Assembly: GCF_032463525.1 (NCBI RefSeq)
Contig: NZ_CP135971.1
Location: 1,674,001 to 1,738,000 of the forward strand
From: Pseudomonas sp. DTU_2021_1001937_2_SI_NGA_ILE_001
Lineage (GTDB): Bacteria; Pseudomonadota; Gammaproteobacteria; Pseudomonadales; Pseudomonadaceae
DNA: 64,000 bases
Reading direction: 5' to 3'
The notes under the pieces were generated by a model. It was not told where the DNA came from and did no database searches. It saw only the letters and a list, made by a program, of their open reading frames with translations. Numbering within the stretch: position 1 is the first letter of the stretch; each line of letters begins with the position of its first letter. This document shows positions 1 through 64,000 of this stretch, piece after piece. Made by a program: the position numbers and the translations under genes.

Positions 1-813
1 GGCATGCTGACCATCGCCACGGCAGCGGTAGCGATCATCGCCGCCCAGCGCCTGGAGCGCATGGCCAGCCTGAGCATTCTGGTCTCGGCGGGCATCCTGC
101 TGTCGGCAATCGGCTTCGCACAACCGGGCCTCACCGCCGGTGCGCTGTTCTACCTGGTCAGCTCGACCCTGGCACTGAGCGCGCTATTTCTGCTCGGCGA
201 GCTGATCGAGCGCACGCGCTCGGCCAACCAGTACGGCGAAGACGAAGACGCCGATCAGTTGCCGCACAATCTGGAGTCTCTGCACCCACCGCGCGGCAGC
301 AACCTCGACGAAGAAGAGAACATCGTTGTCGGCCAGGTCATTCCCATGACCATGGCCTTCCTGGGCTTGTGCTTCGTCGCCTGCGCCCTTCTGGTCATCG
401 GCATGCCGCCGCTTTCCGGGTTCATTGGCAAGCTGACCCTGCTCAATGCCTTGCTCAACCCCGAGGGTCTGGGCAGCACCAGCAATCCGCCGGTCTCGCT
501 GGAAGCCTGGCTGCTCATCGCACTGCTGGTGTTTTCTGGCCTGGCGGCACTGATGTCGTTCGTGCGCCTGGGCATCCAGCGCTTCTGGACACCCCGGGAA
601 ACGCCATCGCCGCTACTGCGCCACAGCGAGTACCTGCCCATCGTGCTGTTGCTGGGCCTGTGCATCACCCTGACCTTCAAGGCCGAGCCGCTGCTGCTCT
701 ATACCCAGCAGACCGCCGCGACCCTGCATGAGCCCCAACAATACATCCAGTCGGTAATGGCCACTCGCCCACTGCCGGGTACCACCCTCAACACCTCGCA
801 GGTGCAGCCATGA
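1..813 (+). CDS. mrpD: Mrp-type Na+/H+ antiporter subunit D, 3' part
   Basis: C-terminal 270 codons of a proton-conducting NuoM/NuoN-like membrane subunit; the 5' end lies left of the window. In Mrp (Pha/Sha) antiporters MrpA and MrpD form the ion-translocating core in the inner membrane and exchange cytoplasmic Na+ or K+ for H+. Visible features are several hydrophobic helices, the loop GMPPLSGFIGK typical of this superfamily, and a charged loop (residues about 75-105, EDEDADQ) between helices. The stop codon overlaps the next start (ATGA), and mrpE, mrpF and mrpG follow in the same order as in known operons. The Met codon at position 4 is internal, because the frame stays open to the window edge. 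Confidence 0.93.
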   Translation, partial: GMLTIATAAVAIIAAQRLERMASLSILVSAGILLSAIGFAQPGLTAGALFYLVSSTLALSALFLLGELIERTRSANQYGEDEDADQLPHNLESLHPPRGSNLDEEENIVVGQVIPMTMAFLGLCFVACALLVIGMPPLSGFIGKLTLLNALLNPEGLGSTSNPPVSLEAWLLIALLVFSGLAALMSFVRLGIQRFWTPRETPSPLLRHSEYLPIVLLLGLCITLTFKAEPLLLYTQQTAATLHEPQQYIQSVMATRPLPGTTLNTSQVQP

Positions 814-1298
814 AACGACTGTTCCCCGCTCCGCTGTTGTCACTGGCGCTCTGGGGCCTGTGGCTGGTCCTGAATCTCTCCCTGAGCGCCGGGCACATCC
901 TGCTGGGCGCCCTGCTGGGCTTTCTCGCCCCACTGATGTTCGCCTCGCTGCGGCCGATGCCGGTGCGCGTCCGCAAACCAGGCACCATCGTGCGCCTCAT
1001 CTTCAATGTCGGTATCGATGTGGTGGCCTCGAACCTGCAGGTGGCGCGCTCGGTATGGACGCTCAAGCGTCGCCCGCCACGCTCGGCCTTCGTGCGTATT
1101 CCACTGGATATGCGTGATGCCCATGGCCTGGCAGCTCTGGCGATGGTCTGTACGGTGGTCCCCGGCACGGTCTGGTCGGAACTGGCCCTGGACCGCAGCA
1201 TCCTGCTGATGCACGTGTTCGACCTGGAGGATGAAGCGCGCTTCATCGAACACTTCAAGAGCACCTACGAGCGCCCCTTGATGGAGATCTTCCAATGA
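810..1298 (+). CDS. mrpE: Mrp antiporter subunit E
   Basis: 162 aa, the usual length for MrpE/PhaE. It has two hydrophobic helices at the N terminus (about 7-25 and 29-48), then a cytoplasmic domain containing the family pattern VPGTVWSELALDRSILLMHVFD. MrpE is a small accessory subunit needed for assembly of the multisubunit cation/proton antiporter. The start overlaps the mrpD stop by 4 bp and the stop overlaps mrpF in the same way, so the genes are translationally coupled. Confidence 0.93.
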   Translation: MKRLFPAPLLSLALWGLWLVLNLSLSAGHILLGALLGFLAPLMFASLRPMPVRVRKPGTIVRLIFNVGIDVVASNLQVARSVWTLKRRPPRSAFVRIPLDMRDAHGLAALAMVCTVVPGTVWSELALDRSILLMHVFDLEDEARFIEHFKSTYERPLMEIFQ

Positions 1299-1573
1299 GT
1301 GACCTGCTCAGCCTGGCGATACTGGCCAGCCTTTCGATATTCGCCTTGGCGATGGTCCTGACCCTGTTGCGTCTGTTTCGCGGCCCTTCTGCCCAGGACC
1401 GGGTGCTGGCCCTGGACTACCTGTACATCATCGGCATGCTGATGATGCTGGTGCTGGGCATTCGTTATGCCAGCGACACCTATTTCGAGGCGGCGCTGCT
1501 GATCGCACTGTTCGGCTTCGTGGGCTCATTCGCCCTGGCCAAATTCCTGCTGCGCGGTGAGGTGATCGAATGA
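1295..1573 (+). CDS. mrpF: Mrp antiporter subunit F
   Basis: 92 aa, three predicted membrane helices, matching MrpF/PhaF in length and pattern: the conserved RLFRGPSAQDRVLALD loop after helix 1 and a final ALAKFLLRGEVIE. It is a small membrane subunit of the Mrp complex. It overlaps mrpE and mrpG by 4 bp at each end (ATGA junctions). Confidence 0.93.
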   Translation: MSDLLSLAILASLSIFALAMVLTLLRLFRGPSAQDRVLALDYLYIIGMLMMLVLGIRYASDTYFEAALLIALFGFVGSFALAKFLLRGEVIE

Positions 1574-1932
1574 CCAGCGACGTGCCGTACTGGATCGAGG
1601 TGCTGACCGCGATTCTGCTGCTGACCAGCAGCCTGTTCACGCTGACCGGTGCGATTGGCGTGTTGCGCCTGAAGGACTTTTTCCAGCGCATGCACCCGAC
1701 TGCGCTGGCCTCGACCATCGGCACCTGGTGCGTGGCCCTGGCGTCGATCATCTATTTCTCAGCCCTCAAACAGGCACCGGTGATGCACGCGTGGCTGATC
1801 CCGATCCTGCTGGCGATCACGGTGCCGGTCACGACTCTGCTGCTGGCCCGCACCAGTCTGTTCCGCAAGCGCATGGCTGGCGAGGACGTACCGCCAGAGG
1901 TCAGCGGCGACCGCCCGGCCCAGGAAGGCTGA
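1570..1932 (+). CDS. mrpG: Mrp antiporter subunit G
   Basis: 120 aa with three hydrophobic helices. The segment TGAIGVLRLKDFFQRMHPTA is the MrpG/PhaG signature (usually GxxGxxRxPDxYxRxHAxT). It is the last gene of the operon. The charged tail after residue 100 is probably cytoplasmic. The next gene converges from the other strand 27 bp downstream; I see no clear intrinsic terminator in the gap. Confidence 0.92.
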   Translation: MTSDVPYWIEVLTAILLLTSSLFTLTGAIGVLRLKDFFQRMHPTALASTIGTWCVALASIIYFSALKQAPVMHAWLIPILLAITVPVTTLLLARTSLFRKRMAGEDVPPEVSGDRPAQEG

Positions 1933-1959
1933 AGCCCGAAGATTCGACCGGCAGGCAGG

Positions 1960-2427
1960 TCATTCGCTGGCGCGGAAGTTCAGCTCGCCCTTGCGCCACT
2001 TGGCCGCCTTGGCGATGGCGGCCTTCAGGGTCGGGGTCAGCCCGGTCTGCAAGGCCTCACGGGCCGCGAACACCATCATTACCGCATGACCCTGCTTGAA
2101 GACGATCCCCTGGCCTGCGTCGGTCTCGACGAAGGCGTACTCGCCCAGGCCATGAATGGTCGCCTTGAGGTCACGAAAGCGCAGCTCGAACTTGCCCCCT
2201 TCACGGCTGGGCAGCACCGCAGCGCGAAAATGGTCGCCTACCTTGAGTTCCAGGCGGGACTTGTCATCGACCACCAGGTTGTTTTCGGTGTCGATCTCGG
2301 CCATGTACAGGCCCTCAGGCGACTGTTCGGCGATATAGACGAAACGTGATTGAAACTGCTTAACCAACTTTGCACGTAGATCACCGAGCACGAACAAGGC
2401 ATGCGTATCCAGGTTACTTACAGCCAA
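1960..2427 (-). CDS. conserved hypothetical protein, 155 aa
   Basis: A soluble protein that I do not recognise. It has no signal peptide or membrane segment. The N-terminal half is mixed alpha/beta with alternating hydrophobics (for example RFVYIAEQSPEGLYMAEIDT). The C-terminal 35 residues form a basic helix rich in Ala and Lys (AAIAKAAKWRKGELNF). GC content and codon use match the chromosome. It is convergent with the mrp operon and divergent from the DUF2789 gene. Continuous coding character over 155 codons supports a real gene; function is unknown. Confidence 0.75.
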   Translation of the reverse strand: MAVSNLDTHALFVLGDLRAKLVKQFQSRFVYIAEQSPEGLYMAEIDTENNLVVDDKSRLELKVGDHFRAAVLPSREGGKFELRFRDLKATIHGLGEYAFVETDAGQGIVFKQGHAVMMVFAAREALQTGLTPTLKAAIAKAAKWRKGELNFRASE

Positions 2428-2717
2428 AGTAAAAACTCCCGAAAAACTGAAAAATGAACCGCCCGGTTAATACCGCGCAGTGGACCGATCCTGTTATCAC
2501 TCCTGAAAGGGCCGAGAGAAGCCCGGAAATCCCCGAGACGCTCTGCATCCGCTGATGCAGGCAGGCGGTGATTCTACCGGCTCTCACCGTCTATGGCACC
2601 CGGCGCGTGATTACAGTTCATATTAATTGTCGAAGTACAGTGAATATCGATCGAACTCTGAAGTGCGAACACACTCCGATTGATAAGAATGGATCCAACT
2701 ATTTGAAGGAGATGATC

Positions 2718-2960
2718 ATGGAATTGCCCACTCATACACTCAATGATCTATTTGAACAGCTTGGCCTGGAATTTGATGATGCCAGTATCGAAGCATTCAT
2801 TGCCGAGCATAGACTGCCCGATGGCGTGAAACTGATCGATGCCGAGTTCTGGACCCCGCAGCAGGCCGGATTTCTCAAGGAAGAACTGCGTGAAGACGCC
2901 GACTGGGCGCCGGTGGTCGATGAGTTGAACGTGCGCCTGCATGAGAAACCTGCTTCATAG
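2718..2960 (+). CDS. DUF2789 family protein
   Basis: 80 aa, beginning MELPTHTLNDLFEQLGL, which fits the DUF2789 family found in gamma-proteobacteria: small acidic helical proteins of unknown function. I chose the ATG at 2718 because AAGGAG at 2706-2711 lies 6 nt upstream; the ATG at 2712 would sit against the ribosome site. An upstream in-frame extension to 2568 lacks coding character. A 290-bp divergent promoter region separates it from the gene at 1960-2427. Confidence 0.85.
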   Translation: MELPTHTLNDLFEQLGLEFDDASIEAFIAEHRLPDGVKLIDAEFWTPQQAGFLKEELREDADWAPVVDELNVRLHEKPAS

Positions 2961-3001
2961 CCCCACAGGCTATAGCTACGCAGGCTGCACGCTCCATCGC
3001 G

Positions 3002-4483
3002 TCAATGCGGGTACCCCGGTTGCGCCACGTTGGGATGAATGACCCGACCGCCCGTCTGCGGCGCATGGACGAACAGCGCATCGCCCAGCCCGCCCAGGGT
3101 GCCGATGACCGGTCGCCAGTGCGCCGAATGGTGGATGTAGCGACGGCTCAACAGAAGCTCCTCGGCGGTGCTGAGCGCCACCTCATCGCCCCTGGCCTGT
3201 GCGATGAGGCGCTGTGCCACGCCCTGCAGTTCGTCGGGCAAGGCCAGTTCCGCGCGGTCTGTGATGGCTTCGAACGGCACCCCTTCATCACAGGCCAAGG
3301 CGTGCATGACCCGCAGGTGAACGCGCGACAGGTGCCCCAGCACCTCGCGGCGCAGGCAGACCGAGGCCATGACCAGTTGCTTGCCCAACGAGGTGTCACA
3401 GCCACGACTGGCTACTTTCGAACACTGCACCTGCAAGGATGCCGACGGGTCGGCCGGATCGATCCAGCGCTGGCCATCGAGTGCCTCCAGGTCGGCCTGT
3501 GCCTGCTGCCAGAGCGAGCTGTGCTCGAGAGGCGCGCGGCAGTCGACCACCGCCGTGCGCGGCCGGGTCAACAGGACGTCCTCGAACATGCAAGGCAGGT
3601 AGCCACCGCCGATGTCCGAGTGCGCCCCCGGTAACACGATCTCGCGCGACCAGCCAGGCTGGATGCTGTTCAGCGCGAAGTTGCGCCGCTGTTCATCGCG
3701 CGCCACCAGATGCAGAACCTGTCGTGCGCAGCCAGCCGGCAAGTAGAGATTGACCCGCCGGTTACTGGCATCACGCACGTTGCCCAGGTCACGCCAGCTG
3801 CCTATCGCCGCGACGGTGTCGAACAACCCCACGACCATGACCTGGATGGAGCCCCGCGCCCAGCCGACCTCCTCGGCCCAGGCGATCTGCCCATCATGCA
3901 GCAGCGCTTGCAGCACACCGCGCTCACGCTTGAGCACCTCGTTGACCAGATGCCTGGCCGACGCCGCCCCCCGGCTGAAACCAAACAGATCCAGTTCCAG
4001 GGCCTGGATCACGCAGCCGGGATTGTGCACGGCGAAACTGGCCAGCGCGGCATTCAACTTCTTCATGGCCACTTCCACTTTGGCCAATACACCGGTCGTA
4101 CCGCGCCCGAAACTCTGCCCCGACCACAACGCGTCACGACCCCCGGACTTGGTCCCCACACCACCAATATAAACAGCGTAATAAACTCGCCATTCATTGT
4201 TTTCCAGCACGGCACGAGGCGATTGCCGATAAAGTTCGGCCAGTCGCGCAATATTGGTCAGGTCATTACTGTAACTGCTCGAAGACTTTTCATGGCGACC
4301 GGCACACGCGGCCGTGTGATGGCGTTCGCCCGCCTGCATCGCCGCCCGACAATCGGCGCCAATTCGCGTATTTACACGGTTATTTCCGGTGCCATCGAAG
4401 AAAATGCCGACCCTGGCGGTCACCCGCCGTGGCGCCCGCCTGTCATCCTCGACTGCGGCACGCCCATATATATGATTGTTCAT
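3002..4483 (-). CDS. DUF2235 alpha/beta hydrolase, type VI lipase effector (Tle)-like
   Basis: 493 aa. The N terminus has VGIFFDGTGNN (residues 25-35), the opening of DUF2235 phospholipases. A GxSxG nucleophile elbow, GFSRG with Ser170, follows, and the likely rest of the triad is Asp222 (GLFDTVAAIG) and His288 (GAHSDIGGGY). Tle1-like proteins of this family are phospholipases delivered by type VI secretion into neighbouring cells. No signal peptide is visible, as expected for such effectors. No vgrG, PAAR, adaptor or obvious immunity gene lies next to it, so the T6SS role is an inference from the family. The start is supported by AAGGA 10 nt upstream. Convergent with the DUF2789 gene. Confidence 0.8.
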   Translation of the reverse strand: MNNHIYGRAAVEDDRRAPRRVTARVGIFFDGTGNNRVNTRIGADCRAAMQAGERHHTAACAGRHEKSSSSYSNDLTNIARLAELYRQSPRAVLENNEWRVYYAVYIGGVGTKSGGRDALWSGQSFGRGTTGVLAKVEVAMKKLNAALASFAVHNPGCVIQALELDLFGFSRGAASARHLVNEVLKRERGVLQALLHDGQIAWAEEVGWARGSIQVMVVGLFDTVAAIGSWRDLGNVRDASNRRVNLYLPAGCARQVLHLVARDEQRRNFALNSIQPGWSREIVLPGAHSDIGGGYLPCMFEDVLLTRPRTAVVDCRAPLEHSSLWQQAQADLEALDGQRWIDPADPSASLQVQCSKVASRGCDTSLGKQLVMASVCLRREVLGHLSRVHLRVMHALACDEGVPFEAITDRAELALPDELQGVAQRLIAQARGDEVALSTAEELLLSRRYIHHSAHWRPVIGTLGGLGDALFVHAPQTGGRVIHPNVAQPGYPH

Positions 4484-4682
4484 CGTGTATCCATCCTTAG
4501 ATGCGAGCGACTACAAACTTGTCACTAACGCGTTATAAGCATTAATGAACAGCTTGCTCAGCACTCCACGACAGTCAAGCATTCATATGTATTTCAGAAC
4601 TTTCCTACATCAATAGTTTTATTTAAGCGGCGCCGTTGTGTCCCCCAGCTGACCGCCCCGACACGCTGGCGCTACTCGTGGT

Positions 4683-6302
4683 TCAGCCCCCGAGATGCTG
4701 CTCGGGCCGATAGCCCAGGCGCAGCCCACCCCAATGCCGACCACGGACCATGATCGGCACCGACAGGTCATGCATCAGTTCACCGATGTCACGGGTATAG
4801 GTCTGCAACAGCACGGCCTGTTGATGGCTGCCGCAGCGAATGCCCGTGCGGTCGTCGAACTTGCGCTTGCTGCGGTTGCGCGCGGTGTCCAACACCGGAT
4901 CGCCGGTCAGCGGCTGATTGAAGGCGGCGTTGTGGGTCGGGACATAGCCCTGCTGGGTACAGGCGATGGCGAACACCAGCCCCTCGTGGCGCTTGAGCAG
5001 CGGCTCCTGTACCTCGGGCAGTACCTGGTCGGTGTAGCGGTCGAAGCGGGTATGAAAACGTGGCGGAACGGTGCCTGGAATCGGCTGATAGTGGCGGTCG
5101 AACAGGTCATCCAGGCTGACCACGCCTTGCGTGATGTCGGCCTCGAAGCGCGCCGCGATCTGCTGCGCGCCTTCGCGGGCCAGGTCGTAGATGCGCTGGT
5201 GATAATCGTCCAGGCCCACCTGTGCCAGACGCTGGCTGATGGTTTCGGCCTGCTGCTCCATCTGCACGGCCGCTTCGGCCAGCCGGGTGGTCTGCTGGTC
5301 ACTGACAGCCAGGTCGCTGCGCATCTGGTCGACGGCGACGAACAGATGGCTCAGTTGCTCCTGATTGGTCTGGGCGCCCTGGGCGATTTCCGCCACCTGG
5401 CTTTCGACGCCCGCTGCCAGGTCGGCCATGCGCCCAAGGTGTCGACCAGTGTCCTCGACCTGGCTGACGCCGCTGCCCAGGTCGGCAGACAACTGCTGGA
5501 TCTGCGCCACCACCTGGGCGGTACGCTGCTGGATATCGGCGACCATCTGCCCGACCTCCTCGGTAGCCGTCGCGGTACGCCCGGCCAGGCCCCGCACTTC
5601 GTCGGCGACCACGGCGAAACCACGGCCATGCTCGCCGGCCCGAGCCGCCTCGATGGCGGCATTGAGGGCCAGCAGGTTGGTCTGGCTGGCAATCGACTGG
5701 ATGACCTGGGCCACGCGCTGGATCTCTTCACTGCGCTGGCTGAGGGCACCGATGACTTCCCGGCTGTCCAGCGCCAGCTGGCTCAGGCGATGCATGCGCT
5801 CGATGGATTCGGCCAGTACGCTACGCCCGGCCTCGCTGCTGTGCCGCACTTCGCTGGCCGCGCCCAGGGCCTGCTGGCTCAACTGGGCAGTCTGTTGCTC
5901 GGTGGCGATCATCACATGCGCACTCTCGCTCACCTGTTCGGCGGCCTTGAGCTGCGACTGCACCCTGTCAGCCAATTGCCGCACGGCAAAGGACACGCTG
6001 GCTGCCGACAGCGCATTGTGACTGGTGGTGTGGGAAAGATCACGGGTCAGCCGGGTGATATCGCTATCGGCCTGCGCCACGCTACCCGCCTGCACGCTGG
6101 GCCGACGTAGCCAGGGCAGCCAGATCAGCGCCACGCCCAGGGGCAGACTCGCCCACAGTGGCAGAAGGCTCGAACCGGCGGCCAGCAGCAACAGACACAC
6201 CCCCAGGCTCTGGGCGGCGCCGAGCAACCAGGCGGGTAAAGAACGAGGTTTCTGCGCGGCGGGTTCTGCCAGCTTCCCTGCAAACGAAAGGTTTTCGGCC
6301 AT
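4683..6302 (-). CDS. methyl-accepting chemotaxis protein with C-terminal sensor domain
   Basis: 539 aa. A hydrophobic stretch at residues 24-65 (one or two membrane helices, almost no periplasmic loop) is followed by a coiled-coil MCP signalling domain with the hairpin tip [20 protein letters not shown] that binds CheW/CheA. After it comes an unusual C-terminal globular part of about 150 residues (motifs [13 protein letters not shown] and [11 protein letters not shown], end [13 protein letters not shown]), probably a cytoplasmic PAS/Cache-like sensor. There is no HAMP domain. I chose the ATG at 6302 because AGGGA lies 8 nt upstream; an ATG at 6311 is also possible but abuts that site. Ligand unknown. 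Confidence 0.88.
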
Positions 6303-6440
6303 GGTGTTCATCCCTGCGTTTCTTCTTTTTAGAAGTCGATTAAACGCCAGACAACGGCCATTAGCCATGATCCGTTAGTGGTAGCTGGCCCTCATGAAGT
6401 GAATGCGGCCGGAAAAACGACGAACGGCGGCCACAACGAA

Positions 6441-6468
6441 ACCGGGAGGCAATCGCTTGCCTCCCGGT
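6441..6468 (-). terminator. intrinsic terminator of the DksA-like gene
   Basis: Perfect 10-bp inverted repeat ACCGGGAGGC / GCCTCCCGGT with an 8-nt loop, just past the stop of the gene at 6497-6901. On the minus strand it is followed by TTTCGTTGT. Confidence 0.6.
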
Positions 6469-6496
6469 CGGTGTCGCCCAACGCTGCCAGGTCGAA

Positions 6497-6901
6497 TCAG
6501 TACTGGCGCTGATGCTTGTCGATGGACTCGTGACGCTCTTGCGCTTCGATGCAGTAGCGAGTGGTCGGGCTGATCAGCAAGCGCTTCAGGCCGATCGGCT
6601 CGCCGCTGTCATCGCACCAGCCAAAGGTGTCGTCAGCGATGCGCGTAAGGGCCATTTCCAGTTGTGGCAGCATGCGTTGGTCGCGCTCGATGGCGTTCAC
6701 CAGCCAATGACGCTCTTCTTCCACGGAAGCGGCATCGGCAGGGTCTGCCGGGCTATCCAGGCTCTCGATGGCGGCACGACTCTTCTCGATGCGCTCATGG
6801 ATTTCAACTTTCATGGACTGCAACAGCTCGACGAAGAAAGCGTGCTGCTCGGCATTCATGTAGTCATCGGCCGGCATGGCCAGCAACTGTTCCTTTGTCA
6901 T
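6497..6901 (-). CDS. DksA/TraR-like protein with incomplete zinc finger
   Basis: 134 aa with the DksA layout: a long coiled coil (about 15-90) whose tip DSPADPADAAS keeps the acidic and Ala residues that reach into the RNA polymerase secondary channel, then a C-terminal zinc-finger fold. Canonical DksA has C-x2-C and C-x2-C. Here Cys96 is followed by Ser at position 99, and Cys117 by Ala at 120, so only two of four ligands remain. P. aeruginosa DksA2 is a known zinc-independent paralogue with a reduced cysteine set. This gene may act similarly on stringent control, but it is not beside a Zur-regulated cluster. An AGAGA ribosome site precedes ATG 6901. Confidence 0.85.
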   Translation of the reverse strand: MTKEQLLAMPADDYMNAEQHAFFVELLQSMKVEIHERIEKSRAAIESLDSPADPADAASVEEERHWLVNAIERDQRMLPQLEMALTRIADDTFGWCDDSGEPIGLKRLLISPTTRYCIEAQERHESIDKHQRQY

Positions 6902-7140
6902 TGATTTCTCTAATAAAAAACGTGCATTTAGCCGATCTGCAGAGGATCCGTGCGAGCCCCTGAAAGCGCCCGGCTTTCACGGCGAGGCCTCGGACTCCGG
7001 TCACGAGGGGCGGCAGTCTAAGGCCGCCTTGCGCACTCGGCAACCCACCTGCCCTGCGAATGACCAACAATTAGGGCAAAGACCTGTAAAAAAGCAGGGG
7101 CATGCACCCTGAGGCTGGCCCCTCGAGTCAGCAGCAGCCA

Positions 7141-7935
7141 TCACAGGTCGTGCCAGTCGGCGTCGCGACGCCCTGGCAGTGGCGAGGCGGCCTTCACGCT
7201 CAGGCAATAGCTTTCACAACCCAGGGGCACACTCAGCGGATGCAGCCCCTTGGGCAGGCTGACCAGGTCATGATTTTCCACCGCCATGGCCTGGTCGATA
7301 TGCCGGTCGAAGGTGTATACCCGCTGGAACACGAAGCGGTCGACCGGGCTGACCTGGTGGTAGCAGAGCTCTTCGACGGTGTCTGCCAACGCGTCGCCTT
7401 CAGGCGCTTGCACGGGCGGCAGGCAGCCGGACGAATAACCTGGCGGCGCATGCACTTCGATCACCAGCAGTGAATGAATCAACTGGGCATCGGACAGCAC
7501 TTCGTAGACCAGACAGGTGCCGGTGCCCTTGCCGCGCATGCTGCGGCGCATACTGTCAGGCGTGATCAGCCGCGCGGGAAAAGGCCCACCCTCAGCGCCT
7601 GGCGCCGAGCAGACCGCCAGGCTGGCCGGCCCCAAGGCGAGGAACTGCGCCTGGCTATTGGGCGGCAGATAGATCGCATAAGGGGGCCGGCGCTCGAACA
7701 CCGAATGCCGCGCACCGATATTGGCCCAGCCAAAGGCGCCCTGCCCCTGTGCCTCGCCATTGACGCTGACGCGCCCTCCCAGCAGCACCACACACTGTTC
7801 GCGGTCTTGTGCTGCCAACGGCAGAACCTCCCCGGCCTCCAGACGGTACGCCGCGAAGCCCAGATGCTTCGGCCCTGCGACAGGCAAGGTGACAATGCAG
7901 GTGCCAGTCGCCTTGCTTTTGGTCAATAGACTCAT
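7141..7935 (-). CDS. IolB-like bicupin (5-deoxy-glucuronate isomerase family)
   Basis: 264 aa, close to the usual 260-270 of IolB, which isomerises 5-deoxy-glucuronate in myo-inositol breakdown. Family patterns are clear in the C-terminal cupin: YHQVSPVDRFVFQRVYTFDR, MAVENHDLVSLPKGLHPL. The metal-binding H-x-H normally found in the segment SYPPHKHD is missing; residues 173-179 read PPVQAPE. The Glu (189/190) and the last His (232) remain. There are no other iol genes nearby. The start at 7935 has AAGGAG 10 nt upstream, so an upstream extension to 8016 is unlikely. It may be an enzyme of changed chemistry or a sugar-binding regulator. Confidence 0.78.
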   Translation of the reverse strand: MSLLTKSKATGTCIVTLPVAGPKHLGFAAYRLEAGEVLPLAAQDREQCVVLLGGRVSVNGEAQGQGAFGWANIGARHSVFERRPPYAIYLPPNSQAQFLALGPASLAVCSAPGAEGGPFPARLITPDSMRRSMRGKGTGTCLVYEVLSDAQLIHSLLVIEVHAPPGYSSGCLPPVQAPEGDALADTVEELCYHQVSPVDRFVFQRVYTFDRHIDQAMAVENHDLVSLPKGLHPLSVPLGCESYCLSVKAASPLPGRRDADWHDL

Positions 7936-8431
7936 GCGGGCAGCTCCTTGCGACGATGGGCGGGCGGGCGAGCGCCTCAGGATACGGGGCGGCCAAAGCC
8001 GCTGCCAGCGAACCACATGCGCCTGACCGAACGGTATTGGCTTAAAGCTGGAGGATAGGTCCGAGTGGGAATGCCCGGTCGAACGGCTCCGACCTCATGT
8101 CGGAAAATCCGGTTGAACGCACCGGCATAAGCGCCGGGAAGGCAAAAAAATAGCTAAAAGCTATCGACCCAAGCCCCCCTGAGAACCTGGTATCAATGAG
8201 GTGTTTCGCGCAGCTGTCGCATAACGGTCAATGAATAGGGGCAAAAGCCCGTACTTCACGGGCTGCAGCCCGGGATGCGGCGTATTCGCATAACGCTTTC
8301 AGTTTGAAAGAATGAATTGTACAAAGAGGCAAAACGCCATCTATATTTTCGTCAACGCGCCAGGAACGGGTGCGTGCCGCACCGCACACCCAGGGAAATG
8401 ACTCGTGCTCACCTTCTCTGAGTCTGCCGCC
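7936..8431. other. divergent intergenic region
   Basis: About 500 bp between the divergent IolB-like and PAS-chemoreceptor genes. No convincing gene is seen. At 8027-8040 there is a lone half of the terminal repeat found in the REP composites (CCGAACGGTATTGG). Promoters for both flanking genes should lie here, but I cannot fix them. Confidence 0.5.
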
Positions 8432-9745
8432 ATGTTCTTCAAATCCAACAGTAAAGAAATCGCTGCCCTGCAACAGGTCATCGAACAGCAGGCCAGCCTG
8501 CTCAAGGCCATCGACCGGTCGATGGCCAGTATCGAGTTCGACCTCAATGGCGTGGTGCTGAGCGCCAATGACAATTTCCTCAAGACCATGGGCTATCGCC
8601 GCGAAGACATCGTCGGCAAACAGCACCGCATGTTCTGCACCCCGGAAGACGGGCGCAGCAGCGAATACGACCGCTTCTGGTCGCGCCTGCGCAGTGGCGA
8701 GTTCGTTTCCTCGACCTTCCGGCGCCTGGCCAGCGATGGGCATACCGTGTGGCTGGAAGCCAGCTACAACCCGGTGCGCGATGCTCAGGGCAAGGTGGTG
8801 AAAGTCATCAAGTATGCCGCCGACGTCACCCAGCAGGTCGAGCAAGCCAACGAAGCACGCAGCAAGCTGGAGGCGATCGACCGTGCCATGGCGGTGATCG
8901 AGTTCAGCCCTGATGGGCATATCCTCAAGGCCAACGCCAACCTGACCCGCACCATGGGCTACAGCGAGGCCGAGCTGGTCGGCAAGCACCATCGCATGCT
9001 GTGCCCGCGGGAAGTGGCCGAAAGTGCCGAATACGCTGACTTCTGGCGGCGTCTGAACAAAGGTGAGTTCTTCAGTGGCCAGTTCCACCGCAGCGGCCGC
9101 AACGGCCAGCCGATCTGGCTGGAAGCGACCTACAACCCGATCTATGACGCCAGTGGCAAGCTGTGGAAAGTCATCAAGTTCGCCTCCGACATCACGCCAC
9201 GGGTCGAACAGCACGAACGTGACGCCAGCAGCGCCGCGCAGGCGTATCACATCTCGGTGGAAACTCGCAAAGTCACCGAACACGGCACCGAAGTGATCCA
9301 GCAGGCGGCCGAGGAAATGCGTCAGATCTCGCTGAACATCGAGGACTCGTCGCGGATCATTACCCAGCTGGGCGCGCGTTCAGAGCAGATCACCGCCATC
9401 GTCAACACCATCCGCAGCATCGCCGAGCAGACCAACCTGCTGGCCCTTAACGCGGCCATCGAGGCCGCCCGTGCTGGCGATCAGGGTCGTGGCTTCGCCG
9501 TGGTGGCCGATGAAGTGCGCCAGCTGGCAGGCCGCACCAGCCGCTCGACAGCGGAGATCTCCGAGATGATCGACATGATCCAGAGCGAAACCCGCCAGGC
9601 CATCGACAGCATGGACAACACGCGCACCACAGCGGTCAAGGGTGTCGACCTGGCCGACCAGGCCGGCTCGGTGATCGTCAAGATCAGCGAAGGCACCAAT
9701 AACGCCGTGGACGCGGTGAAGATGTTCGCCAAGCTGGGCCACTGA
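8432..9745 (+). CDS. soluble PAS-PAS chemoreceptor (BdlA/Aer-like)
   Basis: 437 aa, no membrane segment. Two PAS domains (about 25-135 and 145-260) carry matching motifs: [16 protein letters not shown] and [16 protein letters not shown], then WLEASYNP and WLEATYNP. A short MCP signalling domain follows, with tip [20 protein letters not shown] and [12 protein letters not shown]. This is the architecture of P. aeruginosa BdlA (biofilm dispersion) and of cytoplasmic redox/aerotaxis receptors. The family usually starts MFF, giving ATG 8432. A GTG at 8405 with AGGGA 8 nt upstream is the alternative and would add 9 residues. Orthology to BdlA is not established. Confidence 0.88.
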
Positions 9746-9757
9746 CCCACGGCCGGC

Positions 9758-10735
9758 TCAGCCGGCCGCGCGGTTCTTCTCGCTGAGGGCCTTGGCACGT
9801 TTCTCCAGCACCAGGTACACCACCACCGCCAGCAGCAACGGCAGCAGGAAATAGATCGCCCGGTAGCCGATCAGCGCGGCCAGCAGTGTGCTCTTGGAGA
9901 ACTGATGGGCCAGCAGGGTGATGAACACGGTTTCCAGCACCCCGAGGCCTGCCGGGATGTGGGTGATGACCCCGGCGATGCTGCTGATCAGCAGCACGCC
10001 GAGAATCGCCGGATAAAACGCCTTTTCCGGTAGCAAGGTGAAGATCACCAGGGCCATCAGCGACCAGTTCAACGCGCCCAGGCCGGCCTGCAGCAGGGCC
10101 TGCCCCAACGAAGGCAGAACGATCTCCTGATCCCGCACCGTCCATGAGCGCCGCCTGGAGAAGCGGCAAGCCAGCAGGTAGGCCGCGCACAGGGCCAGCA
10201 ATCCGAGACCGATCAGGCGTAGAGTCGTCGAGCCGATCGACCACTCAGGCGGCAGTTCCAGAAAACCTGCGGAAAACACCACCCCGGCCAGCAGCATGTA
10301 GCCCAACCAGTTGGTGATCAGGCTCAGGCTGAGAACACGAGTGATGGTCGGCACATCCAGACCCAGCCGTGAGTACAGCCGGTAGCGCAAGGCGATGCCG
10401 CCGACCCAGGAACTGAGGTTGAGGTTGAAGGCGTAGCAGACGAAGGTCACCGGGATCACCTGGGCGATGCTCAGCCGGTGGCGAGTGTAGAAACGCGCGA
10501 GGATATCGAAGCCGCAGTACACCAGGTAACTGGTGGCGGCCACCCCAGCCGCCAGTGCCAGGGTGCTGGCCTTGTAGGAACGCAGGGCCTGCAGTACTTC
10601 CTGCCAGTCGAGGTTCTTGACCAGCAGGAACAGCAACACCGGCACAGCGATGAAGAAGAACAGCTTCAGGCCCCGCTTGGCCCACGTCCAAGAGGGCGAA
10701 TGCCCGTTGCGCTCCGCGGTGCCGGCCTGGCTCAT
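9758..10735 (-). CDS. YbhN-type integral membrane protein (LPG synthase TM family)
   Basis: 325 aa with about eight hydrophobic helices and the conserved segment IPAGLGVLETVFITLL of the UPF0104/lysylphosphatidylglycerol-synthase membrane domain family. It lacks the C-terminal aminoacyl transferase domain of MprF, so it is the YbhN type. It is the last gene of a three-gene operon with clsB and ybhP homologues; its start overlaps the clsB stop (ATGA). The same three genes are linked in E. coli (ybhP-clsB-ybhN). The context suggests a role in phospholipid handling at the inner membrane; the exact function is unknown. Confidence 0.87.
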   Translation of the reverse strand: MSQAGTAERNGHSPSWTWAKRGLKLFFFIAVPVLLFLLVKNLDWQEVLQALRSYKASTLALAAGVAATSYLVYCGFDILARFYTRHRLSIAQVIPVTFVCYAFNLNLSSWVGGIALRYRLYSRLGLDVPTITRVLSLSLITNWLGYMLLAGVVFSAGFLELPPEWSIGSTTLRLIGLGLLALCAAYLLACRFSRRRSWTVRDQEIVLPSLGQALLQAGLGALNWSLMALVIFTLLPEKAFYPAILGVLLISSIAGVITHIPAGLGVLETVFITLLAHQFSKSTLLAALIGYRAIYFLLPLLLAVVVYLVLEKRAKALSEKNRAAG

Positions 10736-11982
10736 GAGGTCTTCTCCTGATTTGACAGCTCGGCAGCCGCCTGCTGTTGATCCTTGATGACGCGGGCTTC
10801 AGGCATCACGTCCTTGGCCCGCAGCGGCTTGAGGCGCATGCCATGTACCGGGAACAGGCCGGCGATGGCCGGGAAATGCCGCAGGAAGTGGAAGCACAGA
10901 AAGATCATCGGTGCCCGCCACCACTGGCCACGTGCCGCGCCCTTGAGGGTGATCGGTACGCTATGGGCGGCGGCCAGACCCAACAGGTGCTCTTGCAGGT
11001 GCTGGTTCAGGCGCGCATCGCGGATGAACAGGTTGGCCTCCAGGTTCAACGCCAGGCTCAGCGGGTCGAGATTGCTGGAACCGACCGTGGACCACTCATG
11101 ATCGATCAGCGCCACCTTGCCGTGCAGCGCGCGCTGCTTGTACTCGTGGATCACCACACCGTCGCGCAGCAGGTAGGTGTAGGTCAGCCGCGAGCAGACG
11201 CGCACGAAGGGCATGTCCGGCTTGCCCTGCAGAATCAGCGTGACCTTCACCCCGCGTCGCGAGGCGTTGCGCAATTCGCGCAGGAAGCGGTAGCTGGGAA
11301 AGAAGTAGGCATTGGCCAGGGTAATCCGCGTATTGGCCTTGCGGATCGCCGCCAGGTACTGCTCTTCGATATCGGTGGTGTGCTGCTGGTTGTCACGCTC
11401 GGCCAGCAGCATGCGCGCACTGCCGGCATGCTCAAGGCGCAACGGCACCGGTTCCAGGCGCCTGCGCACCGCCGGGCTGAGCATGTGCAGGGCGCTGTGA
11501 TGGATATCGGCGATGATCGGCCCACGCACCCGCACCGCGTAGTCCTGCTTGGCAGTCAGGCCGGTGTCGGTCATGTGATCGACGCTGTAGTTGATGCCGC
11601 CGATGAACGCCTGTTCGCCGTCGATCACCACCACCTTGCGATGCAGGCGGCGGAACAGGTTGGTGCGCATGCCCATGAAGCGCGGCTGCGGATCGAACAG
11701 CTGGATCTGTACGCCGGCGTCGATCATCTGCTTGACGAACACCGAGCTGAGATCGCAGGTGCCGTAGTCGTCGACAGTGACCACCACTTGCGCTCCATTG
11801 CCGGCCGCTTCGATCACCGCCTGCTGCAGCCCCTCACCAATGCGATCCTCGAAAATGATGAAGGTCTCGATCAGCACCTGCCGACGGGCGCTGCGGATCG
11901 CTTCGAACACCGCCGCATAGAAGTCTTCGCCATTGATCAGCAACTCCACCGAGTTGCCATCACGCCATATGCCTTGGGTCAC
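10732..11982 (-). CDS. clsB: cardiolipin synthase B (PLD superfamily)
   Basis: 416 aa with two HxK(x)4D phospholipase D motifs: His114-Lys116-Asp121 in [20 protein letters not shown], and His287-Lys289-Asp294 in [20 protein letters not shown]. ClsB makes cardiolipin by phosphatidyl transfer and in E. coli can use phosphatidylethanolamine. No N-terminal membrane helices are present, as in ClsB and unlike ClsA. It sits in the middle of the operon, overlapping both neighbours by 4 bp. Confidence 0.9.
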
Positions 11983-12767
11983 AGGCTCACCTCCACGGCC
12001 AGGGGCGCATGGTCGGACAGATGCGACCAGGGCCGATTGGACAACACACGCGGGCGGCGGCTCTGCGCATTGGCCACGTAGATGCGGTCCAGGCGCAGCA
12101 GCGGCCAGCGCGCCGGAAAACTGCGCGCCGCAGCGCCGGTGTGATGCACGAAGACTTCATGCAGGCCGGTGCCTTCGAGCAGCGCATCGGCGCGCAGGCG
12201 CCAGTCGTTGAAGTCGCCGGCGACGATCACCGGCTCCCCCTCGGGCAGACGCCGGACCAGTTGCGCCAGCAGGCGGATCTGCTGTTCGCGGTGCTTCTCG
12301 CGCAGGCCCAGGTGTACACACACGGCATGTACTTCGCCGAACTGCGGCACCTCCAGCACGCAGTGCAGCAGGCCCCGCTCTTCGGTGCCATGAATCGACA
12401 CATCGAGGTTCTCGTGACGCACGATGGGGTATTTGGAGAGCAGCGCGTTGCCGTGGTCGCCTTCCGGATAAACCGCATTGCGGCCATAAGCGAAGCTGCT
12501 CCACATGCTGTCGGCGAGGAACTCGTACTGGGAGATGGTCGGCCAACCCTCGACCCGGCTGGCATGGCGCTGGTGCTCACCATGCACCTCCTGGAGAAAC
12601 ACCACGTCAGCCGACACGCTGCGCACCGCTTCGCGCAGCTCCGGCAGGATGAAACGGCGATTGAAGAAGCCAAAGCCCATATGCATGTTCATGGTCAGTA
12701 CGTTCAGTGAGAGGCTGGCCGATACCGGCTGCCGGGCGCCGACGGGCGGATGGGCACGGGTCAACAA
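11979..12767 (-). CDS. endonuclease/exonuclease/phosphatase family protein (YbhP-like)
   Basis: 262 aa. Motifs of the EEP fold are visible: [16 protein letters not shown] near the N terminus, [12 protein letters not shown] (catalytic Glu), [11 protein letters not shown] (Asp-x-Asn) and [12 protein letters not shown] (terminal Asp-His). It is first in the ybhP-clsB-ybhN operon. I chose a TTG start at 12767: AAGGAG at 12774-12779 lies 6 nt upstream, while the frame further up, although open, has no coding character. TTG 12764 is the near alternative. Substrate unknown; the family hydrolyses phosphodiesters, and linkage to clsB suggests a lipid substrate. Confidence 0.85.
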
Positions 12768-12980
12768 CGCTTGCTCCTTCTGGGACCGGCGGCGGGCCAG
12801 GGACAACCTGCCGTTCAGAGCATATGAAGCCTGCCGGGCCAGGGGGTTCCGTCGCTTGTCGGGCAGCGCCGGTCGCGCCCTGGCGCGGCTGCCGGTGGTC
12901 GTTGCGCACGGAACTTTGCCGTCGCGCAACGATTCACCCGTTGACGGCAAGCCCCATGCTGGACGGCCAGGAGGCCCACC

Positions 12981-13418
12981 ATGAAACCTGTCATTGCACT
13001 GCTTCTGCTGTGCGCCTGCCCACTGGCCCGTGGCGAGGCCTGCGATGTGACGACCCGGCCGGCCAGCGGCCAGGTGCCGGTGGTCCAACCCCACCAGTGC
13101 TACGAGTATCAGGGCATGCCCGAAGGCTCGATCGACTGGTCGTGCAGCAATCAGGACCAGGGCGCCAGCCCCAGCAGCAAACGCAAGGTCGCGCGCTGCC
13201 CACAGGGTGCCGTGGCGTCCTGCTCGGCGACCCTGACCCAGGAGTCGCTGGCCAGTGAACGCTCGGCCAGCCGCGAGCCAGGCCAGGACAGCCCGAACAT
13301 TCCTGATGGCGCGCGGGTGATCACCTGGTACTACGAGGTGCAGCCGCAAGGCCAGACCCAACGTGACTGCGAGCACAATGGCGGGACCTTCACCTTTCCG
13401 GTGCAACCCGGTCCTTAG
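12981..13418 (+). CDS. secreted cysteine-containing hypothetical protein
   Basis: 145 aa with a signal peptide ([18 protein letters not shown], cleavage near residue 18-19). The mature part holds six cysteines (positions 21, 40, 55, 73, 81 and 127), suggesting disulphides in the periplasm, and a pattern [16 protein letters not shown] lies about 8 nt before ATG. I do not recognise the family. Monocistronic, divergent from the ybhP operon. Confidence 0.75.
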
Positions 13419-13705
13419 TCCGCGCCCCTGCTCAACAGTCAGCGCCCCCAGGCGCGGGCGGCCAGGGAACGATCTCCCAGGTCTGCGCTCTATCGGCCTG
13501 ACAGCGCCGTCCTCGCTGGTCGGCAGCATGGCGCTACGCGCTGATGAATATTGCCTAGACTCAGCTGAAGCCGTTTGCCCCCTGCGGTAGGCACAAGCCT
13601 TGCTTGGCCTGTGCAACCGCGCGACAAGCGGCTGAAATCCGTCGCATCAGGCAACCTGGTGAAGGATGTCTCGCCGTTCGATCAACCCTGGTTTGGAATC
13701 CTGCT

Positions 13706-14245
13706 GTGGCCATTCTTTCTGCGCATCGCTACACCCTGAAAGCCCGCTGGTTGCACTGGGTCATGGCTGCTCTGGTCGTGCTCGCCTACTGCCTGATCCT
13801 CAGCCGGACCCAGTTCGAGCGGTTCTCGCCTTATCGCGCGATGGTCGTCCAGGGACATTTCATGGTCGGCCTGTTGCTGCTCGGCCTGGCGTTCTTCCGG
13901 GTCGCCGAGCGACGCCGCCACAGCCCCCCACCCATCAACCCGCCATTGCAAGGCAGCTTGCAACGCCTGGCGACCCTGACCCATTACCTGATGTACGCCT
14001 TTCTGTTCGTCCAGCCGGTACTCGGCCTGCTCACCGTCATGGTGGAAAAAGGCGCCTTGCCGATCGTCTTCACCGGCTGGTCGATCCCCTGGCCGCTGCC
14101 GACCTCAGGACGGGTCGCCGAACGCTTCGAAGATTTGCACAAGCTGTTCGGCTCGCTGTTCTACTTCGTCGCCGGTGTGCACATGATCGCGGCGCTCTGG
14201 CATCACTTCATCCGCAAGGACAACACCCTCAAGCGCATGCTGTGA
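13706..14245 (+). CDS. cytochrome b561 family protein
   Basis: About 179 aa, four membrane helices, with His residues in the places used for haem b: RWLHWVMA, VVQGHFMVG, LTHYLMYAFL and GVHMIAALWHHF. These diheme proteins move electrons at the inner membrane (superoxide or quinone oxidoreductases such as CybB). I chose GTG 13706 because the protein then starts just before the first helix, as in the family. Its ribosome site is weak, so a start nearby is possible. Confidence 0.83.
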   Translation: MAILSAHRYTLKARWLHWVMAALVVLAYCLILSRTQFERFSPYRAMVVQGHFMVGLLLLGLAFFRVAERRRHSPPPINPPLQGSLQRLATLTHYLMYAFLFVQPVLGLLTVMVEKGALPIVFTGWSIPWPLPTSGRVAERFEDLHKLFGSLFYFVAGVHMIAALWHHFIRKDNTLKRML

Positions 14246-14342
14246 ACGGCGTCGAATTCTGCTCGACAAGCCTCCGTGCAGGCAGAAGGACAGGCTATGA
14301 TCTGCGCCTGTTTATTTTGCCTACATGATTGAAGGACTTTTC

Positions 14343-16514
14343 ATGCGCACGCGGCTATTGACTACCCTGGCGGTGATCCTGGGTTCGGTTTCCTCCTTCC
14401 AGGCCCAGGCCAGCAGTGACGACTCCTGCTATCCGCGCTGGTCGCTGATCAAGGAAAACCTCGAGGGGTGCAACAACCTGCCGTTCCTCAGCCCCGGCAA
14501 CGACTCCCAGGTCAACCTGCGCTTGCTGCTCGCCGACAAGGGCGCGTTGCCGCTCAATCCGCAACCGCTGCAAGCCGTAGACCTGGACTCGGGCTACGGA
14601 CCTGTGCCCTTCCCGACCTATCGACTGCGCCCAACCGACCAGCCGAGCGCCCCTGAATCCTCCACGCCGGAAAACGCCAGCCTGGCGCGCCTGCAAGCCA
14701 TGGGCCTGGCGCTGCCCGAGCACAGCGCCGGTGACGACTTCCTGCAGGGCGAAGGCAGCCGCTGCCGCAGCAACGACGTCTCCAGCGCCCAGGACTTCAT
14801 CGACCAAGTGCTGGACAGCCCGGACCTGGCAGACAATGAGCGCAAGACCCTGGCCGAGGCGCGCCTGCAGATGCTCGGTGCCTGCAGTTGGGAGCCCGCG
14901 CAGCAGGCCAGCCTGATCCCCGCCAGCCTGCCCTCGCCCGCCGCCCAGGCATTCGCGACCTACCTGCGCGCCGCCGCCGACTTCTATAGCGGTCGCTTCG
15001 ACGAAGCCAGCCAGGGTTTCACTGCACTGGCCGGCAGCTCCCAACCCTGGCTCAAGGAAACCGCGGCATACATGAGCGCGCGCACGCTGCTCAACCAGGC
15101 GCAGCAGGACGCTTTCGACGAATACGGCCAGCTCACCGAAGAAATCGCCGACAAGGCCCTGGCGCAACAGGCCGCTCAGGGGCTGCAGGCCTACCTGTCT
15201 GCCTGGCCACAAGGGACCTATGCAGCTTCGGCCAGGGGCCTGCTGCGCCGGGTTTACTGGCTCAGCGGCGAGGATGAACAACTGACCACCGAGTACATCT
15301 GGCAATTGACCCAGGCCCGCGAAGAACAGCGCAACGTCGACCTCGACGAACTGGTCAACGAGATCGACCTCAAGCTGTTGGGCGCCGGGACTGGCATTCT
15401 TCCCGACCCCATGCTGATGGCCGTCAGCGACCTGCTGATGATGCGTGAACAGAACCAAACGCGCCTGTCGCTGGACGATCTGCAGGCCCAGAAGGCGGTG
15501 TTCGACAGCCAGCCGGCGCTGTTCGACTACTTGCAGGCGGCGCATGCCCTGTACGTGCAGGACGACCCGGCCAAGGCCCTGACCTTGCTGCCCGCGGCCC
15601 CGGCGGCCAACCTCGACTACCTGGGCTTCAGCCAGCAGATGCTGCGTGGCCTGGCCCTGCAGGCCCGGCAGGACTGGAAAGGCGCGCAGCAGACCTGGCT
15701 GGCAATCCTGCCCCAGGCCAATGCGCCCTTGCAGCGCGAACAACTGGAGCTGGCCCTGGCGATGAGCTACGAGCGCGACGAGCAACTGGCGCGGGTGTTC
15801 GCCAGCGACTCGCCGATCCGCTCGCAGCAGGTGCGCAACATCCTCCTCAGCCATGTGGCCGATGCCGAGCTGCTGCGCCAGCAAACTACCCAGGGCATGG
15901 ATGAACAGGAACGCCAGCTGGCGCTGTTCGTGCTGCTGTACAAGGATCTGCTGCGCAGCCGCTACGCGGATTTTGCCGAAGACTTCAAACGCCTGCCCAG
16001 CCCGATGGCCGGCGAGAACCTCGGCCGTGCGCTGGACTACTTCTACTTCAACCAGCAGGCGCCTACCCTGGCGATGTTCCAGTGGCAGGGCGACAAGGCC
16101 GAATCCGGCTATGCCTGCCCCACCATCGCGCAGACCGCCGCCGCACTGCAGGCCGACAGCAAGGATCCCAAGGGGCTGAACTGCCTGGGCGAGTTCATCC
16201 TGCGCAATCGCCTGGACAGCATGTCCCTGGATCAACGCCGCGACGCCGACACCCTGGGCGGCACCGCGCCAGGCTTTACCGGCGAGGTGTATTCACGCCT
16301 GGACGGCTATCGCCAGGTCATCGACAACCCCAAGGCCGGTCGCGACGAGAAAGCCTACGCACTGTTCCGCGCGATCAACTGCTACGCGCCCTCCGGCTAT
16401 AACAGCTGCGGCGGCCAGGAGGTCGAGCCGCCGGTACGCAAGGCCTGGTTCCGCCAACTCAAGACCACCTACGCCAGCACCCAATGGGGCCAGACCCTGC
16501 AGTACTACTGGTGA
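14343..16514 (+). CDS. exported 723-aa protein, helical repeat type
   Basis: Signal peptide MRTRLLTTLAVILGSVSSFQAQA, then a long mainly helical protein with repeated A-x3-L patterns resembling TPR/Sel1 solenoids (for example AFATYLRAAADFYSGRFDEA and QQMLRGLALQARQDWKGAQ). Late cysteines cluster (GYACPTIAQ, LNCLGEF, NCYAPSGYNSCGG). Start at 14343: GAAGGA lies 6 nt upstream; the ATG at 14325 precedes that site and is rejected. The stop overlaps the next gene's GTG, so the two are coupled. Probably periplasmic or outer-membrane associated; function unknown. Confidence 0.82.
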   Translation: MRTRLLTTLAVILGSVSSFQAQASSDDSCYPRWSLIKENLEGCNNLPFLSPGNDSQVNLRLLLADKGALPLNPQPLQAVDLDSGYGPVPFPTYRLRPTDQPSAPESSTPENASLARLQAMGLALPEHSAGDDFLQGEGSRCRSNDVSSAQDFIDQVLDSPDLADNERKTLAEARLQMLGACSWEPAQQASLIPASLPSPAAQAFATYLRAAADFYSGRFDEASQGFTALAGSSQPWLKETAAYMSARTLLNQAQQDAFDEYGQLTEEIADKALAQQAAQGLQAYLSAWPQGTYAASARGLLRRVYWLSGEDEQLTTEYIWQLTQAREEQRNVDLDELVNEIDLKLLGAGTGILPDPMLMAVSDLLMMREQNQTRLSLDDLQAQKAVFDSQPALFDYLQAAHALYVQDDPAKALTLLPAAPAANLDYLGFSQQMLRGLALQARQDWKGAQQTWLAILPQANAPLQREQLELALAMSYERDEQLARVFASDSPIRSQQVRNILLSHVADAELLRQQTTQGMDEQERQLALFVLLYKDLLRSRYADFAEDFKRLPSPMAGENLGRALDYFYFNQQAPTLAMFQWQGDKAESGYACPTIAQTAAALQADSKDPKGLNCLGEFILRNRLDSMSLDQRRDADTLGGTAPGFTGEVYSRLDGYRQVIDNPKAGRDEKAYALFRAINCYAPSGYNSCGGQEVEPPVRKAWFRQLKTTYASTQWGQTLQYYW

Positions 16515-17227
16515 AATCCGTGAGGGCATGGCGCTGGCTGGCGCTGTTCGGCCTGCTCGGCGCCTTGCCGGCAGCCGCAGCGGTAGACGCCCGCCACTAC
16601 GATGCCTTCTGGCTCTGGGCCGGCGTCGAGGGGCAACCGGTGCTCGCCGAGGCCAGGACCCTGTACTTGCTGCAGGGCCAGGTCAGCCAATCGCGACGCA
16701 GCGGCCAGGTCAACTTCATCGCCCAGGGCCCGGCGGTCAGCCGCCTGCCGCAGCCGGAACTGTGGATCGTCTACCGCGCCCACACGTTGCGTTGGCCAGA
16801 TTCGGTGTATCGCCAGTTGTTCGCCCAGGTGCGACGCTGGCGGGCCGCTGGCAACCCGGTTATCGGCATCCAGATCGACTTCGACGCGCGCACCCGCTAC
16901 CTGGACGAATACGTCAGCTTCCTGCGCGACCTGCGCCAGCGCCTGCCCGCCGACTACCGCCTGAGCATCACCGGCCTGCTGGACTGGAGCAGCCACGCCG
17001 ACGCCAACGCCATCGCCGACCTCAAGGGCGTGGTCGACGAAGTGGTGGTACAGACCTACCAGGGCCGCCACAGCATCCCCGACTACGGCGCCTACCTACC
17101 CCGCCTGAGCCGCCTGGGCCTGCCATTCAAGGTGGGCCTGATTCAGGACGGCCATTGGCAGGCCCCCGACTTTCTGAGCGACAGCCCCTGGTTCCGCGGC
17201 TACGTGGTGTTCCTGCAGAACCGCTGA
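16511..17227 (+). CDS. DUF3142 domain protein, exported
   Basis: 238 aa from GTG 16511, which overlaps the preceding stop (GTGA); GTG 16520 is an alternative. Signal-like hydrophobic start (WLALFGLLGALPAAAA), then a TIM-barrel-like pattern: VIGIQIDFDARTRYLDEY, YRLSITGLLDWSSHA, VVDEVVVQTYQGR. This fits DUF3142, whose members look like glycoside-hydrolase barrels. Coupling to the 723-aa exported protein suggests both work on the same periplasmic substrate. Confidence 0.82.
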   Translation: MKSVRAWRWLALFGLLGALPAAAAVDARHYDAFWLWAGVEGQPVLAEARTLYLLQGQVSQSRRSGQVNFIAQGPAVSRLPQPELWIVYRAHTLRWPDSVYRQLFAQVRRWRAAGNPVIGIQIDFDARTRYLDEYVSFLRDLRQRLPADYRLSITGLLDWSSHADANAIADLKGVVDEVVVQTYQGRHSIPDYGAYLPRLSRLGLPFKVGLIQDGHWQAPDFLSDSPWFRGYVVFLQNR

Positions 17228-17247
17228 GCGCCGCCGAGCGCTTTTTT
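17227..17247 (+). terminator. short terminator after the DUF3142 gene
   Basis: AGCGC / GCGCT stem with a 6-nt loop followed by six T residues, directly after the stop at 17227. The stem is short, so strength is uncertain. Confidence 0.45.
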
Positions 17248-17279
17248 CGCTTAAGCGCATGAAAAATCTGAAAAAACAT

Positions 17280-17308
17280 TTGCATAAGAAAAAGCGTTCG
17301 ACTACATT
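17280..17308 (+). promoter_or_regulatory. sigma-70 promoter of tRNA-Ser
   Basis: TTGCAT, 17-bp spacer, TACATT, about 40 bp upstream of the tRNA. The spacing is ideal and both boxes match four or five of six consensus bases. Confidence 0.55.
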
Positions 17309-17346
17309 AGCGCACCTCGACGGACGCAACGTCCGAAACGAGCTAC

Positions 17347-17436
17347 GGTGAGATGTCCGAGTGGTTTAAGGAGCACGCCTGGAAAGTGTGTATACGAGAA
17401 ATCGTATCGAGGGTTCGAATCCCTCTTTCACCGCCA
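17347..17436 (+). tRNA. tRNA-Ser (anticodon GGA)
   Basis: 90-nt class II tRNA. Acceptor GGTGAGA pairs with TTTCACC; the discriminator G and an encoded CCA follow. The anticodon GGA is at 17381-17383, a long variable arm (GTATACGAGAAATCGTAT) is present and the T arm GAGGGTTCGAATCCCTC is perfect. Reads UCC/UCU. Its 3' end is the integration site of the island to the right. Confidence 0.97.
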
Positions 17437-17440
17437 AATT
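17413..17440 (+). repeat. left attachment site (attL) in tRNA-Ser
   Basis: The 28-bp stretch starting GTTCGAATCCCTCTTTCACC, covering the T loop, acceptor 3' strand, CCA and four bases beyond. It is repeated exactly at 23038-23065. The flanking bases differ on both sides (G versus C before, G versus C after), so 28 bp is the full identity. Confidence 0.93.
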
Positions 17441-17450
17441 GAAAAAACGC

Positions 17451-17486
17451 GAAGCCCCTGATTTCATTGAATGAATCAGGGGCTTC
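17451..17486 (+). terminator. terminator after tRNA-Ser, inside the island
   Basis: Perfect 13-bp inverted repeat GAAGCCCCTGATT / AATCAGGGGCTTC, 10-nt loop. Its place just after the tRNA suggests that the island brought a terminator which replaced the original one. Confidence 0.65.
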
Positions 17487-17550
17487 GTGGTTTTCGGCGT
17501 CTTAAAAAGTCCCCCATGGGAACGCCCATGAGAACATTTTGGGAATGGAC

Positions 17551-17742
17551 CTACATCTGTAGGGCGTTTTCCAGCATGCCGATCACGTCCGGACCGTCCT
17601 CGTTGACCCAGATGCCGTAGTGCTTTCGGATCATCTTGCCGTCGGCGAGCCGCTGCAGTTGCCGGTCAAACTCTTCGGCGGCTACTCGGGCATCTGGAGC
17701 GCCATGATTTCCTCGCTGCCAGTCATGCGCCCGGCGTAGCGA
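17551..17742 (-). pseudogene. 3' remnant of a probable phage gene
   Basis: Open frame of 63 codons without a usable start, ending in MIRKHYGIWVNEDGPDVI... and then a stop. The composition (EEFDRQLQRLADGK) looks like real coding sequence, but upstream the frame meets a stop at 17743-17745. It lies next to the baseplate gene remnant on the opposite strand. Identity unknown. Confidence 0.4.
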
Positions 17743-17775
17743 TCAAATGGACGAAATAATCAAGCCTGCTGCGTC

Positions 17776-18725
17776 AATTCCCCTGAACTGAGCGGCGGTT
17801 ACCACCTGCCGCGCTTCGGCCGCGTGGTGGCCATCGCGGACGCCCCGGCCGAGGCCGGCCTGTGCGATGACTTCCGGCCGCGCTACGCGGTCGACATCGA
17901 GGTGCTGCTGCCGTCCGGCGAACCGGATCCGGCGCTGCCCCTGCTCGCCGGCGTGCCGTTACCGCTGCCTTCGGGCGGCGAGGAAATGGGCATGTTTGCC
18001 CTCCCCCAGGAGGGCACCCGAGTGGTGGTGTGGTTCGCGTATGGCTCGCCCAGCCACCCCCACATCCAGTCGATCCTGCCGCACGGCCTGAGCCTGCCCA
18101 AGGTCCTCAACGGCGACCAGGTCTGGCAGCACAGCGACGGCGTGCAGCAGCGCGTCACGGGCGACGGCGACTGGCTGCGCCAGACTGATGGCAAGATCCA
18201 TGACCAGGCGATCACCCGCGAGGTCGAGGCCCTGGGCAACAAGGAGCGCTACCAGAGCCACACTCAGCACGTGCAGCACCATTCCACCGAGACGGTAGAG
18301 GGATCAAGAAGGTCGAGGTGCCGGGCGCGCTCAAGATGGCCAGCGCCGGCACTGCCAGTCTGGCAGCCCTGGACGACCTGCACCAGGCCAGCGGCCGCGA
18401 TTACAACCTGGTGGTGGACAAGAAGCACAACGCCGCCGTGGGTGGCGACATGGCCGAGCGGATCGCAGGCCTGCGCGAGAGCATCACCCAAAAGAGCCAG
18501 CGGCTGCAGGCGCCGAAAAGCTGGGTCGGGTCCGAGGCGGTCAACATCTTCCAGATGCTGGTGGACACCCTGGACCTGCTCCAGGAGATGAACACGCAGA
18601 TCGCCGCGCACGTACACCCTGGCCCGAACACGCCGCCGACCAATGCGGCAGCGTTTGCGGCAAATGCGGCGAAGGCGGGGGTGATGTCGGCGACGTTAGG
18701 ATCTGTGACGTTTAAGGTTCAATAG
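17776..18725 (+). pseudogene. phage baseplate assembly protein V-like, 5'-truncated and frameshifted
   Basis: Frame 1 (17776 to about 18305) reads NSPELSGGYHLPRFG then RVVAIADAPAEAGLCDDFRPR, typical of baseplate spike proteins of R-type pyocins and myophages (gpV/gp5 OB fold). Around 18300 the reading continues one base back: GIKKVEVPGALK through to the stop at 18725, including HVHPGPNTPPTN. A single missing base near the GAGGG at 18299-18303 explains the switch. The N terminus is gone and no start codon precedes. The last 14 bp overlap the 3' end of the opposite-strand gene. Confidence 0.8.
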
Positions 18726-19959
18726 CTTCGTCGATTTGATTTTTTATGAGTGTTACTAATGAGTTTGCAGACACTGATGCCGAGTGCCTAAACATTTTGT
18801 GGCCCGGTATGTATTGCAGTTTCTGTACATTCAAACATATGGAAAGCCCGCCGCTAAGGATTCTAAAGGCATCTTTATGCGCAGGGAGCTCAGGTGATTC
18901 ACCACTATAAACCTCTGCATTTGATTGCTCGTAAAATTCACGGCTCCAAATTTCTTCTCCGTCCTCATCTAACACGGCACCCTTTTGAACTTTATAATTT
19001 TTGCCAATATCCAGCAGTGGATCGTCTCCAATCGGCTCAATTGGCTCTGAGAACAAGTATATCAATGGTGAGGCTGAGTTGGTGAGCGCGGTGATGTAGA
19101 TTACAAGCCCTGAAAACTTGAATAGGTACCCACATTCGTTATCGTTTGCATAGAGAACACTATGCCCGTCCTGAGATATAGAAATAATCTGTGTATGCCC
19201 AGAGCAGTGCCCGTTCACCACATCAGATGAGAATCTGAGACCACCTTGTTTTTCCATGTGCTGTAGGACGATGTTAGCCTTCTCAGGATCAGTGATTAGG
19301 ACCACGTCAGGCACCGAAGCATTGATCTTCGCTGCTTGCAAGGCAGCTATGAGTCCCTCGACCGCTTGAGCCTTCACTTTGTTCTCAAGTTCCCCATGAG
19401 CAGCTTTCGTTAGATTGTATGCCCGCTCCAAGTCTACCCTACCTTGGGCGCGCGTATACGTTTCCCCAAGTATCGGTGCCAATAAGTGATCTAGAGTAAA
19501 TAGCACTTTTAGAAGCGTTTTTGCGATGTCTTGCTCTAAGATTATGACTGCGCTATGCGTAATCTTGTTGCGCCACGTCTCGACCTTTAAAAATAACGCT
19601 CTCGCATCATCGCTCATTGATATGTTCAGGATGTCTCTAAGCCTATCTATAGACTCCTTGAAAGTTATGGTGTGAACACCATCCGCCTCGTATAGCTCAG
19701 ATATTTCATTTTTGTTCTTGCTTTTGTAAGCGCCCTTGAGCTTGCTGATATCAGAGTACAAAAGCAGCTCATTCCTCTCTCTGAGTATGTGTTTAAACAA
19801 TATTTCCATTCCGTGCTGAATGCTCAATATTGAATCTTTCAAAGCGGAGAATCGCTCTATCTCAGGGGCTCCGGAGATTTCAAGATCCTCATGTTTGGTT
19901 AAGTGGGTGTAGCCTTTCCTCAGGGAGTCAAATCCGTTCTCGATTAGGGATATCTGCAC
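18712..19959 (-). CDS. unrecognised 415-aa protein with HEPN-type RX4H motif
   Basis: GTG start with AAGGAA 8-9 nt upstream. The first 170 residues are helical and contain a HEPN ribonuclease-like signature: Arg130-Asn131-Lys-Ile-Thr-His135 within KVETWRNKITHS, preceded by helices rich in charged residues (MEILFKHILRERNELLLY). In HEPN RNases, R-x4-6-H with a polar residue after Arg is the catalytic pair. The C-terminal 240 residues are unknown; they look mixed alpha/beta (VLYANDNECGYLFKFSGLVIYIT). AT-richer than the chromosome. No signal peptide. Probably an RNA-cleaving toxin or defence effector, inferred only from the motif and island setting. Confidence 0.8.
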   Translation of the reverse strand: MQISLIENGFDSLRKGYTHLTKHEDLEISGAPEIERFSALKDSILSIQHGMEILFKHILRERNELLLYSDISKLKGAYKSKNKNEISELYEADGVHTITFKESIDRLRDILNISMSDDARALFLKVETWRNKITHSAVIILEQDIAKTLLKVLFTLDHLLAPILGETYTRAQGRVDLERAYNLTKAAHGELENKVKAQAVEGLIAALQAAKINASVPDVVLITDPEKANIVLQHMEKQGGLRFSSDVVNGHCSGHTQIISISQDGHSVLYANDNECGYLFKFSGLVIYITALTNSASPLIYLFSEPIEPIGDDPLLDIGKNYKVQKGAVLDEDGEEIWSREFYEQSNAEVYSGESPELPAHKDAFRILSGGLSICLNVQKLQYIPGHKMFRHSASVSANSLVTLIKNQIDEAIEP

Positions 19960-20748
19960 TTCAAGATTCCTTCTAAAAATGTCCGTACTAGATAATCTTT
20001 AAGGATAACTTAGCTTGCTTGAAAAAATCCTATTGTCCCAAAAAAAAACAGCTCGAAAAATCACTTATCCCCCTCCCGCCGACGGGCTTTGCGTCCCGTT
20101 CTTGTGCAAACCAGGCAGGTGATGCAAACCATGCTCCAGGCCACGCCGTCCGTGCGCCCTCACATGGCACGAGCCATTACACACAGTGCAAAGCTTTGCA
20201 GAAAAATGTCACGGGGTTGCACGACGTGCTGCAGGCCGTCCAAGACGATCGATCTGGCGATAGGCCCGGCCCGCTTGGACGAAAAATTGGAAAACAGGCG
20301 AAAATGGGGATTTTCAAAATCTGCACTGCTCCAGAATTGGCATGTGTACAGTTTAAAGCCGAGGTGACATAAATCACTACACGCCTTTAAAATCGTGGCT
20401 TTCAGAGTGAGGAGATGCTGCAATCCCTTGCAAAAATCGGCATCTGCATCTGCATCTGCATCTGCATCTGCAGTGCAGAGTCTCCTCCCGTCTGGCGAAC
20501 TCGTCCCCCACCATGCCTGCCTGCTAAACCTATGGCGAACCCGGCCCCTCACATCTGCGTGCAGCGCCAGCTCGGCCATGGTGCTTGGCAGGATCGCGCA
20601 CACGGCGCCACTCTTCACATTTCTTCACTCCCTCTCTCTTCTGCTACGATCACAGCACACATATGGAATAGGAACAGACAGTCTCTTCGGCAAGCCAGTT
20701 TATCGGACTGTGAGATTGCTCTGCTTTATAAAAGTTCATGAGAAAGAA
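19960..20748. other. divergent regulatory region of the island
   Basis: About 790 bp between the two divergent RX4H-motif genes. It contains five tandem copies of GCATCT (20440-20469, plus a partial sixth). Frames here are open in places but are low-complexity or lack coding character, so no gene is called. GC content is near the chromosome in 20080-20300 and lower elsewhere, suggesting mixed origin. Promoters of both genes must lie here. Confidence 0.5.
20440..20472 (+). repeat. hexanucleotide microsatellite (GCATCT)5
   Basis: Five perfect GCATCT units plus GCA, about 280 bp upstream of the ApeA-like gene. Such repeats can vary in length by replication slippage. Confidence 0.85.
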
Positions 20749-22125
20749 ATGAATAAGATTGAAGAGTTGACTCTTGGTGAATCGTATAGCTTTCAGGTGG
20801 TATTCATCCAAAATGGAAATGCTTTCGCAGCAAAGATAGAAGCCAACCCAGACAAAATAACGCTTACGATAATGACGGAGCATACGAACCTAAAGGAATT
20901 ACAACCACTTGAACCACACATTGACGAGATCATATGTCAACACCGGCACGATAAATTTATTCTTGGGGAGCTTGAGATGCTTACCTCTTCGACCCGAGAG
21001 ATCTGCGCCGTTACGAAAACATGGTTCCAAGAATACAGCTATAGTGCAAAATACTTACTCTACTGCACGAACCCCGAAGAAGACGAGCTAAAGTTTGACA
21101 GCCTAAAAATAAGCTCACCAGCCATCGGCAAGTGGGTAGGATACACATCAACATCACAGCGAATATTAGAGGCATATCATACTAGCAGTGAAAGCCTGTT
21201 TGATATAGATCACGACTTAAACATCGAATTGCAAAACAATCGATCAGTTTCAGTATCTTATAATATCGAGATAAGTGACCGACACGACATCTTTCAAAGC
21301 AGCTTAAGCTTTCCACCTTCACTAATATTTAATTTTGACAACGCGACGGCCGCCCAAGCCGTTTCAGAATTCAATAAATCCTCAACTTTTATCTCCTTCT
21401 TTTTGGGGTTCAGCCCTGACATAAAATCAATCGAATTCTATGGAAATTTTTACCGCTGCACCATGTACTATCCTGGCAATATAAAGCACCCAAAGAAAAA
21501 AATGGACGAATGGGTATTATATCCACTAGGCTGGGACCTTGTTCCATTGTTTAATCATAGTGGTCTCCCCGCCATCCCGCCAGAAGCATTTAAAAACTAT
21601 TTCGACGGTGATGACAACCTGCAAGACACTATATCAAAGTTCGTAACCTATCGAGAAATGCACAATATCGAAGATAGATTTCTCGGATTCTTTAGACTGC
21701 TTGAAAGGATATGCCTTCAAAAAAAATCCCACATAAACGAACAACAACTAGATAAACTTTTAGCCCACTCCAAAGAACTATTAGCCTCTTTCGGCCTAAC
21801 ATCCAGAAAAAGAAAAGACTTTGAAAGCTCCATCAGAAGAGCAAACAGCTCAAAATATAATACCGAAAAATGCATTAGTGACTTTATCGAAAAACTACCA
21901 ACTGAAGTAACAGAAAAGCTTGAAACAAAAAAATCAGAACTCACAAACATATGCAAACTTCGGAACGATATCACCCATGCCAATCCCTACTCAATAGGCC
22001 GCTATGAAATTTATCACTACACAAACTTTATTCAATCCCTACTTTTTTGTGGCCTGCTCAAAAAGTTGGGAGTAGTGATAACCACATGTCCGGCACTCGG
22101 AAATAGGCTAAAGTTCATGCGCTGA
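20749..22125 (+). CDS. ApeA-like HEPN protein, probable anti-phage defence
   Basis: 458 aa. The N-terminal 300 residues are beta-rich (SYSFQVVFIQNGNAFAAKI, KYLLYCTNPEEDELKFDSLKI) like the ApeA N-terminal domain. The last 150 form a helical HEPN domain with FLGFFRLLERICLQ and the catalytic motif Arg405-Asn406-Asp-Ile-Thr-His410 in CKLRNDITHANPY. ApeA-type proteins stop phage growth by abortive RNA cleavage. The sequence is strongly AT-rich compared with its surroundings. ATG 20749 is the only Met in frame near the first conserved segment; its ribosome site is weak, and a GTG at 20710 (adding 13 residues) is possible. Assignment rests on motif and layout, not on a search. Confidence 0.82.
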   Translation: MNKIEELTLGESYSFQVVFIQNGNAFAAKIEANPDKITLTIMTEHTNLKELQPLEPHIDEIICQHRHDKFILGELEMLTSSTREICAVTKTWFQEYSYSAKYLLYCTNPEEDELKFDSLKISSPAIGKWVGYTSTSQRILEAYHTSSESLFDIDHDLNIELQNNRSVSVSYNIEISDRHDIFQSSLSFPPSLIFNFDNATAAQAVSEFNKSSTFISFFLGFSPDIKSIEFYGNFYRCTMYYPGNIKHPKKKMDEWVLYPLGWDLVPLFNHSGLPAIPPEAFKNYFDGDDNLQDTISKFVTYREMHNIEDRFLGFFRLLERICLQKKSHINEQQLDKLLAHSKELLASFGLTSRKRKDFESSIRRANSSKYNTEKCISDFIEKLPTEVTEKLETKKSELTNICKLRNDITHANPYSIGRYEIYHYTNFIQSLLFCGLLKKLGVVITTCPALGNRLKFMR

Positions 22126-23037
22126 GCTTGAGCACCCAAGTAATACCAGCTTACTGGCATATGAGTCGCCACACGAATCTCAACGGAGAAAGCCGAACTC
22201 TGCGCGGCAGAACCCGCGCAGCAGCCGGTCGCCTGTCAATCACGCGCCCGGAAATGCACAGCGATACAAATGCAAAACTGACCTCTATCTGCTAAGGATT
22301 TCTGGCATAGCCCTGAGCATCCAGAAAAAGTCCACATAACGTTCACACCCAGCGGGGACATCTGTAACAAGTATCCGTAAACACTCCATAAATTCATATG
22401 GACAAAAGACAAAAACAATACCCACGGGCGACTTTTACCGGCTTAGAATCCTTTGATTGACGGTTGAAAGCTGCGAGGGGTCAATAGCTGTCAGTATTTG
22501 CACAACGCCCCAGCAATCTCGACATGCCCCCCAGACGCCCCAGCATCGTGTCGATTCTCTACGAGTAGCTAACTTCCAGCCTTCCCCTCAAAAAAGGTAA
22601 TTCCGGTAATTGCATACTGGAACGAGCCTGCACGCCTTGATTTACGTGGTCTGCGGTAATTACCACGAAGGGTAACTAGAGGTAAGGCAAAAGGTAATCC
22701 AAGCGTAAGACTCTGTTTTATAAGGTTTTTTATTTTTATAGATGTCACGTCAGGATAGGTAATCGACTTACTAACTTATTACCAATTTATTTCCTTCTTC
22801 TATCCCTCCGTATCCCTTGAGCTGTAAGGTATGTAGACCTTTGTCAAAACACAATTACCAAAATTACCTTTTTTTGAGGGGTCAACATAAAACGCCGGAA
22901 ATGCCCGTTTCGGCCGTTCTCCCTACCTCACGCATGCACATCCATGGGAACACGCTGGGAACACTCACACGCCCGCCCTACCCCGCCAAAGCCCCGTAAA
23001 TACAGGACTTGCGCGCCTGGGCGACGCGGCTTACAAC
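22126..23037. other. gene-free right end of the island
   Basis: About 910 bp without a supported gene. Contains the GGTAAT/ATTACC cluster (22596-22868) and two copies of GAGGGGTCAA at 22475-22484 and 22876-22885. An AT-rich tract (about 22715-22745) lies inside the cluster. Layout resembles a worn replication or regulatory region rather than coding DNA. Confidence 0.5.
22596..22868. repeat. cluster of GGTAAT/ATTACC motifs
   Basis: GGTAAT or its complement at 22596, 22605, 22655 (palindromic GGTAATTACC), 22693, 22758, 22778, 22853 and 22862, plus GGTAAC at 22671 and GGTAAG at 22681. About 0.13 copies would be expected in a random 275-bp sequence. Possible iterons or regulator sites. Confidence 0.7.
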
Positions 23038-23065
23038 GTTCGAATCCCTCTTTCACCGCCAAATT
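23038..23065 (+). repeat. right attachment site (attR)
   Basis: Exact 28-bp copy of 17413-17440 (tRNA-Ser 3' end). Marks the right boundary of the island. Confidence 0.93.
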
Positions 23066-23075
23066 CGATGTAGAC

Positions 23076-23108
23076 AAAAGCCCCGGCCTGCAAAGTCCGG
23101 GGCTTTTT
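23076..23108 (+). terminator. original tRNA-Ser terminator
   Basis: AAAAGCCCCGG / CCGGGGCTTTTT stem with a 10-nt loop and a T run, 10 bp beyond the right att copy. Before insertion it would have followed the tRNA directly. Confidence 0.75.
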
Positions 23109-23223
23109 GTTCATGCCTATGCAGCCCGCCGCTTCCGCCTCTGCCCCGCTCGCGGCTATGATCCGCGAATCATGCATCCCTTGATGAGGATGCACCCGCC
23201 CTGGGCACAAGGTCCCCTGCACC

Positions 23224-25038
23224 ATGCTCGAACGCCCCTATAAGGATGACGACTCGCTGCTCGTCCTGATCGCCAAACTGCTGTTCAACCTGGCGCTGCT
23301 GGTGGTGCCGTTCATCATTCCGTTTTTCCTGCCGCCGCTGCTGGTGCTCGCCTACTGGCTGGGCGCGCACTTGGCCGAGTGGCTGGAGAACCGCATCACC
23401 GGCGAGGTGAACGGCACTTTCGTGTGGGTGCTGGGTAGCTGCCTGGGGTTGAGTGCGCTGGTTGCCAACCTGGTGTCGCCGGGGCTGGCCGGGGTGCTGT
23501 GCTTCGTGGTCCTGCTGCTGGTGCATGAAGGCTGGAAGCGGCTGGCGGGGCTGACCTTCAAGACACCGCCGCAAGGCCCGGGCCTGACCCGCACGCGCTC
23601 CACCGCCAGGCCGGGCACCAGCGCCTGGAGTGGGCCAGCGCCGGTGACACCGCAAGGTGAAGCGGTGCGCGTACTGCAGTGCAGCGAGTTCGTCATGGGC
23701 GGGCCGGCGGTGTGCGACTACCTGCTGCCGGACGGCAGCGTGATCAACGGCGGCGGAGCCTCCACCGCCTTCTCCCCGGACGGGCGCTACTTCGTGACCC
23801 CTGCGCCGTCGCGCACGGACTGGCCGCTGCTGATTCTCGACCGGCAGCTCGGCCTGCTGCATGTCTGCGACGTACAGAGTCGCTTCTGGGAGATCGACGA
23901 AGTCAGCGACACCACCATTATCGGACGGCAGAGCCCGCTGACCGACGACAGCGCCTGGGCGGCGCAGATCGACGAGCTTATCGCCCACGGCCAGACCCAC
24001 CAGATGCATGAAGTGGCGGGCCTGAAAATCGCCAACGACCAGTGGCAATACCTGCAGCAGCGCCAGGAACAGGCCTTTCCTGCACCACCGCAGGCTGGTG
24101 GCCCGTCGTTCACCTGGCGCCCATGCATACCGGATGACCTCACCGTGCTGGAGAATCCGCTGGATCCGTTGTGGTACCCGGAGGCGCAGATCAGCGTCGA
24201 CGGGCAGCCCAGTGGTCTGCGCCTGTCCATGCAGTTCCCCAAGGTGGCCTGGCGCGCCGACGGCCTTGCCCTGGCCTGCCTGGCCAGCCAGGGCGATGAT
24301 CGGCAGAGCCACTGGTGGGTCTGGGACCGCGAGTGGAGACGCCTGCCGCCACTGACCGATCTTGCCGACTACATGCCACGCGCGCTGGCACAGGGCGACG
24401 CCCAGCTGGACAGCGACCACCTCGGCGTTGCATGGGAACTCATGCAACCCTACCTCGCCGATGATGAGCACGGCACGCTGAGCGGCCTGACTGCCAGCGC
24501 CTTGGAAATCGACGGCAAGGTGTTCGAACAACCGCGAATCATTCAGCGCGCCTCGCTGCACGAGCCGACTCAGGAACGAGTGCAGAGCGCGCCCCTGGCG
24601 GGCGGACAACGCCTGGAGTGGCAGCGTCTCTACGTGGACGAAGCCCTGTCCTGGCCGGTGTATCGCTGTTATCTGGGGAGCCAGGCGCTGCCCGGTGAAT
24701 GGCTGCTCGACCATCGGATCAGCCCCAAAGGCCAACAGATCGCCCTGGTGGCCTATGCCCCGCCGCCAGCAGCGCCCCACCGGCTGGCGTTGCTGGATGC
24801 CGCCAGCGGCGAGGTGACCTGGCTGCCAGGCGAGTTCCTGGCCGCGCAACTGCAGGGGCTGAGCGATGAACACCTGTACCTGCTGCATATAACAGGTCGC
24901 CTGCAGGTCGCCGCGCCGCCCTCTCTGGAGCAGACCCTGCTGCCGGGTCTGCCGGACATGCAGAACGCCGCAGCTTTTCTGGAACCCGGGGAAAACCAGC
25001 GTCTTTATTACTCCAGAGCCCGCATTCCGACGAAATGA
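23224..25038 (+). CDS. large conserved hypothetical membrane protein
   Basis: 604 aa. Three hydrophobic helices in the first 110 residues (LLVLIAKLLFNLALLVVPFI, ...FLPPLLVLAYWLG..., and 80-100), then a large soluble domain with repeated beta-strand patterns such as STAFSPDGRYFVTPAPS, PKVAWRADGLALACLA and ISPKGQQIALVAYAP, which look like beta-propeller blades. I do not recognise the family. Chromosomal codon use, first gene after the island. Probably anchored in the inner membrane; the side of the propeller is unclear. Confidence 0.78.
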   Translation: MLERPYKDDDSLLVLIAKLLFNLALLVVPFIIPFFLPPLLVLAYWLGAHLAEWLENRITGEVNGTFVWVLGSCLGLSALVANLVSPGLAGVLCFVVLLLVHEGWKRLAGLTFKTPPQGPGLTRTRSTARPGTSAWSGPAPVTPQGEAVRVLQCSEFVMGGPAVCDYLLPDGSVINGGGASTAFSPDGRYFVTPAPSRTDWPLLILDRQLGLLHVCDVQSRFWEIDEVSDTTIIGRQSPLTDDSAWAAQIDELIAHGQTHQMHEVAGLKIANDQWQYLQQRQEQAFPAPPQAGGPSFTWRPCIPDDLTVLENPLDPLWYPEAQISVDGQPSGLRLSMQFPKVAWRADGLALACLASQGDDRQSHWWVWDREWRRLPPLTDLADYMPRALAQGDAQLDSDHLGVAWELMQPYLADDEHGTLSGLTASALEIDGKVFEQPRIIQRASLHEPTQERVQSAPLAGGQRLEWQRLYVDEALSWPVYRCYLGSQALPGEWLLDHRISPKGQQIALVAYAPPPAAPHRLALLDAASGEVTWLPGEFLAAQLQGLSDEHLYLLHITGRLQVAAPPSLEQTLLPGLPDMQNAAAFLEPGENQRLYYSRARIPTK

Positions 25039-25117
25039 CCGTTCGGTTTAGAAATCTGTTCTAGGGTGAATTCGGAGCGGCCCGCGACGGGCCGGCAGTC
25101 GAGACAAGGAGTAGATC

Positions 25118-25381
25118 ATGCGCAGATCGGTCATATCCCTGCTGGCGGTGTTCGTATTGGCCGCCGCGCTGCCCTCGGTGGCCATTGCCGAAAACGAACT
25201 GGAAAAAGGCGTGCGCCACGATAACCGCGAGCTGGACAAGGGCGTGGATCATGACGCCAAGGAAGTCGACAAGGGCGTGAAGCACGATGCCAGCGAAGTG
25301 GACAAAGCTGCCAGGCACGCCGATGACGAGCGTCACAAGGCCGACAAGCATGTCGACAAAGAGGTCAAGAAGGACCTCTGA
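25118..25381 (+). CDS. small secreted protein with 11-residue charged repeats
   Basis: 87 aa. Signal peptide of about 24 residues ending SVAIA. The mature part is five tandem 11-residue units, ENELEKGVRHD, NRELDKGVDHD, AKEVDKGVKHD, ASEVDKAARHA, DDERHKADKHV, then DKEVKKDL. Hendecad repeats form amphipathic or coiled helices, as in LEA-like stress proteins and some apolipoproteins. AAGGAG lies 7 nt upstream of the ATG. Periplasmic; function unknown. Confidence 0.78.
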   Translation: MRRSVISLLAVFVLAAALPSVAIAENELEKGVRHDNRELDKGVDHDAKEVDKGVKHDASEVDKAARHADDERHKADKHVDKEVKKDL

Positions 25382-25494
25382 TCGCCGCAGGTCGTGCTGG
25401 CGTGGCCGGGCGGCAGGCGCTTTGTTAACCTGTGCGGCTCCGCTTGGTTCGGGGCGAGTGCGCGACTGGCGCGCTCCAGCACCTGGAAACCGCC

Positions 25495-25731
25495 ATGAGC
25501 CGAAGCCTGCGCCACACGCCGATCTTTCCCATCACCTCTGCGACTTCCGAAGCCTGGGACAAGGCCCGCTGGCATCGAGCCTGGCGCCGTGCCGAGCGTC
25601 AGCGCCTGGGCTGTCGCCCGTTCAGCGAACCCCTGCCGGAGCGAGCGTTCTTCAACCCATGGACGATGAACAAGGACGGTAAGCACTGGCGACCCGCAAC
25701 GCCTCTCGGCCACCCGGTCATGCGCAAGTAA
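25495..25731 (+). CDS. small basic hypothetical protein
   Basis: 78 aa rich in Arg and Trp (DKARWHRAWRRAERQRLG, AFFNPWTMNKDGKHW). No signal peptide or membrane helix. GGAAA sits 6 nt before the ATG. I do not recognise it; it is kept because the composition is protein-like and the start context is reasonable. Confidence 0.55.
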   Translation: MSRSLRHTPIFPITSATSEAWDKARWHRAWRRAERQRLGCRPFSEPLPERAFFNPWTMNKDGKHWRPATPLGHPVMRK

Positions 25732-25808
25732 GCGGCATCACCGAAGTTTTCCTGATGCTGCGCCTGGGGTAGCATCCTCGGCCTGATGCCAAGGGCTGTC
25801 CGGATGCC

Positions 25809-26180
25809 ATGATCAAGAATTGCTTACTCATCCTGCTGATGCTGCTGCCTGTGGGCCTTGCCCAGGCTGCCGGCGATGCCGAAGCCGGCAAGGCAGTATT
25901 CACCAAGCTGTGCTCGGGCTGCCACAAGATCGGCCCCTACGCACGGGCGGCGTTCGGCCCCCAGCTCAATGGGGTCATTGGCCGCCAGGCGGGGCACACC
26001 GACGACTACAAGTACACCGAGGCGATGCTTAACTCCGGGATCGTCTGGACCCGTGAGAACATCGCCCGTTTCGTCAAGGACCCCAGCGGCATGGTGCCCG
26101 ACACGCGCATGAAACTCTGGTGGCTGGGCAATGACCAGCGCATGGAGGACCTGCTGGAGTACCTGCAGGCCAACCCCTGA
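25809..26180 (+). CDS. class I cytochrome c
   Basis: 123 aa with a signal peptide (cleavage near AQA-AGDAE). Haem attachment CSGCH: Cys35, Cys38, His39. Met101 in VPDTRMKLWW is the likely sixth ligand. Helices and length match cytochrome c2/c550-type soluble carriers that transfer electrons in the periplasm. It stands alone, so the redox partner is not indicated. Confidence 0.9.
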   Translation: MIKNCLLILLMLLPVGLAQAAGDAEAGKAVFTKLCSGCHKIGPYARAAFGPQLNGVIGRQAGHTDDYKYTEAMLNSGIVWTRENIARFVKDPSGMVPDTRMKLWWLGNDQRMEDLLEYLQANP

Positions 26181-26183
26181 CCC

Positions 26184-26348
26184 TCAGCGTTCTGGCGTGT
26201 CGTAGGGCGGATAGTCGTCCTTGGGCTGGCGATCGTTCGGCGCATCGGCAGGTGCCGGCGGGTCGACCTGCGGGTCTTCGAGGTCGGGCGACTCATGATC
26301 GAAATCCAGGTCGTCAGGCTTGTGGGTATCAGGGGTTCGAGCAGACAT
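26184..26348 (-). CDS. 54-aa Asp/Pro-rich small protein
   Basis: Begins MSARTPDTHKPDDLDFDHE and ends DDYPPYDTPER. GGAGG lies 5 nt before ATG 26348. It is highly acidic, with many Asp and Pro, and likely disordered. The stop is only 4 bp from the convergent cytochrome c stop. Too short for a family call. Confidence 0.6.
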   Translation of the reverse strand: MSARTPDTHKPDDLDFDHESPDLEDPQVDPPAPADAPNDRQPKDDYPPYDTPER

Positions 26349-26487
26349 GCAACCTCCGCAACATGATGGGCGTTGTAAGACTGTGAGCCGCCCGGGTCAT
26401 GAAGGTGCACCCCGGATGGACGAACGGTAGGCCGTTGTCTGGCACTTGCGCCCAGTGCTAGCCTTGCGCCATCCACGGAGGGAATTC

Positions 26488-26949
26488 ATGTCACGTCATT
26501 CGTTTCTGGCCATCTGGCTGCTGGCCACCGCCCTGCCCGCCTGCGCCGATATCTACAAATGCACCTCTGCCGAAGGTCATGTGAGCTTCGCCGCGGTCCC
26601 CTGCGAACCCGGCAAGGGCGAAACCACCGTGCAGCGCGGCGGCCCGCCATTGGCGACGCCGGATATCCCGCGCGAGCATATCCAGGAGGTCTATCAGCGG
26701 GCGATCAAGAACCTGCAGATTCCTGGCAAGGCCAACGTCAAGGTCATCGAAGGCGAGAACTACAAGAAGCTGCAGGTCAGCCGCCTGCCGCCTCCTACGG
26801 TCGCCTCGCAATGCGTCAGCCCTTTCTACGAAAGTGGCTGCTTCGACCCCTCGGCCGGCCAGTCATCCTTTGCCGAAGCGCTGCGCAGGGCCGCCGCAAC
26901 CGGTGCGGCGATCCCGCCGGGCTTGCCAGGCAGCCTGCGAAACCCATAA
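26488..26949 (+). CDS. DUF4124-type exported protein
   Basis: 153 aa. Signal peptide to about residue 19 (PACA), then DIYKCTSAEGHVSFAAVPC, the opening of DUF4124 domains (usually YKWxDxxGxxxysdxPC). Two more cysteines lie in VASQCVSPFYESGCFDP. GGAGGG precedes the ATG at 26488. Periplasmic, function unknown. Confidence 0.8.
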   Translation: MSRHSFLAIWLLATALPACADIYKCTSAEGHVSFAAVPCEPGKGETTVQRGGPPLATPDIPREHIQEVYQRAIKNLQIPGKANVKVIEGENYKKLQVSRLPPPTVASQCVSPFYESGCFDPSAGQSSFAEALRRAAATGAAIPPGLPGSLRNP

Positions 26950-26988
26950 TGGCGCCTTTGCCCAGCCAATAGCCGAAGGACGCCTGGA

Positions 26989-27282
26989 ATGAACCTCAAC
27001 GACTGGCAACAAGCCGCCCTGGCCCGCTACCTCGCCGACCACCCGACCCTCAAGGATGAAATCGCCGCGCTGAGCGAACGCGAGCAGGCGCAGCAGGTGC
27101 AATGGGCCTTCGAGGACACCGCCGAGGAACAGGGTATCGAGCCCTGGGAACTGGCCATCGAACTGATCGCCGAGTCTCCCGAGCAACGTCAGGCCATGCG
27201 CCTGGAGGCACACCGACAGGTTGCCGAAGCACTGGGCATGGACTGGGAAGAATATTGCTCGTTCAACGATATCCAGCCGTGA
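26989..27282 (+). CDS. small acidic protein, DUF6388-like
   Basis: 97 aa, helical and acidic, with EEQGIEPWELAIELIAESPE and ending EALGMDWEEYCSFNDIQP. This resembles Pseudomonas proteins annotated DUF6388; I am moderately sure of that. No membrane segment. It lies between the DUF4124 gene and the crotonase gene on the same strand. Confidence 0.7.
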   Translation: MNLNDWQQAALARYLADHPTLKDEIAALSEREQAQQVQWAFEDTAEEQGIEPWELAIELIAESPEQRQAMRLEAHRQVAEALGMDWEEYCSFNDIQP

Positions 27283-27394
27283 CCCACGGCTGCAGGCGTG
27301 GCCGACCGGGCCTTCGGTGACCCGTGAGTCAGTTCTTTACCTGCGCGCGGGGTATGCGTAACGTCTGCCCATCACGCCCAGAAGGAACCGTTCC

Positions 27395-28084
27395 ATGAGT
27401 GACCTGCTCTCCTATCAGTTCGACGACGGCATCGCCACGCTGACCCTCAGCAACGGCAAGGTCAACGCCATCTCACCGGCGCTGATCGACGCGCTCAATG
27501 CCGCGCTGGATCAGGCCGAGAAAGACCGAGCCGTAGTGATCCTCACCGGCCAGCCGGGCATCCTCTCCGGCGGCTACGACCTCAAGGTGATGACCGCCGG
27601 CCCCGAGGCCGCCATCGCCCTGGTCGCCCAGGGTTCGACCCTGGCCCGCCGCCTGTTGTCGCACCCCTTCCCGGTCATCGTCGCCTGTCCCGGTCATGCG
27701 GTGGCCAAGGGCGCCTTCCTGCTGCTGTCGGCGGACTACCGCATCGGTGCCGCCGGCCCCTTCCAGATCGGCCTCAACGAAGTGCAGATCGGCATGACCA
27801 TGCACCATGCGGGCATCGAGCTGGCCCGCGACCGGCTGCGCAAGTCAGCCTTCCACCGCGCGGTGATCAACGCCGAGATGTTCAGCCCGGAAGCGGCGCG
27901 GGAGGCCGGCTTCTTCGATCAGGTCGTGGCCGCGGAGCAGTTGCTGGAGACCGCTCGCCAGGTGGCCGGCAACCTCAAGAAGCTCAACATGAATGCCCAT
28001 CGGCAGACCAAGCTCAAGGCCCGCCGCGCCTTCCTCGAAACCCTGGACGCCGCCATCGAGCAGGACCGCCAGCATCTGGCCTGA
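27395..28084 (+). CDS. crotonase/enoyl-CoA hydratase family protein
   Basis: 229 aa. Crotonase fold with the oxyanion-hole segments LTGQPGILSGGYDLKVM and CPGHAVAKGAFLLLSADYRIG. The glutamates that in enoyl-CoA hydratase activate water are not obvious at the expected places (GLNEVQIGMTMHHAG keeps one), so it may be an isomerase or thioesterase-type member. Shorter than classic hydratases (about 260). Monocistronic with a good ribosome site (AAGGA). Confidence 0.85.
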   Translation: MSDLLSYQFDDGIATLTLSNGKVNAISPALIDALNAALDQAEKDRAVVILTGQPGILSGGYDLKVMTAGPEAAIALVAQGSTLARRLLSHPFPVIVACPGHAVAKGAFLLLSADYRIGAAGPFQIGLNEVQIGMTMHHAGIELARDRLRKSAFHRAVINAEMFSPEAAREAGFFDQVVAAEQLLETARQVAGNLKKLNMNAHRQTKLKARRAFLETLDAAIEQDRQHLA

Positions 28085-28183
28085 AACGAACTCCTGGCCC
28101 CAGCCATACTCTGAACAACCGGCGCGCGGCCACGCCCCGCGCCGCCTCCTCTCCAGCATCCTTGCGAAAGAAGCGATACCGAC

Positions 28184-29155
28184 ATGGGCCGAGTAGTTGC
28201 AGCAGCGGTTTACAGCGCAGGCAGGAAAGTCAGCGACATCACCCTTGAAGAAGGTGCAGCCTGGGCCGCCAAGCCGGGCCACTTCGTCTGGATCGGCCTG
28301 GAACAGCCCGACCCGCATGAACTGGCCAGCCTCAAGAAGCAGTTCAACCTGCACGAGCTGGCCATCGAGGATGCCCTTGAGGTACACAGCCGGCCCAAGC
28401 TGGAAACCTTCGGCGACGCGCTGTTCATCGTCACCTATGCACCGGTGCGCGAGGCCGGCAAGCTGGTGTTCATCGAAACCCATATCTTCGCCGGCAAGGG
28501 CTATGTGATCACTTCGCGCAATGGCCATTCCAAGTCCTACAGCGCCGTACGCCAACGCTGCGAAGCCCGGCCGCTGCTGCTGTCGCACGGCGAGGACTTC
28601 GTCCTGTACGCACTGCTGGACTTCGTCACCGAGAACTACCAGCCGGTGGCCGAGGCCATTCATTGCGAACTCGAAGAGCTGGAGCAGAGCGTGCTGGCCG
28701 GTGCCATGAGCGATGCGCACATCCAGCGCATCCATGGCCTGCGTCGTGACCTGCTGCGCCTATGGCGCTACCTGGCGCCCATGGTGGAAGTGGGCGAAGA
28801 ACTGCAGAAGCTCAGCTTCCCGTTCATCGACAAGAACATGCGGCCATACTTCCGCGACGTGGAAATCCACGTCAAGCGGCAGATGGAAGACCTGGCCAAC
28901 CTGCGTGACTTGGCCAGCCAGACCATCGAGATCGGCCTTTTGCTGGAGTCTTCACGGCAGGGTTTCATCCAGCGCAAGTTCGCCGCCTGGGCAGCGATCC
29001 TGGCCTTCCCCACGGCCATCGCGGGCATCTACGGAATGAACTTCGAGAACATGCCGGAGCTGAGCTGGCACTACGGCTACTTCATCGTGCTGGGGGTCAT
29101 CGTCGGCGGTTGTGCCGGGCTGTTTGCCAGCTTCAAGCGTTCGGGCTGGCTGTAG
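28184..29155 (+). CDS. corA: CorA-type Mg2+/Co2+ transporter
   Basis: 323 aa. Large acidic cytoplasmic domain, then two C-terminal membrane helices. The loop between them has YGMNFENMPEL, matching the CorA pore signature YGMNFxxMPEL. It forms a pentameric inner-membrane channel for divalent cations. A REP composite follows directly after the stop and may act as a transcription end. Confidence 0.92.
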   Translation: MGRVVAAAVYSAGRKVSDITLEEGAAWAAKPGHFVWIGLEQPDPHELASLKKQFNLHELAIEDALEVHSRPKLETFGDALFIVTYAPVREAGKLVFIETHIFAGKGYVITSRNGHSKSYSAVRQRCEARPLLLSHGEDFVLYALLDFVTENYQPVAEAIHCELEELEQSVLAGAMSDAHIQRIHGLRRDLLRLWRYLAPMVEVGEELQKLSFPFIDKNMRPYFRDVEIHVKRQMEDLANLRDLASQTIEIGLLLESSRQGFIQRKFAAWAAILAFPTAIAGIYGMNFENMPELSWHYGYFIVLGVIVGGCAGLFASFKRSGWL

Positions 29156-29372
29156 AGCGCTTTGCGGCTTTGTGGGGGCGAGCTTGCTCGCGAAAAGCTG
29201 TCGAAGGCGCTGAGTTTGCTGTGAACGTGACGCAGCCTTCGCGAGCAAGCTCGCTCCCACGGCCGGAACTGACCAGTATTGGCTTTAGCCGCAAAACGAC
29301 CGCATGTTCACAGCAGATGCGCTGAGCTTCCTGGCAATTTCGCGGCTAAAGCCGCTCCTACCGAGCTGCCTG
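29156..29372. repeat. REP composite A (two palindromic units)
   Basis: Unit 1 (29156-29262): GCGAGCTTGCTCGCGAA ... TTCGCGAGCAAGCTCGC. Unit 2 (29263-29372): GGCTTTAGCCGC ... GCGGCTAAAGCCGCTCCTACC. The piece ACCAGTATTGG at 29272-29282 is the shared terminal motif. Lies between convergent genes. Confidence 0.88.
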
Positions 29373-29394
29373 AGGCAGCCCCGGCGCAGGGTCG

Positions 29395-30108
29395 TCAGGC
29401 CGATTGCGCCACGAAACGCAGCATCCACTCGCCCACCACGCGACCGTGATGGTCGTGACCCAGGCCCGACAGGGCCCTTTCATAGAGTTCCTTGCCCAGC
29501 GACTCCTGGCGAATGTGCATCAGCGCCTTGGAGTAGTCGTGAATGAACTCCGGATGCCCCTGGAAGCACAGCACCTGGTCGTCGATGTGGTAGGCCGCGA
29601 ACGGGCAGAAATCGCTGGAGGCGATGACCGTGGCGTTTTCCGGCAGGCGGGTCACCTGGTCCTGATGGCTGATCAACAGGGTCATGGTTTCCAGGCCTGG
29701 TGACATCCAGGGTGCGGAGCGCTCGATCCGGTAATGGTGAATGCCTACGCCCCAGCCCTGCGTCGCACGCTCGGTCTTGCCGCCCAGCAGCAAGGCCAGC
29801 AGTTGATGACCAAAACAGATGCCCAGCAGTTTCTCACCACGCTGGTAGAGGCCCAGCAGGTAGGTCTTGAGCACCTGGATCCACGGATCACTGCCAAACG
29901 AGTCGGCCTTGCTGCCGGTGACCAGGTAGGCATCGAAGCGCTCCGAGTCGTCCGGGTAGTCGCCCTGCATGACGTTATGGATGACGAACTGCGCCTCGAT
30001 GGGTTGCCCCGAGAACAGCACTTCGAACATGTGCCCGTAGCCGCGGTAGGGGTCGACCAGTTCGGGGCGCAGAATGTCGGTTTCCAGAATGCAGATGCGT
30101 AACGACAT
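29395..30108 (-). CDS. class I glutamine amidotransferase family protein
   Basis: 237 aa. Nucleophile elbow LLGICFGHQLLALLLGG with Cys98, and the His-Glu pair in CFQGHPEF. This is the GMP-synthase-like amidotransferase domain standing alone, as in proteins that hydrolyse gamma-glutamyl compounds (PuuD-like or YfeJ-like). No synthetase domain is fused or adjacent. Convergent with corA across REP composite A. Confidence 0.85.
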   Translation of the reverse strand: MSLRICILETDILRPELVDPYRGYGHMFEVLFSGQPIEAQFVIHNVMQGDYPDDSERFDAYLVTGSKADSFGSDPWIQVLKTYLLGLYQRGEKLLGICFGHQLLALLLGGKTERATQGWGVGIHHYRIERSAPWMSPGLETMTLLISHQDQVTRLPENATVIASSDFCPFAAYHIDDQVLCFQGHPEFIHDYSKALMHIRQESLGKELYERALSGLGHDHHGRVVGEWMLRFVAQSA

Positions 30109-30670
30109 GAAAAGTAACCTGAAACGGTAAAGGGAAATGATTCAGCGCGCCCAGCCTGCCCGCATACCCATGGCAACGCAAGGGCCATTGCGCACGCCCA
30201 TTGCGGCGACAGGTATTGCAGAGTCGCTTCCAGCCCCTGTCAGACGGCTGGATTTCTGCCAACCTGATTCCATCGAGCGACAACCCGGCTCAGCAGACGA
30301 ACGGTATGGCCAATGGCGAGGCGTCTAGCCAAAGCATCGGCTGCGGTCCCGACAATCTTTGATAATTTTTGAAGCTTAAAACATGAGCCGAAAGATCAAA
30401 GCATTCTAAATCTCATGAAACCCGGGCTCTAAGGTTAAATCAGTCATTACATGGCCTTTCGGGGCCGGGGTGGGCAGATTCGCAGATCAACAACGATTTT
30501 CGGAGCTTCCCACCGGGCAGGGCGCAACAACATCGCTTAGTGCGCCGGCGGATCGCGGACAGGAAAACGCGCCCCACCTGCCCATCGCAGCACTCTTCCC
30601 CTGGTGGGCCAAAAGCTCGGCTTCTCGGCCCTTCGGGTTGTGCAGGAATAACAACAAAAGGCAGTCAGCC
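30109..30670. other. intergenic region
   Basis: About 560 bp upstream of the amidotransferase gene and before a tiny possible gene. AT-rich in 30355-30420, otherwise no recognisable structure; no gene supported. Confidence 0.4.
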
Positions 30671-30766
30671 ATGTTCAAGTATTCGAAACTTCGTCAGGCG
30701 GGGCTCATTCTGTTCGGAACCATCCTGGTGCTCATCGTACCGAATCTCTCGCGCCTGTTCGGCTGA
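30671..30766 (+). CDS. possible 31-aa membrane micropeptide
   Basis: MFKYSKLRQAGLILFGTILVLIVPNLSRLFG without interruption would be a single-helix peptide with a basic N terminus. An AAAGG lies about 11 nt upstream. It precedes the rhodanese-like gene by 70 bp. Weak evidence; short frames of this kind arise by chance. Confidence 0.35.
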   Translation: MFKYSKLRQAGLILFGTILVLIVPNLSRLFG

Positions 30767-30836
30767 AACGGCAAACCCCTGTCGGTCGGCAACCGTCTGT
30801 GCCACCCTGTCTGGAAGGACCAACGGAGACAGACTC

Positions 30837-31208
30837 ATGCACAGATGGATAGCCCTCGCCGTGTTGACCTGGAGCATCAGCGCTCATGCGGGGGACGTGA
30901 CCCAGGCCGCGGCTGTGGCCGCGCTGAAGGAAGGTCGGCTGGCCGTGGACGTGCGCAGCCAGATCGAGTACGACGCCGGCACCGTCCTCAATGCCGTGCG
31001 GGTCGACCCGGTACGACTGGTCAATCAGATGAAGCAGGTGCTGACCGATCGCAATACGGTATTCGTGATCTTCGCCAGCACCAACGAAAAAGCCGACAAG
31101 TACCAGGATCGCCTGAACAAGGCCGGCTATCTGAGCGTGATCAACGGCGGTAACTACGAAGAGCTGCACAACGCGCTCTACGACATCACCGACGACCCTG
31201 CCGAATGA
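30837..31208 (+). CDS. exported rhodanese-fold protein without cysteine
   Basis: 123 aa with a signal peptide (cleavage after SAHA-G). The rhodanese pattern is clear: AVDVRSQIEYDAGTVLNAVRVD, then TVFVIFASTNEKADKYQDRL and AGYLSVINGG. The active-site loop (80-86, ASTNEKA) lacks the catalytic Cys, and the whole protein contains no cysteine, so sulphur transfer is excluded. GGAGA lies 7 nt upstream of the ATG. Probably a periplasmic binding module. Confidence 0.85.
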   Translation: MHRWIALAVLTWSISAHAGDVTQAAAVAALKEGRLAVDVRSQIEYDAGTVLNAVRVDPVRLVNQMKQVLTDRNTVFVIFASTNEKADKYQDRLNKAGYLSVINGGNYEELHNALYDITDDPAE

Positions 31209-31214
31209 TCGCAG

Positions 31215-31252
31215 ACAGGCCCGGGCCGCCTTGCTGGCGACCGGGCCTGTTG
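31215..31252 (+). terminator. bidirectional terminator
   Basis: ACAGGCCCGG / CCGGGCCTGT perfect stem, 16-nt loop, ending TGTT, between the convergent rhodanese and transglutaminase genes. Confidence 0.6.
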
Positions 31253-31253
31253 T

Positions 31254-32060
31254 TCACTGATGCTGTGTCTGGCCCATGGGCGGTGCCGGCTCGACCAGCA
31301 CCTTGGCGTGCATCTGCTCGAAGCCACCGCCACGGCGCATGCCGCGTACCGGACAGGCGTCCAGGTAATCCAGCCCCACCGCCACCTTGAGGTGCCGCTC
31401 CGGCACCGACAGCTGATTGGTCACATCGAAGCTGTACCAGGCGTCATCCAGCCAGGCTTCGGCCCAGGCATGGCTGGACAGGTGCTCACTGTCCTGGGTG
31501 CACAGGTAACCCGACACATAGCGCGCCGCAATGCCCAGGCTGCGGGCACAGGCCAGAAACGCATGGGTATGGTCCTGACACACCCCGGTGCGCCCAGCAA
31601 AGGCCTGGGCCGCGGGAGTATCGACCTCCGTCGCGCCAGGGGTGTAGACCATGTGCTGGTGCAACGCCTGCATCAAACCGCTCAGTGCCTGCCGGTCGCG
31701 GCGCGCCGCACAATGTTCGGCGGCGAACGCCCGCAGGGCTTCGTCGGCCTCGGTCAAGCGCGTGTAACGCAGGAATGGCAACGGTGACTGGTCGTCGTGC
31801 TCGGCTTCGCGGCTGGGATCGATCTCCACCTGGCCCCGCGCGGTGATGACGATCGACTCATGGGGCTCATCGAGGGTCAGCACGTGCAGGATGTTGCCAT
31901 AGGGGTCGATCTGCGCGCGCACCGCGCGCGGCAGGTCCAGTTGCCAGCTGAGGATCTTCTGCCGCTCGCTGTCGTGCGGGGTCAGGCGCAGGTACTGGAT
32001 GCTGGCGCGCACCTGAGCTTCATAGCGATAGCAGGTCTCGTGGCTGATCGAGAGTCTCAT
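31254..32060 (-). CDS. transglutaminase-like protein
   Basis: 268 aa. An N-terminal beta domain of about 90 residues (MRLSISHETCYRYEAQV, the bacterial transglutaminase-like N-terminal region), then the papain-like core with the triad Cys161 (TGVCQDHTHAF), His198 (SSHAWAEAW) and Asp212 (YSFDVTN). It is the last gene of a conserved trio with alpha-E and ATP-grasp proteins, and overlaps the alpha-E stop by 4 bp. Such trios are thought to make or trim a peptide; the substrate is unknown. Confidence 0.92.
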   Translation of the reverse strand: MRLSISHETCYRYEAQVRASIQYLRLTPHDSERQKILSWQLDLPRAVRAQIDPYGNILHVLTLDEPHESIVITARGQVEIDPSREAEHDDQSPLPFLRYTRLTEADEALRAFAAEHCAARRDRQALSGLMQALHQHMVYTPGATEVDTPAAQAFAGRTGVCQDHTHAFLACARSLGIAARYVSGYLCTQDSEHLSSHAWAEAWLDDAWYSFDVTNQLSVPERHLKVAVGLDYLDACPVRGMRRGGGFEQMHAKVLVEPAPPMGQTQHQ

Positions 32061-33016
32061 GCGGCCTCCAGATAGGACGTGTGAATGGCGTCGCCCAGCT
32101 CGGCGATCAGGGGAATGAAGTCGTTCAGCCAGGCATGCAGGCCAGCCTCGAGCACTTCGTCGATGCCGGTGTAACGCAGCCGGGCATGCAGCTCGGCGAC
32201 CATGCGCTGAGCGGGACGACCGTTGACGCCGGGCAGGCTGGTAAGCACTTCTTCGAGTTCCTCCAGGCAGGCCAGCAGCGAACGCGGGGTGTCGGCACGC
32301 AGCAGCAGCAACTCGGCCACGTGACGGGCGCCCGGCGCCTCACGGTACAGCTCGGTATAGGCCTCGAAGCACGACAGCGCACGCAGCAAGGCGCTCCACT
32401 GATAGTAGCCAGCGGCCGAGCTGTCGGCGGCGGCCTTCACGTGGGAGCCGCGCAACTCGAGCATTTCATAGCGTGCGTCGAGCATGCGCAGGGTGTTGTC
32501 GGCGCGCTCGATGAAGGTCCCCAGGCGAATGAAGCGGAAGGCGTCGTTCCGCATGATGGTGCCGTAGGTGGCGCCACGGAACAGGTGCGCGCGCTCCTTG
32601 ACCCACTCGCAGAAACGGCTCATGCCGTAGCGGTTCAGGCCCTGCTGCGCAATGCCGCGGATCTCCAGCCAGGTGGAGTTGATGTTCTCCCACATGTCGG
32701 CGGTGATGCGCCCGCGCACCGCATGGGCACAGGCACGCGCCGCGCCCAGGCAGCTGTAGATGCTGGCCGGGTTGCTGGCATCGAGGGCGAAGAAATGCAG
32801 CATGCGTTCGGCGTGCAAGGCGCCGTGGCGCTCCTTGTAGGTGTCCAGCGTGCCGGTGATCAGCAGCGGCATGGCGATTTCGTCCAGCCCGTCGCCGCGC
32901 CCGTCCTGAGGCATGAGCGACAGGGAATAACTGACGTCGAGCATGCGGGCGAGGTTTTCCGCCCGCTCCAGGTAACGCGACATCCAGAACAGATCTGAGG
33001 CAGTTCTACTCAACAT
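32057..33016 (-). CDS. alpha-E domain protein (DUF403)
   Basis: 319 aa, all helical. The N terminus MLSRTASDLFWMSRYLERAENLARMLDV is the alpha-E signature. It is always found with a circularly permuted ATP-grasp protein and a transglutaminase-like peptidase, as here. Starts 12 bp after the ATP-grasp stop and overlaps the transglutaminase start. Confidence 0.93.
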   Translation of the reverse strand: MLSRTASDLFWMSRYLERAENLARMLDVSYSLSLMPQDGRGDGLDEIAMPLLITGTLDTYKERHGALHAERMLHFFALDASNPASIYSCLGAARACAHAVRGRITADMWENINSTWLEIRGIAQQGLNRYGMSRFCEWVKERAHLFRGATYGTIMRNDAFRFIRLGTFIERADNTLRMLDARYEMLELRGSHVKAAADSSAAGYYQWSALLRALSCFEAYTELYREAPGARHVAELLLLRADTPRSLLACLEELEEVLTSLPGVNGRPAQRMVAELHARLRYTGIDEVLEAGLHAWLNDFIPLIAELGDAIHTSYLEAA

Positions 33017-33028
33017 AGGCAGGCATCC

Positions 33029-34438
33029 TTAATCCTCGACCACCCAGGTGTCCTTGGTGCCGCCACCCTGGGACGAGTTCACCACCAGCGAGCCTTCACG
33101 CAAGGCCACCCGGGTGAGCCCGCCGGGCACCACGCGGGTTTCGCGGCCAGACAGGACAAAGGGACGAAGATCGATGTGTCGCGGGGCGATGCCGTTCTCG
33201 ACGAAGGTCGGACAGGTCGACAGGGACAGGGTGGGTTGGGCGATATAAGCATGTGGCCGGGCGATCAGACGGGCACGGAAGGCTTCGATCTCGGCACTGG
33301 TGGCTGCCGGGCCGACCAGCATGCCGTAGCCACCGGAGCCCTGGGTCTCCTTGACCACCAGGTCCTTGAGGTTGGCCAGCACATGGGACAGCTCATCGGG
33401 CTTGCGGCACTGCCAGGTCGGCACGTTCATCAGGATCGGCTCCTCGTCGAGGTAGAAGCGGATCATGTCGGTGACGTAGGGGTAGATGGACTTGTCGTCG
33501 GCCACGCCGGTGCCGATGGCATTGGCCAGTACCACGTTGCCGCTGCGGTAGGCCGACAGCAAGCCCGGCACGCCCAGCACCGAGTCGGGCCTGAAGGCCA
33601 GCGGATCGAGGAACGCGTCATCCAGGCGCCGGTAGATGACATCCACCGGTTGCGGTCCTGAAGTGGTACGCATGAAGACCCGTTCGTCACGCACGAACAG
33701 GTCTGCCCCTTCCACCAGTTCCACGCCCATCTCTCGCGCCAGGAAGGCATGTTCGAAGAACGCACTGTTGAAGCGCCCGGGCGTCAGCACCACGACGCGC
33801 GGATTATCCAGCGGGCTGGAGCTTTTCAGGGTGTCGAGCAGCAGGTTCGGGTAGTGATCGATGGGTGCGATGCGCTGCGCGGCGAACAGCTCGGGGAACA
33901 GACGCATCATCATCTTGCGGTCTTCGAGCATGTAGCTCACGCCGCTGGGCGTGCGCAGGTTGTCTTCCAGGACGTAATAGGTACCGTCGGCATCACGCAC
34001 CAGGTCGACCCCGGAAATGTGCGAGTACAGGTCGCGGTGCAGATCCAGGCCCTGCATCGCCAGCTGGTACTGGTCATTGGCCAATACCTGGTCAGCCGGC
34101 ACCACGCCCGCCTTGATGATGCGCTGTTGGTGATACAGGTCGGCAAGGAACATGTTCAGCGCCCTGACGCGCTGGATGCAGCCACGCTCCACCAACTGCC
34201 ATTCGCTGGCAGGAATGCTGCGCGGAATGGTGTCGAACGGGATCAACCGCTCGGTGCCCTGCTCATCCCCATAGAGCGTGAAGGTGATACCTGCACGGTG
34301 AAACAGCAGATCGGCCTCGCGCCGGCGCTGGGCCAGCAGTTCAGGAGGGGCATTTTCCAGCCACCGGGCGAACTCCCGGTAATGCGGACGGACCAACCCG
34401 CCCGCGTCATACATCTCATCGTAAAAGTTACGGGTCAT
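33029..34438 (-). CDS. circularly permuted type 2 ATP-grasp protein
   Basis: 469 aa. Characteristic segments are FDGYDAGG-like MYDAGGLVRPHYREF, LRTPSGVSYMLEDRKMMMRLFPELF and VVKETQGSGGYGMLVGP (ATP-binding glycine loop). These enzymes (DUF404/DUF407) probably form peptide bonds. The start at 34438 has AAGGAG 7 nt upstream; an upstream in-frame extension to 34513 lacks support. First gene of the operon. Confidence 0.92.
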   Translation of the reverse strand: MTRNFYDEMYDAGGLVRPHYREFARWLENAPPELLAQRRREADLLFHRAGITFTLYGDEQGTERLIPFDTIPRSIPASEWQLVERGCIQRVRALNMFLADLYHQQRIIKAGVVPADQVLANDQYQLAMQGLDLHRDLYSHISGVDLVRDADGTYYVLEDNLRTPSGVSYMLEDRKMMMRLFPELFAAQRIAPIDHYPNLLLDTLKSSSPLDNPRVVVLTPGRFNSAFFEHAFLAREMGVELVEGADLFVRDERVFMRTTSGPQPVDVIYRRLDDAFLDPLAFRPDSVLGVPGLLSAYRSGNVVLANAIGTGVADDKSIYPYVTDMIRFYLDEEPILMNVPTWQCRKPDELSHVLANLKDLVVKETQGSGGYGMLVGPAATSAEIEAFRARLIARPHAYIAQPTLSLSTCPTFVENGIAPRHIDLRPFVLSGRETRVVPGGLTRVALREGSLVVNSSQGGGTKDTWVVED

Positions 34439-34626
34439 GCCGAACTCCTTGTCACCCTGGACACAAAGGCCATCGCAAAGCCCGTGCCACTGGCATAAAC
34501 CGTTATTTTTCAAATACTTGAATATTCGAAAGTGTTACCTGGCACCATTTCCGTGCAACCAGACGCACAATTTCACACCCCACGCCTCATTCTCAGGCAG
34601 CCGTGGCTAAAAACTATAGGCCATAT

Positions 34627-34764
34627 AGAGAGCATTGATTATTCATGGAGCCAGCAATTAGCCACAATTCCTCTCGCAGCCACCGCGAAGTCCCGGCAGC
34701 ACGGTGGTGCAACGAATCACTGACAATCTTCCCGTTTAAGCCACTGCTCGCAGTGGTTTTTTTT
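34627..34764 (+). ncRNA. candidate small RNA
   Basis: A strong intrinsic terminator at 34741-34764 (CCACTG-CTCG-CAGTGG plus eight T) has no gene in front of it. A sigma-S-like -10 box CTATAGG lies at 34614-34620, which would give a transcript of about 140 nt with an internal CACCG/CGGTG stem. No coding frame of quality covers it. No known sRNA family was recognised. Confidence 0.35.
34741..34764 (+). terminator. orphan intrinsic terminator
   Basis: CCACTG / CAGTGG stem, loop CTCG, followed by eight T residues. Plus-strand orientation; the nearest plus-strand gene upstream is more than 3 kb away. Confidence 0.75.
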
Positions 34765-34810
34765 GCCCCGCCGGAACCGGAGTGCAGCCCTTGCACCGCC
34801 ATGAAACAAC

Positions 34811-34846
34811 GAAGGCCCGAGCGGAGTGATTTGCGCTCGGGCCTTC
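34811..34846 (-). terminator. terminator of rraB
   Basis: Perfect 13-bp stem GAAGGCCCGAGCG / CGCTCGGGCCTTC with a 10-nt loop, 26 bp past the rraB stop. Confidence 0.7.
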
Positions 34847-34871
34847 ACGGCTGCGGCATTGCCTGGGAGGT

Positions 34872-35210
34872 TCAGTTCAGGCGACGGATCTCATGCTTGA
34901 CGCCCCAACCCTCGACCTCGCCATCCAGCGGCGAAATGGCCGCCTGCAGGTCCTGCTCGAAATCACCGATGCCGTGGTAAGTGGCATACATCACTTTGCT
35001 GACCTGCAGGTGCCAGGCGCCATCCTCCCGCTCATTGACCTGGGCGTTGAGCGACTCGCCGCGAAACTGCCGGGCAGCCTGCCTGGCCCTTCGCTCATCC
35101 GGAAATACCGCGTAGAACTCGATGGGATGGATACGGGCGAAATCGAATCCGCCCTCTTTCATGCAGCGCAGTACGTGGCTGCTGATGTCTTCGTGATTGG
35201 CTGTGCTCAT
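34872..35210 (-). CDS. rraB: RraB-family ribonuclease E regulator
   Basis: 112 aa, the length of RraB. Visible motifs are GGFDFARIHPIEFYAVFPDERRA and YHGIGDFEQDLQAAI, with a final VEGWGVKHE. E. coli RraB binds the C-terminal region of RNase E and changes mRNA decay. AGGAGG lies 6 nt upstream of the ATG. Confidence 0.85.
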   Translation of the reverse strand: MSTANHEDISSHVLRCMKEGGFDFARIHPIEFYAVFPDERRARQAARQFRGESLNAQVNEREDGAWHLQVSKVMYATYHGIGDFEQDLQAAISPLDGEVEGWGVKHEIRRLN

Positions 35211-35404
35211 GAAACGTCCTCCTATGCAACGATAGATAGAGTTTCAATGCCCGCCGAACAGAGCTCGCGCCCGGATACGGCAAGGCGATCAAGCATGGAG
35301 CTGGGCGGTAGCGGCCCGCAGCAGACGCGCTACCGACAGGGACAGGCCCTCACGGACCTGAAGTGCAGATTAGCTCCGCGATCCCCGGACCGCCAGACGG
35401 CACG

Positions 35405-35644
35405 TCAACCGGAGACCTCAGTGATGGAAATGATCTGGACACTGTTGTAGTCCTTCAGCGTCTTGACCGTCGGCTCGACGCTGCGTCCTTCCAGATCGTT
35501 CAGGTCCAGTTCCGTCGCCAGCGGGTACAGCTTGGGGCGCAACAGGCGGGCAACCTCCTCATGCGTCGGCTGCTGCAACGAATCCATCGTCAGGCGTTGT
35601 TGCACGCCATCCTTATCCAGATACGAAACGGCCCACTGTTTCAT
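35405..35644 (-). CDS. small conserved hypothetical protein
   Basis: 79 aa starting MKQWAVSYLDKDGVQQRLTMD. The ATG at 35644 has GGAGG 5 nt upstream, better than the upstream Met codons. Soluble, alpha/beta. Family not recognised; frames and composition look real. Confidence 0.7.
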   Translation of the reverse strand: MKQWAVSYLDKDGVQQRLTMDSLQQPTHEEVARLLRPKLYPLATELDLNDLEGRSVEPTVKTLKDYNSVQIISITEVSG

Positions 35645-35887
35645 CAAAACCTCCGCAAAACAGCCAGACAATCGGCTTACGTGATCTTGACCGGTACAGC
35701 AGCAGGTTCGTTCAGAGGATTTTCGACGGATGTTGCCGAGTGGGACGCGATTGGCAATACCTGCATGCCAGGCGCCGCCGATGTGTCGGGCGAGATGGGC
35801 TGGAAGGTCACGACCAGGGCTGGCCGCAAGTGCCCCACAGGCCGACTGCCGGGGCTGGCAGCGACCTGCGGGGGTCAGGGGCGGGTG

Positions 35888-37969
35888 TCAGTTCTTGCTG
35901 GCTTCCACCCCGGCGGTGTTGTCCAACAGGCTCTTGGTCGCGGTCTGGATGAAGCTATCCAGGCGACGCTTGAGCTCGTCGGTCTCCGGTGCATCCGGAA
36001 TGACCTCGGCCGAAGGCTGGGCCCCGAGCTGGTACTCCAGCACCTTGGCCGGCATGTCCACCGGCTCGATGAGGATGCGATTGCCACTGAGGATGCCGAC
36101 CACCTGCTCGCTGCCGGAAGGCTTGATCACGCCGAAGCCCTTGTCGCCCTCAGGCAGGTTCAGCAGGTCGCGACCCCAGCACTGGTGGCGGGTTTCGCCG
36201 CCCAGGCGGCCCATGATGGTCGGCACCACGTCGACCTGGGTGCCGACTATGCTGCTGCGCTTGCCGAACTTCTCCTGGATGCCGGGGGCGATCATCAGCA
36301 GCGGGACGTTGAAACGCCCCAGATCCATTTCGGTGAGCTGGCGATTGTTGCCGAAGCCATGGTCGCCCAGCACCACGAACAGGGTTTCCTTGTAGTAAGG
36401 CTCCTTCTTGGCCTTCTCGAAGAACTGCCCCAGCGCCCAGTCGGAATAGCGCATAGCGGTCAGGTGCTCATCCAGCGAGCCGTGGCCGGTGACCCGCTCC
36501 ACCGGCAGGTCCTTGGGCAGCGCGTAAGGCGTGTGGTTGGACAGGCTCTGCAACAGGGCGTAGAACGGCTTGCCCTGGCCCTGACGGGCCTTCAGCTCCT
36601 GCGCGCCACGGTCGAACATGTCCTGGTCGGAGACACCCCAGGTGGGGTCCGAGAACACCGGGTTGACGAAGTCGTTGCGGCCAACGAAGTTGGTCATGCC
36701 CTGGTTGCTGAAGAACCCGGACTGGTTGTCCCAGGCGAAATCGCCGTTGTAGACGTACACGTCGTCGTAGTTACGCCCGGTGCTCAGCAACTGCGGCAGG
36801 CCAGACAGCTTGTGGCTGCCTTCCGGGGTCTGCATCAGGTATTCGAAGCCCGGCAGGTTGGGGAAGCAGGCCATGGTGGCGAACATGCCCTGGTGGGTGT
36901 GGGTGCCGTTGGAGAAGAAGTGGTCGAACAGCAGCCCTTCCTCGGCCAGCTTGTCGAAGTACGGGGTGATCTTGGCATCGCTGCCCAGCGCACCCACCGA
37001 ATGGCCGGCAAAGCTTTCCAGCAGGATGACCACCACGTTGCGGATCGGCAGAGTGTTCTGCGCCGGCGGGGTGAAGTCACGGCGAATCGCGGCCTTGTCG
37101 GCCTCGACCAGCTTGTCGTTGGCGGTCAGCAGCATGTCGCGAACGGTCTGCTGCGCCTGGTCCTGCGGCAAGGTGGCCTTCCAGATATTGTCACGGTCCT
37201 CGGACATGCGACTCTTGGCGGCGGCGATCAGCGTCAGGGTGCCGTTCAGGCCCAGCTGGTTGGCGAAATTCGACTCGGTGGTGTAGGCATCACCCCAACG
37301 CAATGGCGGACCTTGGCGCAGGGTGCCACGCGCAGCGACCACAGCGACCAGCAGGATCACCACGAACACACCGGCACGCAGGTACCAGGGCGCCCCTGCC
37401 GAGGCGCCGACGCTCGACGCCAGCGCCTGACGCGGCCGGGCGAGACGATCGAAACCCTTGAACACCAGGCTCAGCAGCCAGGTCACCAGCGCCCAGGCCA
37501 GCAGGTAACGCACCACCGGGAAGCCATACCAGAGCATGCTCAGCACGGTCTTGGGGTCTTCCTTGACGTACTGGAAGACCAGGCCGTTGAGGCGCTGGTG
37601 GAACTCCCGGTAGAAGTCCATCTCCATCAGGCCGAAGAACAGCGTGAGGCTGCCGACCAAGGTCAGCCAGAAACGGAACACCCCTCGCGCACGCATGGCA
37701 CGCAGGCTGAACACCGCGAAGAACAGCGGAATCAGCAGGTAGACGGTCAAGCGCAGGTCGAAGCGCATGCCATTGGCCAGCGCTTCGAGGAAGGTGGACA
37801 TCGGCGTGTCGCCGATCATCTCGCGGTTGTACACCAGCAGGCCGATGCGCAGCAGGGTGTACATCACCATCAGGGCCAGGCCGCTGAGCAGGGTATAGAG
37901 CAGGTGATGCTTGAGCGTGGGTTCAGGCAGGCGGGACAGGGCGTGCCGAGAGGCGTCCGTTTTGGCCAT
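35888..37969 (-). CDS. LTA synthase-like sulfatase family membrane protein
   Basis: 693 aa. Five membrane helices in the first 210 residues, then an extracytoplasmic alkaline phosphatase/sulfatase domain with NVVVILLESFAGHSVGALGS (catalytic nucleophile region), ESFAG, HQGMFATMACFPN and VVLGDHGFGNN (metal-binding Asp-His). Family members transfer phosphoglycerol or phosphoethanolamine to surface glycans (LtaS, OpgB). The ATG at 37969 fits the family start MAKxDASR; its ribosome site is poor. A GTG at 38032 would add 21 residues. Confidence 0.88.
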   Translation of the reverse strand: MAKTDASRHALSRLPEPTLKHHLLYTLLSGLALMVMYTLLRIGLLVYNREMIGDTPMSTFLEALANGMRFDLRLTVYLLIPLFFAVFSLRAMRARGVFRFWLTLVGSLTLFFGLMEMDFYREFHQRLNGLVFQYVKEDPKTVLSMLWYGFPVVRYLLAWALVTWLLSLVFKGFDRLARPRQALASSVGASAGAPWYLRAGVFVVILLVAVVAARGTLRQGPPLRWGDAYTTESNFANQLGLNGTLTLIAAAKSRMSEDRDNIWKATLPQDQAQQTVRDMLLTANDKLVEADKAAIRRDFTPPAQNTLPIRNVVVILLESFAGHSVGALGSDAKITPYFDKLAEEGLLFDHFFSNGTHTHQGMFATMACFPNLPGFEYLMQTPEGSHKLSGLPQLLSTGRNYDDVYVYNGDFAWDNQSGFFSNQGMTNFVGRNDFVNPVFSDPTWGVSDQDMFDRGAQELKARQGQGKPFYALLQSLSNHTPYALPKDLPVERVTGHGSLDEHLTAMRYSDWALGQFFEKAKKEPYYKETLFVVLGDHGFGNNRQLTEMDLGRFNVPLLMIAPGIQEKFGKRSSIVGTQVDVVPTIMGRLGGETRHQCWGRDLLNLPEGDKGFGVIKPSGSEQVVGILSGNRILIEPVDMPAKVLEYQLGAQPSAEVIPDAPETDELKRRLDSFIQTATKSLLDNTAGVEASKN

Positions 37970-38192
37970 GGATAGGAGGTCCGCAGGATTCGAGGTTGTA
38001 GTGGAAGGCCCTGGCGGCGTGACGGGACGCACACGTGAGGATCACGAATGCGCGTACCGCCGGTCCGCAGGGGAACCGCCGACTTCAGGAAGACGGCGGC
38101 CGATGATCGCCGCGCATGATGATCCAGGCAATGTGAAAATTATGTGGGAACACAATTGCTTAGGTCTTGTACGAGAAACCGGCGAGCGACGG

Positions 38193-38384
38193 TCAGACCC
38201 GCAGGTTGCCACGCGGTCCGGCCAACGCCCAGATGATCAGGCCAAGCACCGGCAACAGGGCGATGAGCAGTACCCAGAGAATTTTGATGCCCACCTCGGC
38301 GCTGCTCTTGAGCACGTGCAGGATGGCCCAGATATCCAGGGCCAGAATGATCAGGCCGATGAGGCTGTTGAAAGTCGATCCCAT
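38193..38384 (-). CDS. PLDc_N-type two-helix membrane protein
   Basis: 63 aa: MGSTFNSLIGLIILALDIWA, then a second helix ILWVLLIALLPVLGLIIWALAGPR. This is the phospholipase D N-terminal (PLDc_N) small-protein family. GGGGAG sits 8 nt upstream of ATG 38384. The longer upstream frame to 38651 is rejected because it overlaps the ZIP promoter region and lacks coding character. Confidence 0.82.
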   Translation of the reverse strand: MGSTFNSLIGLIILALDIWAILHVLKSSAEVGIKILWVLLIALLPVLGLIIWALAGPRGNLRV

Positions 38385-38556
38385 GATGGTACTCCCCGAA
38401 CAAAGGTGGTAAGGCTGTGGCAGACCCCTGTCCGGTATATCGGGCCAGGAGCGTTCCACTACAGAACCTGCCGGCGATGAAAGGTTTCCATTGAACCAAG
38501 CGCTCGCCGCAACGCTCGCAAACCAGAACTGCATCGTTTTACAAGAGGTCACTGCC

Positions 38557-39483
38557 ATGCCCGCCCCTGCTCCACTACGCTCGCTGCGCTCGACCTGGTC
38601 CGCACAGGTCCAGGCCGCTCCCCTGCTCAGCCTGGGTTTCCTGCTGGCCATCCTGATCGTGCTGGGCCTGGGCGTCGCCAGCCTCTACAACGCCTTCAAT
38701 GGCGCCAACCAGGCCAACCTCGACCACGCGCTGCTGGGCGGCAGTGCCGGTTTCCTGGCCACCGCGCTGGGCGCGGTCATGGCCGTGGTACTGCGCGACA
38801 TCAGCCAGCGCACCCAGGACATCATGCTCGGTTTCGCAGCAGGCATGATGCTCGCCGCCAGTTCCTTTTCGCTGATCCTGCCGGGGCTGGATGCCGCGCG
38901 GGAGATCACCGGCACCGGGCCGCTGGCGGCGGCTACGGTGGTCACCGGCCTGGGCCTTGGCGTGCTGCTGATGCTCGGCCTGGACAAGTTCACCCCCCAC
39001 GAACACGAGAGCGTCGGACGCCAGGGACCGGAATCCGAGCGCATCAACCGGGTCTGGCTGTTCGTACTGGCGATCACCCTGCACAACCTGCCCGAGGGCA
39101 TGGCCATCGGCGTCAGTTTCGCCGGTGGCGACATGAACGTCGGCTTGCCGCTGACCAGTGCCATCGCCATCCAGGACATTCCTGAAGGCCTGGCAGTGGC
39201 CCTTGCCCTGCGTGCCACCGGGCTGTCGCCGCTCAAGGCCATGCTGGTCGCGGTCGGTTCGGGCCTCATGGAGCCCCTGGGCTCGGTGGTCGGGCTGGGC
39301 ATTTCCAGCGGTTTTGCCATCGCCTACCCGCTGAGCCTGGGCCTGGCTGCCGGAGCGATGCTGTTCGTGGTGTCCCACGAGGTGATTCCGGAAACCCACC
39401 GCAATGGCCACCAGACCTCGGCCACCCTGGGCCTGATGGGCGGCTTTGCGGTGATGATGTTCCTCGATACCGCGCTGGGCTGA
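38557..39483 (+). CDS. ZIP-family metal transporter
   Basis: 308 aa, eight predicted helices. Helices 4 and 5 carry the metal-binding motifs HNLPEGMAIGVSF and QDIPEGLAVALAL. A cytoplasmic loop has DKFTPHEHESVG, a His-containing loop as in ZIP proteins. Similar to GufA/ZupT, importing Zn2+ and other divalent metals. AGAGG lies 8 nt before ATG 38557. Confidence 0.9.
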   Translation: MPAPAPLRSLRSTWSAQVQAAPLLSLGFLLAILIVLGLGVASLYNAFNGANQANLDHALLGGSAGFLATALGAVMAVVLRDISQRTQDIMLGFAAGMMLAASSFSLILPGLDAAREITGTGPLAAATVVTGLGLGVLLMLGLDKFTPHEHESVGRQGPESERINRVWLFVLAITLHNLPEGMAIGVSFAGGDMNVGLPLTSAIAIQDIPEGLAVALALRATGLSPLKAMLVAVGSGLMEPLGSVVGLGISSGFAIAYPLSLGLAAGAMLFVVSHEVIPETHRNGHQTSATLGLMGGFAVMMFLDTALG

Positions 39484-39487
39484 CGGA

Positions 39488-40012
39488 TCAGGCCTCGCCT
39501 TGGCGCGCCTTGAGCGCCGGGGCGGCATGAATGCCGACCTCGGCGGCCAGTTCCAGCACCCGCTGTTCGTCACAGCCGTACACCAGCACCGCCTGCAGTT
39601 CGTCATCCAGCGGCTGGCTGAAGTCCATCAGTACATAGCCGCCCATCTCCTTGTTCATGCTGCCAAGCTGGATCTGGATGCGATTCAGGGCGGTCAGCGG
39701 CTCGGTCTTGGCCAACTGCTTGGGCTTGATGTTGAACGGCACGCTGGGCCCGAATGAGGCGACGATCTGCGCGAACAGGTCCATGTAACTGTCGGCCTGG
39801 AACAACACGGTGTCCGGCAGGCTGCCCACCACCACCCATTCACCCAGGGGGATCGGAAAGCTGTCGTCGTAGTTGATGTCGGGATTGGCCGCCAGGAAAC
39901 CTGCCGGGTCGGCGTAGGCCTGCGCGGCTTCGTCGGCAATGCGCTCGATATCCGGCTCGCTCATGCAGCCGGAGCTGATCTTGCTGATGAGTTCGAGCAG
40001 TGAAGCTTTCAT
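39488..40012 (-). CDS. conserved hypothetical protein, 174 aa
   Basis: Soluble acidic protein beginning MKASLLELISKISSGCMSEP and including FPIPLGEWVVVGSLPDTVLF. Not recognised. GAGGA lies about 7 nt upstream of ATG 40012. It lies 70 bp downstream of the ankyrin gene on the same strand, so they may be co-transcribed. Its stop is 4 bp from the convergent ZIP transporter stop. Confidence 0.75.
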   Translation of the reverse strand: MKASLLELISKISSGCMSEPDIERIADEAAQAYADPAGFLAANPDINYDDSFPIPLGEWVVVGSLPDTVLFQADSYMDLFAQIVASFGPSVPFNIKPKQLAKTEPLTALNRIQIQLGSMNKEMGGYVLMDFSQPLDDELQAVLVYGCDEQRVLELAAEVGIHAAPALKARQGEA

Positions 40013-40082
40013 GGGGGATCCTCGGCCGGCGAAAAGAGGCGCGCAGGATAACGGGAAAACCCGCCCGCCTCCATCGTCAGGG

Positions 40083-40610
40083 TCAGCCGAAGCGGGCCAG
40101 TTGCTCGGCGGTCTCCGGAGCGCCCATGGCCTGCGCAGCACCCAGCGCGGTCACGCCACGCGCATCACGCGCCAGTGGGTCGGCGCCTTGCGCCAGCAGA
40201 TAGTCAACAATCGCCGTGCGATTGAACATCGCTGCCATCATCAGGGCGGTGCGGCCGTCGGCCGAGGCCCCCTCGACGCTGGCACCGGCCTCGATCAACG
40301 CCTTGACCACCGCCAGGTCGCCCTTGAAGGCTGCGCCAGCGATCGGGCTCTGGCCGTTGTCGTTACGAATCTCGGGGTCAGCCTTATGACGCAGCAGCAC
40401 CTGCACCGCTGGCAGATGCCCGTGATAACTGGCCAGCATCAGCAGCGTGTCGCCCTTGTGATTGCGCAGGTTGACCGGCAGGCCCTTCTCCAGCAGGCGC
40501 TCGAGCATCAGGGCATCACCCTGGCGAGCGACATCGAAGACCTGCTCAGCGAACTCGGCGGCTTCTTCATCGGTCATTACCTGGGCGGCGTTGGGGTGTG
40601 CATCGGTCAT
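40083..40610 (-). CDS. ankyrin-repeat protein (AnkB-like)
   Basis: 175 aa with three to four ankyrin repeats: NHKGDTLLMLASYHGHLPAV, NDNGQSPIAGAAFKGDLAVV, SADGRTALMMAAMFNRTAIV and a final DARGVTALGAAQ. No signal peptide, so cytoplasmic, unlike periplasmic P. aeruginosa AnkB. AAGGAG lies 7 nt upstream of the ATG. Role probably protein binding. Confidence 0.88.
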   Translation of the reverse strand: MTDAHPNAAQVMTDEEAAEFAEQVFDVARQGDALMLERLLEKGLPVNLRNHKGDTLLMLASYHGHLPAVQVLLRHKADPEIRNDNGQSPIAGAAFKGDLAVVKALIEAGASVEGASADGRTALMMAAMFNRTAIVDYLLAQGADPLARDARGVTALGAAQAMGAPETAEQLARFG

Positions 40611-40871
40611 GTGGCGCTCCTTGTGGCGAATCCGGCATCTATGTCTTGCAACAGATGACCGCCAGTCTTACCGGCGGTTCGTTCTACGTCAAAACCGTCG
40701 CGTCTATCAGATTGATAGAGAAGATTGCGGAACTCTACCGGCCTTTCGCGGTTGTGGGACGACCGGCAAAATGCAGGATGCCCGACGGGCATTCATGCAA
40801 ATTGCACGACGCACGATTTGAGCTGATTTTTTAAGCTATTGATTTTAAAGGATTTAATTATTTATCAAGTC

Positions 40872-40887
40872 TGGCACAGACACTGCA
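40872..40887 (+). promoter_or_regulatory. sigma-54 promoter
   Basis: TGGCACAGACACTGCA matches TGGCACG-N4-TTGCA with the exact GG-to-GC spacing. It sits 54 bp upstream of the DUF3509 gene, with an AT-rich stretch just upstream (40828-40865) that could take IHF or an activator. Confidence 0.75.
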
Positions 40888-40940
40888 ATCCATTAGGTCA
40901 GAACGTTTTCCCATTGCTTGGACTAATGGAGCTGCCAGAC

Positions 40941-41219
40941 ATGACTTTCATTCAGGAAAAATTCGCTTCGGTCTTCTCCGACTACCAGGTCACCACCCAG
41001 GCTCGCCCAGACGGCGGCGTGTTGCTGACCCTGCGTGACCAGCAAGGCAAGGAGACTCGTCGCTGTGTGTCTTACGCTCAGCTTCATACCCCCGTGCAAC
41101 TGGAATGGGTCATCAGTGCCATCCGTCGCGACCTCGCCGCACAAGCCAGCGAGCTGCCAGCCATTTCGATGCTGCAAAGCCAGCACCGTTTCGACCTGCC
41201 GACCTATCACAGCCGCTGA
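40941..41219 (+). CDS. DUF3509 family protein
   Basis: 92 aa, soluble; includes FSDYQVTTQARPDGGVLLTL and ISAIRRDLAAQ, matching the small Pseudomonas DUF3509 family. TGGAG lies 10 nt before the ATG. A sigma-54 promoter precedes it and a strong terminator follows, so it is a single-gene unit under enhancer-dependent control. Confidence 0.8.
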   Translation: MTFIQEKFASVFSDYQVTTQARPDGGVLLTLRDQQGKETRRCVSYAQLHTPVQLEWVISAIRRDLAAQASELPAISMLQSQHRFDLPTYHSR

Positions 41220-41270
41220 GTCGATGGCGCCATTCGGCGCCGCCCACTGCATTTCCACACCCTCGTTTGT

Positions 41271-41299
41271 ACCGCAGCCTTGGCGCTGCGGTTTTTTTT
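41271..41299 (+). terminator. terminator of the DUF3509 gene
   Basis: CCGCAGC / GCTGCGG stem, 6-nt loop, eight T residues. Confidence 0.85.
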
Positions 41300-41320
41300 G
41301 CCCGTGGGTAATGCCCCCGC

Positions 41321-42013
41321 TCAGTGAATGAGTCCGCGGCACAACGCCTCGCCCACCGCCTGGGCGCGGTTGGCCACTCCCAACTTGCCGTAGATGGCCT
41401 TGAAGTGATACTTCACCGTCGACTCGGAAACCGCCCGGATACGTGAAATCTCATGGTTGGTCTTGCCCTCCCGCGCCCAGCGCAGAATCTCCAGTTCGCG
41501 CTCGCTGAGCGCCTGGGAGCGCAGCGGCACACCCCGCCCGACCAGATGCAGCACCGGTACCAGGCTGCTGACCAGGTACTTGTCTTCGTTATCCAGATGG
41601 CGTTGCAAACCGCCCAGCGTGCACACCGAGATGACCCCGGTACTGGCCGAGCAATGACTGGCATAACCGTAGGACTGCGCAGGCAGCAGCCCAGCTCGGC
41701 GCAACGCCTGCAGATAATTCGGGGGCGCCGGGTACAGCCGCAGTGCGTCGCGCCAGTCGACGAAGCCGAGCTGGTTGCGACAATGACGCACCACGGGGTC
41801 ATCGGCCAACGGGTAATCCTTGAGGAAGAAGTCCGCCTGGGCGGGCGGCAGGTTGGCCCCCACACAGGTCAGCAACAGGGGCCCCTTGAACTGATAGAAC
41901 AGCGCCAGCGTGCAGTGGCACTCCTGACACAGCCAGTGCAAGGCGTTTTCGATGGCCAGACGGCCATCCGGTTCAGCGATACTGCTCAGCATCTGTCTTA
42001 CGAGTAAGTTCAT
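41321..42013 (-). CDS. LuxR-family regulator, solo
   Basis: 230 aa. The N-terminal 150 residues resemble the acyl-homoserine-lactone binding domain (PLADDPVVRHC with the Asp-Pro pair; FVDWRDAL with the conserved Trp). The C-terminal LuxR HTH is LSERELEILRWAREGKTNHE...STVKYHFKAIYGKLGVANR. Two aromatic pocket positions seem replaced (expected Trp57 and Tyr61 align with Gln and Phe), and no luxI lies nearby. It is probably a LuxR solo that senses another signal. The 299 bp upstream (42014-42312) hold no supported gene. Confidence 0.85.
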   Translation of the reverse strand: MNLLVRQMLSSIAEPDGRLAIENALHWLCQECHCTLALFYQFKGPLLLTCVGANLPPAQADFFLKDYPLADDPVVRHCRNQLGFVDWRDALRLYPAPPNYLQALRRAGLLPAQSYGYASHCSASTGVISVCTLGGLQRHLDNEDKYLVSSLVPVLHLVGRGVPLRSQALSERELEILRWAREGKTNHEISRIRAVSESTVKYHFKAIYGKLGVANRAQAVGEALCRGLIH

Positions 42014-42312
42014 GATCGTGCGGCGGGTCCTGGCACGGCGTCACGCCGCTGCAAGGCGGCGCGGACGACACGGGTTGATCCAGCCGGCGAACTTACATGA
42101 AGCGAAAAGCCGTTTATCCCCCAGGTGAACAATCAGCACTTGCTGACGTTCAGACGACGCAAGTCCTACCCGAAGCTCGGACTCGCCCGACGTTTACTGC
42201 AAAGACCAAGACACCCTGAAAGGGACCGGCCCGGATCACGCCTGCTGACCTGTATTGCGGCTAACGCGGCCGGCACAGGCGGAAACACACCCGGCCCAGG
42301 GCAGTGACGGGT

Positions 42313-42837
42313 TCAGTAATCCAGGCGCGGGAAACGCCGGGCGATGTCGTCACCGGTGGCCTGGTCGGCCTGCTCATCGGCCGCGGCAGCCAGCCTGGCC
42401 ACAACCAGGCAAGGGTTGTCGCCGCTATCGACCCAGTGCGCGGTGCCGGCCGGCAGCTGGAGCAGGTCATGCTTTTCGCAGACCAGTACCTGCACGCAAT
42501 CACCCTGGCGCAGATAGACCATGGCCCGCCCGGCCAGGAACCAACGCAGTTCGTCGGTGCGCGTGCGATGTTCTTCGGTCCAGCCAGCCGGGAGTGGATC
42601 TTGCGGCCCGCCCTGGCTGACCACCTGGCGAACGCTCAGACCGTATTCGGCACAAGCGGCCTGCAACTGGGCCTGGGCAGCGGCGTCCAGTTCACCCGGC
42701 GCCACCCGCCCCTGCACCGTGCGCCGGGCAAAACCGATGCCCTGCCCGGCCAGGGTCGCGGCGATGTCCTCAAGGTGGTTGAGGACCTTCAGGGGGACCT
42801 CGGGGCTGGACAGTGAGTAAACGAACAGGCTGCTCAT
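42313..42837 (-). CDS. acireductone dioxygenase-like cupin
   Basis: 174 aa, aligned along its length to ARD (MtnD) of the methionine salvage pathway: starts MSSLFVYSLSSPEVP, ends GDDIARRFPRLDY. ARD binds Fe or Ni through His-x-His, Glu and His. Here His90, Glu96 and His134 (PAGTAHW) keep the family spacing, but position 92 is Thr instead of His. AAGGAG lies 8 nt before ATG 42837. There are no mtn genes nearby. It could be a paralogue with changed metal chemistry. Confidence 0.85.
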   Translation of the reverse strand: MSSLFVYSLSSPEVPLKVLNHLEDIAATLAGQGIGFARRTVQGRVAPGELDAAAQAQLQAACAEYGLSVRQVVSQGGPQDPLPAGWTEEHRTRTDELRWFLAGRAMVYLRQGDCVQVLVCEKHDLLQLPAGTAHWVDSGDNPCLVVARLAAAADEQADQATGDDIARRFPRLDY

Positions 42838-42910
42838 CGAAGGACTCCTTGGCCGGCACAGCGAAGGCGTCGCCGCCGGCTCGAAACGAAACACGGGTTG
42901 CCGGCGACCA

Positions 42911-44071
42911 TCAGACGGCCCGGCGCGGTAGATACAGGATCAGCAGGCTGGCACCCAGTGCCGCCAGGCTGGCGATGGCGAAGGTCCAGGCAGGCCCCAG
43001 ACTGGTCCAGGCATAGCCGGAATACAGCGCACCCAGCGCCCCACCGATGCCCGACAGCGCCGCATAGAACGCCTGGCCCTGGCCCTGCTGGCGCGCGCCG
43101 AAGCTGTGGCGCACGAAATGAACCGCCGCGGCGTGAAAACTGCCGAAGGTGGCGGCGTGCAACAGTTGCACCGGCAGCAGCACCAGCAGATGGTCGGCCC
43201 ACTGGCCCAGCAGCAGCCAACGCAGCGCGGCGAACAGGAAACTGAGCATCAGGACCTGGCGTACCGCAAAACGCTGCAGGATCCGCCCCATGGCCATGAA
43301 CATCAACACTTCGGCGACCACGCCCAGCGCCCAGAGCAGGCCGATCATTCCGCGGCTGTAGCCGAGGGCTTCGAGGTGCAGAGTCAGGAAGGTGTAGTAA
43401 GGCCCGTGGCTGAGCTGCATCAGGGCCACGCTGCCATAGAACGCCAGCACGCCTGGACGCAGCAACTGAGCCAGGAAACCGCTGGCGCCATGTGTCTCGG
43501 CATCGACGGCGGGCTGGGCATTGGGCACCTGCCAGCTGGCCAGCGCGATACCGGCCATGATCGTCATGACGATCCACGGATAGAGCGCCAGGCTGAACCA
43601 CTCCAGGGCCAGCCCCAGCACCACGACGGCGAGCATGAAGCCCACCGAGCCCCAAAGACGCACCTGGCTGTAGCGCCAGGGCTGATCCTTCAGGTGTGCC
43701 AGGGTGATGACCTCGAACTGCGGCAGAATCGCGTGCCAGAAGAACGCGTGCAAGGCCATGACCATGGCCAGCCAGAGGTAGCTCTTGTCCACCAGGATCA
43801 GCGAAAAGGCCAGCAGGGTACAGGCTGCGCCAGCGCGCACGATGACCAGCCGCTGGCCGGTGCGGTCGCCCAGCCAGCCCCACAGGTTGGGAGCGATGCA
43901 GCGCATCAGCATGGGAATGGCCAGCAACTCGCCAATGCGCGCGCTGGGGAACCCCAGATAATGCAGATAGAGCGCCAGGAACGGCGCCGAGGCGCCGAGC
44001 AACGCGAAATAGAACAGGTAGAAGCCGGACAGCCGCCAGTACGGCAGGCTGCCCGAGGACGGCTCGGCCAA
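42911..44071 (-). CDS. MFS transporter, HcaT/PPP-like
   Basis: 386 aa, twelve predicted helices. Start YWRLSGFYLFYFALLGASAP and GELLAIPMLMRCIAPNLWGW resemble the 3-phenylpropionate transporter (HcaT) branch of MFS_1-like proteins. QVRLWGSVGFMLAVVVLG is the conserved mid-segment. Substrate cannot be read. It sits 6 bp downstream of aroC on the same strand and is probably co-transcribed with it. Confidence 0.87.
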   Translation of the reverse strand: MAEPSSGSLPYWRLSGFYLFYFALLGASAPFLALYLHYLGFPSARIGELLAIPMLMRCIAPNLWGWLGDRTGQRLVIVRAGAACTLLAFSLILVDKSYLWLAMVMALHAFFWHAILPQFEVITLAHLKDQPWRYSQVRLWGSVGFMLAVVVLGLALEWFSLALYPWIVMTIMAGIALASWQVPNAQPAVDAETHGASGFLAQLLRPGVLAFYGSVALMQLSHGPYYTFLTLHLEALGYSRGMIGLLWALGVVAEVLMFMAMGRILQRFAVRQVLMLSFLFAALRWLLLGQWADHLLVLLPVQLLHAATFGSFHAAAVHFVRHSFGARQQGQGQAFYAALSGIGGALGALYSGYAWTSLGPAWTFAIASLAALGASLLILYLPRRAV

Positions 44072-44077
44072 GGCGCC

Positions 44078-45169
44078 TTACAACTGGCCGAGCACTGGCG
44101 TGGCGACACGCACGTCGGCGTTCTGTGCCCGATGGCGCATCAGATGGTCGAGCAGCACGATGGCCATCATCGCCTCGGCGATGGGTGTGGCGCGAATGCC
44201 GACACAGGGGTCGTGCCGGCCCTTGGTGATGACATCCACCGAGTTGCCATGCACATCGATGGAACGCCCGGGGGTGGTGATGCTCGAGGTCGGCTTGAGC
44301 GCCAGGTGCGCGATGATCGGCTGGCCGGAGGAAATACCGCCGAGGATGCCGCCGGCCTGGTTGGACAGGAAACCCTCCGGGGTCAGCTCGTCACGGTGCT
44401 CCGTACCGCGTTGCGCGACACTGGCGAAACCGGCACCGATCTCCACGCCCTTGACTGCATTGATGCTCATCAGCGCATGGGCCAGGTCGGCATCCAGGCG
44501 GTCGAAGATCGGCTCGCCCAGGCCAGGCATCACGCCTTCGGCGACCACGGTGATCTTCGCGCCCACCGAATCCTGATCACGACGCAACTGGTCCATGTAG
44601 GCTTCCAGCTCGGGCACCTTGTCCGGATCGGGCGAGAAGAAGGCGTTCTGCTCGACGCAGTCCCAGGTCTTGAATTCGATGGGGATCGGCCCGAGCTGGC
44701 TCATGTAGCCACGCACGCGGATGCCCTGGCTGGCCAGGTACTTCTTGGCGATGGCGCCGGCCGCCACGCGCATGGCGGTCTCGCGCGCCGAGCTGCGGCC
44801 ACCGCCACGGTAGTCGCGCTCGCCGTACTTGTGGTGGTAGGTGTAGTCGGCGTGGGCCGGGCGGAACAGGTCCTTGATCGCCGAATAGTCCTTGGACTTC
44901 TGGTCGGTGTTGCGGATCAGCAGGCCGATGGAGGTGCCGGTGGTGCGACCCTCGAATACGCCGGAGAGGATCTCGACCTCGTCGGCCTCCTGGCGCTGCG
45001 TGGTGTGACGGCTGGTACCCGGCTTGCGACGATCCAGGTCTCGCTGCAGGTCTTCGACGCACAGCTCGACGCCGGGCGGGCAGCCATCGACGATAGCGAC
45101 CAGCGCCGGGCCATGGCTTTCGCCGGCGGTGGTGACAGTGAACAGCTTGCCGAAAGTGTTGCCGGACAT
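44078..45169 (-). CDS. aroC: chorismate synthase
   Basis: 363 aa, full length. Makes chorismate from EPSP, the last step of the shikimate pathway, using reduced FMN. Signatures: [36 protein letters not shown] and [17 protein letters not shown]. Start at 45169 ([10 protein letters not shown]), as in the family. The region aroC, prmB, smrB resembles the E. coli aroC-prmB-smrB locus, although two extra genes lie between aroC and prmB here. Confidence 0.97.
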
Positions 45170-45353
45170 GCAGAGGCTCCGAGAAAGACCAGTTCGATCA
45201 GGTTGTGTACGAAACATCGCTGAGCACGATCATCGACCTTTCGTACAGACCCTGGGCAGGCGCGCAGTATACGCAGGCTGGCCGTGCAGTTCACCCTCGA
45301 ACCTTCAGGCAGGCCACGCGTCCAAGGCTCAACTCCTCAATAATGGCCATCTG

Positions 45354-46343
45354 ATGCATCTCGCAAGATTCCTGCGGCAAGCCCTGACCGTGCTCTGCCT
45401 GTCCAATGTCCTGAGCGCCGCCCAGGCCGCCCCCAGCGTGTTGCAACGACCGATCAGCGTGCAGACCGACCGCGGCACCCTGTACGGCACCCTGCTGCTG
45501 CCGCGCGCCACCACACCGGTGCCGGTGGTGCTGATCGTGGCGGGCTCCGGCCCGACCGACCGCAACGGCAACAACCCCGAGGGCGGGCGTAACGACAGCC
45601 TCAAGCAACTGGCCGTGACCCTGGCCCGGCATAACATCGCCAGCGTGCGCTATGACAAGCGCGGTGTGGCGGCCAGCAAGGCGGCCACACCCAACGAGCG
45701 AGATCTCAGCGTCGAGCGCTACGTGGCCGACGTACTGGCCTGGAGCCGTCAGCTCAAGAGCGACAGTCGCCTCGGCCCGCTGGTTCTGCTCGGCCACAGC
45801 GAAGGCGCGCTGATCGCCTCGCTGGCAGCCCGCCAGGCGGGGGCCAGCGCGTTGATCAGCGTGGCCGGCACCGGCCGCCCGGTCGACCAGGTGCTGCGCG
45901 AACAACTGCGCGAGCGCCTGCCGGCCCCCTTGCAGCAGCGCAGCCAGGAGCTGCTCGATGAACTCAAGGCCGGTCGTACCGACGACCAGGTGCCGCCCGA
46001 TCTGCAGGTGGTGTTTCGCCCCAGCGTGCAGCCCTACCTGATTTCCCTGCTGCGCCAGGACCCGGCGCAAGCCTTCGCCGACAGCCGCGTCCCGGCGCTG
46101 ATCATCCAGGGACGGCATGACATCCAGGTCAACGTCGAAGACGCCGAACGGCTGCACAAGGCGCGGCCCGACGCCCGCCTGGTACTGATCGATGGCATGA
46201 ACCACGTGCTGCGCATCGTGCCGCAGGACCTGCAGCAGCAGTTGCGCTCGTACCGCAACCCGAACCTGCCGCTGGCCAGTGAACTGACCGAGCAGATCGT
46301 GCAGTTCATCGACCAGTTGCCGACCATTTCGCCGAAAACTTAA
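45354..46343 (+). CDS. exported alpha/beta hydrolase
   Basis: 329 aa with a signal peptide (VLCLSNVLSAAQA). Alpha/beta hydrolase motifs: oxyanion VAGSGPTDRNGNN, nucleophile LLGHSEGALIA (GHSEG), acid near ALIIQGRHDIQV, His in IDGMNHVLR. Resembles periplasmic serine esterases of the YqhD/BAAT-like group. ATG 45354 fits the signal peptide; its ribosome site is weak. Confidence 0.85.
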   Translation: MHLARFLRQALTVLCLSNVLSAAQAAPSVLQRPISVQTDRGTLYGTLLLPRATTPVPVVLIVAGSGPTDRNGNNPEGGRNDSLKQLAVTLARHNIASVRYDKRGVAASKAATPNERDLSVERYVADVLAWSRQLKSDSRLGPLVLLGHSEGALIASLAARQAGASALISVAGTGRPVDQVLREQLRERLPAPLQQRSQELLDELKAGRTDDQVPPDLQVVFRPSVQPYLISLLRQDPAQAFADSRVPALIIQGRHDIQVNVEDAERLHKARPDARLVLIDGMNHVLRIVPQDLQQQLRSYRNPNLPLASELTEQIVQFIDQLPTISPKT

Positions 46344-46419
46344 GAAATCGGCCGACAGGCCGATACGCAGACAATTGGCAGGATGTCTGCCACCAGGGCT
46401 CTGGACAGGATCGTCACGC

Positions 46420-47211
46420 ATGACCGAAAGCACCGAGGCTGTCGAAAAGACCGCCGAAACCGATGACAACGCCGCACCGCCACAGCCGTGGGACGATGTT
46501 GTACCCGAACACTTCCAGATGCTGCGCCTGGCCCCGCTGCCCACCGATCGCGCCACCGGCGGGCGGCCACTGCGCTTCGTGCAGCTCGGCAAGGCCGAGC
46601 GACACAGCAAGGAGCTCAGCCTGCTGCGCCTGAACATCCAGCTGCCCGGCCAGCGCGTGCGTCGCGAACAGAACCACCTGGACGTCTGGGCCGACCATCA
46701 GACCCGCACCGTGCGCTTCGCACCGGATTCAGGGCTGCAGGTCGAACCCTGGAACCGTGGCCTGGGCCGCTTCATCATGGCCCACGCCATCCACTGGGCA
46801 CAGAAACACTGGTCCGGCTACAAGATCGACAGCTTCCCGCTGGCCAGCAAAGACGGGCTGAACGAAGACACCCGCCTGCGCCGCGATCACTTCCTGCGCA
46901 CCCAGGGCTTCCAGGTCGGCTATGCCGATGCCCAGCACATGAAGGGCAGCATCAACGAAGTACAGGTCGGTAACCTGAACAACACCTGGAACAACGAAAA
47001 GGTGCAGATCGTCGAGATTCTCGACGCCGCGCAGATGCTGGAAAAGGCCGAGCAGCGGCTGCAGGAACAGGAAGTGACCATCCGCAAGCACGAGGAACGG
47101 GTCAACCAGTACCGCCGCGACGACGCCGGCCTGCGCTTCACCATCGCCTGCCTGGTGACTTTTGCGGTGTTTCAGGCGGGGTTGCTGATCTGGATTGCCA
47201 CCCACCGCTGA
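46420..47211 (+). CDS. tail-anchored hypothetical protein
   Basis: 263 aa. Central alpha/beta region (GRFIMAHAIHWAQKHWSGYKI, DHFLRTQGFQVGYADAQHM) with a faint GNAT-like look, then a coiled coil (LEKAEQRLQEQEVTIRKHEE) and one C-terminal helix (ACLVTFAVFQAGLLIWIA). So a cytoplasmic domain is held at the inner membrane. Function unknown. AGGA lies 9 nt upstream of ATG 46420. Confidence 0.75.
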   Translation: MTESTEAVEKTAETDDNAAPPQPWDDVVPEHFQMLRLAPLPTDRATGGRPLRFVQLGKAERHSKELSLLRLNIQLPGQRVRREQNHLDVWADHQTRTVRFAPDSGLQVEPWNRGLGRFIMAHAIHWAQKHWSGYKIDSFPLASKDGLNEDTRLRRDHFLRTQGFQVGYADAQHMKGSINEVQVGNLNNTWNNEKVQIVEILDAAQMLEKAEQRLQEQEVTIRKHEERVNQYRRDDAGLRFTIACLVTFAVFQAGLLIWIATHR

Positions 47212-47242
47212 GGCGCCTCACCCGGAAGGCGCGGCCTAGATG

Positions 47243-47435
47243 CAATACCGTTCGGCTAAGCGCTTCCCGGCTTTTGTTGGAGCGAGCTTGCTCGAGAGAT
47301 GTTCGCTTAAGCGGAATGTGGCCGGTGGGAGCGGCTTTAGCCGCGAAAGCATCAGGAAATTCACTGCATCCGTTGCGAACAGGCAGTCGCTTCGCGGCTG
47401 AAGCCGCTCCTACCCGGTCTAACCGAACAGTATTG
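47243..47435. repeat. REP composite B with terminal inverted repeats
   Basis: Outer inverted repeats CAATACCGTTCGGCTA and TAACCGAACAGTATTG enclose an imperfect GAGCGAGCTTGCTCGAGA unit and a GGGAGCGGCTTTAGCCGCGAA / TTCGCGGCTGAAGCCGCTCC pair. 193 bp, between convergent genes. Confidence 0.88.
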
Positions 47436-47480
47436 GCTTAAGCCGCGAACCTGGGGCGCAGTTCATTCACAGGGCAGGTT

Positions 47481-48389
47481 CTAGCGGCGCGACTCGAACA
47501 GGGCGCGGTGCTCGCGGCACTGTTCGGCGGTGAGCATGAACACCCCATGGCCGCCGCGCTTGAAGTCCAGCCAGGCGAAGTCCACTTCCGGGTACAGCGC
47601 CTGCACGTGAACCTGGCTGTTGCCGACCTCGACGATCAGCAGGCCCTTGTCGGTGAGGTGGTCGGCGGCTTCGCAGAGCATCCTCCGCACCAGGTTCAAC
47701 CCGTCATCGCCGCAGGCCAGGGCCAGCTCGGGCTCATGCTGGAATTCTTCGGGCATGTCAGCGAAGTCTTCGGCGTCGACATACGGCGGGTTGGACACGA
47801 TCAGGTCGAAGCGTTGCCCCGGCAAGCCGTCGAAACCATCGCCCTGCACCGTGTACACGCGTTCTTCCAGGCCATGGCGTTCGATGTTCTGGTTGGCCAC
47901 CTCGAGGGCATCGAAGGACAGGTCGGCCAGCACCACTTCGGCGTCGGGGAACACATCGGCACAGGCGATACCGATGCAACCGGACCCGGTGCACAGGTCG
48001 AGAATGCGCGCCGGATCCTGGGCGAGCCAGGGTTCGAAACGCTCTTCGATGAGTTCGGCGATCGGCGAGCGCGGAATCAGTACGCGGTCATCGACGATGA
48101 ATGACATGCCGCAGAACCAGGCCTCGCCCAACAGGTAAGGCGTCGGCACACGCTCGTCGATACGCCGACGGATCAGGCGCTGCACCTCGGAAATCTCGTC
48201 GACCTCAAGGCGGCAGTCCAGGTAGCTGTCGGCGATTTCCCAAGGCAGGCTCAGTGCGCCCAGGACCAGCTGCCGTGCCTCGTCCCAGGCATTGTCGGTG
48301 CCGTGGCCAAAAAACACGTCTTCCTCATGAAAGCGGCTGACAGCCCAACGGATATGATCGCGCACGGTGCGCAAACGGGAAGTGATCAT
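47481..48389 (-). CDS. prmB: ribosomal protein L3 glutamine methyltransferase
   Basis: 302 aa. SAM-binding [20 protein letters not shown] and catalytic [14 protein letters not shown] (NPPY) define the PrmB/PrmC family; the N terminus ([17 protein letters not shown]) and proximity to aroC and smrB fit PrmB. It methylates Gln150 of L3 during 50S assembly. ATG 48389 with AAGGAG 7 nt upstream is preferred over a TTG at 48395. Confidence 0.92.
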
Positions 48390-48777
48390 GGGCAAGCTCC
48401 TTGAGAAAAACGGCGAACGATTCTATCAGCACTGGCCAGCCGGTGAGTGACGGCAGGCAAAGGAGTGTCTACCATTGCGCCACGTCCAGCAAGGCAAACA
48501 GCCACCACCACGCCCCCGTTTTTTGCATCCGGCACGCTGCTAAATCCGGGGGCATGCGATTGTCAAGATTCACATCGGCGCTCGCTCGGAGGACAATGTG
48601 ACAAAACAGGCCATGCACGAACGTCACCCAAGAGGGTCGCGCACCACGCGCAGATACGGCGGACAACCGCCGCGAACCACCCCTCTCGCGGATGTGCCAG
48701 CCCGCCCACGAGGTGCCCGCAACACCACCCGGCGTCGCTTGCACAAGGCCTGAAAGCCTCATTTGAAGGAGCCCCAG
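48390..48777. other. divergent intergenic region
   Basis: About 390 bp between prmB and the isochorismatase-like gene. Frames over it are shadows with poor composition; I see no gene or repeat. Confidence 0.4.
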
Positions 48778-49368
48778 ATGTCTTCTCCCAAGACCATGTT
48801 TCAACTCAGCGGTCGGGTCCACGCCCGTGCCAGCCTGAACAACGCCACGCTGATCGTCATCGACGCCCAGAAAGAGTACCTCAGCGGCCCGCTGGCGCTG
48901 ACCGGTGTGCATGAAGCGCTGGCCAACATCGGCCTGCTGGTGGAAAAGGCCCGCGCCGCCAAATGCCCTATCGTGCATATCCGCCACCTGGGCACCGTGG
49001 GTGGCCTGTTCGACCCGCAGGGCGAGCGCGGCGAGCTGGTTCCGGAACTGCTGCCCCAGGAAGGCGAGCACCTGGTCGAGAAGCGTCTGCCGAACGCCTT
49101 CAACGGCACCGGCCTGCATGAACTGCTGCAGAGCCTGGGGCGCCTGGACCTGATCGTCTGCGGCTTCATGAGCCATTCGAGCATCAGCACCACGGTACGC
49201 GCCACCAAGGACTACGGCTACCGCTGCACCCTGGTCGACGACGCCTGCGCCACCCGTGACCTGCCGACTCCCGACGGCGTGGTCAGCGCCGAGGTCGTGC
49301 ATCGCACCGAGATGGCGATCATGGCCGACAACTTCGCCACCGTTGCCCTGACCCGCGACCTGATCTGA
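48778..49368 (+). CDS. isochorismatase-like hydrolase with Cys-to-Ser change
   Basis: 196 aa. Isochorismatase/cysteine hydrolase fold: Asp29 in LIVIDAQKEY, Lys102 in VEKRLPNAF, and the nucleophile region LIVCGFMSHSSISTTVRA. In most relatives this reads MSHxCVSTTxRA; here Ser135 takes the place of the nucleophilic Cys. So amidase chemistry is doubtful; true isochorismatases do not need the Cys. AAGGAG lies 8 nt upstream of ATG 48778. Confidence 0.87.
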   Translation: MSSPKTMFQLSGRVHARASLNNATLIVIDAQKEYLSGPLALTGVHEALANIGLLVEKARAAKCPIVHIRHLGTVGGLFDPQGERGELVPELLPQEGEHLVEKRLPNAFNGTGLHELLQSLGRLDLIVCGFMSHSSISTTVRATKDYGYRCTLVDDACATRDLPTPDGVVSAEVVHRTEMAIMADNFATVALTRDLI

Positions 49369-49453
49369 GCCCCTCCGGGCTGTCCGATACAGCCCGCGGC
49401 CACGCGCGTGCGCCGCCCTCACCCGCACCGGGCCTGGCGCCACGAGGTTTTAC

Positions 49454-50011
49454 ATGCAAGACGATGACTTTTCCCTGTTCCAGAGTGAAATGCGCGGCGT
49501 GAAGCGCATCGAACAGGTCTTCGCCGACACCGGCAAGCCCAAGGCCGACCGCCGCCAGCTCAATCGCCTGCGGCAGTCCGCCACCGCCAGCAGCGAATCG
49601 ATCACGGTCGACGGGCTGTCCGACCAGTTCGTCATCGACGTAGGCCCGGAAGATCCCCTGCACTGGGCACGCGATGGCGTGCAGGAAGGCCAGATGCGCA
49701 AGCTCAAGCTGGGCCAGATCAGCTTCGAAGGCAGTCTGGACCTGCATGGCATGAACGTGGAGGTGGCCCGCGAAACCCTCTGGGAATTTCTGGCCGAAGC
49801 CACCAAGCTGGAAATCCGCTGCGTGCGGGTGACCCACGGCAAGGCGGTGCGCCTGGACGGCAAGCGGCCGATGATCAAGAGCCACGTCAACACCTGGCTG
49901 CGCCAGCACCCGCAGGTGCTGGGCTTCTGCTCATGCCAGCCAAGACACGGCGGCACCGGTGCGGTCTACGTCATGCTGCGGCGCACCATGCTCGAAGGGC
50001 GCGACGAGTAA
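49454..50011 (+). CDS. smrB: Smr-domain endonuclease
   Basis: 185 aa. Smr domain motifs DLHG (96-99), THGK (127-130) and HGGTGA (165-170). E. coli SmrB cuts mRNA at collided ribosomes to start rescue, and its gene neighbours prmB, as here, which favours SmrB over SmrA. The N-terminal 80 residues match the conserved leader of that group (EMRGVKRI, RRQLNRLRQSA). Confidence 0.85.
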   Translation: MQDDDFSLFQSEMRGVKRIEQVFADTGKPKADRRQLNRLRQSATASSESITVDGLSDQFVIDVGPEDPLHWARDGVQEGQMRKLKLGQISFEGSLDLHGMNVEVARETLWEFLAEATKLEIRCVRVTHGKAVRLDGKRPMIKSHVNTWLRQHPQVLGFCSCQPRHGGTGAVYVMLRRTMLEGRDE

Positions 50012-50034
50012 CGCCGCACCCGTCACTGACCGGC

Positions 50035-50199
50035 TCAGCGCCCGCCAGGACCGGGGCCACCGGGGCCTGGTCCCGGTCCTCCCTGGTGATGACCGCCCCC
50101 ACCGGGCCCACCAGGGGCCGGCCCCCAGAACGGCCAACAGCCGGACACCGACGCCAATACGGCGATGAACATCGCGATTTTCACTACTCGAATAACCAT
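50035..50199 (-). CDS. Gly/Pro-rich small lipoprotein
   Basis: 54 aa. Basic start, hydrophobic helix and lipobox VSGC at about residue 20, then a tail almost only Gly, Pro and His (GPGGGGHHQGGPGPGPGG). ATG 50199. Likely attached to a membrane by lipid; the disordered tail could bind metal through His-His. Function unknown. Confidence 0.65.
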   Translation of the reverse strand: MVIRVVKIAMFIAVLASVSGCWPFWGPAPGGPGGGGHHQGGPGPGPGGPGPGGR

Positions 50200-50413
50200 G
50201 GATCTCACACTCTCGGACAAAGGTCAGGAATGACCTGCACGCATGAGACCGCGGCCGGACCGCGAAGTGGGTAGCCATTGGGTAGTCGCTTGGTCAGCGT
50301 ATTGATACACAAGCCCTGCCCTGCCGGCGTAATTACGCCTCAGCCATACACCTGAGCGCAGCGCTCGGGTAGTATGTGCGCCCTGATCGCCATCCATACG
50401 GAAACACACTCCT

Positions 50414-50959
50414 GTGACACTGGAACAGAACTACACCGCCATCCTGGGCCAATTGGGTGAGGACGTCAGCCGCGAAGGCCTCCTCGACACCCCGAAACGC
50501 GCCGCCAAGGCCATGCAGTACCTGTGCCGCGGCTATCAGCAGACCCTCGAAGAAGTCACCAACGGTGCATTGTTCAGCTCCGATGCCAGTGAAATGGTGA
50601 TGGTCAAGGACATCGAGCTGTACTCGCTGTGCGAACACCACCTGCTGCCGTTCATCGGCAAGGCCCATGTGGCCTACATTCCCAGCGGCAAGGTTCTGGG
50701 CCTGTCCAAGGTGGCGCGCATCGTCGACATGTACGCCCGCCGCCTGCAGATCCAGGAGAATCTCAGCCGCCAGATCGCCGAAGCCATTCAGCAGGTCACG
50801 GGCGCGCTGGGCGTGGCCGTGGTCATCGAAGCCAAGCACATGTGCATGATGATGCGCGGTGTCGAGAAGCAGAATTCGGCGATGATCACCTCGGTGATGC
50901 TCGGCGAGTTCCGTGAAAATGCTGCCACACGCAGCGAATTCCTCAGCCTGATCAAGTAA
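50414..50959 (+). CDS. folE: GTP cyclohydrolase I
   Basis: 181 aa. Zinc ligands in [20 protein letters not shown] (Cys, His) and [13 protein letters not shown] (Cys). Turns GTP into dihydroneopterin triphosphate for folate and queuosine synthesis. GTG start. Followed by a GC hairpin (50968-51000). Confidence 0.94.
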
Positions 50960-50967
50960 ACACGCCG

Positions 50968-51000
50968 AACGGCCGGCCTCGCCCAGGGTGCCGGCCGGTT
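50968..51000 (+). terminator. GC-rich hairpin after folE
   Basis: GGCCGGC / GCCGGCC stem with a 12-nt loop; only TT follows, so termination strength is uncertain. Confidence 0.4.
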
Positions 51001-51020
51001 CACCTGCGGAGGCTCCCCCC

Positions 51021-51392
51021 ATGCTCATGAAAGCCCTGCGAGTCGGCCTCGGCCAGCTCATCGTGCTTGGCGACAAACTGACCCGCCCGGCCCCACTCAA
51101 GCGCAGCACCGAGGCCCAGGCCAAGGTCGAACAGGCTGCCCGTGACCTGGCGCTGTACCAGTTCCACGCCTGCCCGTTCTGCGTCAAGACCCGTCGCACG
51201 CTGCACAAGCTCAATGTGCCGGTGGCCCTGCGCGACGCCAAGAATGACCCGGTCGAGCGTCAGACCCTGCTGGAACAGGGCGGCCGGATCAAGGTGCCGT
51301 GCCTGCGCATTCAGGACGGCGACCAGGTGACCTGGATGTACGAATCCAAGGTCATCATCGACTACCTGAACCAGCGCTTCGCCAACGCCTGA
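51021..51392 (+). CDS. glutaredoxin-like protein
   Basis: 123 aa. Thioredoxin fold with CPFC (Cys51, Cys54) in YQFHACPFCVKTRRTL and the cis-Pro segment IKVPCLRI, then MYESKVIIDYLNQRF as in glutathione-S-transferase N-terminal domains. A hydrophobic-leaning N terminus of about 20 residues precedes it. GGAGG lies 8 nt upstream of ATG 51021. Confidence 0.88.
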   Translation: MLMKALRVGLGQLIVLGDKLTRPAPLKRSTEAQAKVEQAARDLALYQFHACPFCVKTRRTLHKLNVPVALRDAKNDPVERQTLLEQGGRIKVPCLRIQDGDQVTWMYESKVIIDYLNQRFANA

Positions 51393-51481
51393 GTCGCCTG
51401 GCGCGGCTGACTCCAACATGCCGCCTTCGTCTGGCTGCGCAGCCATCTCCGCCAGCCAGCGACGGCTGGCCGGATAGGCCG

Positions 51482-52699
51482 TCAGGTCGAAACCGCGCCG
51501 CTGCGCGGCAGGGCTGTCGACGCACAAGTAGAAGACGACTTGAGCAACCCCTGACGCAGCACCTCGGCCAGCCGCCCCAGCCCTTCGTCGAGGCGGGACG
51601 GGTCGATGTGGCTGAAATTGAGTCGCAGATGACCCGGGTTGGCATCCGGATCGACAAAGAATGGCTCACCCGGCATGAACGCCACATCTTGGGCCAGCGC
51701 GGCGTCCAGCAAGGTGCGGGTGTCCAGCGGCTGCTTCAGGGTCAGCCAGAAGAACAGCCCGCCCTGCGGAGTGTGCCAGTCAGCCAGCCCGGTGAAATGC
51801 CGCTGCAGGGCCACATCGAATGCGTCGCGACGCTCGCGATAGAACTCGCGCAGTTCGGCCAGATGGCTACGGTACTGCTCGCTGCCGACCCACTGCAACG
51901 CCTGCCACTGGCCGAAACGGTTGGTGTGCAGGTCGGCGGACTGTTTCAGGCGCAGCAGGTGCGGGAACAGGTCGGGACTGGCGATCAAGTAACCGACGCG
52001 CAGCCCCGGCAGCAGGGTCTTGGATACCGTGCCGGTGTAGATCCAGCTGGCCTTGCGCAGACGGCTCACGATCGGTCGCGACTGCACAGCGTCGAAGGTC
52101 AGCTCGCGATACGGTTCGTCTTCGATCAGGGTGACCTCGAATTCGTCGAGCAGGCCCGCCACCGTGTCGCGGCTGGCTTCGCTATAGCGCACCCCGGACG
52201 GATTCTGGAAAGTCGGGATCAGGTAGGCGAAGGCTGGGGCGTGATGCTCCAGGCGCTGGCGCAAGGCGACCAGGTCCGGCCCTTCGGCGCCTACCGGCAC
52301 GCTCAGGCAGTCAGCGCCGAACAACTGGAAGATCTGCAGAGCGGCCAGGTAGGTCGGCCCTTCGACGATGATCTCGGTACCGCGGTCGACATACAGTTTG
52401 GCGGCCAGATCCAGAGCCTGTTGCGAGCCACTGATCACCAGCACCTGGCTGGCCTGACAGTCGATGCCCAGGGCACGGGCCTCGGCGGCCAGCGCCTCGC
52501 GCAGGGCCGGTTCGCCCTCGCTCATGCCGTACTGACCCAGGCCCGCAGGCATGTCGGCCCACTGCACGGTCGGCAGCATCGACTCGGCCGGCAGGCCGCC
52601 TGCAAAGGACATCACCTCCGGGCGCTGGGCCGCTGCGAGGATCTCACGGATCAGGGAACTCTTGAGGCGCGCAACACGTTCGGAAAAAGCCATGGACAT
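51482..52699 (-). CDS. PLP-dependent aminotransferase (2-aminoadipate/MocR-type class I)
   Basis: 405 aa. Fold type I: VMSFAGGLPAESM start, QYGMSEGEPALREALA, LIPTFQNPSGVRYSEA and VSKTLLPGLRVGYL with the PLP lysine. Closest to LysN/ARO8-type and valine-pyruvate class enzymes that use amino acids with broad specificity. It is divergent from a MarR regulator with two palindromes between the starts, so likely controlled by it. Confidence 0.87.
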   Translation of the reverse strand: MSMAFSERVARLKSSLIREILAAAQRPEVMSFAGGLPAESMLPTVQWADMPAGLGQYGMSEGEPALREALAAEARALGIDCQASQVLVISGSQQALDLAAKLYVDRGTEIIVEGPTYLAALQIFQLFGADCLSVPVGAEGPDLVALRQRLEHHAPAFAYLIPTFQNPSGVRYSEASRDTVAGLLDEFEVTLIEDEPYRELTFDAVQSRPIVSRLRKASWIYTGTVSKTLLPGLRVGYLIASPDLFPHLLRLKQSADLHTNRFGQWQALQWVGSEQYRSHLAELREFYRERRDAFDVALQRHFTGLADWHTPQGGLFFWLTLKQPLDTRTLLDAALAQDVAFMPGEPFFVDPDANPGHLRLNFSHIDPSRLDEGLGRLAEVLRQGLLKSSSTCASTALPRSGAVST

Positions 52700-52728
52700 T
52701 CACCGCTAGCCGGAGGAAAGGGAAATAC

Positions 52729-52743
52729 GTCAAACTTGTTGAC
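52729..52743. promoter_or_regulatory. palindromic operator 1
   Basis: GTCAAACTTGTTGAC: inverted repeat GTCAA-N5-TTGAC, preceded by TAC and followed by C as in operator 2. It lies 30 bp upstream of the aminotransferase start. Confidence 0.7.
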
Positions 52744-52770
52744 CAACCCTACGACGCCTTCCGTGGATAC

Positions 52771-52785
52771 GTCAACATGCTTGAC
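52771..52785. promoter_or_regulatory. palindromic operator 2, over the MarR start codon
   Basis: GTCAACATGCTTGAC: the same GTCAA-N5-TTGAC repeat, centred on the ATG of the MarR gene, 42 bp (four helical turns) from operator 1. This suggests autorepression. Confidence 0.7.
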
Positions 52786-53244
52786 CTTAAAAACTGCATC
52801 GACCAGCAACGGGCTATGGAAGACTTCTTCTTCGGCTACCAGGCCTTCACCGCCAAGCCCGATGAAATGCTCGAACGCCGAGGCTTCAGCCGAGTGCATC
52901 AACGCATCCTGTTCTTCATCGCCCGCTATCCGGGGCTGAGCGTCAAGCAACTGCTGGCGCTGCTGGGTGTGACCAAACAGGCGCTGAACATGCCGCTGCG
53001 CCAGCTGATCGGCATGGACATGGTGGTCAGCAGCACGCCGCCAACCGACAAGCGCAAGCGCCTGCTGGCGCTGAGCGACCAGGGACGCCAGTTCGAACAG
53101 GCATTGCGTCGCGAGCAGGTGCGCCTGCTGCAGCGGGTGTTCGATGAAGCCGGTCCGGAGGCCGTGGCAGGCTGGTTGAAGGTTAACCAGATGCTCGGCA
53201 CGACCACCGCCGCCTCGCGCAGCGACGCGCCGGGCCAGCACTGA
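52777..53244 (+). CDS. MarR-family transcriptional regulator
   Basis: 155 aa. Winged helix: RVHQRILFFIARYPGLSVKQLLALLGVTKQALNMPLRQLI, then wing PPTDKRKRLLALSDQG. Divergent from the aminotransferase. Two identical-type palindromes in the shared promoter, one covering its own start, point to autoregulation and control of the aminotransferase. Confidence 0.9.
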   Translation: MLDLKNCIDQQRAMEDFFFGYQAFTAKPDEMLERRGFSRVHQRILFFIARYPGLSVKQLLALLGVTKQALNMPLRQLIGMDMVVSSTPPTDKRKRLLALSDQGRQFEQALRREQVRLLQRVFDEAGPEAVAGWLKVNQMLGTTTAASRSDAPGQH

Positions 53245-53342
53245 ACTGTACGGCCCAATACGCCAGTCGCTGTATCGTGAAAGCCCTGCCTGCGGCGTTT
53301 AGGCTTGGCGCCTCGTTTTTACGCGTCATGAAGGAATAACGC

Positions 53343-54536
53343 ATGTCAGCCACCGCCCTGAAGACCCCGTTGCGACCGCTGGCGGACTCTTCACCCTCTT
53401 CGCTGGTCGCCGGTTTCATCGCCATGATGACCGGCTGCACCAGCTCACTGGTGCTGATGTTCCAGGCCGGCCAGGCGGCCGGACTGAGCAGCGGGCAGAT
53501 TTCTTCGTGGCTGTGGGCACTGTTCATGGGCATGGCGCTGTGCAGCATCGGCCTGTCGCTGCGCTATCGCACACCCATTACCGTGGCCTGGTCGACCCCT
53601 GGCGCGGCGTTGCTGATCACCAGCCTGGGCGGGGTCAGCTACCCGGAAGCGATCGGTGCATTCATCACCTGTGCAGCCATGATCACCCTGTGCGGCATGA
53701 CCGGCACCTTCGAGCGCCTGGTCAAGCGCCTGCCCGCCTCTCTTGCCGCTGCACTGCTGGCCGGCATCCTGTTCAAGATCGGCAGCGAAATCTTCATCGC
53801 CGCCCAGCACCGGACCGGGCTGGTACTGACGATGTTCTTCACCTATCTGCTGGTCAAGCGCGTTTCGCCGCGCTATTCAGTTCTCGCCGCCTTGCTGGCC
53901 GGGGTGGTGATGGCCGGTGCACAGGGCCTGCTCAACTTCAGCGGTTTCAACCTGGAACTGGCCGTGCCGGTCTGGACCACACCAAGCTTTTCCCTGGCCG
54001 CGACCATCAGTATCGGCATTCCGCTGTTCGTCGTCGCCATGGCTTCGCAGAACATGCCTGGCATCGCGGTGCTACGCGCCGACGGCTACGACACACCCTC
54101 CTCGCCATTGATCACCGTGACCGGCCTGGCGTCGTTGCTGACCGCACCGTTCGGCGCCCACGGCATCAATCTGGCGGCGATCAGTGCCGCCATCTGCACC
54201 GGCCCCACAGCCCATGAAGACCCGCACAAGCGCTATACCGCAGCAGTGTGGTGCGGGGTGTTCTACGGCATCGCCGGGCTGTATGGCGCCACGCTGGCAG
54301 CGTTGTTCGCGGCCTTCCCCAAGGAACTGGTGCTGTCCATCGCCGCGCTGGCGCTGTTCGGCTCGATCATCAACGGCCTGAGCGTGGCGATGAGCGAGCC
54401 CAGCGAGCGTGAAGCAGCGTTGATCACCTTCATGGTCACCGCCTCGGGCCTGACGCTGTTCTCGGTGGGGTCGGCATTCTGGGGCATCGTCGCCGGCGTA
54501 CTGACCCTGCTGATTCTCAACACGCGTGCGCGCTGA
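53343..54536 (+). CDS. BenE-family benzoate/H+ symporter
   Basis: 397 aa, about twelve membrane helices. Motifs TVAWSTPGAALLITSLGGV and FGAHGINLAAISAAICTGPTAHEDP are typical of BenE. Usually imports benzoate or related aromatic acids. No aromatic catabolic genes nearby, so the substrate is uncertain. Possibly co-transcribed with the MarR gene (98-bp gap). Confidence 0.9.
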   Translation: MSATALKTPLRPLADSSPSSLVAGFIAMMTGCTSSLVLMFQAGQAAGLSSGQISSWLWALFMGMALCSIGLSLRYRTPITVAWSTPGAALLITSLGGVSYPEAIGAFITCAAMITLCGMTGTFERLVKRLPASLAAALLAGILFKIGSEIFIAAQHRTGLVLTMFFTYLLVKRVSPRYSVLAALLAGVVMAGAQGLLNFSGFNLELAVPVWTTPSFSLAATISIGIPLFVVAMASQNMPGIAVLRADGYDTPSSPLITVTGLASLLTAPFGAHGINLAAISAAICTGPTAHEDPHKRYTAAVWCGVFYGIAGLYGATLAALFAAFPKELVLSIAALALFGSIINGLSVAMSEPSEREAALITFMVTASGLTLFSVGSAFWGIVAGVLTLLILNTRAR

Positions 54537-54573
54537 GTCAGCGAGTCAAATCAGGCCGGCTCGCGGCTCAAGC

Positions 54574-54716
54574 CAATACAGTTCGATTAAGCGCTTTGCG
54601 GCTTTGTGGGAGCGGCTTTAGCCGCGAAGATGCCAGGAAACCCACTGCATCTGTTGTGAACATGCAGTCACTTCGCGGCTGAAGCCGCTCCTACCCAGCC
54701 TAACTGACCAGTATTG
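54574..54716. repeat. REP composite C with terminal inverted repeats
   Basis: Ends CAATACAGTTCGATTA and TAACTGACCAGTATTG; inside GGGAGCGGCTTTAGCCGCGAA and TTCGCGGCTGAAGCCGCTCC. 143 bp, between convergent genes. Confidence 0.88.
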
Positions 54717-54756
54717 CGGCTAAAAAGCCGCGCCTACCAGGTGACATGACGCCTAC

Positions 54757-56718
54757 CTAGAGGCGGAAGTGCCCGACCATGCCTTTCAGTTGCGCGCCCA
54801 GGTTGGCCAACTGGGTACTGGATGCCGCGTTGCCCTGCATCGCCTGCGCCGACTGATCGGCACTGCTGCGGATGCTGGTGACGCTGCGGTTGATTTCCTC
54901 GGCGACCGAGCTTTGCTGCTCAGCCGCGGCGGCAATCTGCTGGTTCATCTGCTGGATGGTCGACACGGCGCTGGCGATGCTGCCCAGCGCGCTTTCAGTC
55001 TGCAACGCATCTTCCACTGCCAGCCGCACCAACTCGCCACTGCCCTGGATCTGCTCCACCGAGGCGCGGGCGCCGCTGCGCAAGCTGACCACCAGGTTTT
55101 CGATCTCTTCGGTCGAATGCTGGGTGCGCCGCGCCAGGGCACGCACCTCGTCGGCCACCACCGCGAAGCCGCGCCCCTGTTCTCCGGCGCGCGCCGCTTC
55201 GATGGCGGCATTGAGAGCCAGCAGGTTGGTCTGTTCGGCGACACTCTTGATCACCCCCAGCACCTGATCGATGTTCTGCACTTTCGCGCTGAGGTCCTCG
55301 ATGCTCTGGCTGGCCGAGGTCGACGAACGCGCCAGCGCCTCGATGCGCTGCATGCTCTGGCGCACCACCGCCTGACCACTGACCACCTTGTCGTCGGCAC
55401 TCTGCGCCGCCAGCGCGGCCTCTTCGGCATTGCGCGCCACATCGTGAACAGTGGCGGTCATCTGGTTCATGGCCGTGGCCACCTGCTCGGTCTCTTCGCG
55501 CTGGCTGTTGACCTCAAGGTTGGTCTGCTCGGTGACTGCCGACAGATCCTGGGCTGAGCTGGCCAGTTGCTCGATGCCCGATTGCAGACCGCTGACGATC
55601 TGGCTGAGGCCGGCGCTCATCTGTTGCATGGCCTCGAGCAGTTGACCGATCTCGTCGCGACGCTGCGCGTCGATGCGCCCGCTCAGATCGCCGGCGGCAA
55701 TACGCCGCGCCTGGTCGATGACCTGGCGCAACGGCGCGACGATCAGGCGGGTGATGAGCAGCGATGCGACCAGCCCTACCAGCAGGGCCGCCACCGAAGA
55801 AACGATGATGTACAGCGTGCCTGTGCCGATCTGCGCCTGCATCGACTGGTCTTCGGCCGAATACAAATGACGTACGCGGTCGGTCACCTGACGGGCGTTC
55901 TCCGCCAGTTGCCGGTCGATCAGCGCCTGGCGTTCCAGCAGCCCGGCGTATTCCTGGAGCTTTTCGTTGAAGTTGCCGATATGCCCGGTGACCTCACCCA
56001 TCACTGACTGGTAACCGGGGTCGTTGATCGCGGCCTTTAGCGTTTCGGCCAGGGCCCTGGCCTGCTCGGCCTCTTCGATATTGCCCTTGGGCACCTCGTC
56101 GCCGGCCGTGGCGCGGCGGCTCTTTTCCAGGCGGGTACGGGCCTGGTCGAGGGCCACCAGCATCAGGCGCCCGACCTGGCTGATACTGGCGGCCTGCTCG
56201 ATGAACTGCGCGCCGTCCTTGCCCTGGGAATCCTTGAGCGTCCAGGTGCCGTCATCGGTCAGGCCCGCGCGCAGCAGTTCAAGGCTGTTGGACACGCTGT
56301 CCACCGACCAGCTGGCCATCTCCAGGGCCAGGTCCTTGCTCTGGTTGATATCAACGACGGCATCGAACGACTGGCGATAGGCGGCCAGCGCCTGGCGCAC
56401 CTGGCTCATTACCTCGGCACTGGCTGGCGAACGGTCGCCCAGCAGCTTGGCCTGCTCATCGAGACCCTGCAGGCGGGTGTGCACCTGCTCAACCAGCTTG
56501 GGGTTGCTGGTCACCGCGTACGCCTGCTCCAGCAGGCGCACGTCGAGCAGTTCATCGTTGAGCGCGGACATCTGCTTGAGGCCGGTGAAATCCTGGCTGA
56601 TGTGCTGCAACGACCAGACGCCTACCCCAGCGACCAGTGCGGTCAGCAGCAATACCAGACCAAAGCCCAGACCAAGTTTGCGGGCCATCCCCAGGTTGGC
56701 GAATCCGGTCGACACCAT
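54757..56718 (-). CDS. chemoreceptor with HBM sensor domain (McpS-like)
   Basis: 653 aa. Membrane helix 1 ([20 protein letters not shown]), a long all-helical periplasmic domain of about 260 residues of the helical bimodular (HBM) type, helix 2 ([20 protein letters not shown]), HAMP ([20 protein letters not shown]), then the MCP domain with [21 protein letters not shown]. putida McpS and McpQ with this layout sense TCA-cycle acids; the ligand here is not known. Confidence 0.92.
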
Positions 56719-56855
56719 AGCCTCTCACTCCCCAGCAGAACTCCGTCCAGCATGCAGGTTCGCAATGCCAACAGCGAAGCACAAGACGCCAGTCGCGCAA
56801 CAGTGGCAAAAAGCTATGCGCAGGTCGTTTTCAGAATGCCTGCACCGATGACCGC

Positions 56856-57791
56856 CTAGCTGCGGAACAGCGTAGCGACTTGCAGGGTACCGGCATCGGC
56901 GTCCAACACCGCTTCGGTACCCAGCGGCACGGCCTGGTTGACCTGACCATGCCCCACCGGCAGGCCACCCAGCACCGGAATGCCCAGCCCGCCCAGGCGC
57001 TCCTGCAGCACGTGGGCGGGGGTAATGGCGCCCCCGGCACCGGCTGGCACGCTGAAGTCGCCCACGGCCACACCGGCCAGGCGCTGCAACAGACCGCAGT
57101 TACCCAGGTGGGTCAGCATGCGGTCGATGCGGTAGGCCGCTTCCCCAACATCCTCAAGCAGCAGAATGGCGCCTTCAAGATCCGGCATGAACGGCGTGCC
57201 GACGCAGGTGCCGAGTATCGCCAGATTGCCCCCCAGCAAACGCCCCGACGCGCGCCCTGACGTGCGCACGCTGCCAGTCGCAGCCTCGCGGTCGGCGAGC
57301 AGACGCACCGGCTCACGACTCATCAATACCTGGCGCAGGCCGTCGCCGTAGGGATTACCGGGTTGCAATTGGTTGGCCACCGGGCCATGCACGGTCGCCA
57401 GGCGGGCCTGGGCCCAGAGCAGGCCATGCAAGGCGGTGATGTCGGAAAAACCGACAACCAGCTTGGGGTCACGGTGCACTGCCGCCAGGTCGAGCTGGCC
57501 GAGAATACGCTGCACGCCATAACCGCCGCGATTGCAGATCACCGCGCGGATCTGCGGGTCCGCCAGGGCGTGGTTGAGATCGGCGAGCCGGTCGGCGTCA
57601 GTGCCGGCGTAGAAGGAGTGCCGCTCGAAGGCATGCGGGTACACCTTCGGCCGCAACCCCCAGTTTTCCAGCTCTGCGGCGGCCGCCTCGATGCGCGCGG
57701 GCTCCACCGGCCCGGCAGGCGAAACCAGCGCCACCGCATCACCGGGGCTTAATACAGAAGGGTGAAGGACAGGCGCAGGGGCAAGTGACAT
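56856..57791 (-). CDS. ldcA: LD-carboxypeptidase family (S66)
   Basis: 311 aa. Serine peptidase S66: nucleophile in LVVGFSDITALHGLLW (GFSD), Glu in AILLLEDVGEAAYRIDRML, His in GGLPVGHG. LdcA removes the terminal D-Ala of tetrapeptides in murein recycling; MccF in the same family cleaves microcin C. Start at 57791 (MSLAPAPVLHPSV). Length fits LdcA. Confidence 0.88.
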   Translation of the reverse strand: MSLAPAPVLHPSVLSPGDAVALVSPAGPVEPARIEAAAAELENWGLRPKVYPHAFERHSFYAGTDADRLADLNHALADPQIRAVICNRGGYGVQRILGQLDLAAVHRDPKLVVGFSDITALHGLLWAQARLATVHGPVANQLQPGNPYGDGLRQVLMSREPVRLLADREAATGSVRTSGRASGRLLGGNLAILGTCVGTPFMPDLEGAILLLEDVGEAAYRIDRMLTHLGNCGLLQRLAGVAVGDFSVPAGAGGAITPAHVLQERLGGLGIPVLGGLPVGHGQVNQAVPLGTEAVLDADAGTLQVATLFRS

Positions 57792-57930
57792 CGAAAACTT
57801 CCGGGCAGGCGGCAAAACTGCAATTTAGGGCAACCATCCCGCCAACTCAAGCCGGCTTCGGAGAACATGGCTTGCTGCGTAATCGATGAGCGACTTCAAT
57901 GACGACTCACGCCAATACCGAGGAACCGCC

Positions 57931-58935
57931 ATGAGCCCATTACCCAATCGCCGCTTCGTCCTGAACAGACGCCCTTCCGGGCTGGTGAGCCGGGACGACT
58001 TCGGCTTCGAAGAGGTACCCGTGGGCGAACCCGAAGACGGTCAGATCCTGGTGCGCAACCTGTACCTGTCGCTGGACCCGGCCATGCGCGGCTGGATGAA
58101 TGAAGGCAAATCGTATATCGAGCCGGTCGGCCTGGGCGAGGTCATGCGGGCGCTGGGCATCGGCGAAGTGATCGCCTCCCGGCACCCGCGCTTTGCGGTG
58201 GGCGACCATGTGCAGGGCGCACTGGGTGTGCAGGATTACTTCCTTGGCGCCCCCAAGGGCTTCTACCCGGTAGACCCGCAAGCTGCGCCGTTACCGCGCT
58301 ATCTGTCAGCCCTGGGCATGACCGGCATGACGGCCTACTTCGCCTTGCTGGAAGTCGGTCAGCCCCGCGAAGGCGAAACGGTGGTGATTTCCGGCGCAGC
58401 CGGCGCGGTGGGCAGCATCGCTGGGCAAATCGCCAAGCTCAAGGGCTGCCGAGTGGTGGGTATCGCCGGCGGTCCGGCCAAATGCCGCTCGCTGATCGAG
58501 GAACTGGGCTTCGATGCGGCCATCGACTACAAGAACGAAGACGTCGCCGCGGCATTGAAACGCGACTGCCCCAAAGGCGTAGATGTCTTCTTCGACAACG
58601 TTGGTGGGGAGATTCTCGACACGGTGCTGGCGCGCCTGGCGCCCAAGGCGCGGGTAGTGATCTGCGGCGCTATCAGCCAGTACAACAACAGCACACCTGT
58701 CAAAGGACCCGCCAACTATCTGTCGCTGCTGGTCAATCGCGCACGCATGGAAGGCTTCGTGGTACTCGACTACGCCGCCCGCTACGCCGAAGCGGCCCGG
58801 GAAATGGCCGGCTGGATCGCCGAGGGCCGCTTGCACAGCCGCGAAGATGTGGTCGAGGGCCTGGAAACCTTCCCCGAGACCCTGCTCAAGCTGTTCAACG
58901 GCGAGAACTTCGGCAAGCTGGTGCTCAAGGTCTGA
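57931..58935 (+). CDS. NADP-dependent zinc-less MDR oxidoreductase (CurA-like)
   Basis: 334 aa. Medium-chain reductase without zinc ligands: GMTGMTAYFALLEVGQP, Rossmann VVISGAAGAVGSIAGQIAKLK and FFDNVGGEILD. Matches the leukotriene B4 dehydrogenase/CurA group that reduces alkenal double bonds. GAGGA lies 7 nt upstream of ATG 57931. Confidence 0.9.
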   Translation: MSPLPNRRFVLNRRPSGLVSRDDFGFEEVPVGEPEDGQILVRNLYLSLDPAMRGWMNEGKSYIEPVGLGEVMRALGIGEVIASRHPRFAVGDHVQGALGVQDYFLGAPKGFYPVDPQAAPLPRYLSALGMTGMTAYFALLEVGQPREGETVVISGAAGAVGSIAGQIAKLKGCRVVGIAGGPAKCRSLIEELGFDAAIDYKNEDVAAALKRDCPKGVDVFFDNVGGEILDTVLARLAPKARVVICGAISQYNNSTPVKGPANYLSLLVNRARMEGFVVLDYAARYAEAAREMAGWIAEGRLHSREDVVEGLETFPETLLKLFNGENFGKLVLKV

Positions 58936-58951
58936 GCACGCGCGGCAGGTT

Positions 58952-59650
58952 TCAGGCCAGTTCGGCGACCACCGCCGCCAGGGCCTGGGCCGGGTCGGCG
59001 GCCTGGCTGATCGGCCGACCGATCACCAGATAGTCGGAACCGGCCTCCAGGGCCTGGCGCGGGGTCAGGATACGGCGCTGGTCGTCTTGGGCGCTGCCGG
59101 CCGGGCGAATGCCAGGCGTGACCAGCTGCAGCGACGGGTGCGCGGTCTTCAGCGCCCGGGCTTCCTGGGCCGAACACACCAGGCCATCCATGCCGGCCTT
59201 CTCGGCCAGGGCCGCCAGGCGCAGCACCTGCTCCTGCGGCTCGATATCCAGGCCGATACCGGCCAGGTCTTCGCGCTCCATGCTGGTCAGCACGGTCACG
59301 CCGATCAGCAGGGGCTGCGGACCACTGCGCTGCGCCAGCACCTCGCGGCACGCCTGCATCATGCGCAGGCCGCCGGAGCAATGCACGTTGACCATCCATA
59401 CGCCCATCTCGGCAGCCGCGCGCACGGCCATGGCGGTGGTGTTGGGAATGTCGTGAAACTTGAGGTCGAGGAATACCTCGAAACCGCGCTCGCAGAGGGT
59501 CGCCACGATGCCCGAGGCGCTGCTGGTGAACAGCTCCTTGCCGACCTTGACCCTGCACAGCTTCGGATCGAGCTGATCGGCCAGCTTCAGGGCGGCTTCT
59601 CGGGTCGGGAAATCCAGGGCGACGATGACAGGGGTCTGGCAAGCGGACAT
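58952..59650 (-). CDS. pyrF: orotidine 5'-phosphate decarboxylase
   Basis: 232 aa, full length. Catalytic [12 protein letters not shown] (Asp-Lys-Asp triad) and VIVALDFPT start. Converts OMP to UMP, the last step of pyrimidine synthesis. Convergent with the reductase gene. Confidence 0.96.
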
Positions 59651-59792
59651 GAGCGGGTTCTCAGCAAGTCGAAATCGGCGCGCATTGTAGCCGATCTGGC
59701 CGTATGGCGGTGCACAACCTGTACCACCGGCATACACTTGAACCATCGGGCGCTGTCGTGGCTCAAAATGTCATCACCACAAGGAGTGCGCT

Positions 59793-59960
59793 ATGCCCTG
59801 GTATGCCTGGTTGATTCTCATCGTGGCGATCGGCTCCATCGTCGGCGGCTTGCTGCTGTTGCGTGACACCGCGCAAAAGCTGCCGCTGACCGAGGAGCAG
59901 CTCAAGCGGGTCCATGAACGCAACGCAGAAATGGACGCGAAGGAAGCCAAGGATCGCTGA
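59793..59960 (+). CDS. DUF2897 family small membrane protein
   Basis: 55 aa: MPWYAWLILIVAIGSIVGG, a single helix, then a charged tail (LTEEQLKRVHERNAEMDAKE). Matches the small DUF2897 family. AAGGAG lies 6 nt upstream of the ATG. A GC-rich inverted repeat follows (59970-59992). Confidence 0.8.
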   Translation: MPWYAWLILIVAIGSIVGGLLLLRDTAQKLPLTEEQLKRVHERNAEMDAKEAKDR

Positions 59961-60200
59961 CCCTCCCACCGGGCGGCCCTCGGCCGCCCGTCTTCGAATA
60001 CTCCTCTGCAGCGCGTCATCGCGCTTCCTATGGCCTCGGCACTGTCGGCACCCGCCGCCCGGCGTGCCAACCGGCGGGGAAAAGGCACCTTTGCCCACCC
60101 CTAGGGTCAATCCGGGAACGCAGCCAGGCACAAGGCGGCGAACATGGCTACGCTGGAGGCTGTCGCCTGTATATCGAAACCGTTGGATGGGAGCTTTGAA

Positions 60201-60743
60201 ATGCCGCATTGGCTGGTGATTGACCTGGAAGCCACCACCGAGGAAGGCGGTTGGCCGGTCACCGAGATGGAAATCATCGAAATAGGCGCGACGCTGGTGA
60301 ACCAGGACGGCCGTGAGCTGGACCATTTCGAGCGCTTCGTGCGTCCGGCACGGCGCCCGCTGCTGACCCAGTTCTGCAAGGACCTGACCCACATCGCTCA
60401 GCACAACATCGACACGGCCGAGCCCCTGGAGAGCGTCTGGCCCCAGTTCGAACGCTGGCTGGGCCATCACCGCGCACGAGTGGTGGGCTGGGCCAGCTGG
60501 GGCGACTACGACCATCATCAACTGCAGGAGGAATGGCGCAGCCATCGCCTCGACAGCTCGCTGCGCCAGATGCCCTACGTCAACCTCAAGCACCGCTTCG
60601 CCCAGGCGCGCCAGCTGCAGCGACCGGTAGGACTCAACAGCGCCCTGCAACTGGCCGGCATGCACTTCACCGGCCAGCAGCACCGGGCCCTGGTCGACGC
60701 CCGCAACACCGCACGCCTGCTGCCGCTGATCCTGCCGGCCTGA
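60201..60743 (+). CDS. DEDDh 3'-5' exonuclease
   Basis: 180 aa. Exo [11 protein letters not shown] (Asp-Glu), Exo [19 protein letters not shown] (Asp) and Exo [17 protein letters not shown] (His, Asp). This is the ERI-1/KapD-like small exonuclease group acting on RNA or DNA ends. GGAG sits 8 nt before ATG 60201. Confidence 0.87.
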
Positions 60744-60813
60744 CAGGCGTGACGTCGACCAGAGCCTTGTGCATACTGGCCGGCCCTATTTTCAGCCTCT
60801 GCAAGGAACCCGC

Positions 60814-61095
60814 ATGTTCAAGGTCAACGAATATTTCGACGGCACCGTCAAATCCATCGCCTTCAGCCAGGCCGAAGGCCAGGCCACCATCGGTGTGATG
60901 GCTGCCGGTGAATATGAATTCGGCACTGCCCAGGCCGAGATCATGCACGTCATCTCCGGTGAGCTGGTGGTCAAGCTGCCGGGCAGCGACGCCTGGGAAA
61001 CCTTCGCCAGCGGCAGCCGTTTCAACGTGCCCGCCAACAGCAAGTTCCAGCTCAAGGTCAGCGTCGATACCGCCTATCTGTGCGAATACCGCTGA
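60814..61095 (+). CDS. ppnP: pyrimidine/purine nucleoside phosphorylase PpnP
   Basis: 93 aa cupin: [37 protein letters not shown] and [13 protein letters not shown]. Same length as E. coli PpnP (YaiE), which splits nucleosides with phosphate. Good ribosome site (AAGGA). Confidence 0.92.
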
Positions 61096-61106
61096 ACCCA
61101 CACCCT

Positions 61107-61128
61107 GGCAGGGCCGTTCGGCCCTGCC
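61107..61128. terminator. hairpin between ppnP and the ABC exporter gene
   Basis: Perfect 9-bp stem GGCAGGGCC / GGCCCTGCC, loop GTTC; no T run. Between convergent genes. Confidence 0.5.
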
Positions 61129-61148
61129 GCATGCGCCACTGACCGGCG

Positions 61149-62915
61149 TTACCCTTCGAGATTGAATTGCAGCGCCGCCAGCCGTGCGTAGAGCGGGCTG
61201 CTGTCGATCAGTTGCCGATGGCTGCCGATGGCCACCAGCCGCCCATGCTCCAGCACGGCGATACGGTCGGCGTTCTGGACGGAGGCCAGGCGGTGCGCGA
61301 TGACCAGCGTGGTACGCCCCTGCATCAGGCTCGGCAAGGCCTGCTGGATCAGGTGCTCGCTCTGTGCATCCAGCGCGCTGGTGGCTTCGTCGAGCAACAG
61401 GATCGGTGCGTCCACCAGCACCGCCCGGGCGATGGCCAGGCGTTGCTTCTGGCCGCCAGACAGACCCAGCCCGCCCTCCCCCAGCCGCGTGTGGTAGCCG
61501 TCCGGCATCTGGCTGATGAACTCGTCGGCATGGGCGACACGTGCAGCGGCGCGCACCTGCTCGTCACTGGCATCCGGCCGCCCGTAACGGATGTTGTCGG
61601 CGATGCTGCCGAAAAACAGCGCCGGGTTCTGCGACACCAGGGCGAAGTGCCGACGCAGCTCAAGCGGATCGAGTTGCCGCAACGCCACGCCCTCAAGGCT
61701 GATCTGCCCCTGCTGCGGGTCGTAGAAACGCAGCAGCAGGTCGAACAGCGTCGACTTGCCCGCCCCCGAAGGGCCGACCAGCGCCAGGGTTTCGCCCGGT
61801 TCGACGTTCAGGTTCAGGTCATCGATCACCATGCGCTCGGGCCGCGACGGATAGGCGAAGCTCACACCCTGCAGCGCCAGACGCCCGACAATGCGCTCTG
61901 ACAAGGCCTCAGGGACCGGCTGCGGCGCGCGCACTTCGCTGCGTGCCTGGAGCAGTTCACCGATACGCTGCGCCGCGCCGGCCGCGCGTTGCAGCTCGCC
62001 GATCACTTCGCTGATGGTGCCGAACGAGGTGCCGACCACCAGGGCGTAGAACACGAAGGCTGCCAGCTCGCCATTGCTGATCCGCCCTTCGATGACATCC
62101 ATGCCACCGACGCGCAGCATGACCGCCACGGCGCCCAGCACCAGGACGATGACCAGGGTGATCAGCCAGGCACGCTGCAGGATGTGCCGCCGCGCGGTAG
62201 CAAACGCCTGCTCCACGGTGCTGGAAAACTGCTGGCGGTCCAGCGCCTGATGGTTGTAGGCCTGTACGGTCTTGATCTGCCCCAGGGTCTCGGCGACGTA
62301 GCTGCCGACCTCAGCGACGCGGTCCTGGTTCTGTCGTGACAGGCGCCGTACCCGGCGCCCGAAGATCAGGATCGGCGCCAGCACCAGCGGCAGCGAGATC
62401 ACCACGATGCTGGTCAACCGCGGGTTGGTAACGAACAGCAGCACGATGCCCCCGGCCACCATCAGGGCACTGCGCAGGAACATCGATAACGACGAACCCA
62501 CCACCGACTGCAACAGCGCGGTGTCGGCGGTCAGCCGGGACTGGATTTCCGAGCCGCGGTTGTGCTCGAAGAAACCAGGATGCAGGTCCAGCAGATGGGC
62601 GAACACCGCCCGTCGCACGTCGGCCACCACCCGCTCGCCGATCCACGACACCAGATAGAAACGGATGAAGGTGCCGGCAGCCAGCCCCAGGGTCAGCACG
62701 CCGAACACGGCGATGGAACGATTGAGCAGTTCGGGAGAGCGGGTCATGAAACCCTGGTCGACCAACAGGCGAATGCCCTGCCCCATGGACAGGGTAATGC
62801 CGGCAGTGACGATCAGCGCCAGCAGGGCGGCGCCGACCCGCCAGCGATAAGGTGACACGAAGCGCCAGGCCAGGCCGAGGGCCTGGCGCCGGCTGTCGTA
62901 CGATGCTGAAACCAT
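61149..62915 (-). CDS. MsbA-like ABC exporter (fused permease and ATPase)
   Basis: 588 aa. Six membrane helices (about 20-310), then the nucleotide-binding domain: Walker A GPSGAGKST, signature LSGGQKQR, Walker B ILLLDEATSALD, H-loop VIAHR. This half-transporter works as a homodimer and exports lipids or drugs. Start at 62915 (MVSASYDSRRQ); the frame further upstream does not look like coding sequence. Confidence 0.9.
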   Translation of the reverse strand: MVSASYDSRRQALGLAWRFVSPYRWRVGAALLALIVTAGITLSMGQGIRLLVDQGFMTRSPELLNRSIAVFGVLTLGLAAGTFIRFYLVSWIGERVVADVRRAVFAHLLDLHPGFFEHNRGSEIQSRLTADTALLQSVVGSSLSMFLRSALMVAGGIVLLFVTNPRLTSIVVISLPLVLAPILIFGRRVRRLSRQNQDRVAEVGSYVAETLGQIKTVQAYNHQALDRQQFSSTVEQAFATARRHILQRAWLITLVIVLVLGAVAVMLRVGGMDVIEGRISNGELAAFVFYALVVGTSFGTISEVIGELQRAAGAAQRIGELLQARSEVRAPQPVPEALSERIVGRLALQGVSFAYPSRPERMVIDDLNLNVEPGETLALVGPSGAGKSTLFDLLLRFYDPQQGQISLEGVALRQLDPLELRRHFALVSQNPALFFGSIADNIRYGRPDASDEQVRAAARVAHADEFISQMPDGYHTRLGEGGLGLSGGQKQRLAIARAVLVDAPILLLDEATSALDAQSEHLIQQALPSLMQGRTTLVIAHRLASVQNADRIAVLEHGRLVAIGSHRQLIDSSPLYARLAALQFNLEG

Positions 62916-63098
62916 GAACTCTGACCGCCTGTGGTACTCACATGAAAGGCCAAGGCTACACTGGCCTTGCCCAAGCGTCTGCCGCAAGACGGGAAGTCGA
63001 CCGGTGGAGCCGGAACCAGGCCAACGACCGTGGGCTGTCATGGCACGGTCATCCTGGGTGATTAAGTTTGAATGCAACACCTGATGAGGAGACGGACC

Positions 63099-63287
63099 AT
63101 GAGCTTGCAAACGCACGGCAACCGAGTCGAGGTCATCCGCACCCAACCCGGCCAACCGGTCGGCGGTGCAATCCTGGATGAAAACGGTCAGGAAACCCCG
63201 ATCACCGAGGCGATGGTGCAGCAGGCCTGCCAGGAATGCGACCAGCACTGGGTGACCCCGGAGCACGCCGCAGAACATACGGACTGA
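63099..63287 (+). CDS. small PA1571-like protein
   Basis: 62 aa: GGAILDENGQETPITEAMVQ then QACQECDQHW. Similar in pattern to the small Pseudomonas family named after PA1571; function unknown. GGAGA lies 7 nt upstream of the ATG. A terminator follows at 63306. Confidence 0.75.
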   Translation: MSLQTHGNRVEVIRTQPGQPVGGAILDENGQETPITEAMVQQACQECDQHWVTPEHAAEHTD

Positions 63288-63305
63288 AGCGTCCGGCCCT
63301 CGAAG

Positions 63306-63328
63306 ACCCGGCCCTGTGCCGGGTTTTT
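63306..63328 (+). terminator. terminator of the 62-aa gene
   Basis: ACCCGGC / GCCGGGT stem with a 5-nt loop and five T residues. Confidence 0.8.
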
Positions 63329-63344
63329 CATGCCCGGCGCTAGC

Positions 63345-63472
63345 GAATACCGTGGGAGCGAGCTTGCTCGCGAAGGCGGCGTCACGTTCACAGCCAACTC
63401 AGCGACCTTGCCAGCTTTTCGCGAACAAGCTCGTTCCCACAAAGCCGTAAAGCGCTTGATCGAACAGTATTG
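63345..63472. repeat. REP composite D
   Basis: GTGGGAGCGAGCTTGCTCGCGAA ... TTCGCGAACAAGCTCGTTCCCAC, right end CGAACAGTATTG. It is an inverted copy of unit 1 of composite A (shared inner GGCTGTGAACGTGACGC, read on the minus strand). It reaches to 4 bp from the pdxB stop. Confidence 0.87.
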
Positions 63473-63475
63473 GAC

Positions 63476-64000
63476 CTAACCGAGCTGAGTGCCCAGCGCG
63501 GTCATCCATTGGCGCAACTGAGCCAGCGCCTCGCCATCGCCTTCCAGCCGCACCCGCAACGCGTCGATCTCGCGGCGCGGCGGGTAATGCTTGCGCAGCG
63601 CGTCGAAGGCCTGACGCTGGCTGTGCACATCGCCTTCCAGCGTGCGTCGGAAATCGGCATCGTCACGGCGCGGGTCATAGACACCCCGGCAGACCATCGC
63701 CAGGGCCCAGGCCGGGTCGCTGGCGCCGTCCAGGGTCACCTGGGCCAGCCAGGGACGCGGCAGCAGGTCGTGCAGACGAATGCTCGGCGCCACACCGAGG
63801 AAGCGGCACAGGGCCTGGTAGATCTGCTCGGTACCGCGCTGCCGGCCATCCAGGCTGTAGCCGGCAATGTGTGGCGTGGCCAGGGTGCAGAGTTCGGCCA
63901 GCGGCACATGCACCTGTGGCTCGCCCTCCCAGACATCCAGCACCGCCTGCAGGTCGTCACGCTCCAGCATCACCTCGTAGAGCGCCTGGTTGTTCACCAC
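63476..64000 (-). CDS. pdxB: erythronate-4-phosphate dehydrogenase, C-terminal part
   Basis: C-terminal 174 residues; the gene begins beyond the right edge. [14 protein letters not shown] and [20 protein letters not shown] are from the D-2-hydroxyacid dehydrogenase catalytic region; [20 protein letters not shown] holds the catalytic His. The following dimerisation domain is specific for PdxB. It acts in pyridoxal phosphate synthesis. Confidence 0.93.

Follow-up and report, generated by a model that had tools for sequence, protein, structure and literature searches.

A Phitrevirus-like prophage remnant in a Pseudomonas tRNA-Ser gene carries two putative HEPN defence genes on either side of its cos site

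Overview

The island analysed here lies in a 64,000-nucleotide stretch of Pseudomonas DNA (the window) and is what a deletion has left of a prophage of P2/HP1 type (Phitrevirus-like). With a probability of about 0.72, its two cargo genes, referred to below as A and B, are two stacked one-gene putative defence systems housed in the hotspot slots of a Phitrevirus-like prophage remnant in tRNA-Ser. Gene A encodes a protein with an N-terminal HEPN domain and gene B an ApeA-like protein with a C-terminal HEPN domain, and the two genes are separated by the phage packaging site, cos.

Integration site and bounds of the island

The integration site is a tRNA-Ser(GGA) gene (17347–17436, plus strand; ARAGORN; Rfam RF00005), the 3′ end of which forms the 28-bp core of attL (17413–17440, plus strand), with attR (23038–23065, plus strand) being its exact direct repeat. 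A whole-genome pattern search recovered exactly two copies of this core in the 5.66-Mb genome and none read backwards, such that the pair is not there by chance. The bounding tRNA-end repeats proposed by the sequence-only reading are thus the sole two copies in the genome, and its description of two AT-rich genes on opposite strands carrying RNKITH and RNDITH likewise held for reading frames, strands, motifs and base composition, with GC contents of 44.6% for gene A and 39.9% for gene B. By kilobase bin, GC was 39–49% in the four bins covering 19001–23000 and 55–68% in all other bins of the window.

Prophage remnants and the deletion junction

Inside attL lie ATGGGAAC-type repeats (17513–17547) that are likely to be integrase arm sites, similar ATGGGAC-like repeats being found inside both att cores of complete tRNA-Ser prophages. 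These are followed by a 31-residue integrase C-terminal stub (17554–17646, minus strand) with 64.5% identity to residues 357–387 of the protein adjoining attL in the G338 prophage, a protein of 394 residues in which Pfam identifies a phage integrase (PF00589) together with an arm-DNA-binding domain. The island had been called integrase-less, which is largely so apart from this stub. On the other strand is a 33-residue stub of a tail gene (17635–17733, plus strand) resembling UFJF_PfPro gene 39, with 58% identity to residues 171–203 of 234, and beyond it a baseplate gene (17782–18725, plus strand; phrog_4011 baseplate protein) that has lost its start and carries a frameshift near 18300. This remnant is 73% and 63% identical, in two frames, to UFJF_PfPro gene 40, and blastn of the left part of the island recovered the Peduoviridae baseplate gene, the best match being UFJF_PfPro (72.6%) followed by phi3 (69.8%). 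At the opposite end, a conserved phage right end (22854–22964), with ATGGGAAC-type repeats at 22942–22964, resembles the right ends of complete prophages, and up to 23 of the 26 matches (25 loci) to the stretch 3′ of gene B overlap its start. When phi3 and UFJF_PfPro proteins served as queries, the window matched the baseplate protein and that of the preceding tail gene and nothing else, so that no complete phage is present; the baseplate gene and integrase of a Phitrevirus-like prophage are represented by remnants and its cos by an exact copy.

The deletion junction lies near 17645 (17636–17650), where DNA matches in other genomes stop or start. In a DNA search with 17560–17720, matches in other genomes ended at 17637–17645 or started at 17636–17650, and a match spanning the junction was found in none of 198 other genomes of the genus, with the four best candidates scored per genome. 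Since other genomes match one side only and never across, the integrase 3′ end is taken to be fused to the tail gene near 17645; an exact 25-mer search of viral contigs also failed to recover the window junction. A single deletion, of about 27 kb if judged from the UFJF_PfPro map, would have fused the integrase 3′ end to the tail gene that precedes the baseplate gene, leaving the phage right end with the baseplate remnant, gene A in slot 1, cos, gene B in slot 2 and attR.

Complete relatives and other decayed islands

The UFJF_PfPro baseplate protein, whole or in pieces, was detected in 80 of 398 Pseudomonas genomes at E 1e-40, including the window's genome, in which the search scored this gene just once. 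Both prophage ends were compared at 20 of the baseplate places, in 19 genomes. Direct repeats identified tRNA-Ser prophages in G338, G349 and G301 with a 27–28-bp core unlike that of the window at two positions, and in G032 the same tRNA-Ser core was seen at the left end only. Other att repeats correspond to a tRNA-Met end (G036) or a tRNA-Thr end (G192, G312 and G165), with the remainder of the 20 places showing no clear repeat within the stretches compared. In G338, G349 and G301 the distance from the baseplate gene to attR is 2.6–3.2 kb, and the right end of the window resembles theirs, with ATGGGA-type repeats near both att cores. The gene remnants, the complete relatives in the same tRNA gene, the near-identical att core and the exact cos bear out the earlier description of a decayed phage-derived locus.

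Decay of this kind recurs elsewhere. A survey of 16 further places, most with truncated baseplate genes, revealed islands in G155, G015, G272 and G257 that keep att repeats, cos and the baseplate 3′ end, in which portal, terminase, capsid, tape-measure and baseplate-J queries gave no match. The G155 island is in tRNA-Ser with a 48-bp repeat and measures about 6 kb, those of G015 and G272 are in tRNA-Met and that of G257 is in tRNA-Thr with an 18-bp repeat only. The integrase-to-baseplate junction runs from residue 75 to residue 96 in G015, from about 196 to 103 in G272 and from 217 to 123 in G376, and in the window integrase residue 357 is followed by tail gene residue 171. As the junctions differ among islands, the deletions look independent.

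The cos site and the two cargo slots

The cos site (20062–20086, plus strand; 25 of 25 motif letters) lies between genes A and B in a conserved region (20043–20336) of the intergenic stretch, which is common to other loci. This stretch has matches in 94 loci, most of them only near 20035–20160 and the best over all of 20043–20336. The UFJF_PfPro record ends with the letters CCCTCCCGCC and its first ten letters are identical, both within the conserved block, and because the record starts and stops inside the 25-base motif the block is taken to be cos. In the phi3 record the block is about 200–290 bases before the record end, from which it follows that this record was opened at another point. 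Allowing up to two mismatches, the motif was matched 104 times in 102 of 222 loci and its reversed control not at all (2.89 Mb, chosen largely for this phage group). Gene A is on the baseplate-to-cos side (slot 1) and gene B on the cos-to-attR side (slot 2).

The slots were surveyed in the best 80 of 430 IMG/VR loci with a baseplate gene. The cos motif was found downstream of this gene in 57 of these 80, and of the 23 loci without it 14 break off no more than 1.4 kb past the baseplate gene and 9 extend 2.1–3.9 kb. Across the 57 loci slot 1 measures 1176–3709 bp (median 2404). ORFs of 150 aa or longer are present in slot 1 of 54 of them and in slot 2 (up to 3 kb past cos) of 42 of the 51 loci with at least 1 kb left, and in 13 of the 57 an ORF of this length, called mechanically, spans cos. 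Turnover is high enough that 164 slot ORFs fall into 117 clusters, with PADLOC matching 256 families among the 117, including AbiLi, AriA, NsnA and PtuA, one protein often matching many models. Of 20 clusters drawn at random from the 66 near the baseplate gene, 8 had a PADLOC match at 1e-5 and 12 had none; the 45 window ORFs serving as control yielded four families with one member each, hence no more than 4 matching ORFs. Other cargo includes HicAB (phi3), a glycosyltransferase (UFJF_PfPro) and, according to Pfam, transporters. With variable cargo lying between fixed phage genes, the region from the baseplate gene to att serves as a hotspot in which much of the cargo is defence-like.

Small cos-adjacent defence hotspots in P2-related prophages are already known (PMC9122126; Rousset et al., 2022), the P2 hotspot being flanked by gpA and gpQ and the K139-like hotspot by cI and the integrase. 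The hotspot described here shares with the P2/P4 cos-adjacent hotspots a small, variable and defence-rich cargo beside cos in a P2-related prophage, but differs from the P2 and K139-like positions in that the window cargo flanks cos and extends from the baseplate gene to att, the order being baseplate-cos-att rather than gpA-gpQ. In both phi3 (genus Phitrevirus) and UFJF_PfPro the baseplate gene is the last of the tail genes and is followed by a cargo stretch, and the window cos block matches both; they differ from the window in what they carry, phi3 having HicAB in this stretch and a reverse transcriptase by the integrase, and UFJF_PfPro a glycosyltransferase. No description of cargo flanking cos at a baseplate-cos-att position turned up in the literature searched, including the excerpts consulted on P. 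syringae Peduoviridae prophages, which are reported to carry defences (PMC13182921).

Gene A

Gene A (18712–19959, minus strand) encodes an N-terminal HEPN domain (residues about 1–173), with RNKITH at 130–135, and a C-terminal domain that is an uncharacterised alpha/beta domain. The N-terminal domain has the helical fold of the HEPN superfamily, and the R, N and H of the motif, including R130 and H135, are invariant in 40 aligned family sequences. PADLOC returned the candidate families PDC-S64, DUF3644 and HEC-08, all via the HEPN half; the match to PDC-S64 (E 2.7e-16) covers model positions 3–163 of 339 with the C-terminal half outside, and the term PDC-S64 was not found in the literature searched.

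Gene A was also considered as the toxin of an MntA-HepT toxin-antitoxin pair and this was rejected. The protein differs from HepT, to which it is 12% identical, by its added C-terminal domain, and whereas HepT is partnered by the MntA nucleotidyltransferase, none was found beside gene A; Pfam detected neither a nucleotidyltransferase nor an antitoxin in the six small ORFs of the island, the other scanned ORFs being phage remnants and gene B.

Gene B

Gene B (20749–22125, plus strand) is ApeA-like, with an N-terminal beta domain, a C-terminal HEPN domain and RNDITH at residues 405–410. Pfam matched ApeA_NTD1 (PF18862) over residues 22–256 at 41.4 bits against a cut-off of 25.5, and HEPN_Apea (PF18739) over residues 343–442 at 39.9 bits against 24.4. 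R405, N406, D407 and H410 do not vary across the 83 sequences aligned, which comprise gene B and 82 of 97 matches. The AlphaFold model has a mean pLDDT of 91.5; the structural match list spans residues 1–246 only, and the HEPN assignment comes from Pfam. PADLOC made no ApeA call, its sole match being a weak one to CARF (E 0.074). ApeA is a defence protein of the HEPN type (Gao et al., 2020, as cited in PMC7699616 and PMC10952713), and gene B shares with it the order ApeA_NTD1 then HEPN_Apea and the conserved motif, differing in that it sits in a Pseudomonas prophage slot and that its defence role is putative.

As a separate observation, the N-terminal domain of gene B resembles Hcp and tail-tube proteins, below firm thresholds.

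The earlier assignment of both proteins to the HEPN type therefore stands, by the fold of the N-terminal domain for A and by HEPN_Apea above its cut-off for B. Since 27 of 45 window ORFs taken as controls have R-x4-H somewhere, its presence alone says little and it is the family-wide invariance that counts.

One two-part system or two stacked systems

In the genus survey gene A was found in three and gene B in three of 397 other genomes, with no genome carrying both. With three carriers each chance also predicts none, and by itself the lack of co-occurrence is a weak sign. Relatives of gene A occupy five loci distinct from one another (L013, L014, L015, L016 and L018), L017 being apparently the same prophage as L015. 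The arrangement in L013 (P. saxonica) is that of the window, A adjoining the baseplate gene on one side and facing cos on the other, and in L015 (P. koreensis) A likewise occupies slot 1. The L018 copy is 3.7 kb past cos, possibly outside the phage, and in L014 and L016 none of the phage query proteins matched within about 8 kb of A. Gene B directly follows the baseplate gene in 6 of 16 viral loci (L019, L020, L021, L024, L028 and L033) and in two of its three genomes (G084 and G349); in the other 10 viral loci it is not beside the baseplate gene of this phage group, and in L022 it is near portal and terminase genes. In the five viral loci where B and cos were both found (L019, L020, L021, L024 and L028) B is in slot 1, on the baseplate side, unlike the window gene B, which is in slot 2. 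From these sequence comparisons genes A and B seem to move independently.

The sequence-only reading had left undecided whether the pair was a single system of two parts or two systems stacked together, and the evidence now favours stacking, with cos between the genes and each found alone elsewhere beside the same baseplate gene. The comparison of loci that it had proposed was answered in part, in that A and B are never together in the 397 genomes and slot content is swapped, with no exact empty att site of the window's lineage found. Independent occurrence in non-mobile housekeeping settings, raised as a case against the proposal, does not clearly apply; the genes do occur independently, partly in this phage group and partly in settings that may or may not be mobile.

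Alternative explanations

A single two-part system, in which the HEPN proteins pair with each other or one acts as sensor and the other as effector, is very unlikely. It would account for both proteins being HEPN with R-N-x-I-T-H and for their being neighbours in the prophage state, but cos between them would put the genes at opposite ends of the virion DNA, they are on opposite strands, each occurs alone in the same slot elsewhere, and profile comparison of A with B gives a mere hint around the motif (probability 2.5%); their lack of co-occurrence points the same way, with the limit given above. That one or both genes instead serve a non-defence role, such as toxin-antitoxin stabilisation or prophage regulation, or have decayed and fallen silent, is rather unlikely. 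The surrounding phage is broken and the slots also house glycosyltransferase, HicAB and transporter genes, which are in keeping with such a role, but the reading frames of A and B are full length against their closest relatives with the motif kept, and the Pfam results for the six small ORFs argue against a toxin-antitoxin arrangement.

The island might also be a minimal satellite consisting of attL, attR and cos, devoid of movement genes and mobilised in trans by intact relatives, a very improbable explanation. The preservation of the exact cos and of att cores with arm-like repeats would fit it, as would the G155, G015, G272 and G257 islands with their retained ends; the differing junctions in G015, G272, G376 and the window point rather to independent deletions, the window junction was not found in the 198 other genomes of the genus or in viral contigs (exact 25-mer), and the window's genome has no second scored copy of the baseplate gene. 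Movement of remnant islands in trans is possible but unsupported.

Proposed mode of action and implications

If A and B are two stacked systems, each is most likely a one-protein abortive-infection system combining a sensor domain with a HEPN RNase, most HEPN domains being RNase toxins of conflict systems according to PMC3710099. Genes A and B, unrelated in sequence beyond the motif, would have come to share one phage. Each protein may be held inactive as long as its non-HEPN domain senses no infecting phage; once one is sensed, paired HEPN domains would make up an R-x4-H RNase site and cleave cellular RNA. Such cutting would halt growth before phage maturation and so protect by abortive infection.

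What had been a vague "defence island" becomes readable as a two-slot cargo hotspot with one slot on each side of the packaging site. The two HEPN genes, which would otherwise be tested as a pair, are set apart, and gene B offers a testable sensor idea for ApeA. The baseplate gene and the cos motif together provide handy anchors for finding new defence genes.

In the slot between baseplate gene and cos (slot 1), one related locus carries a gene (L103:11084-12136) that matches the PADLOC candidate family PDC-S64 across most of the model (E 6.8e-36), and comparison of this gene with gene A, the HEPN gene occupying slot 1 of the island, by blastp gave no meaningful similarity. A relative of gene A is found in P. 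extremorientalis (L014:4296-10047) with none of the genes of the window phage close by, accompanied by a nearby RES-domain gene with an N-terminus that is HEPN-like (under the Pfam cut-off) and by a DUF2971 gene directly adjoining the gene A relative. Outside the island, the PADLOC models mad3, mad2 and two for MTase_II each matched one ORF of the window at ≤1e-5, with one or more ORFs accounting for these matches.

Two groups of short repeats lie within the island. The hexamer ATCTGC is repeated in a short run at 20436-20472, between cos and gene B, the ApeA-like gene of slot 2. A GGTAAT/ATTACC cluster at 22590-22874 has inverted arms of 23 bp spaced 239 bp apart, with its right-hand portion kept in related prophages.

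In three other Pseudomonas genomes (G036, G056 and G186) two separate baseplate fragments lie close together, a possible sign that the slot has undergone insertion more than once, or recombination. In phage phi3 (L035:1071-2930) a reverse transcriptase gene adjoins the integrase, with a match to tRNA-Met present at the integrase end. If the phi3 genome is circularised, HicAB and the reverse transcriptase would fall on opposite sides of the cos block, a two-slot plan like that of the window.

The same tRNA-Ser(GGA) locus holds different DNA in two further genomes, G149 (locus L202) and G181 (locus L203), in which the sequence past the end of the tRNA differs, suggesting that this locus is often used as an integration site.
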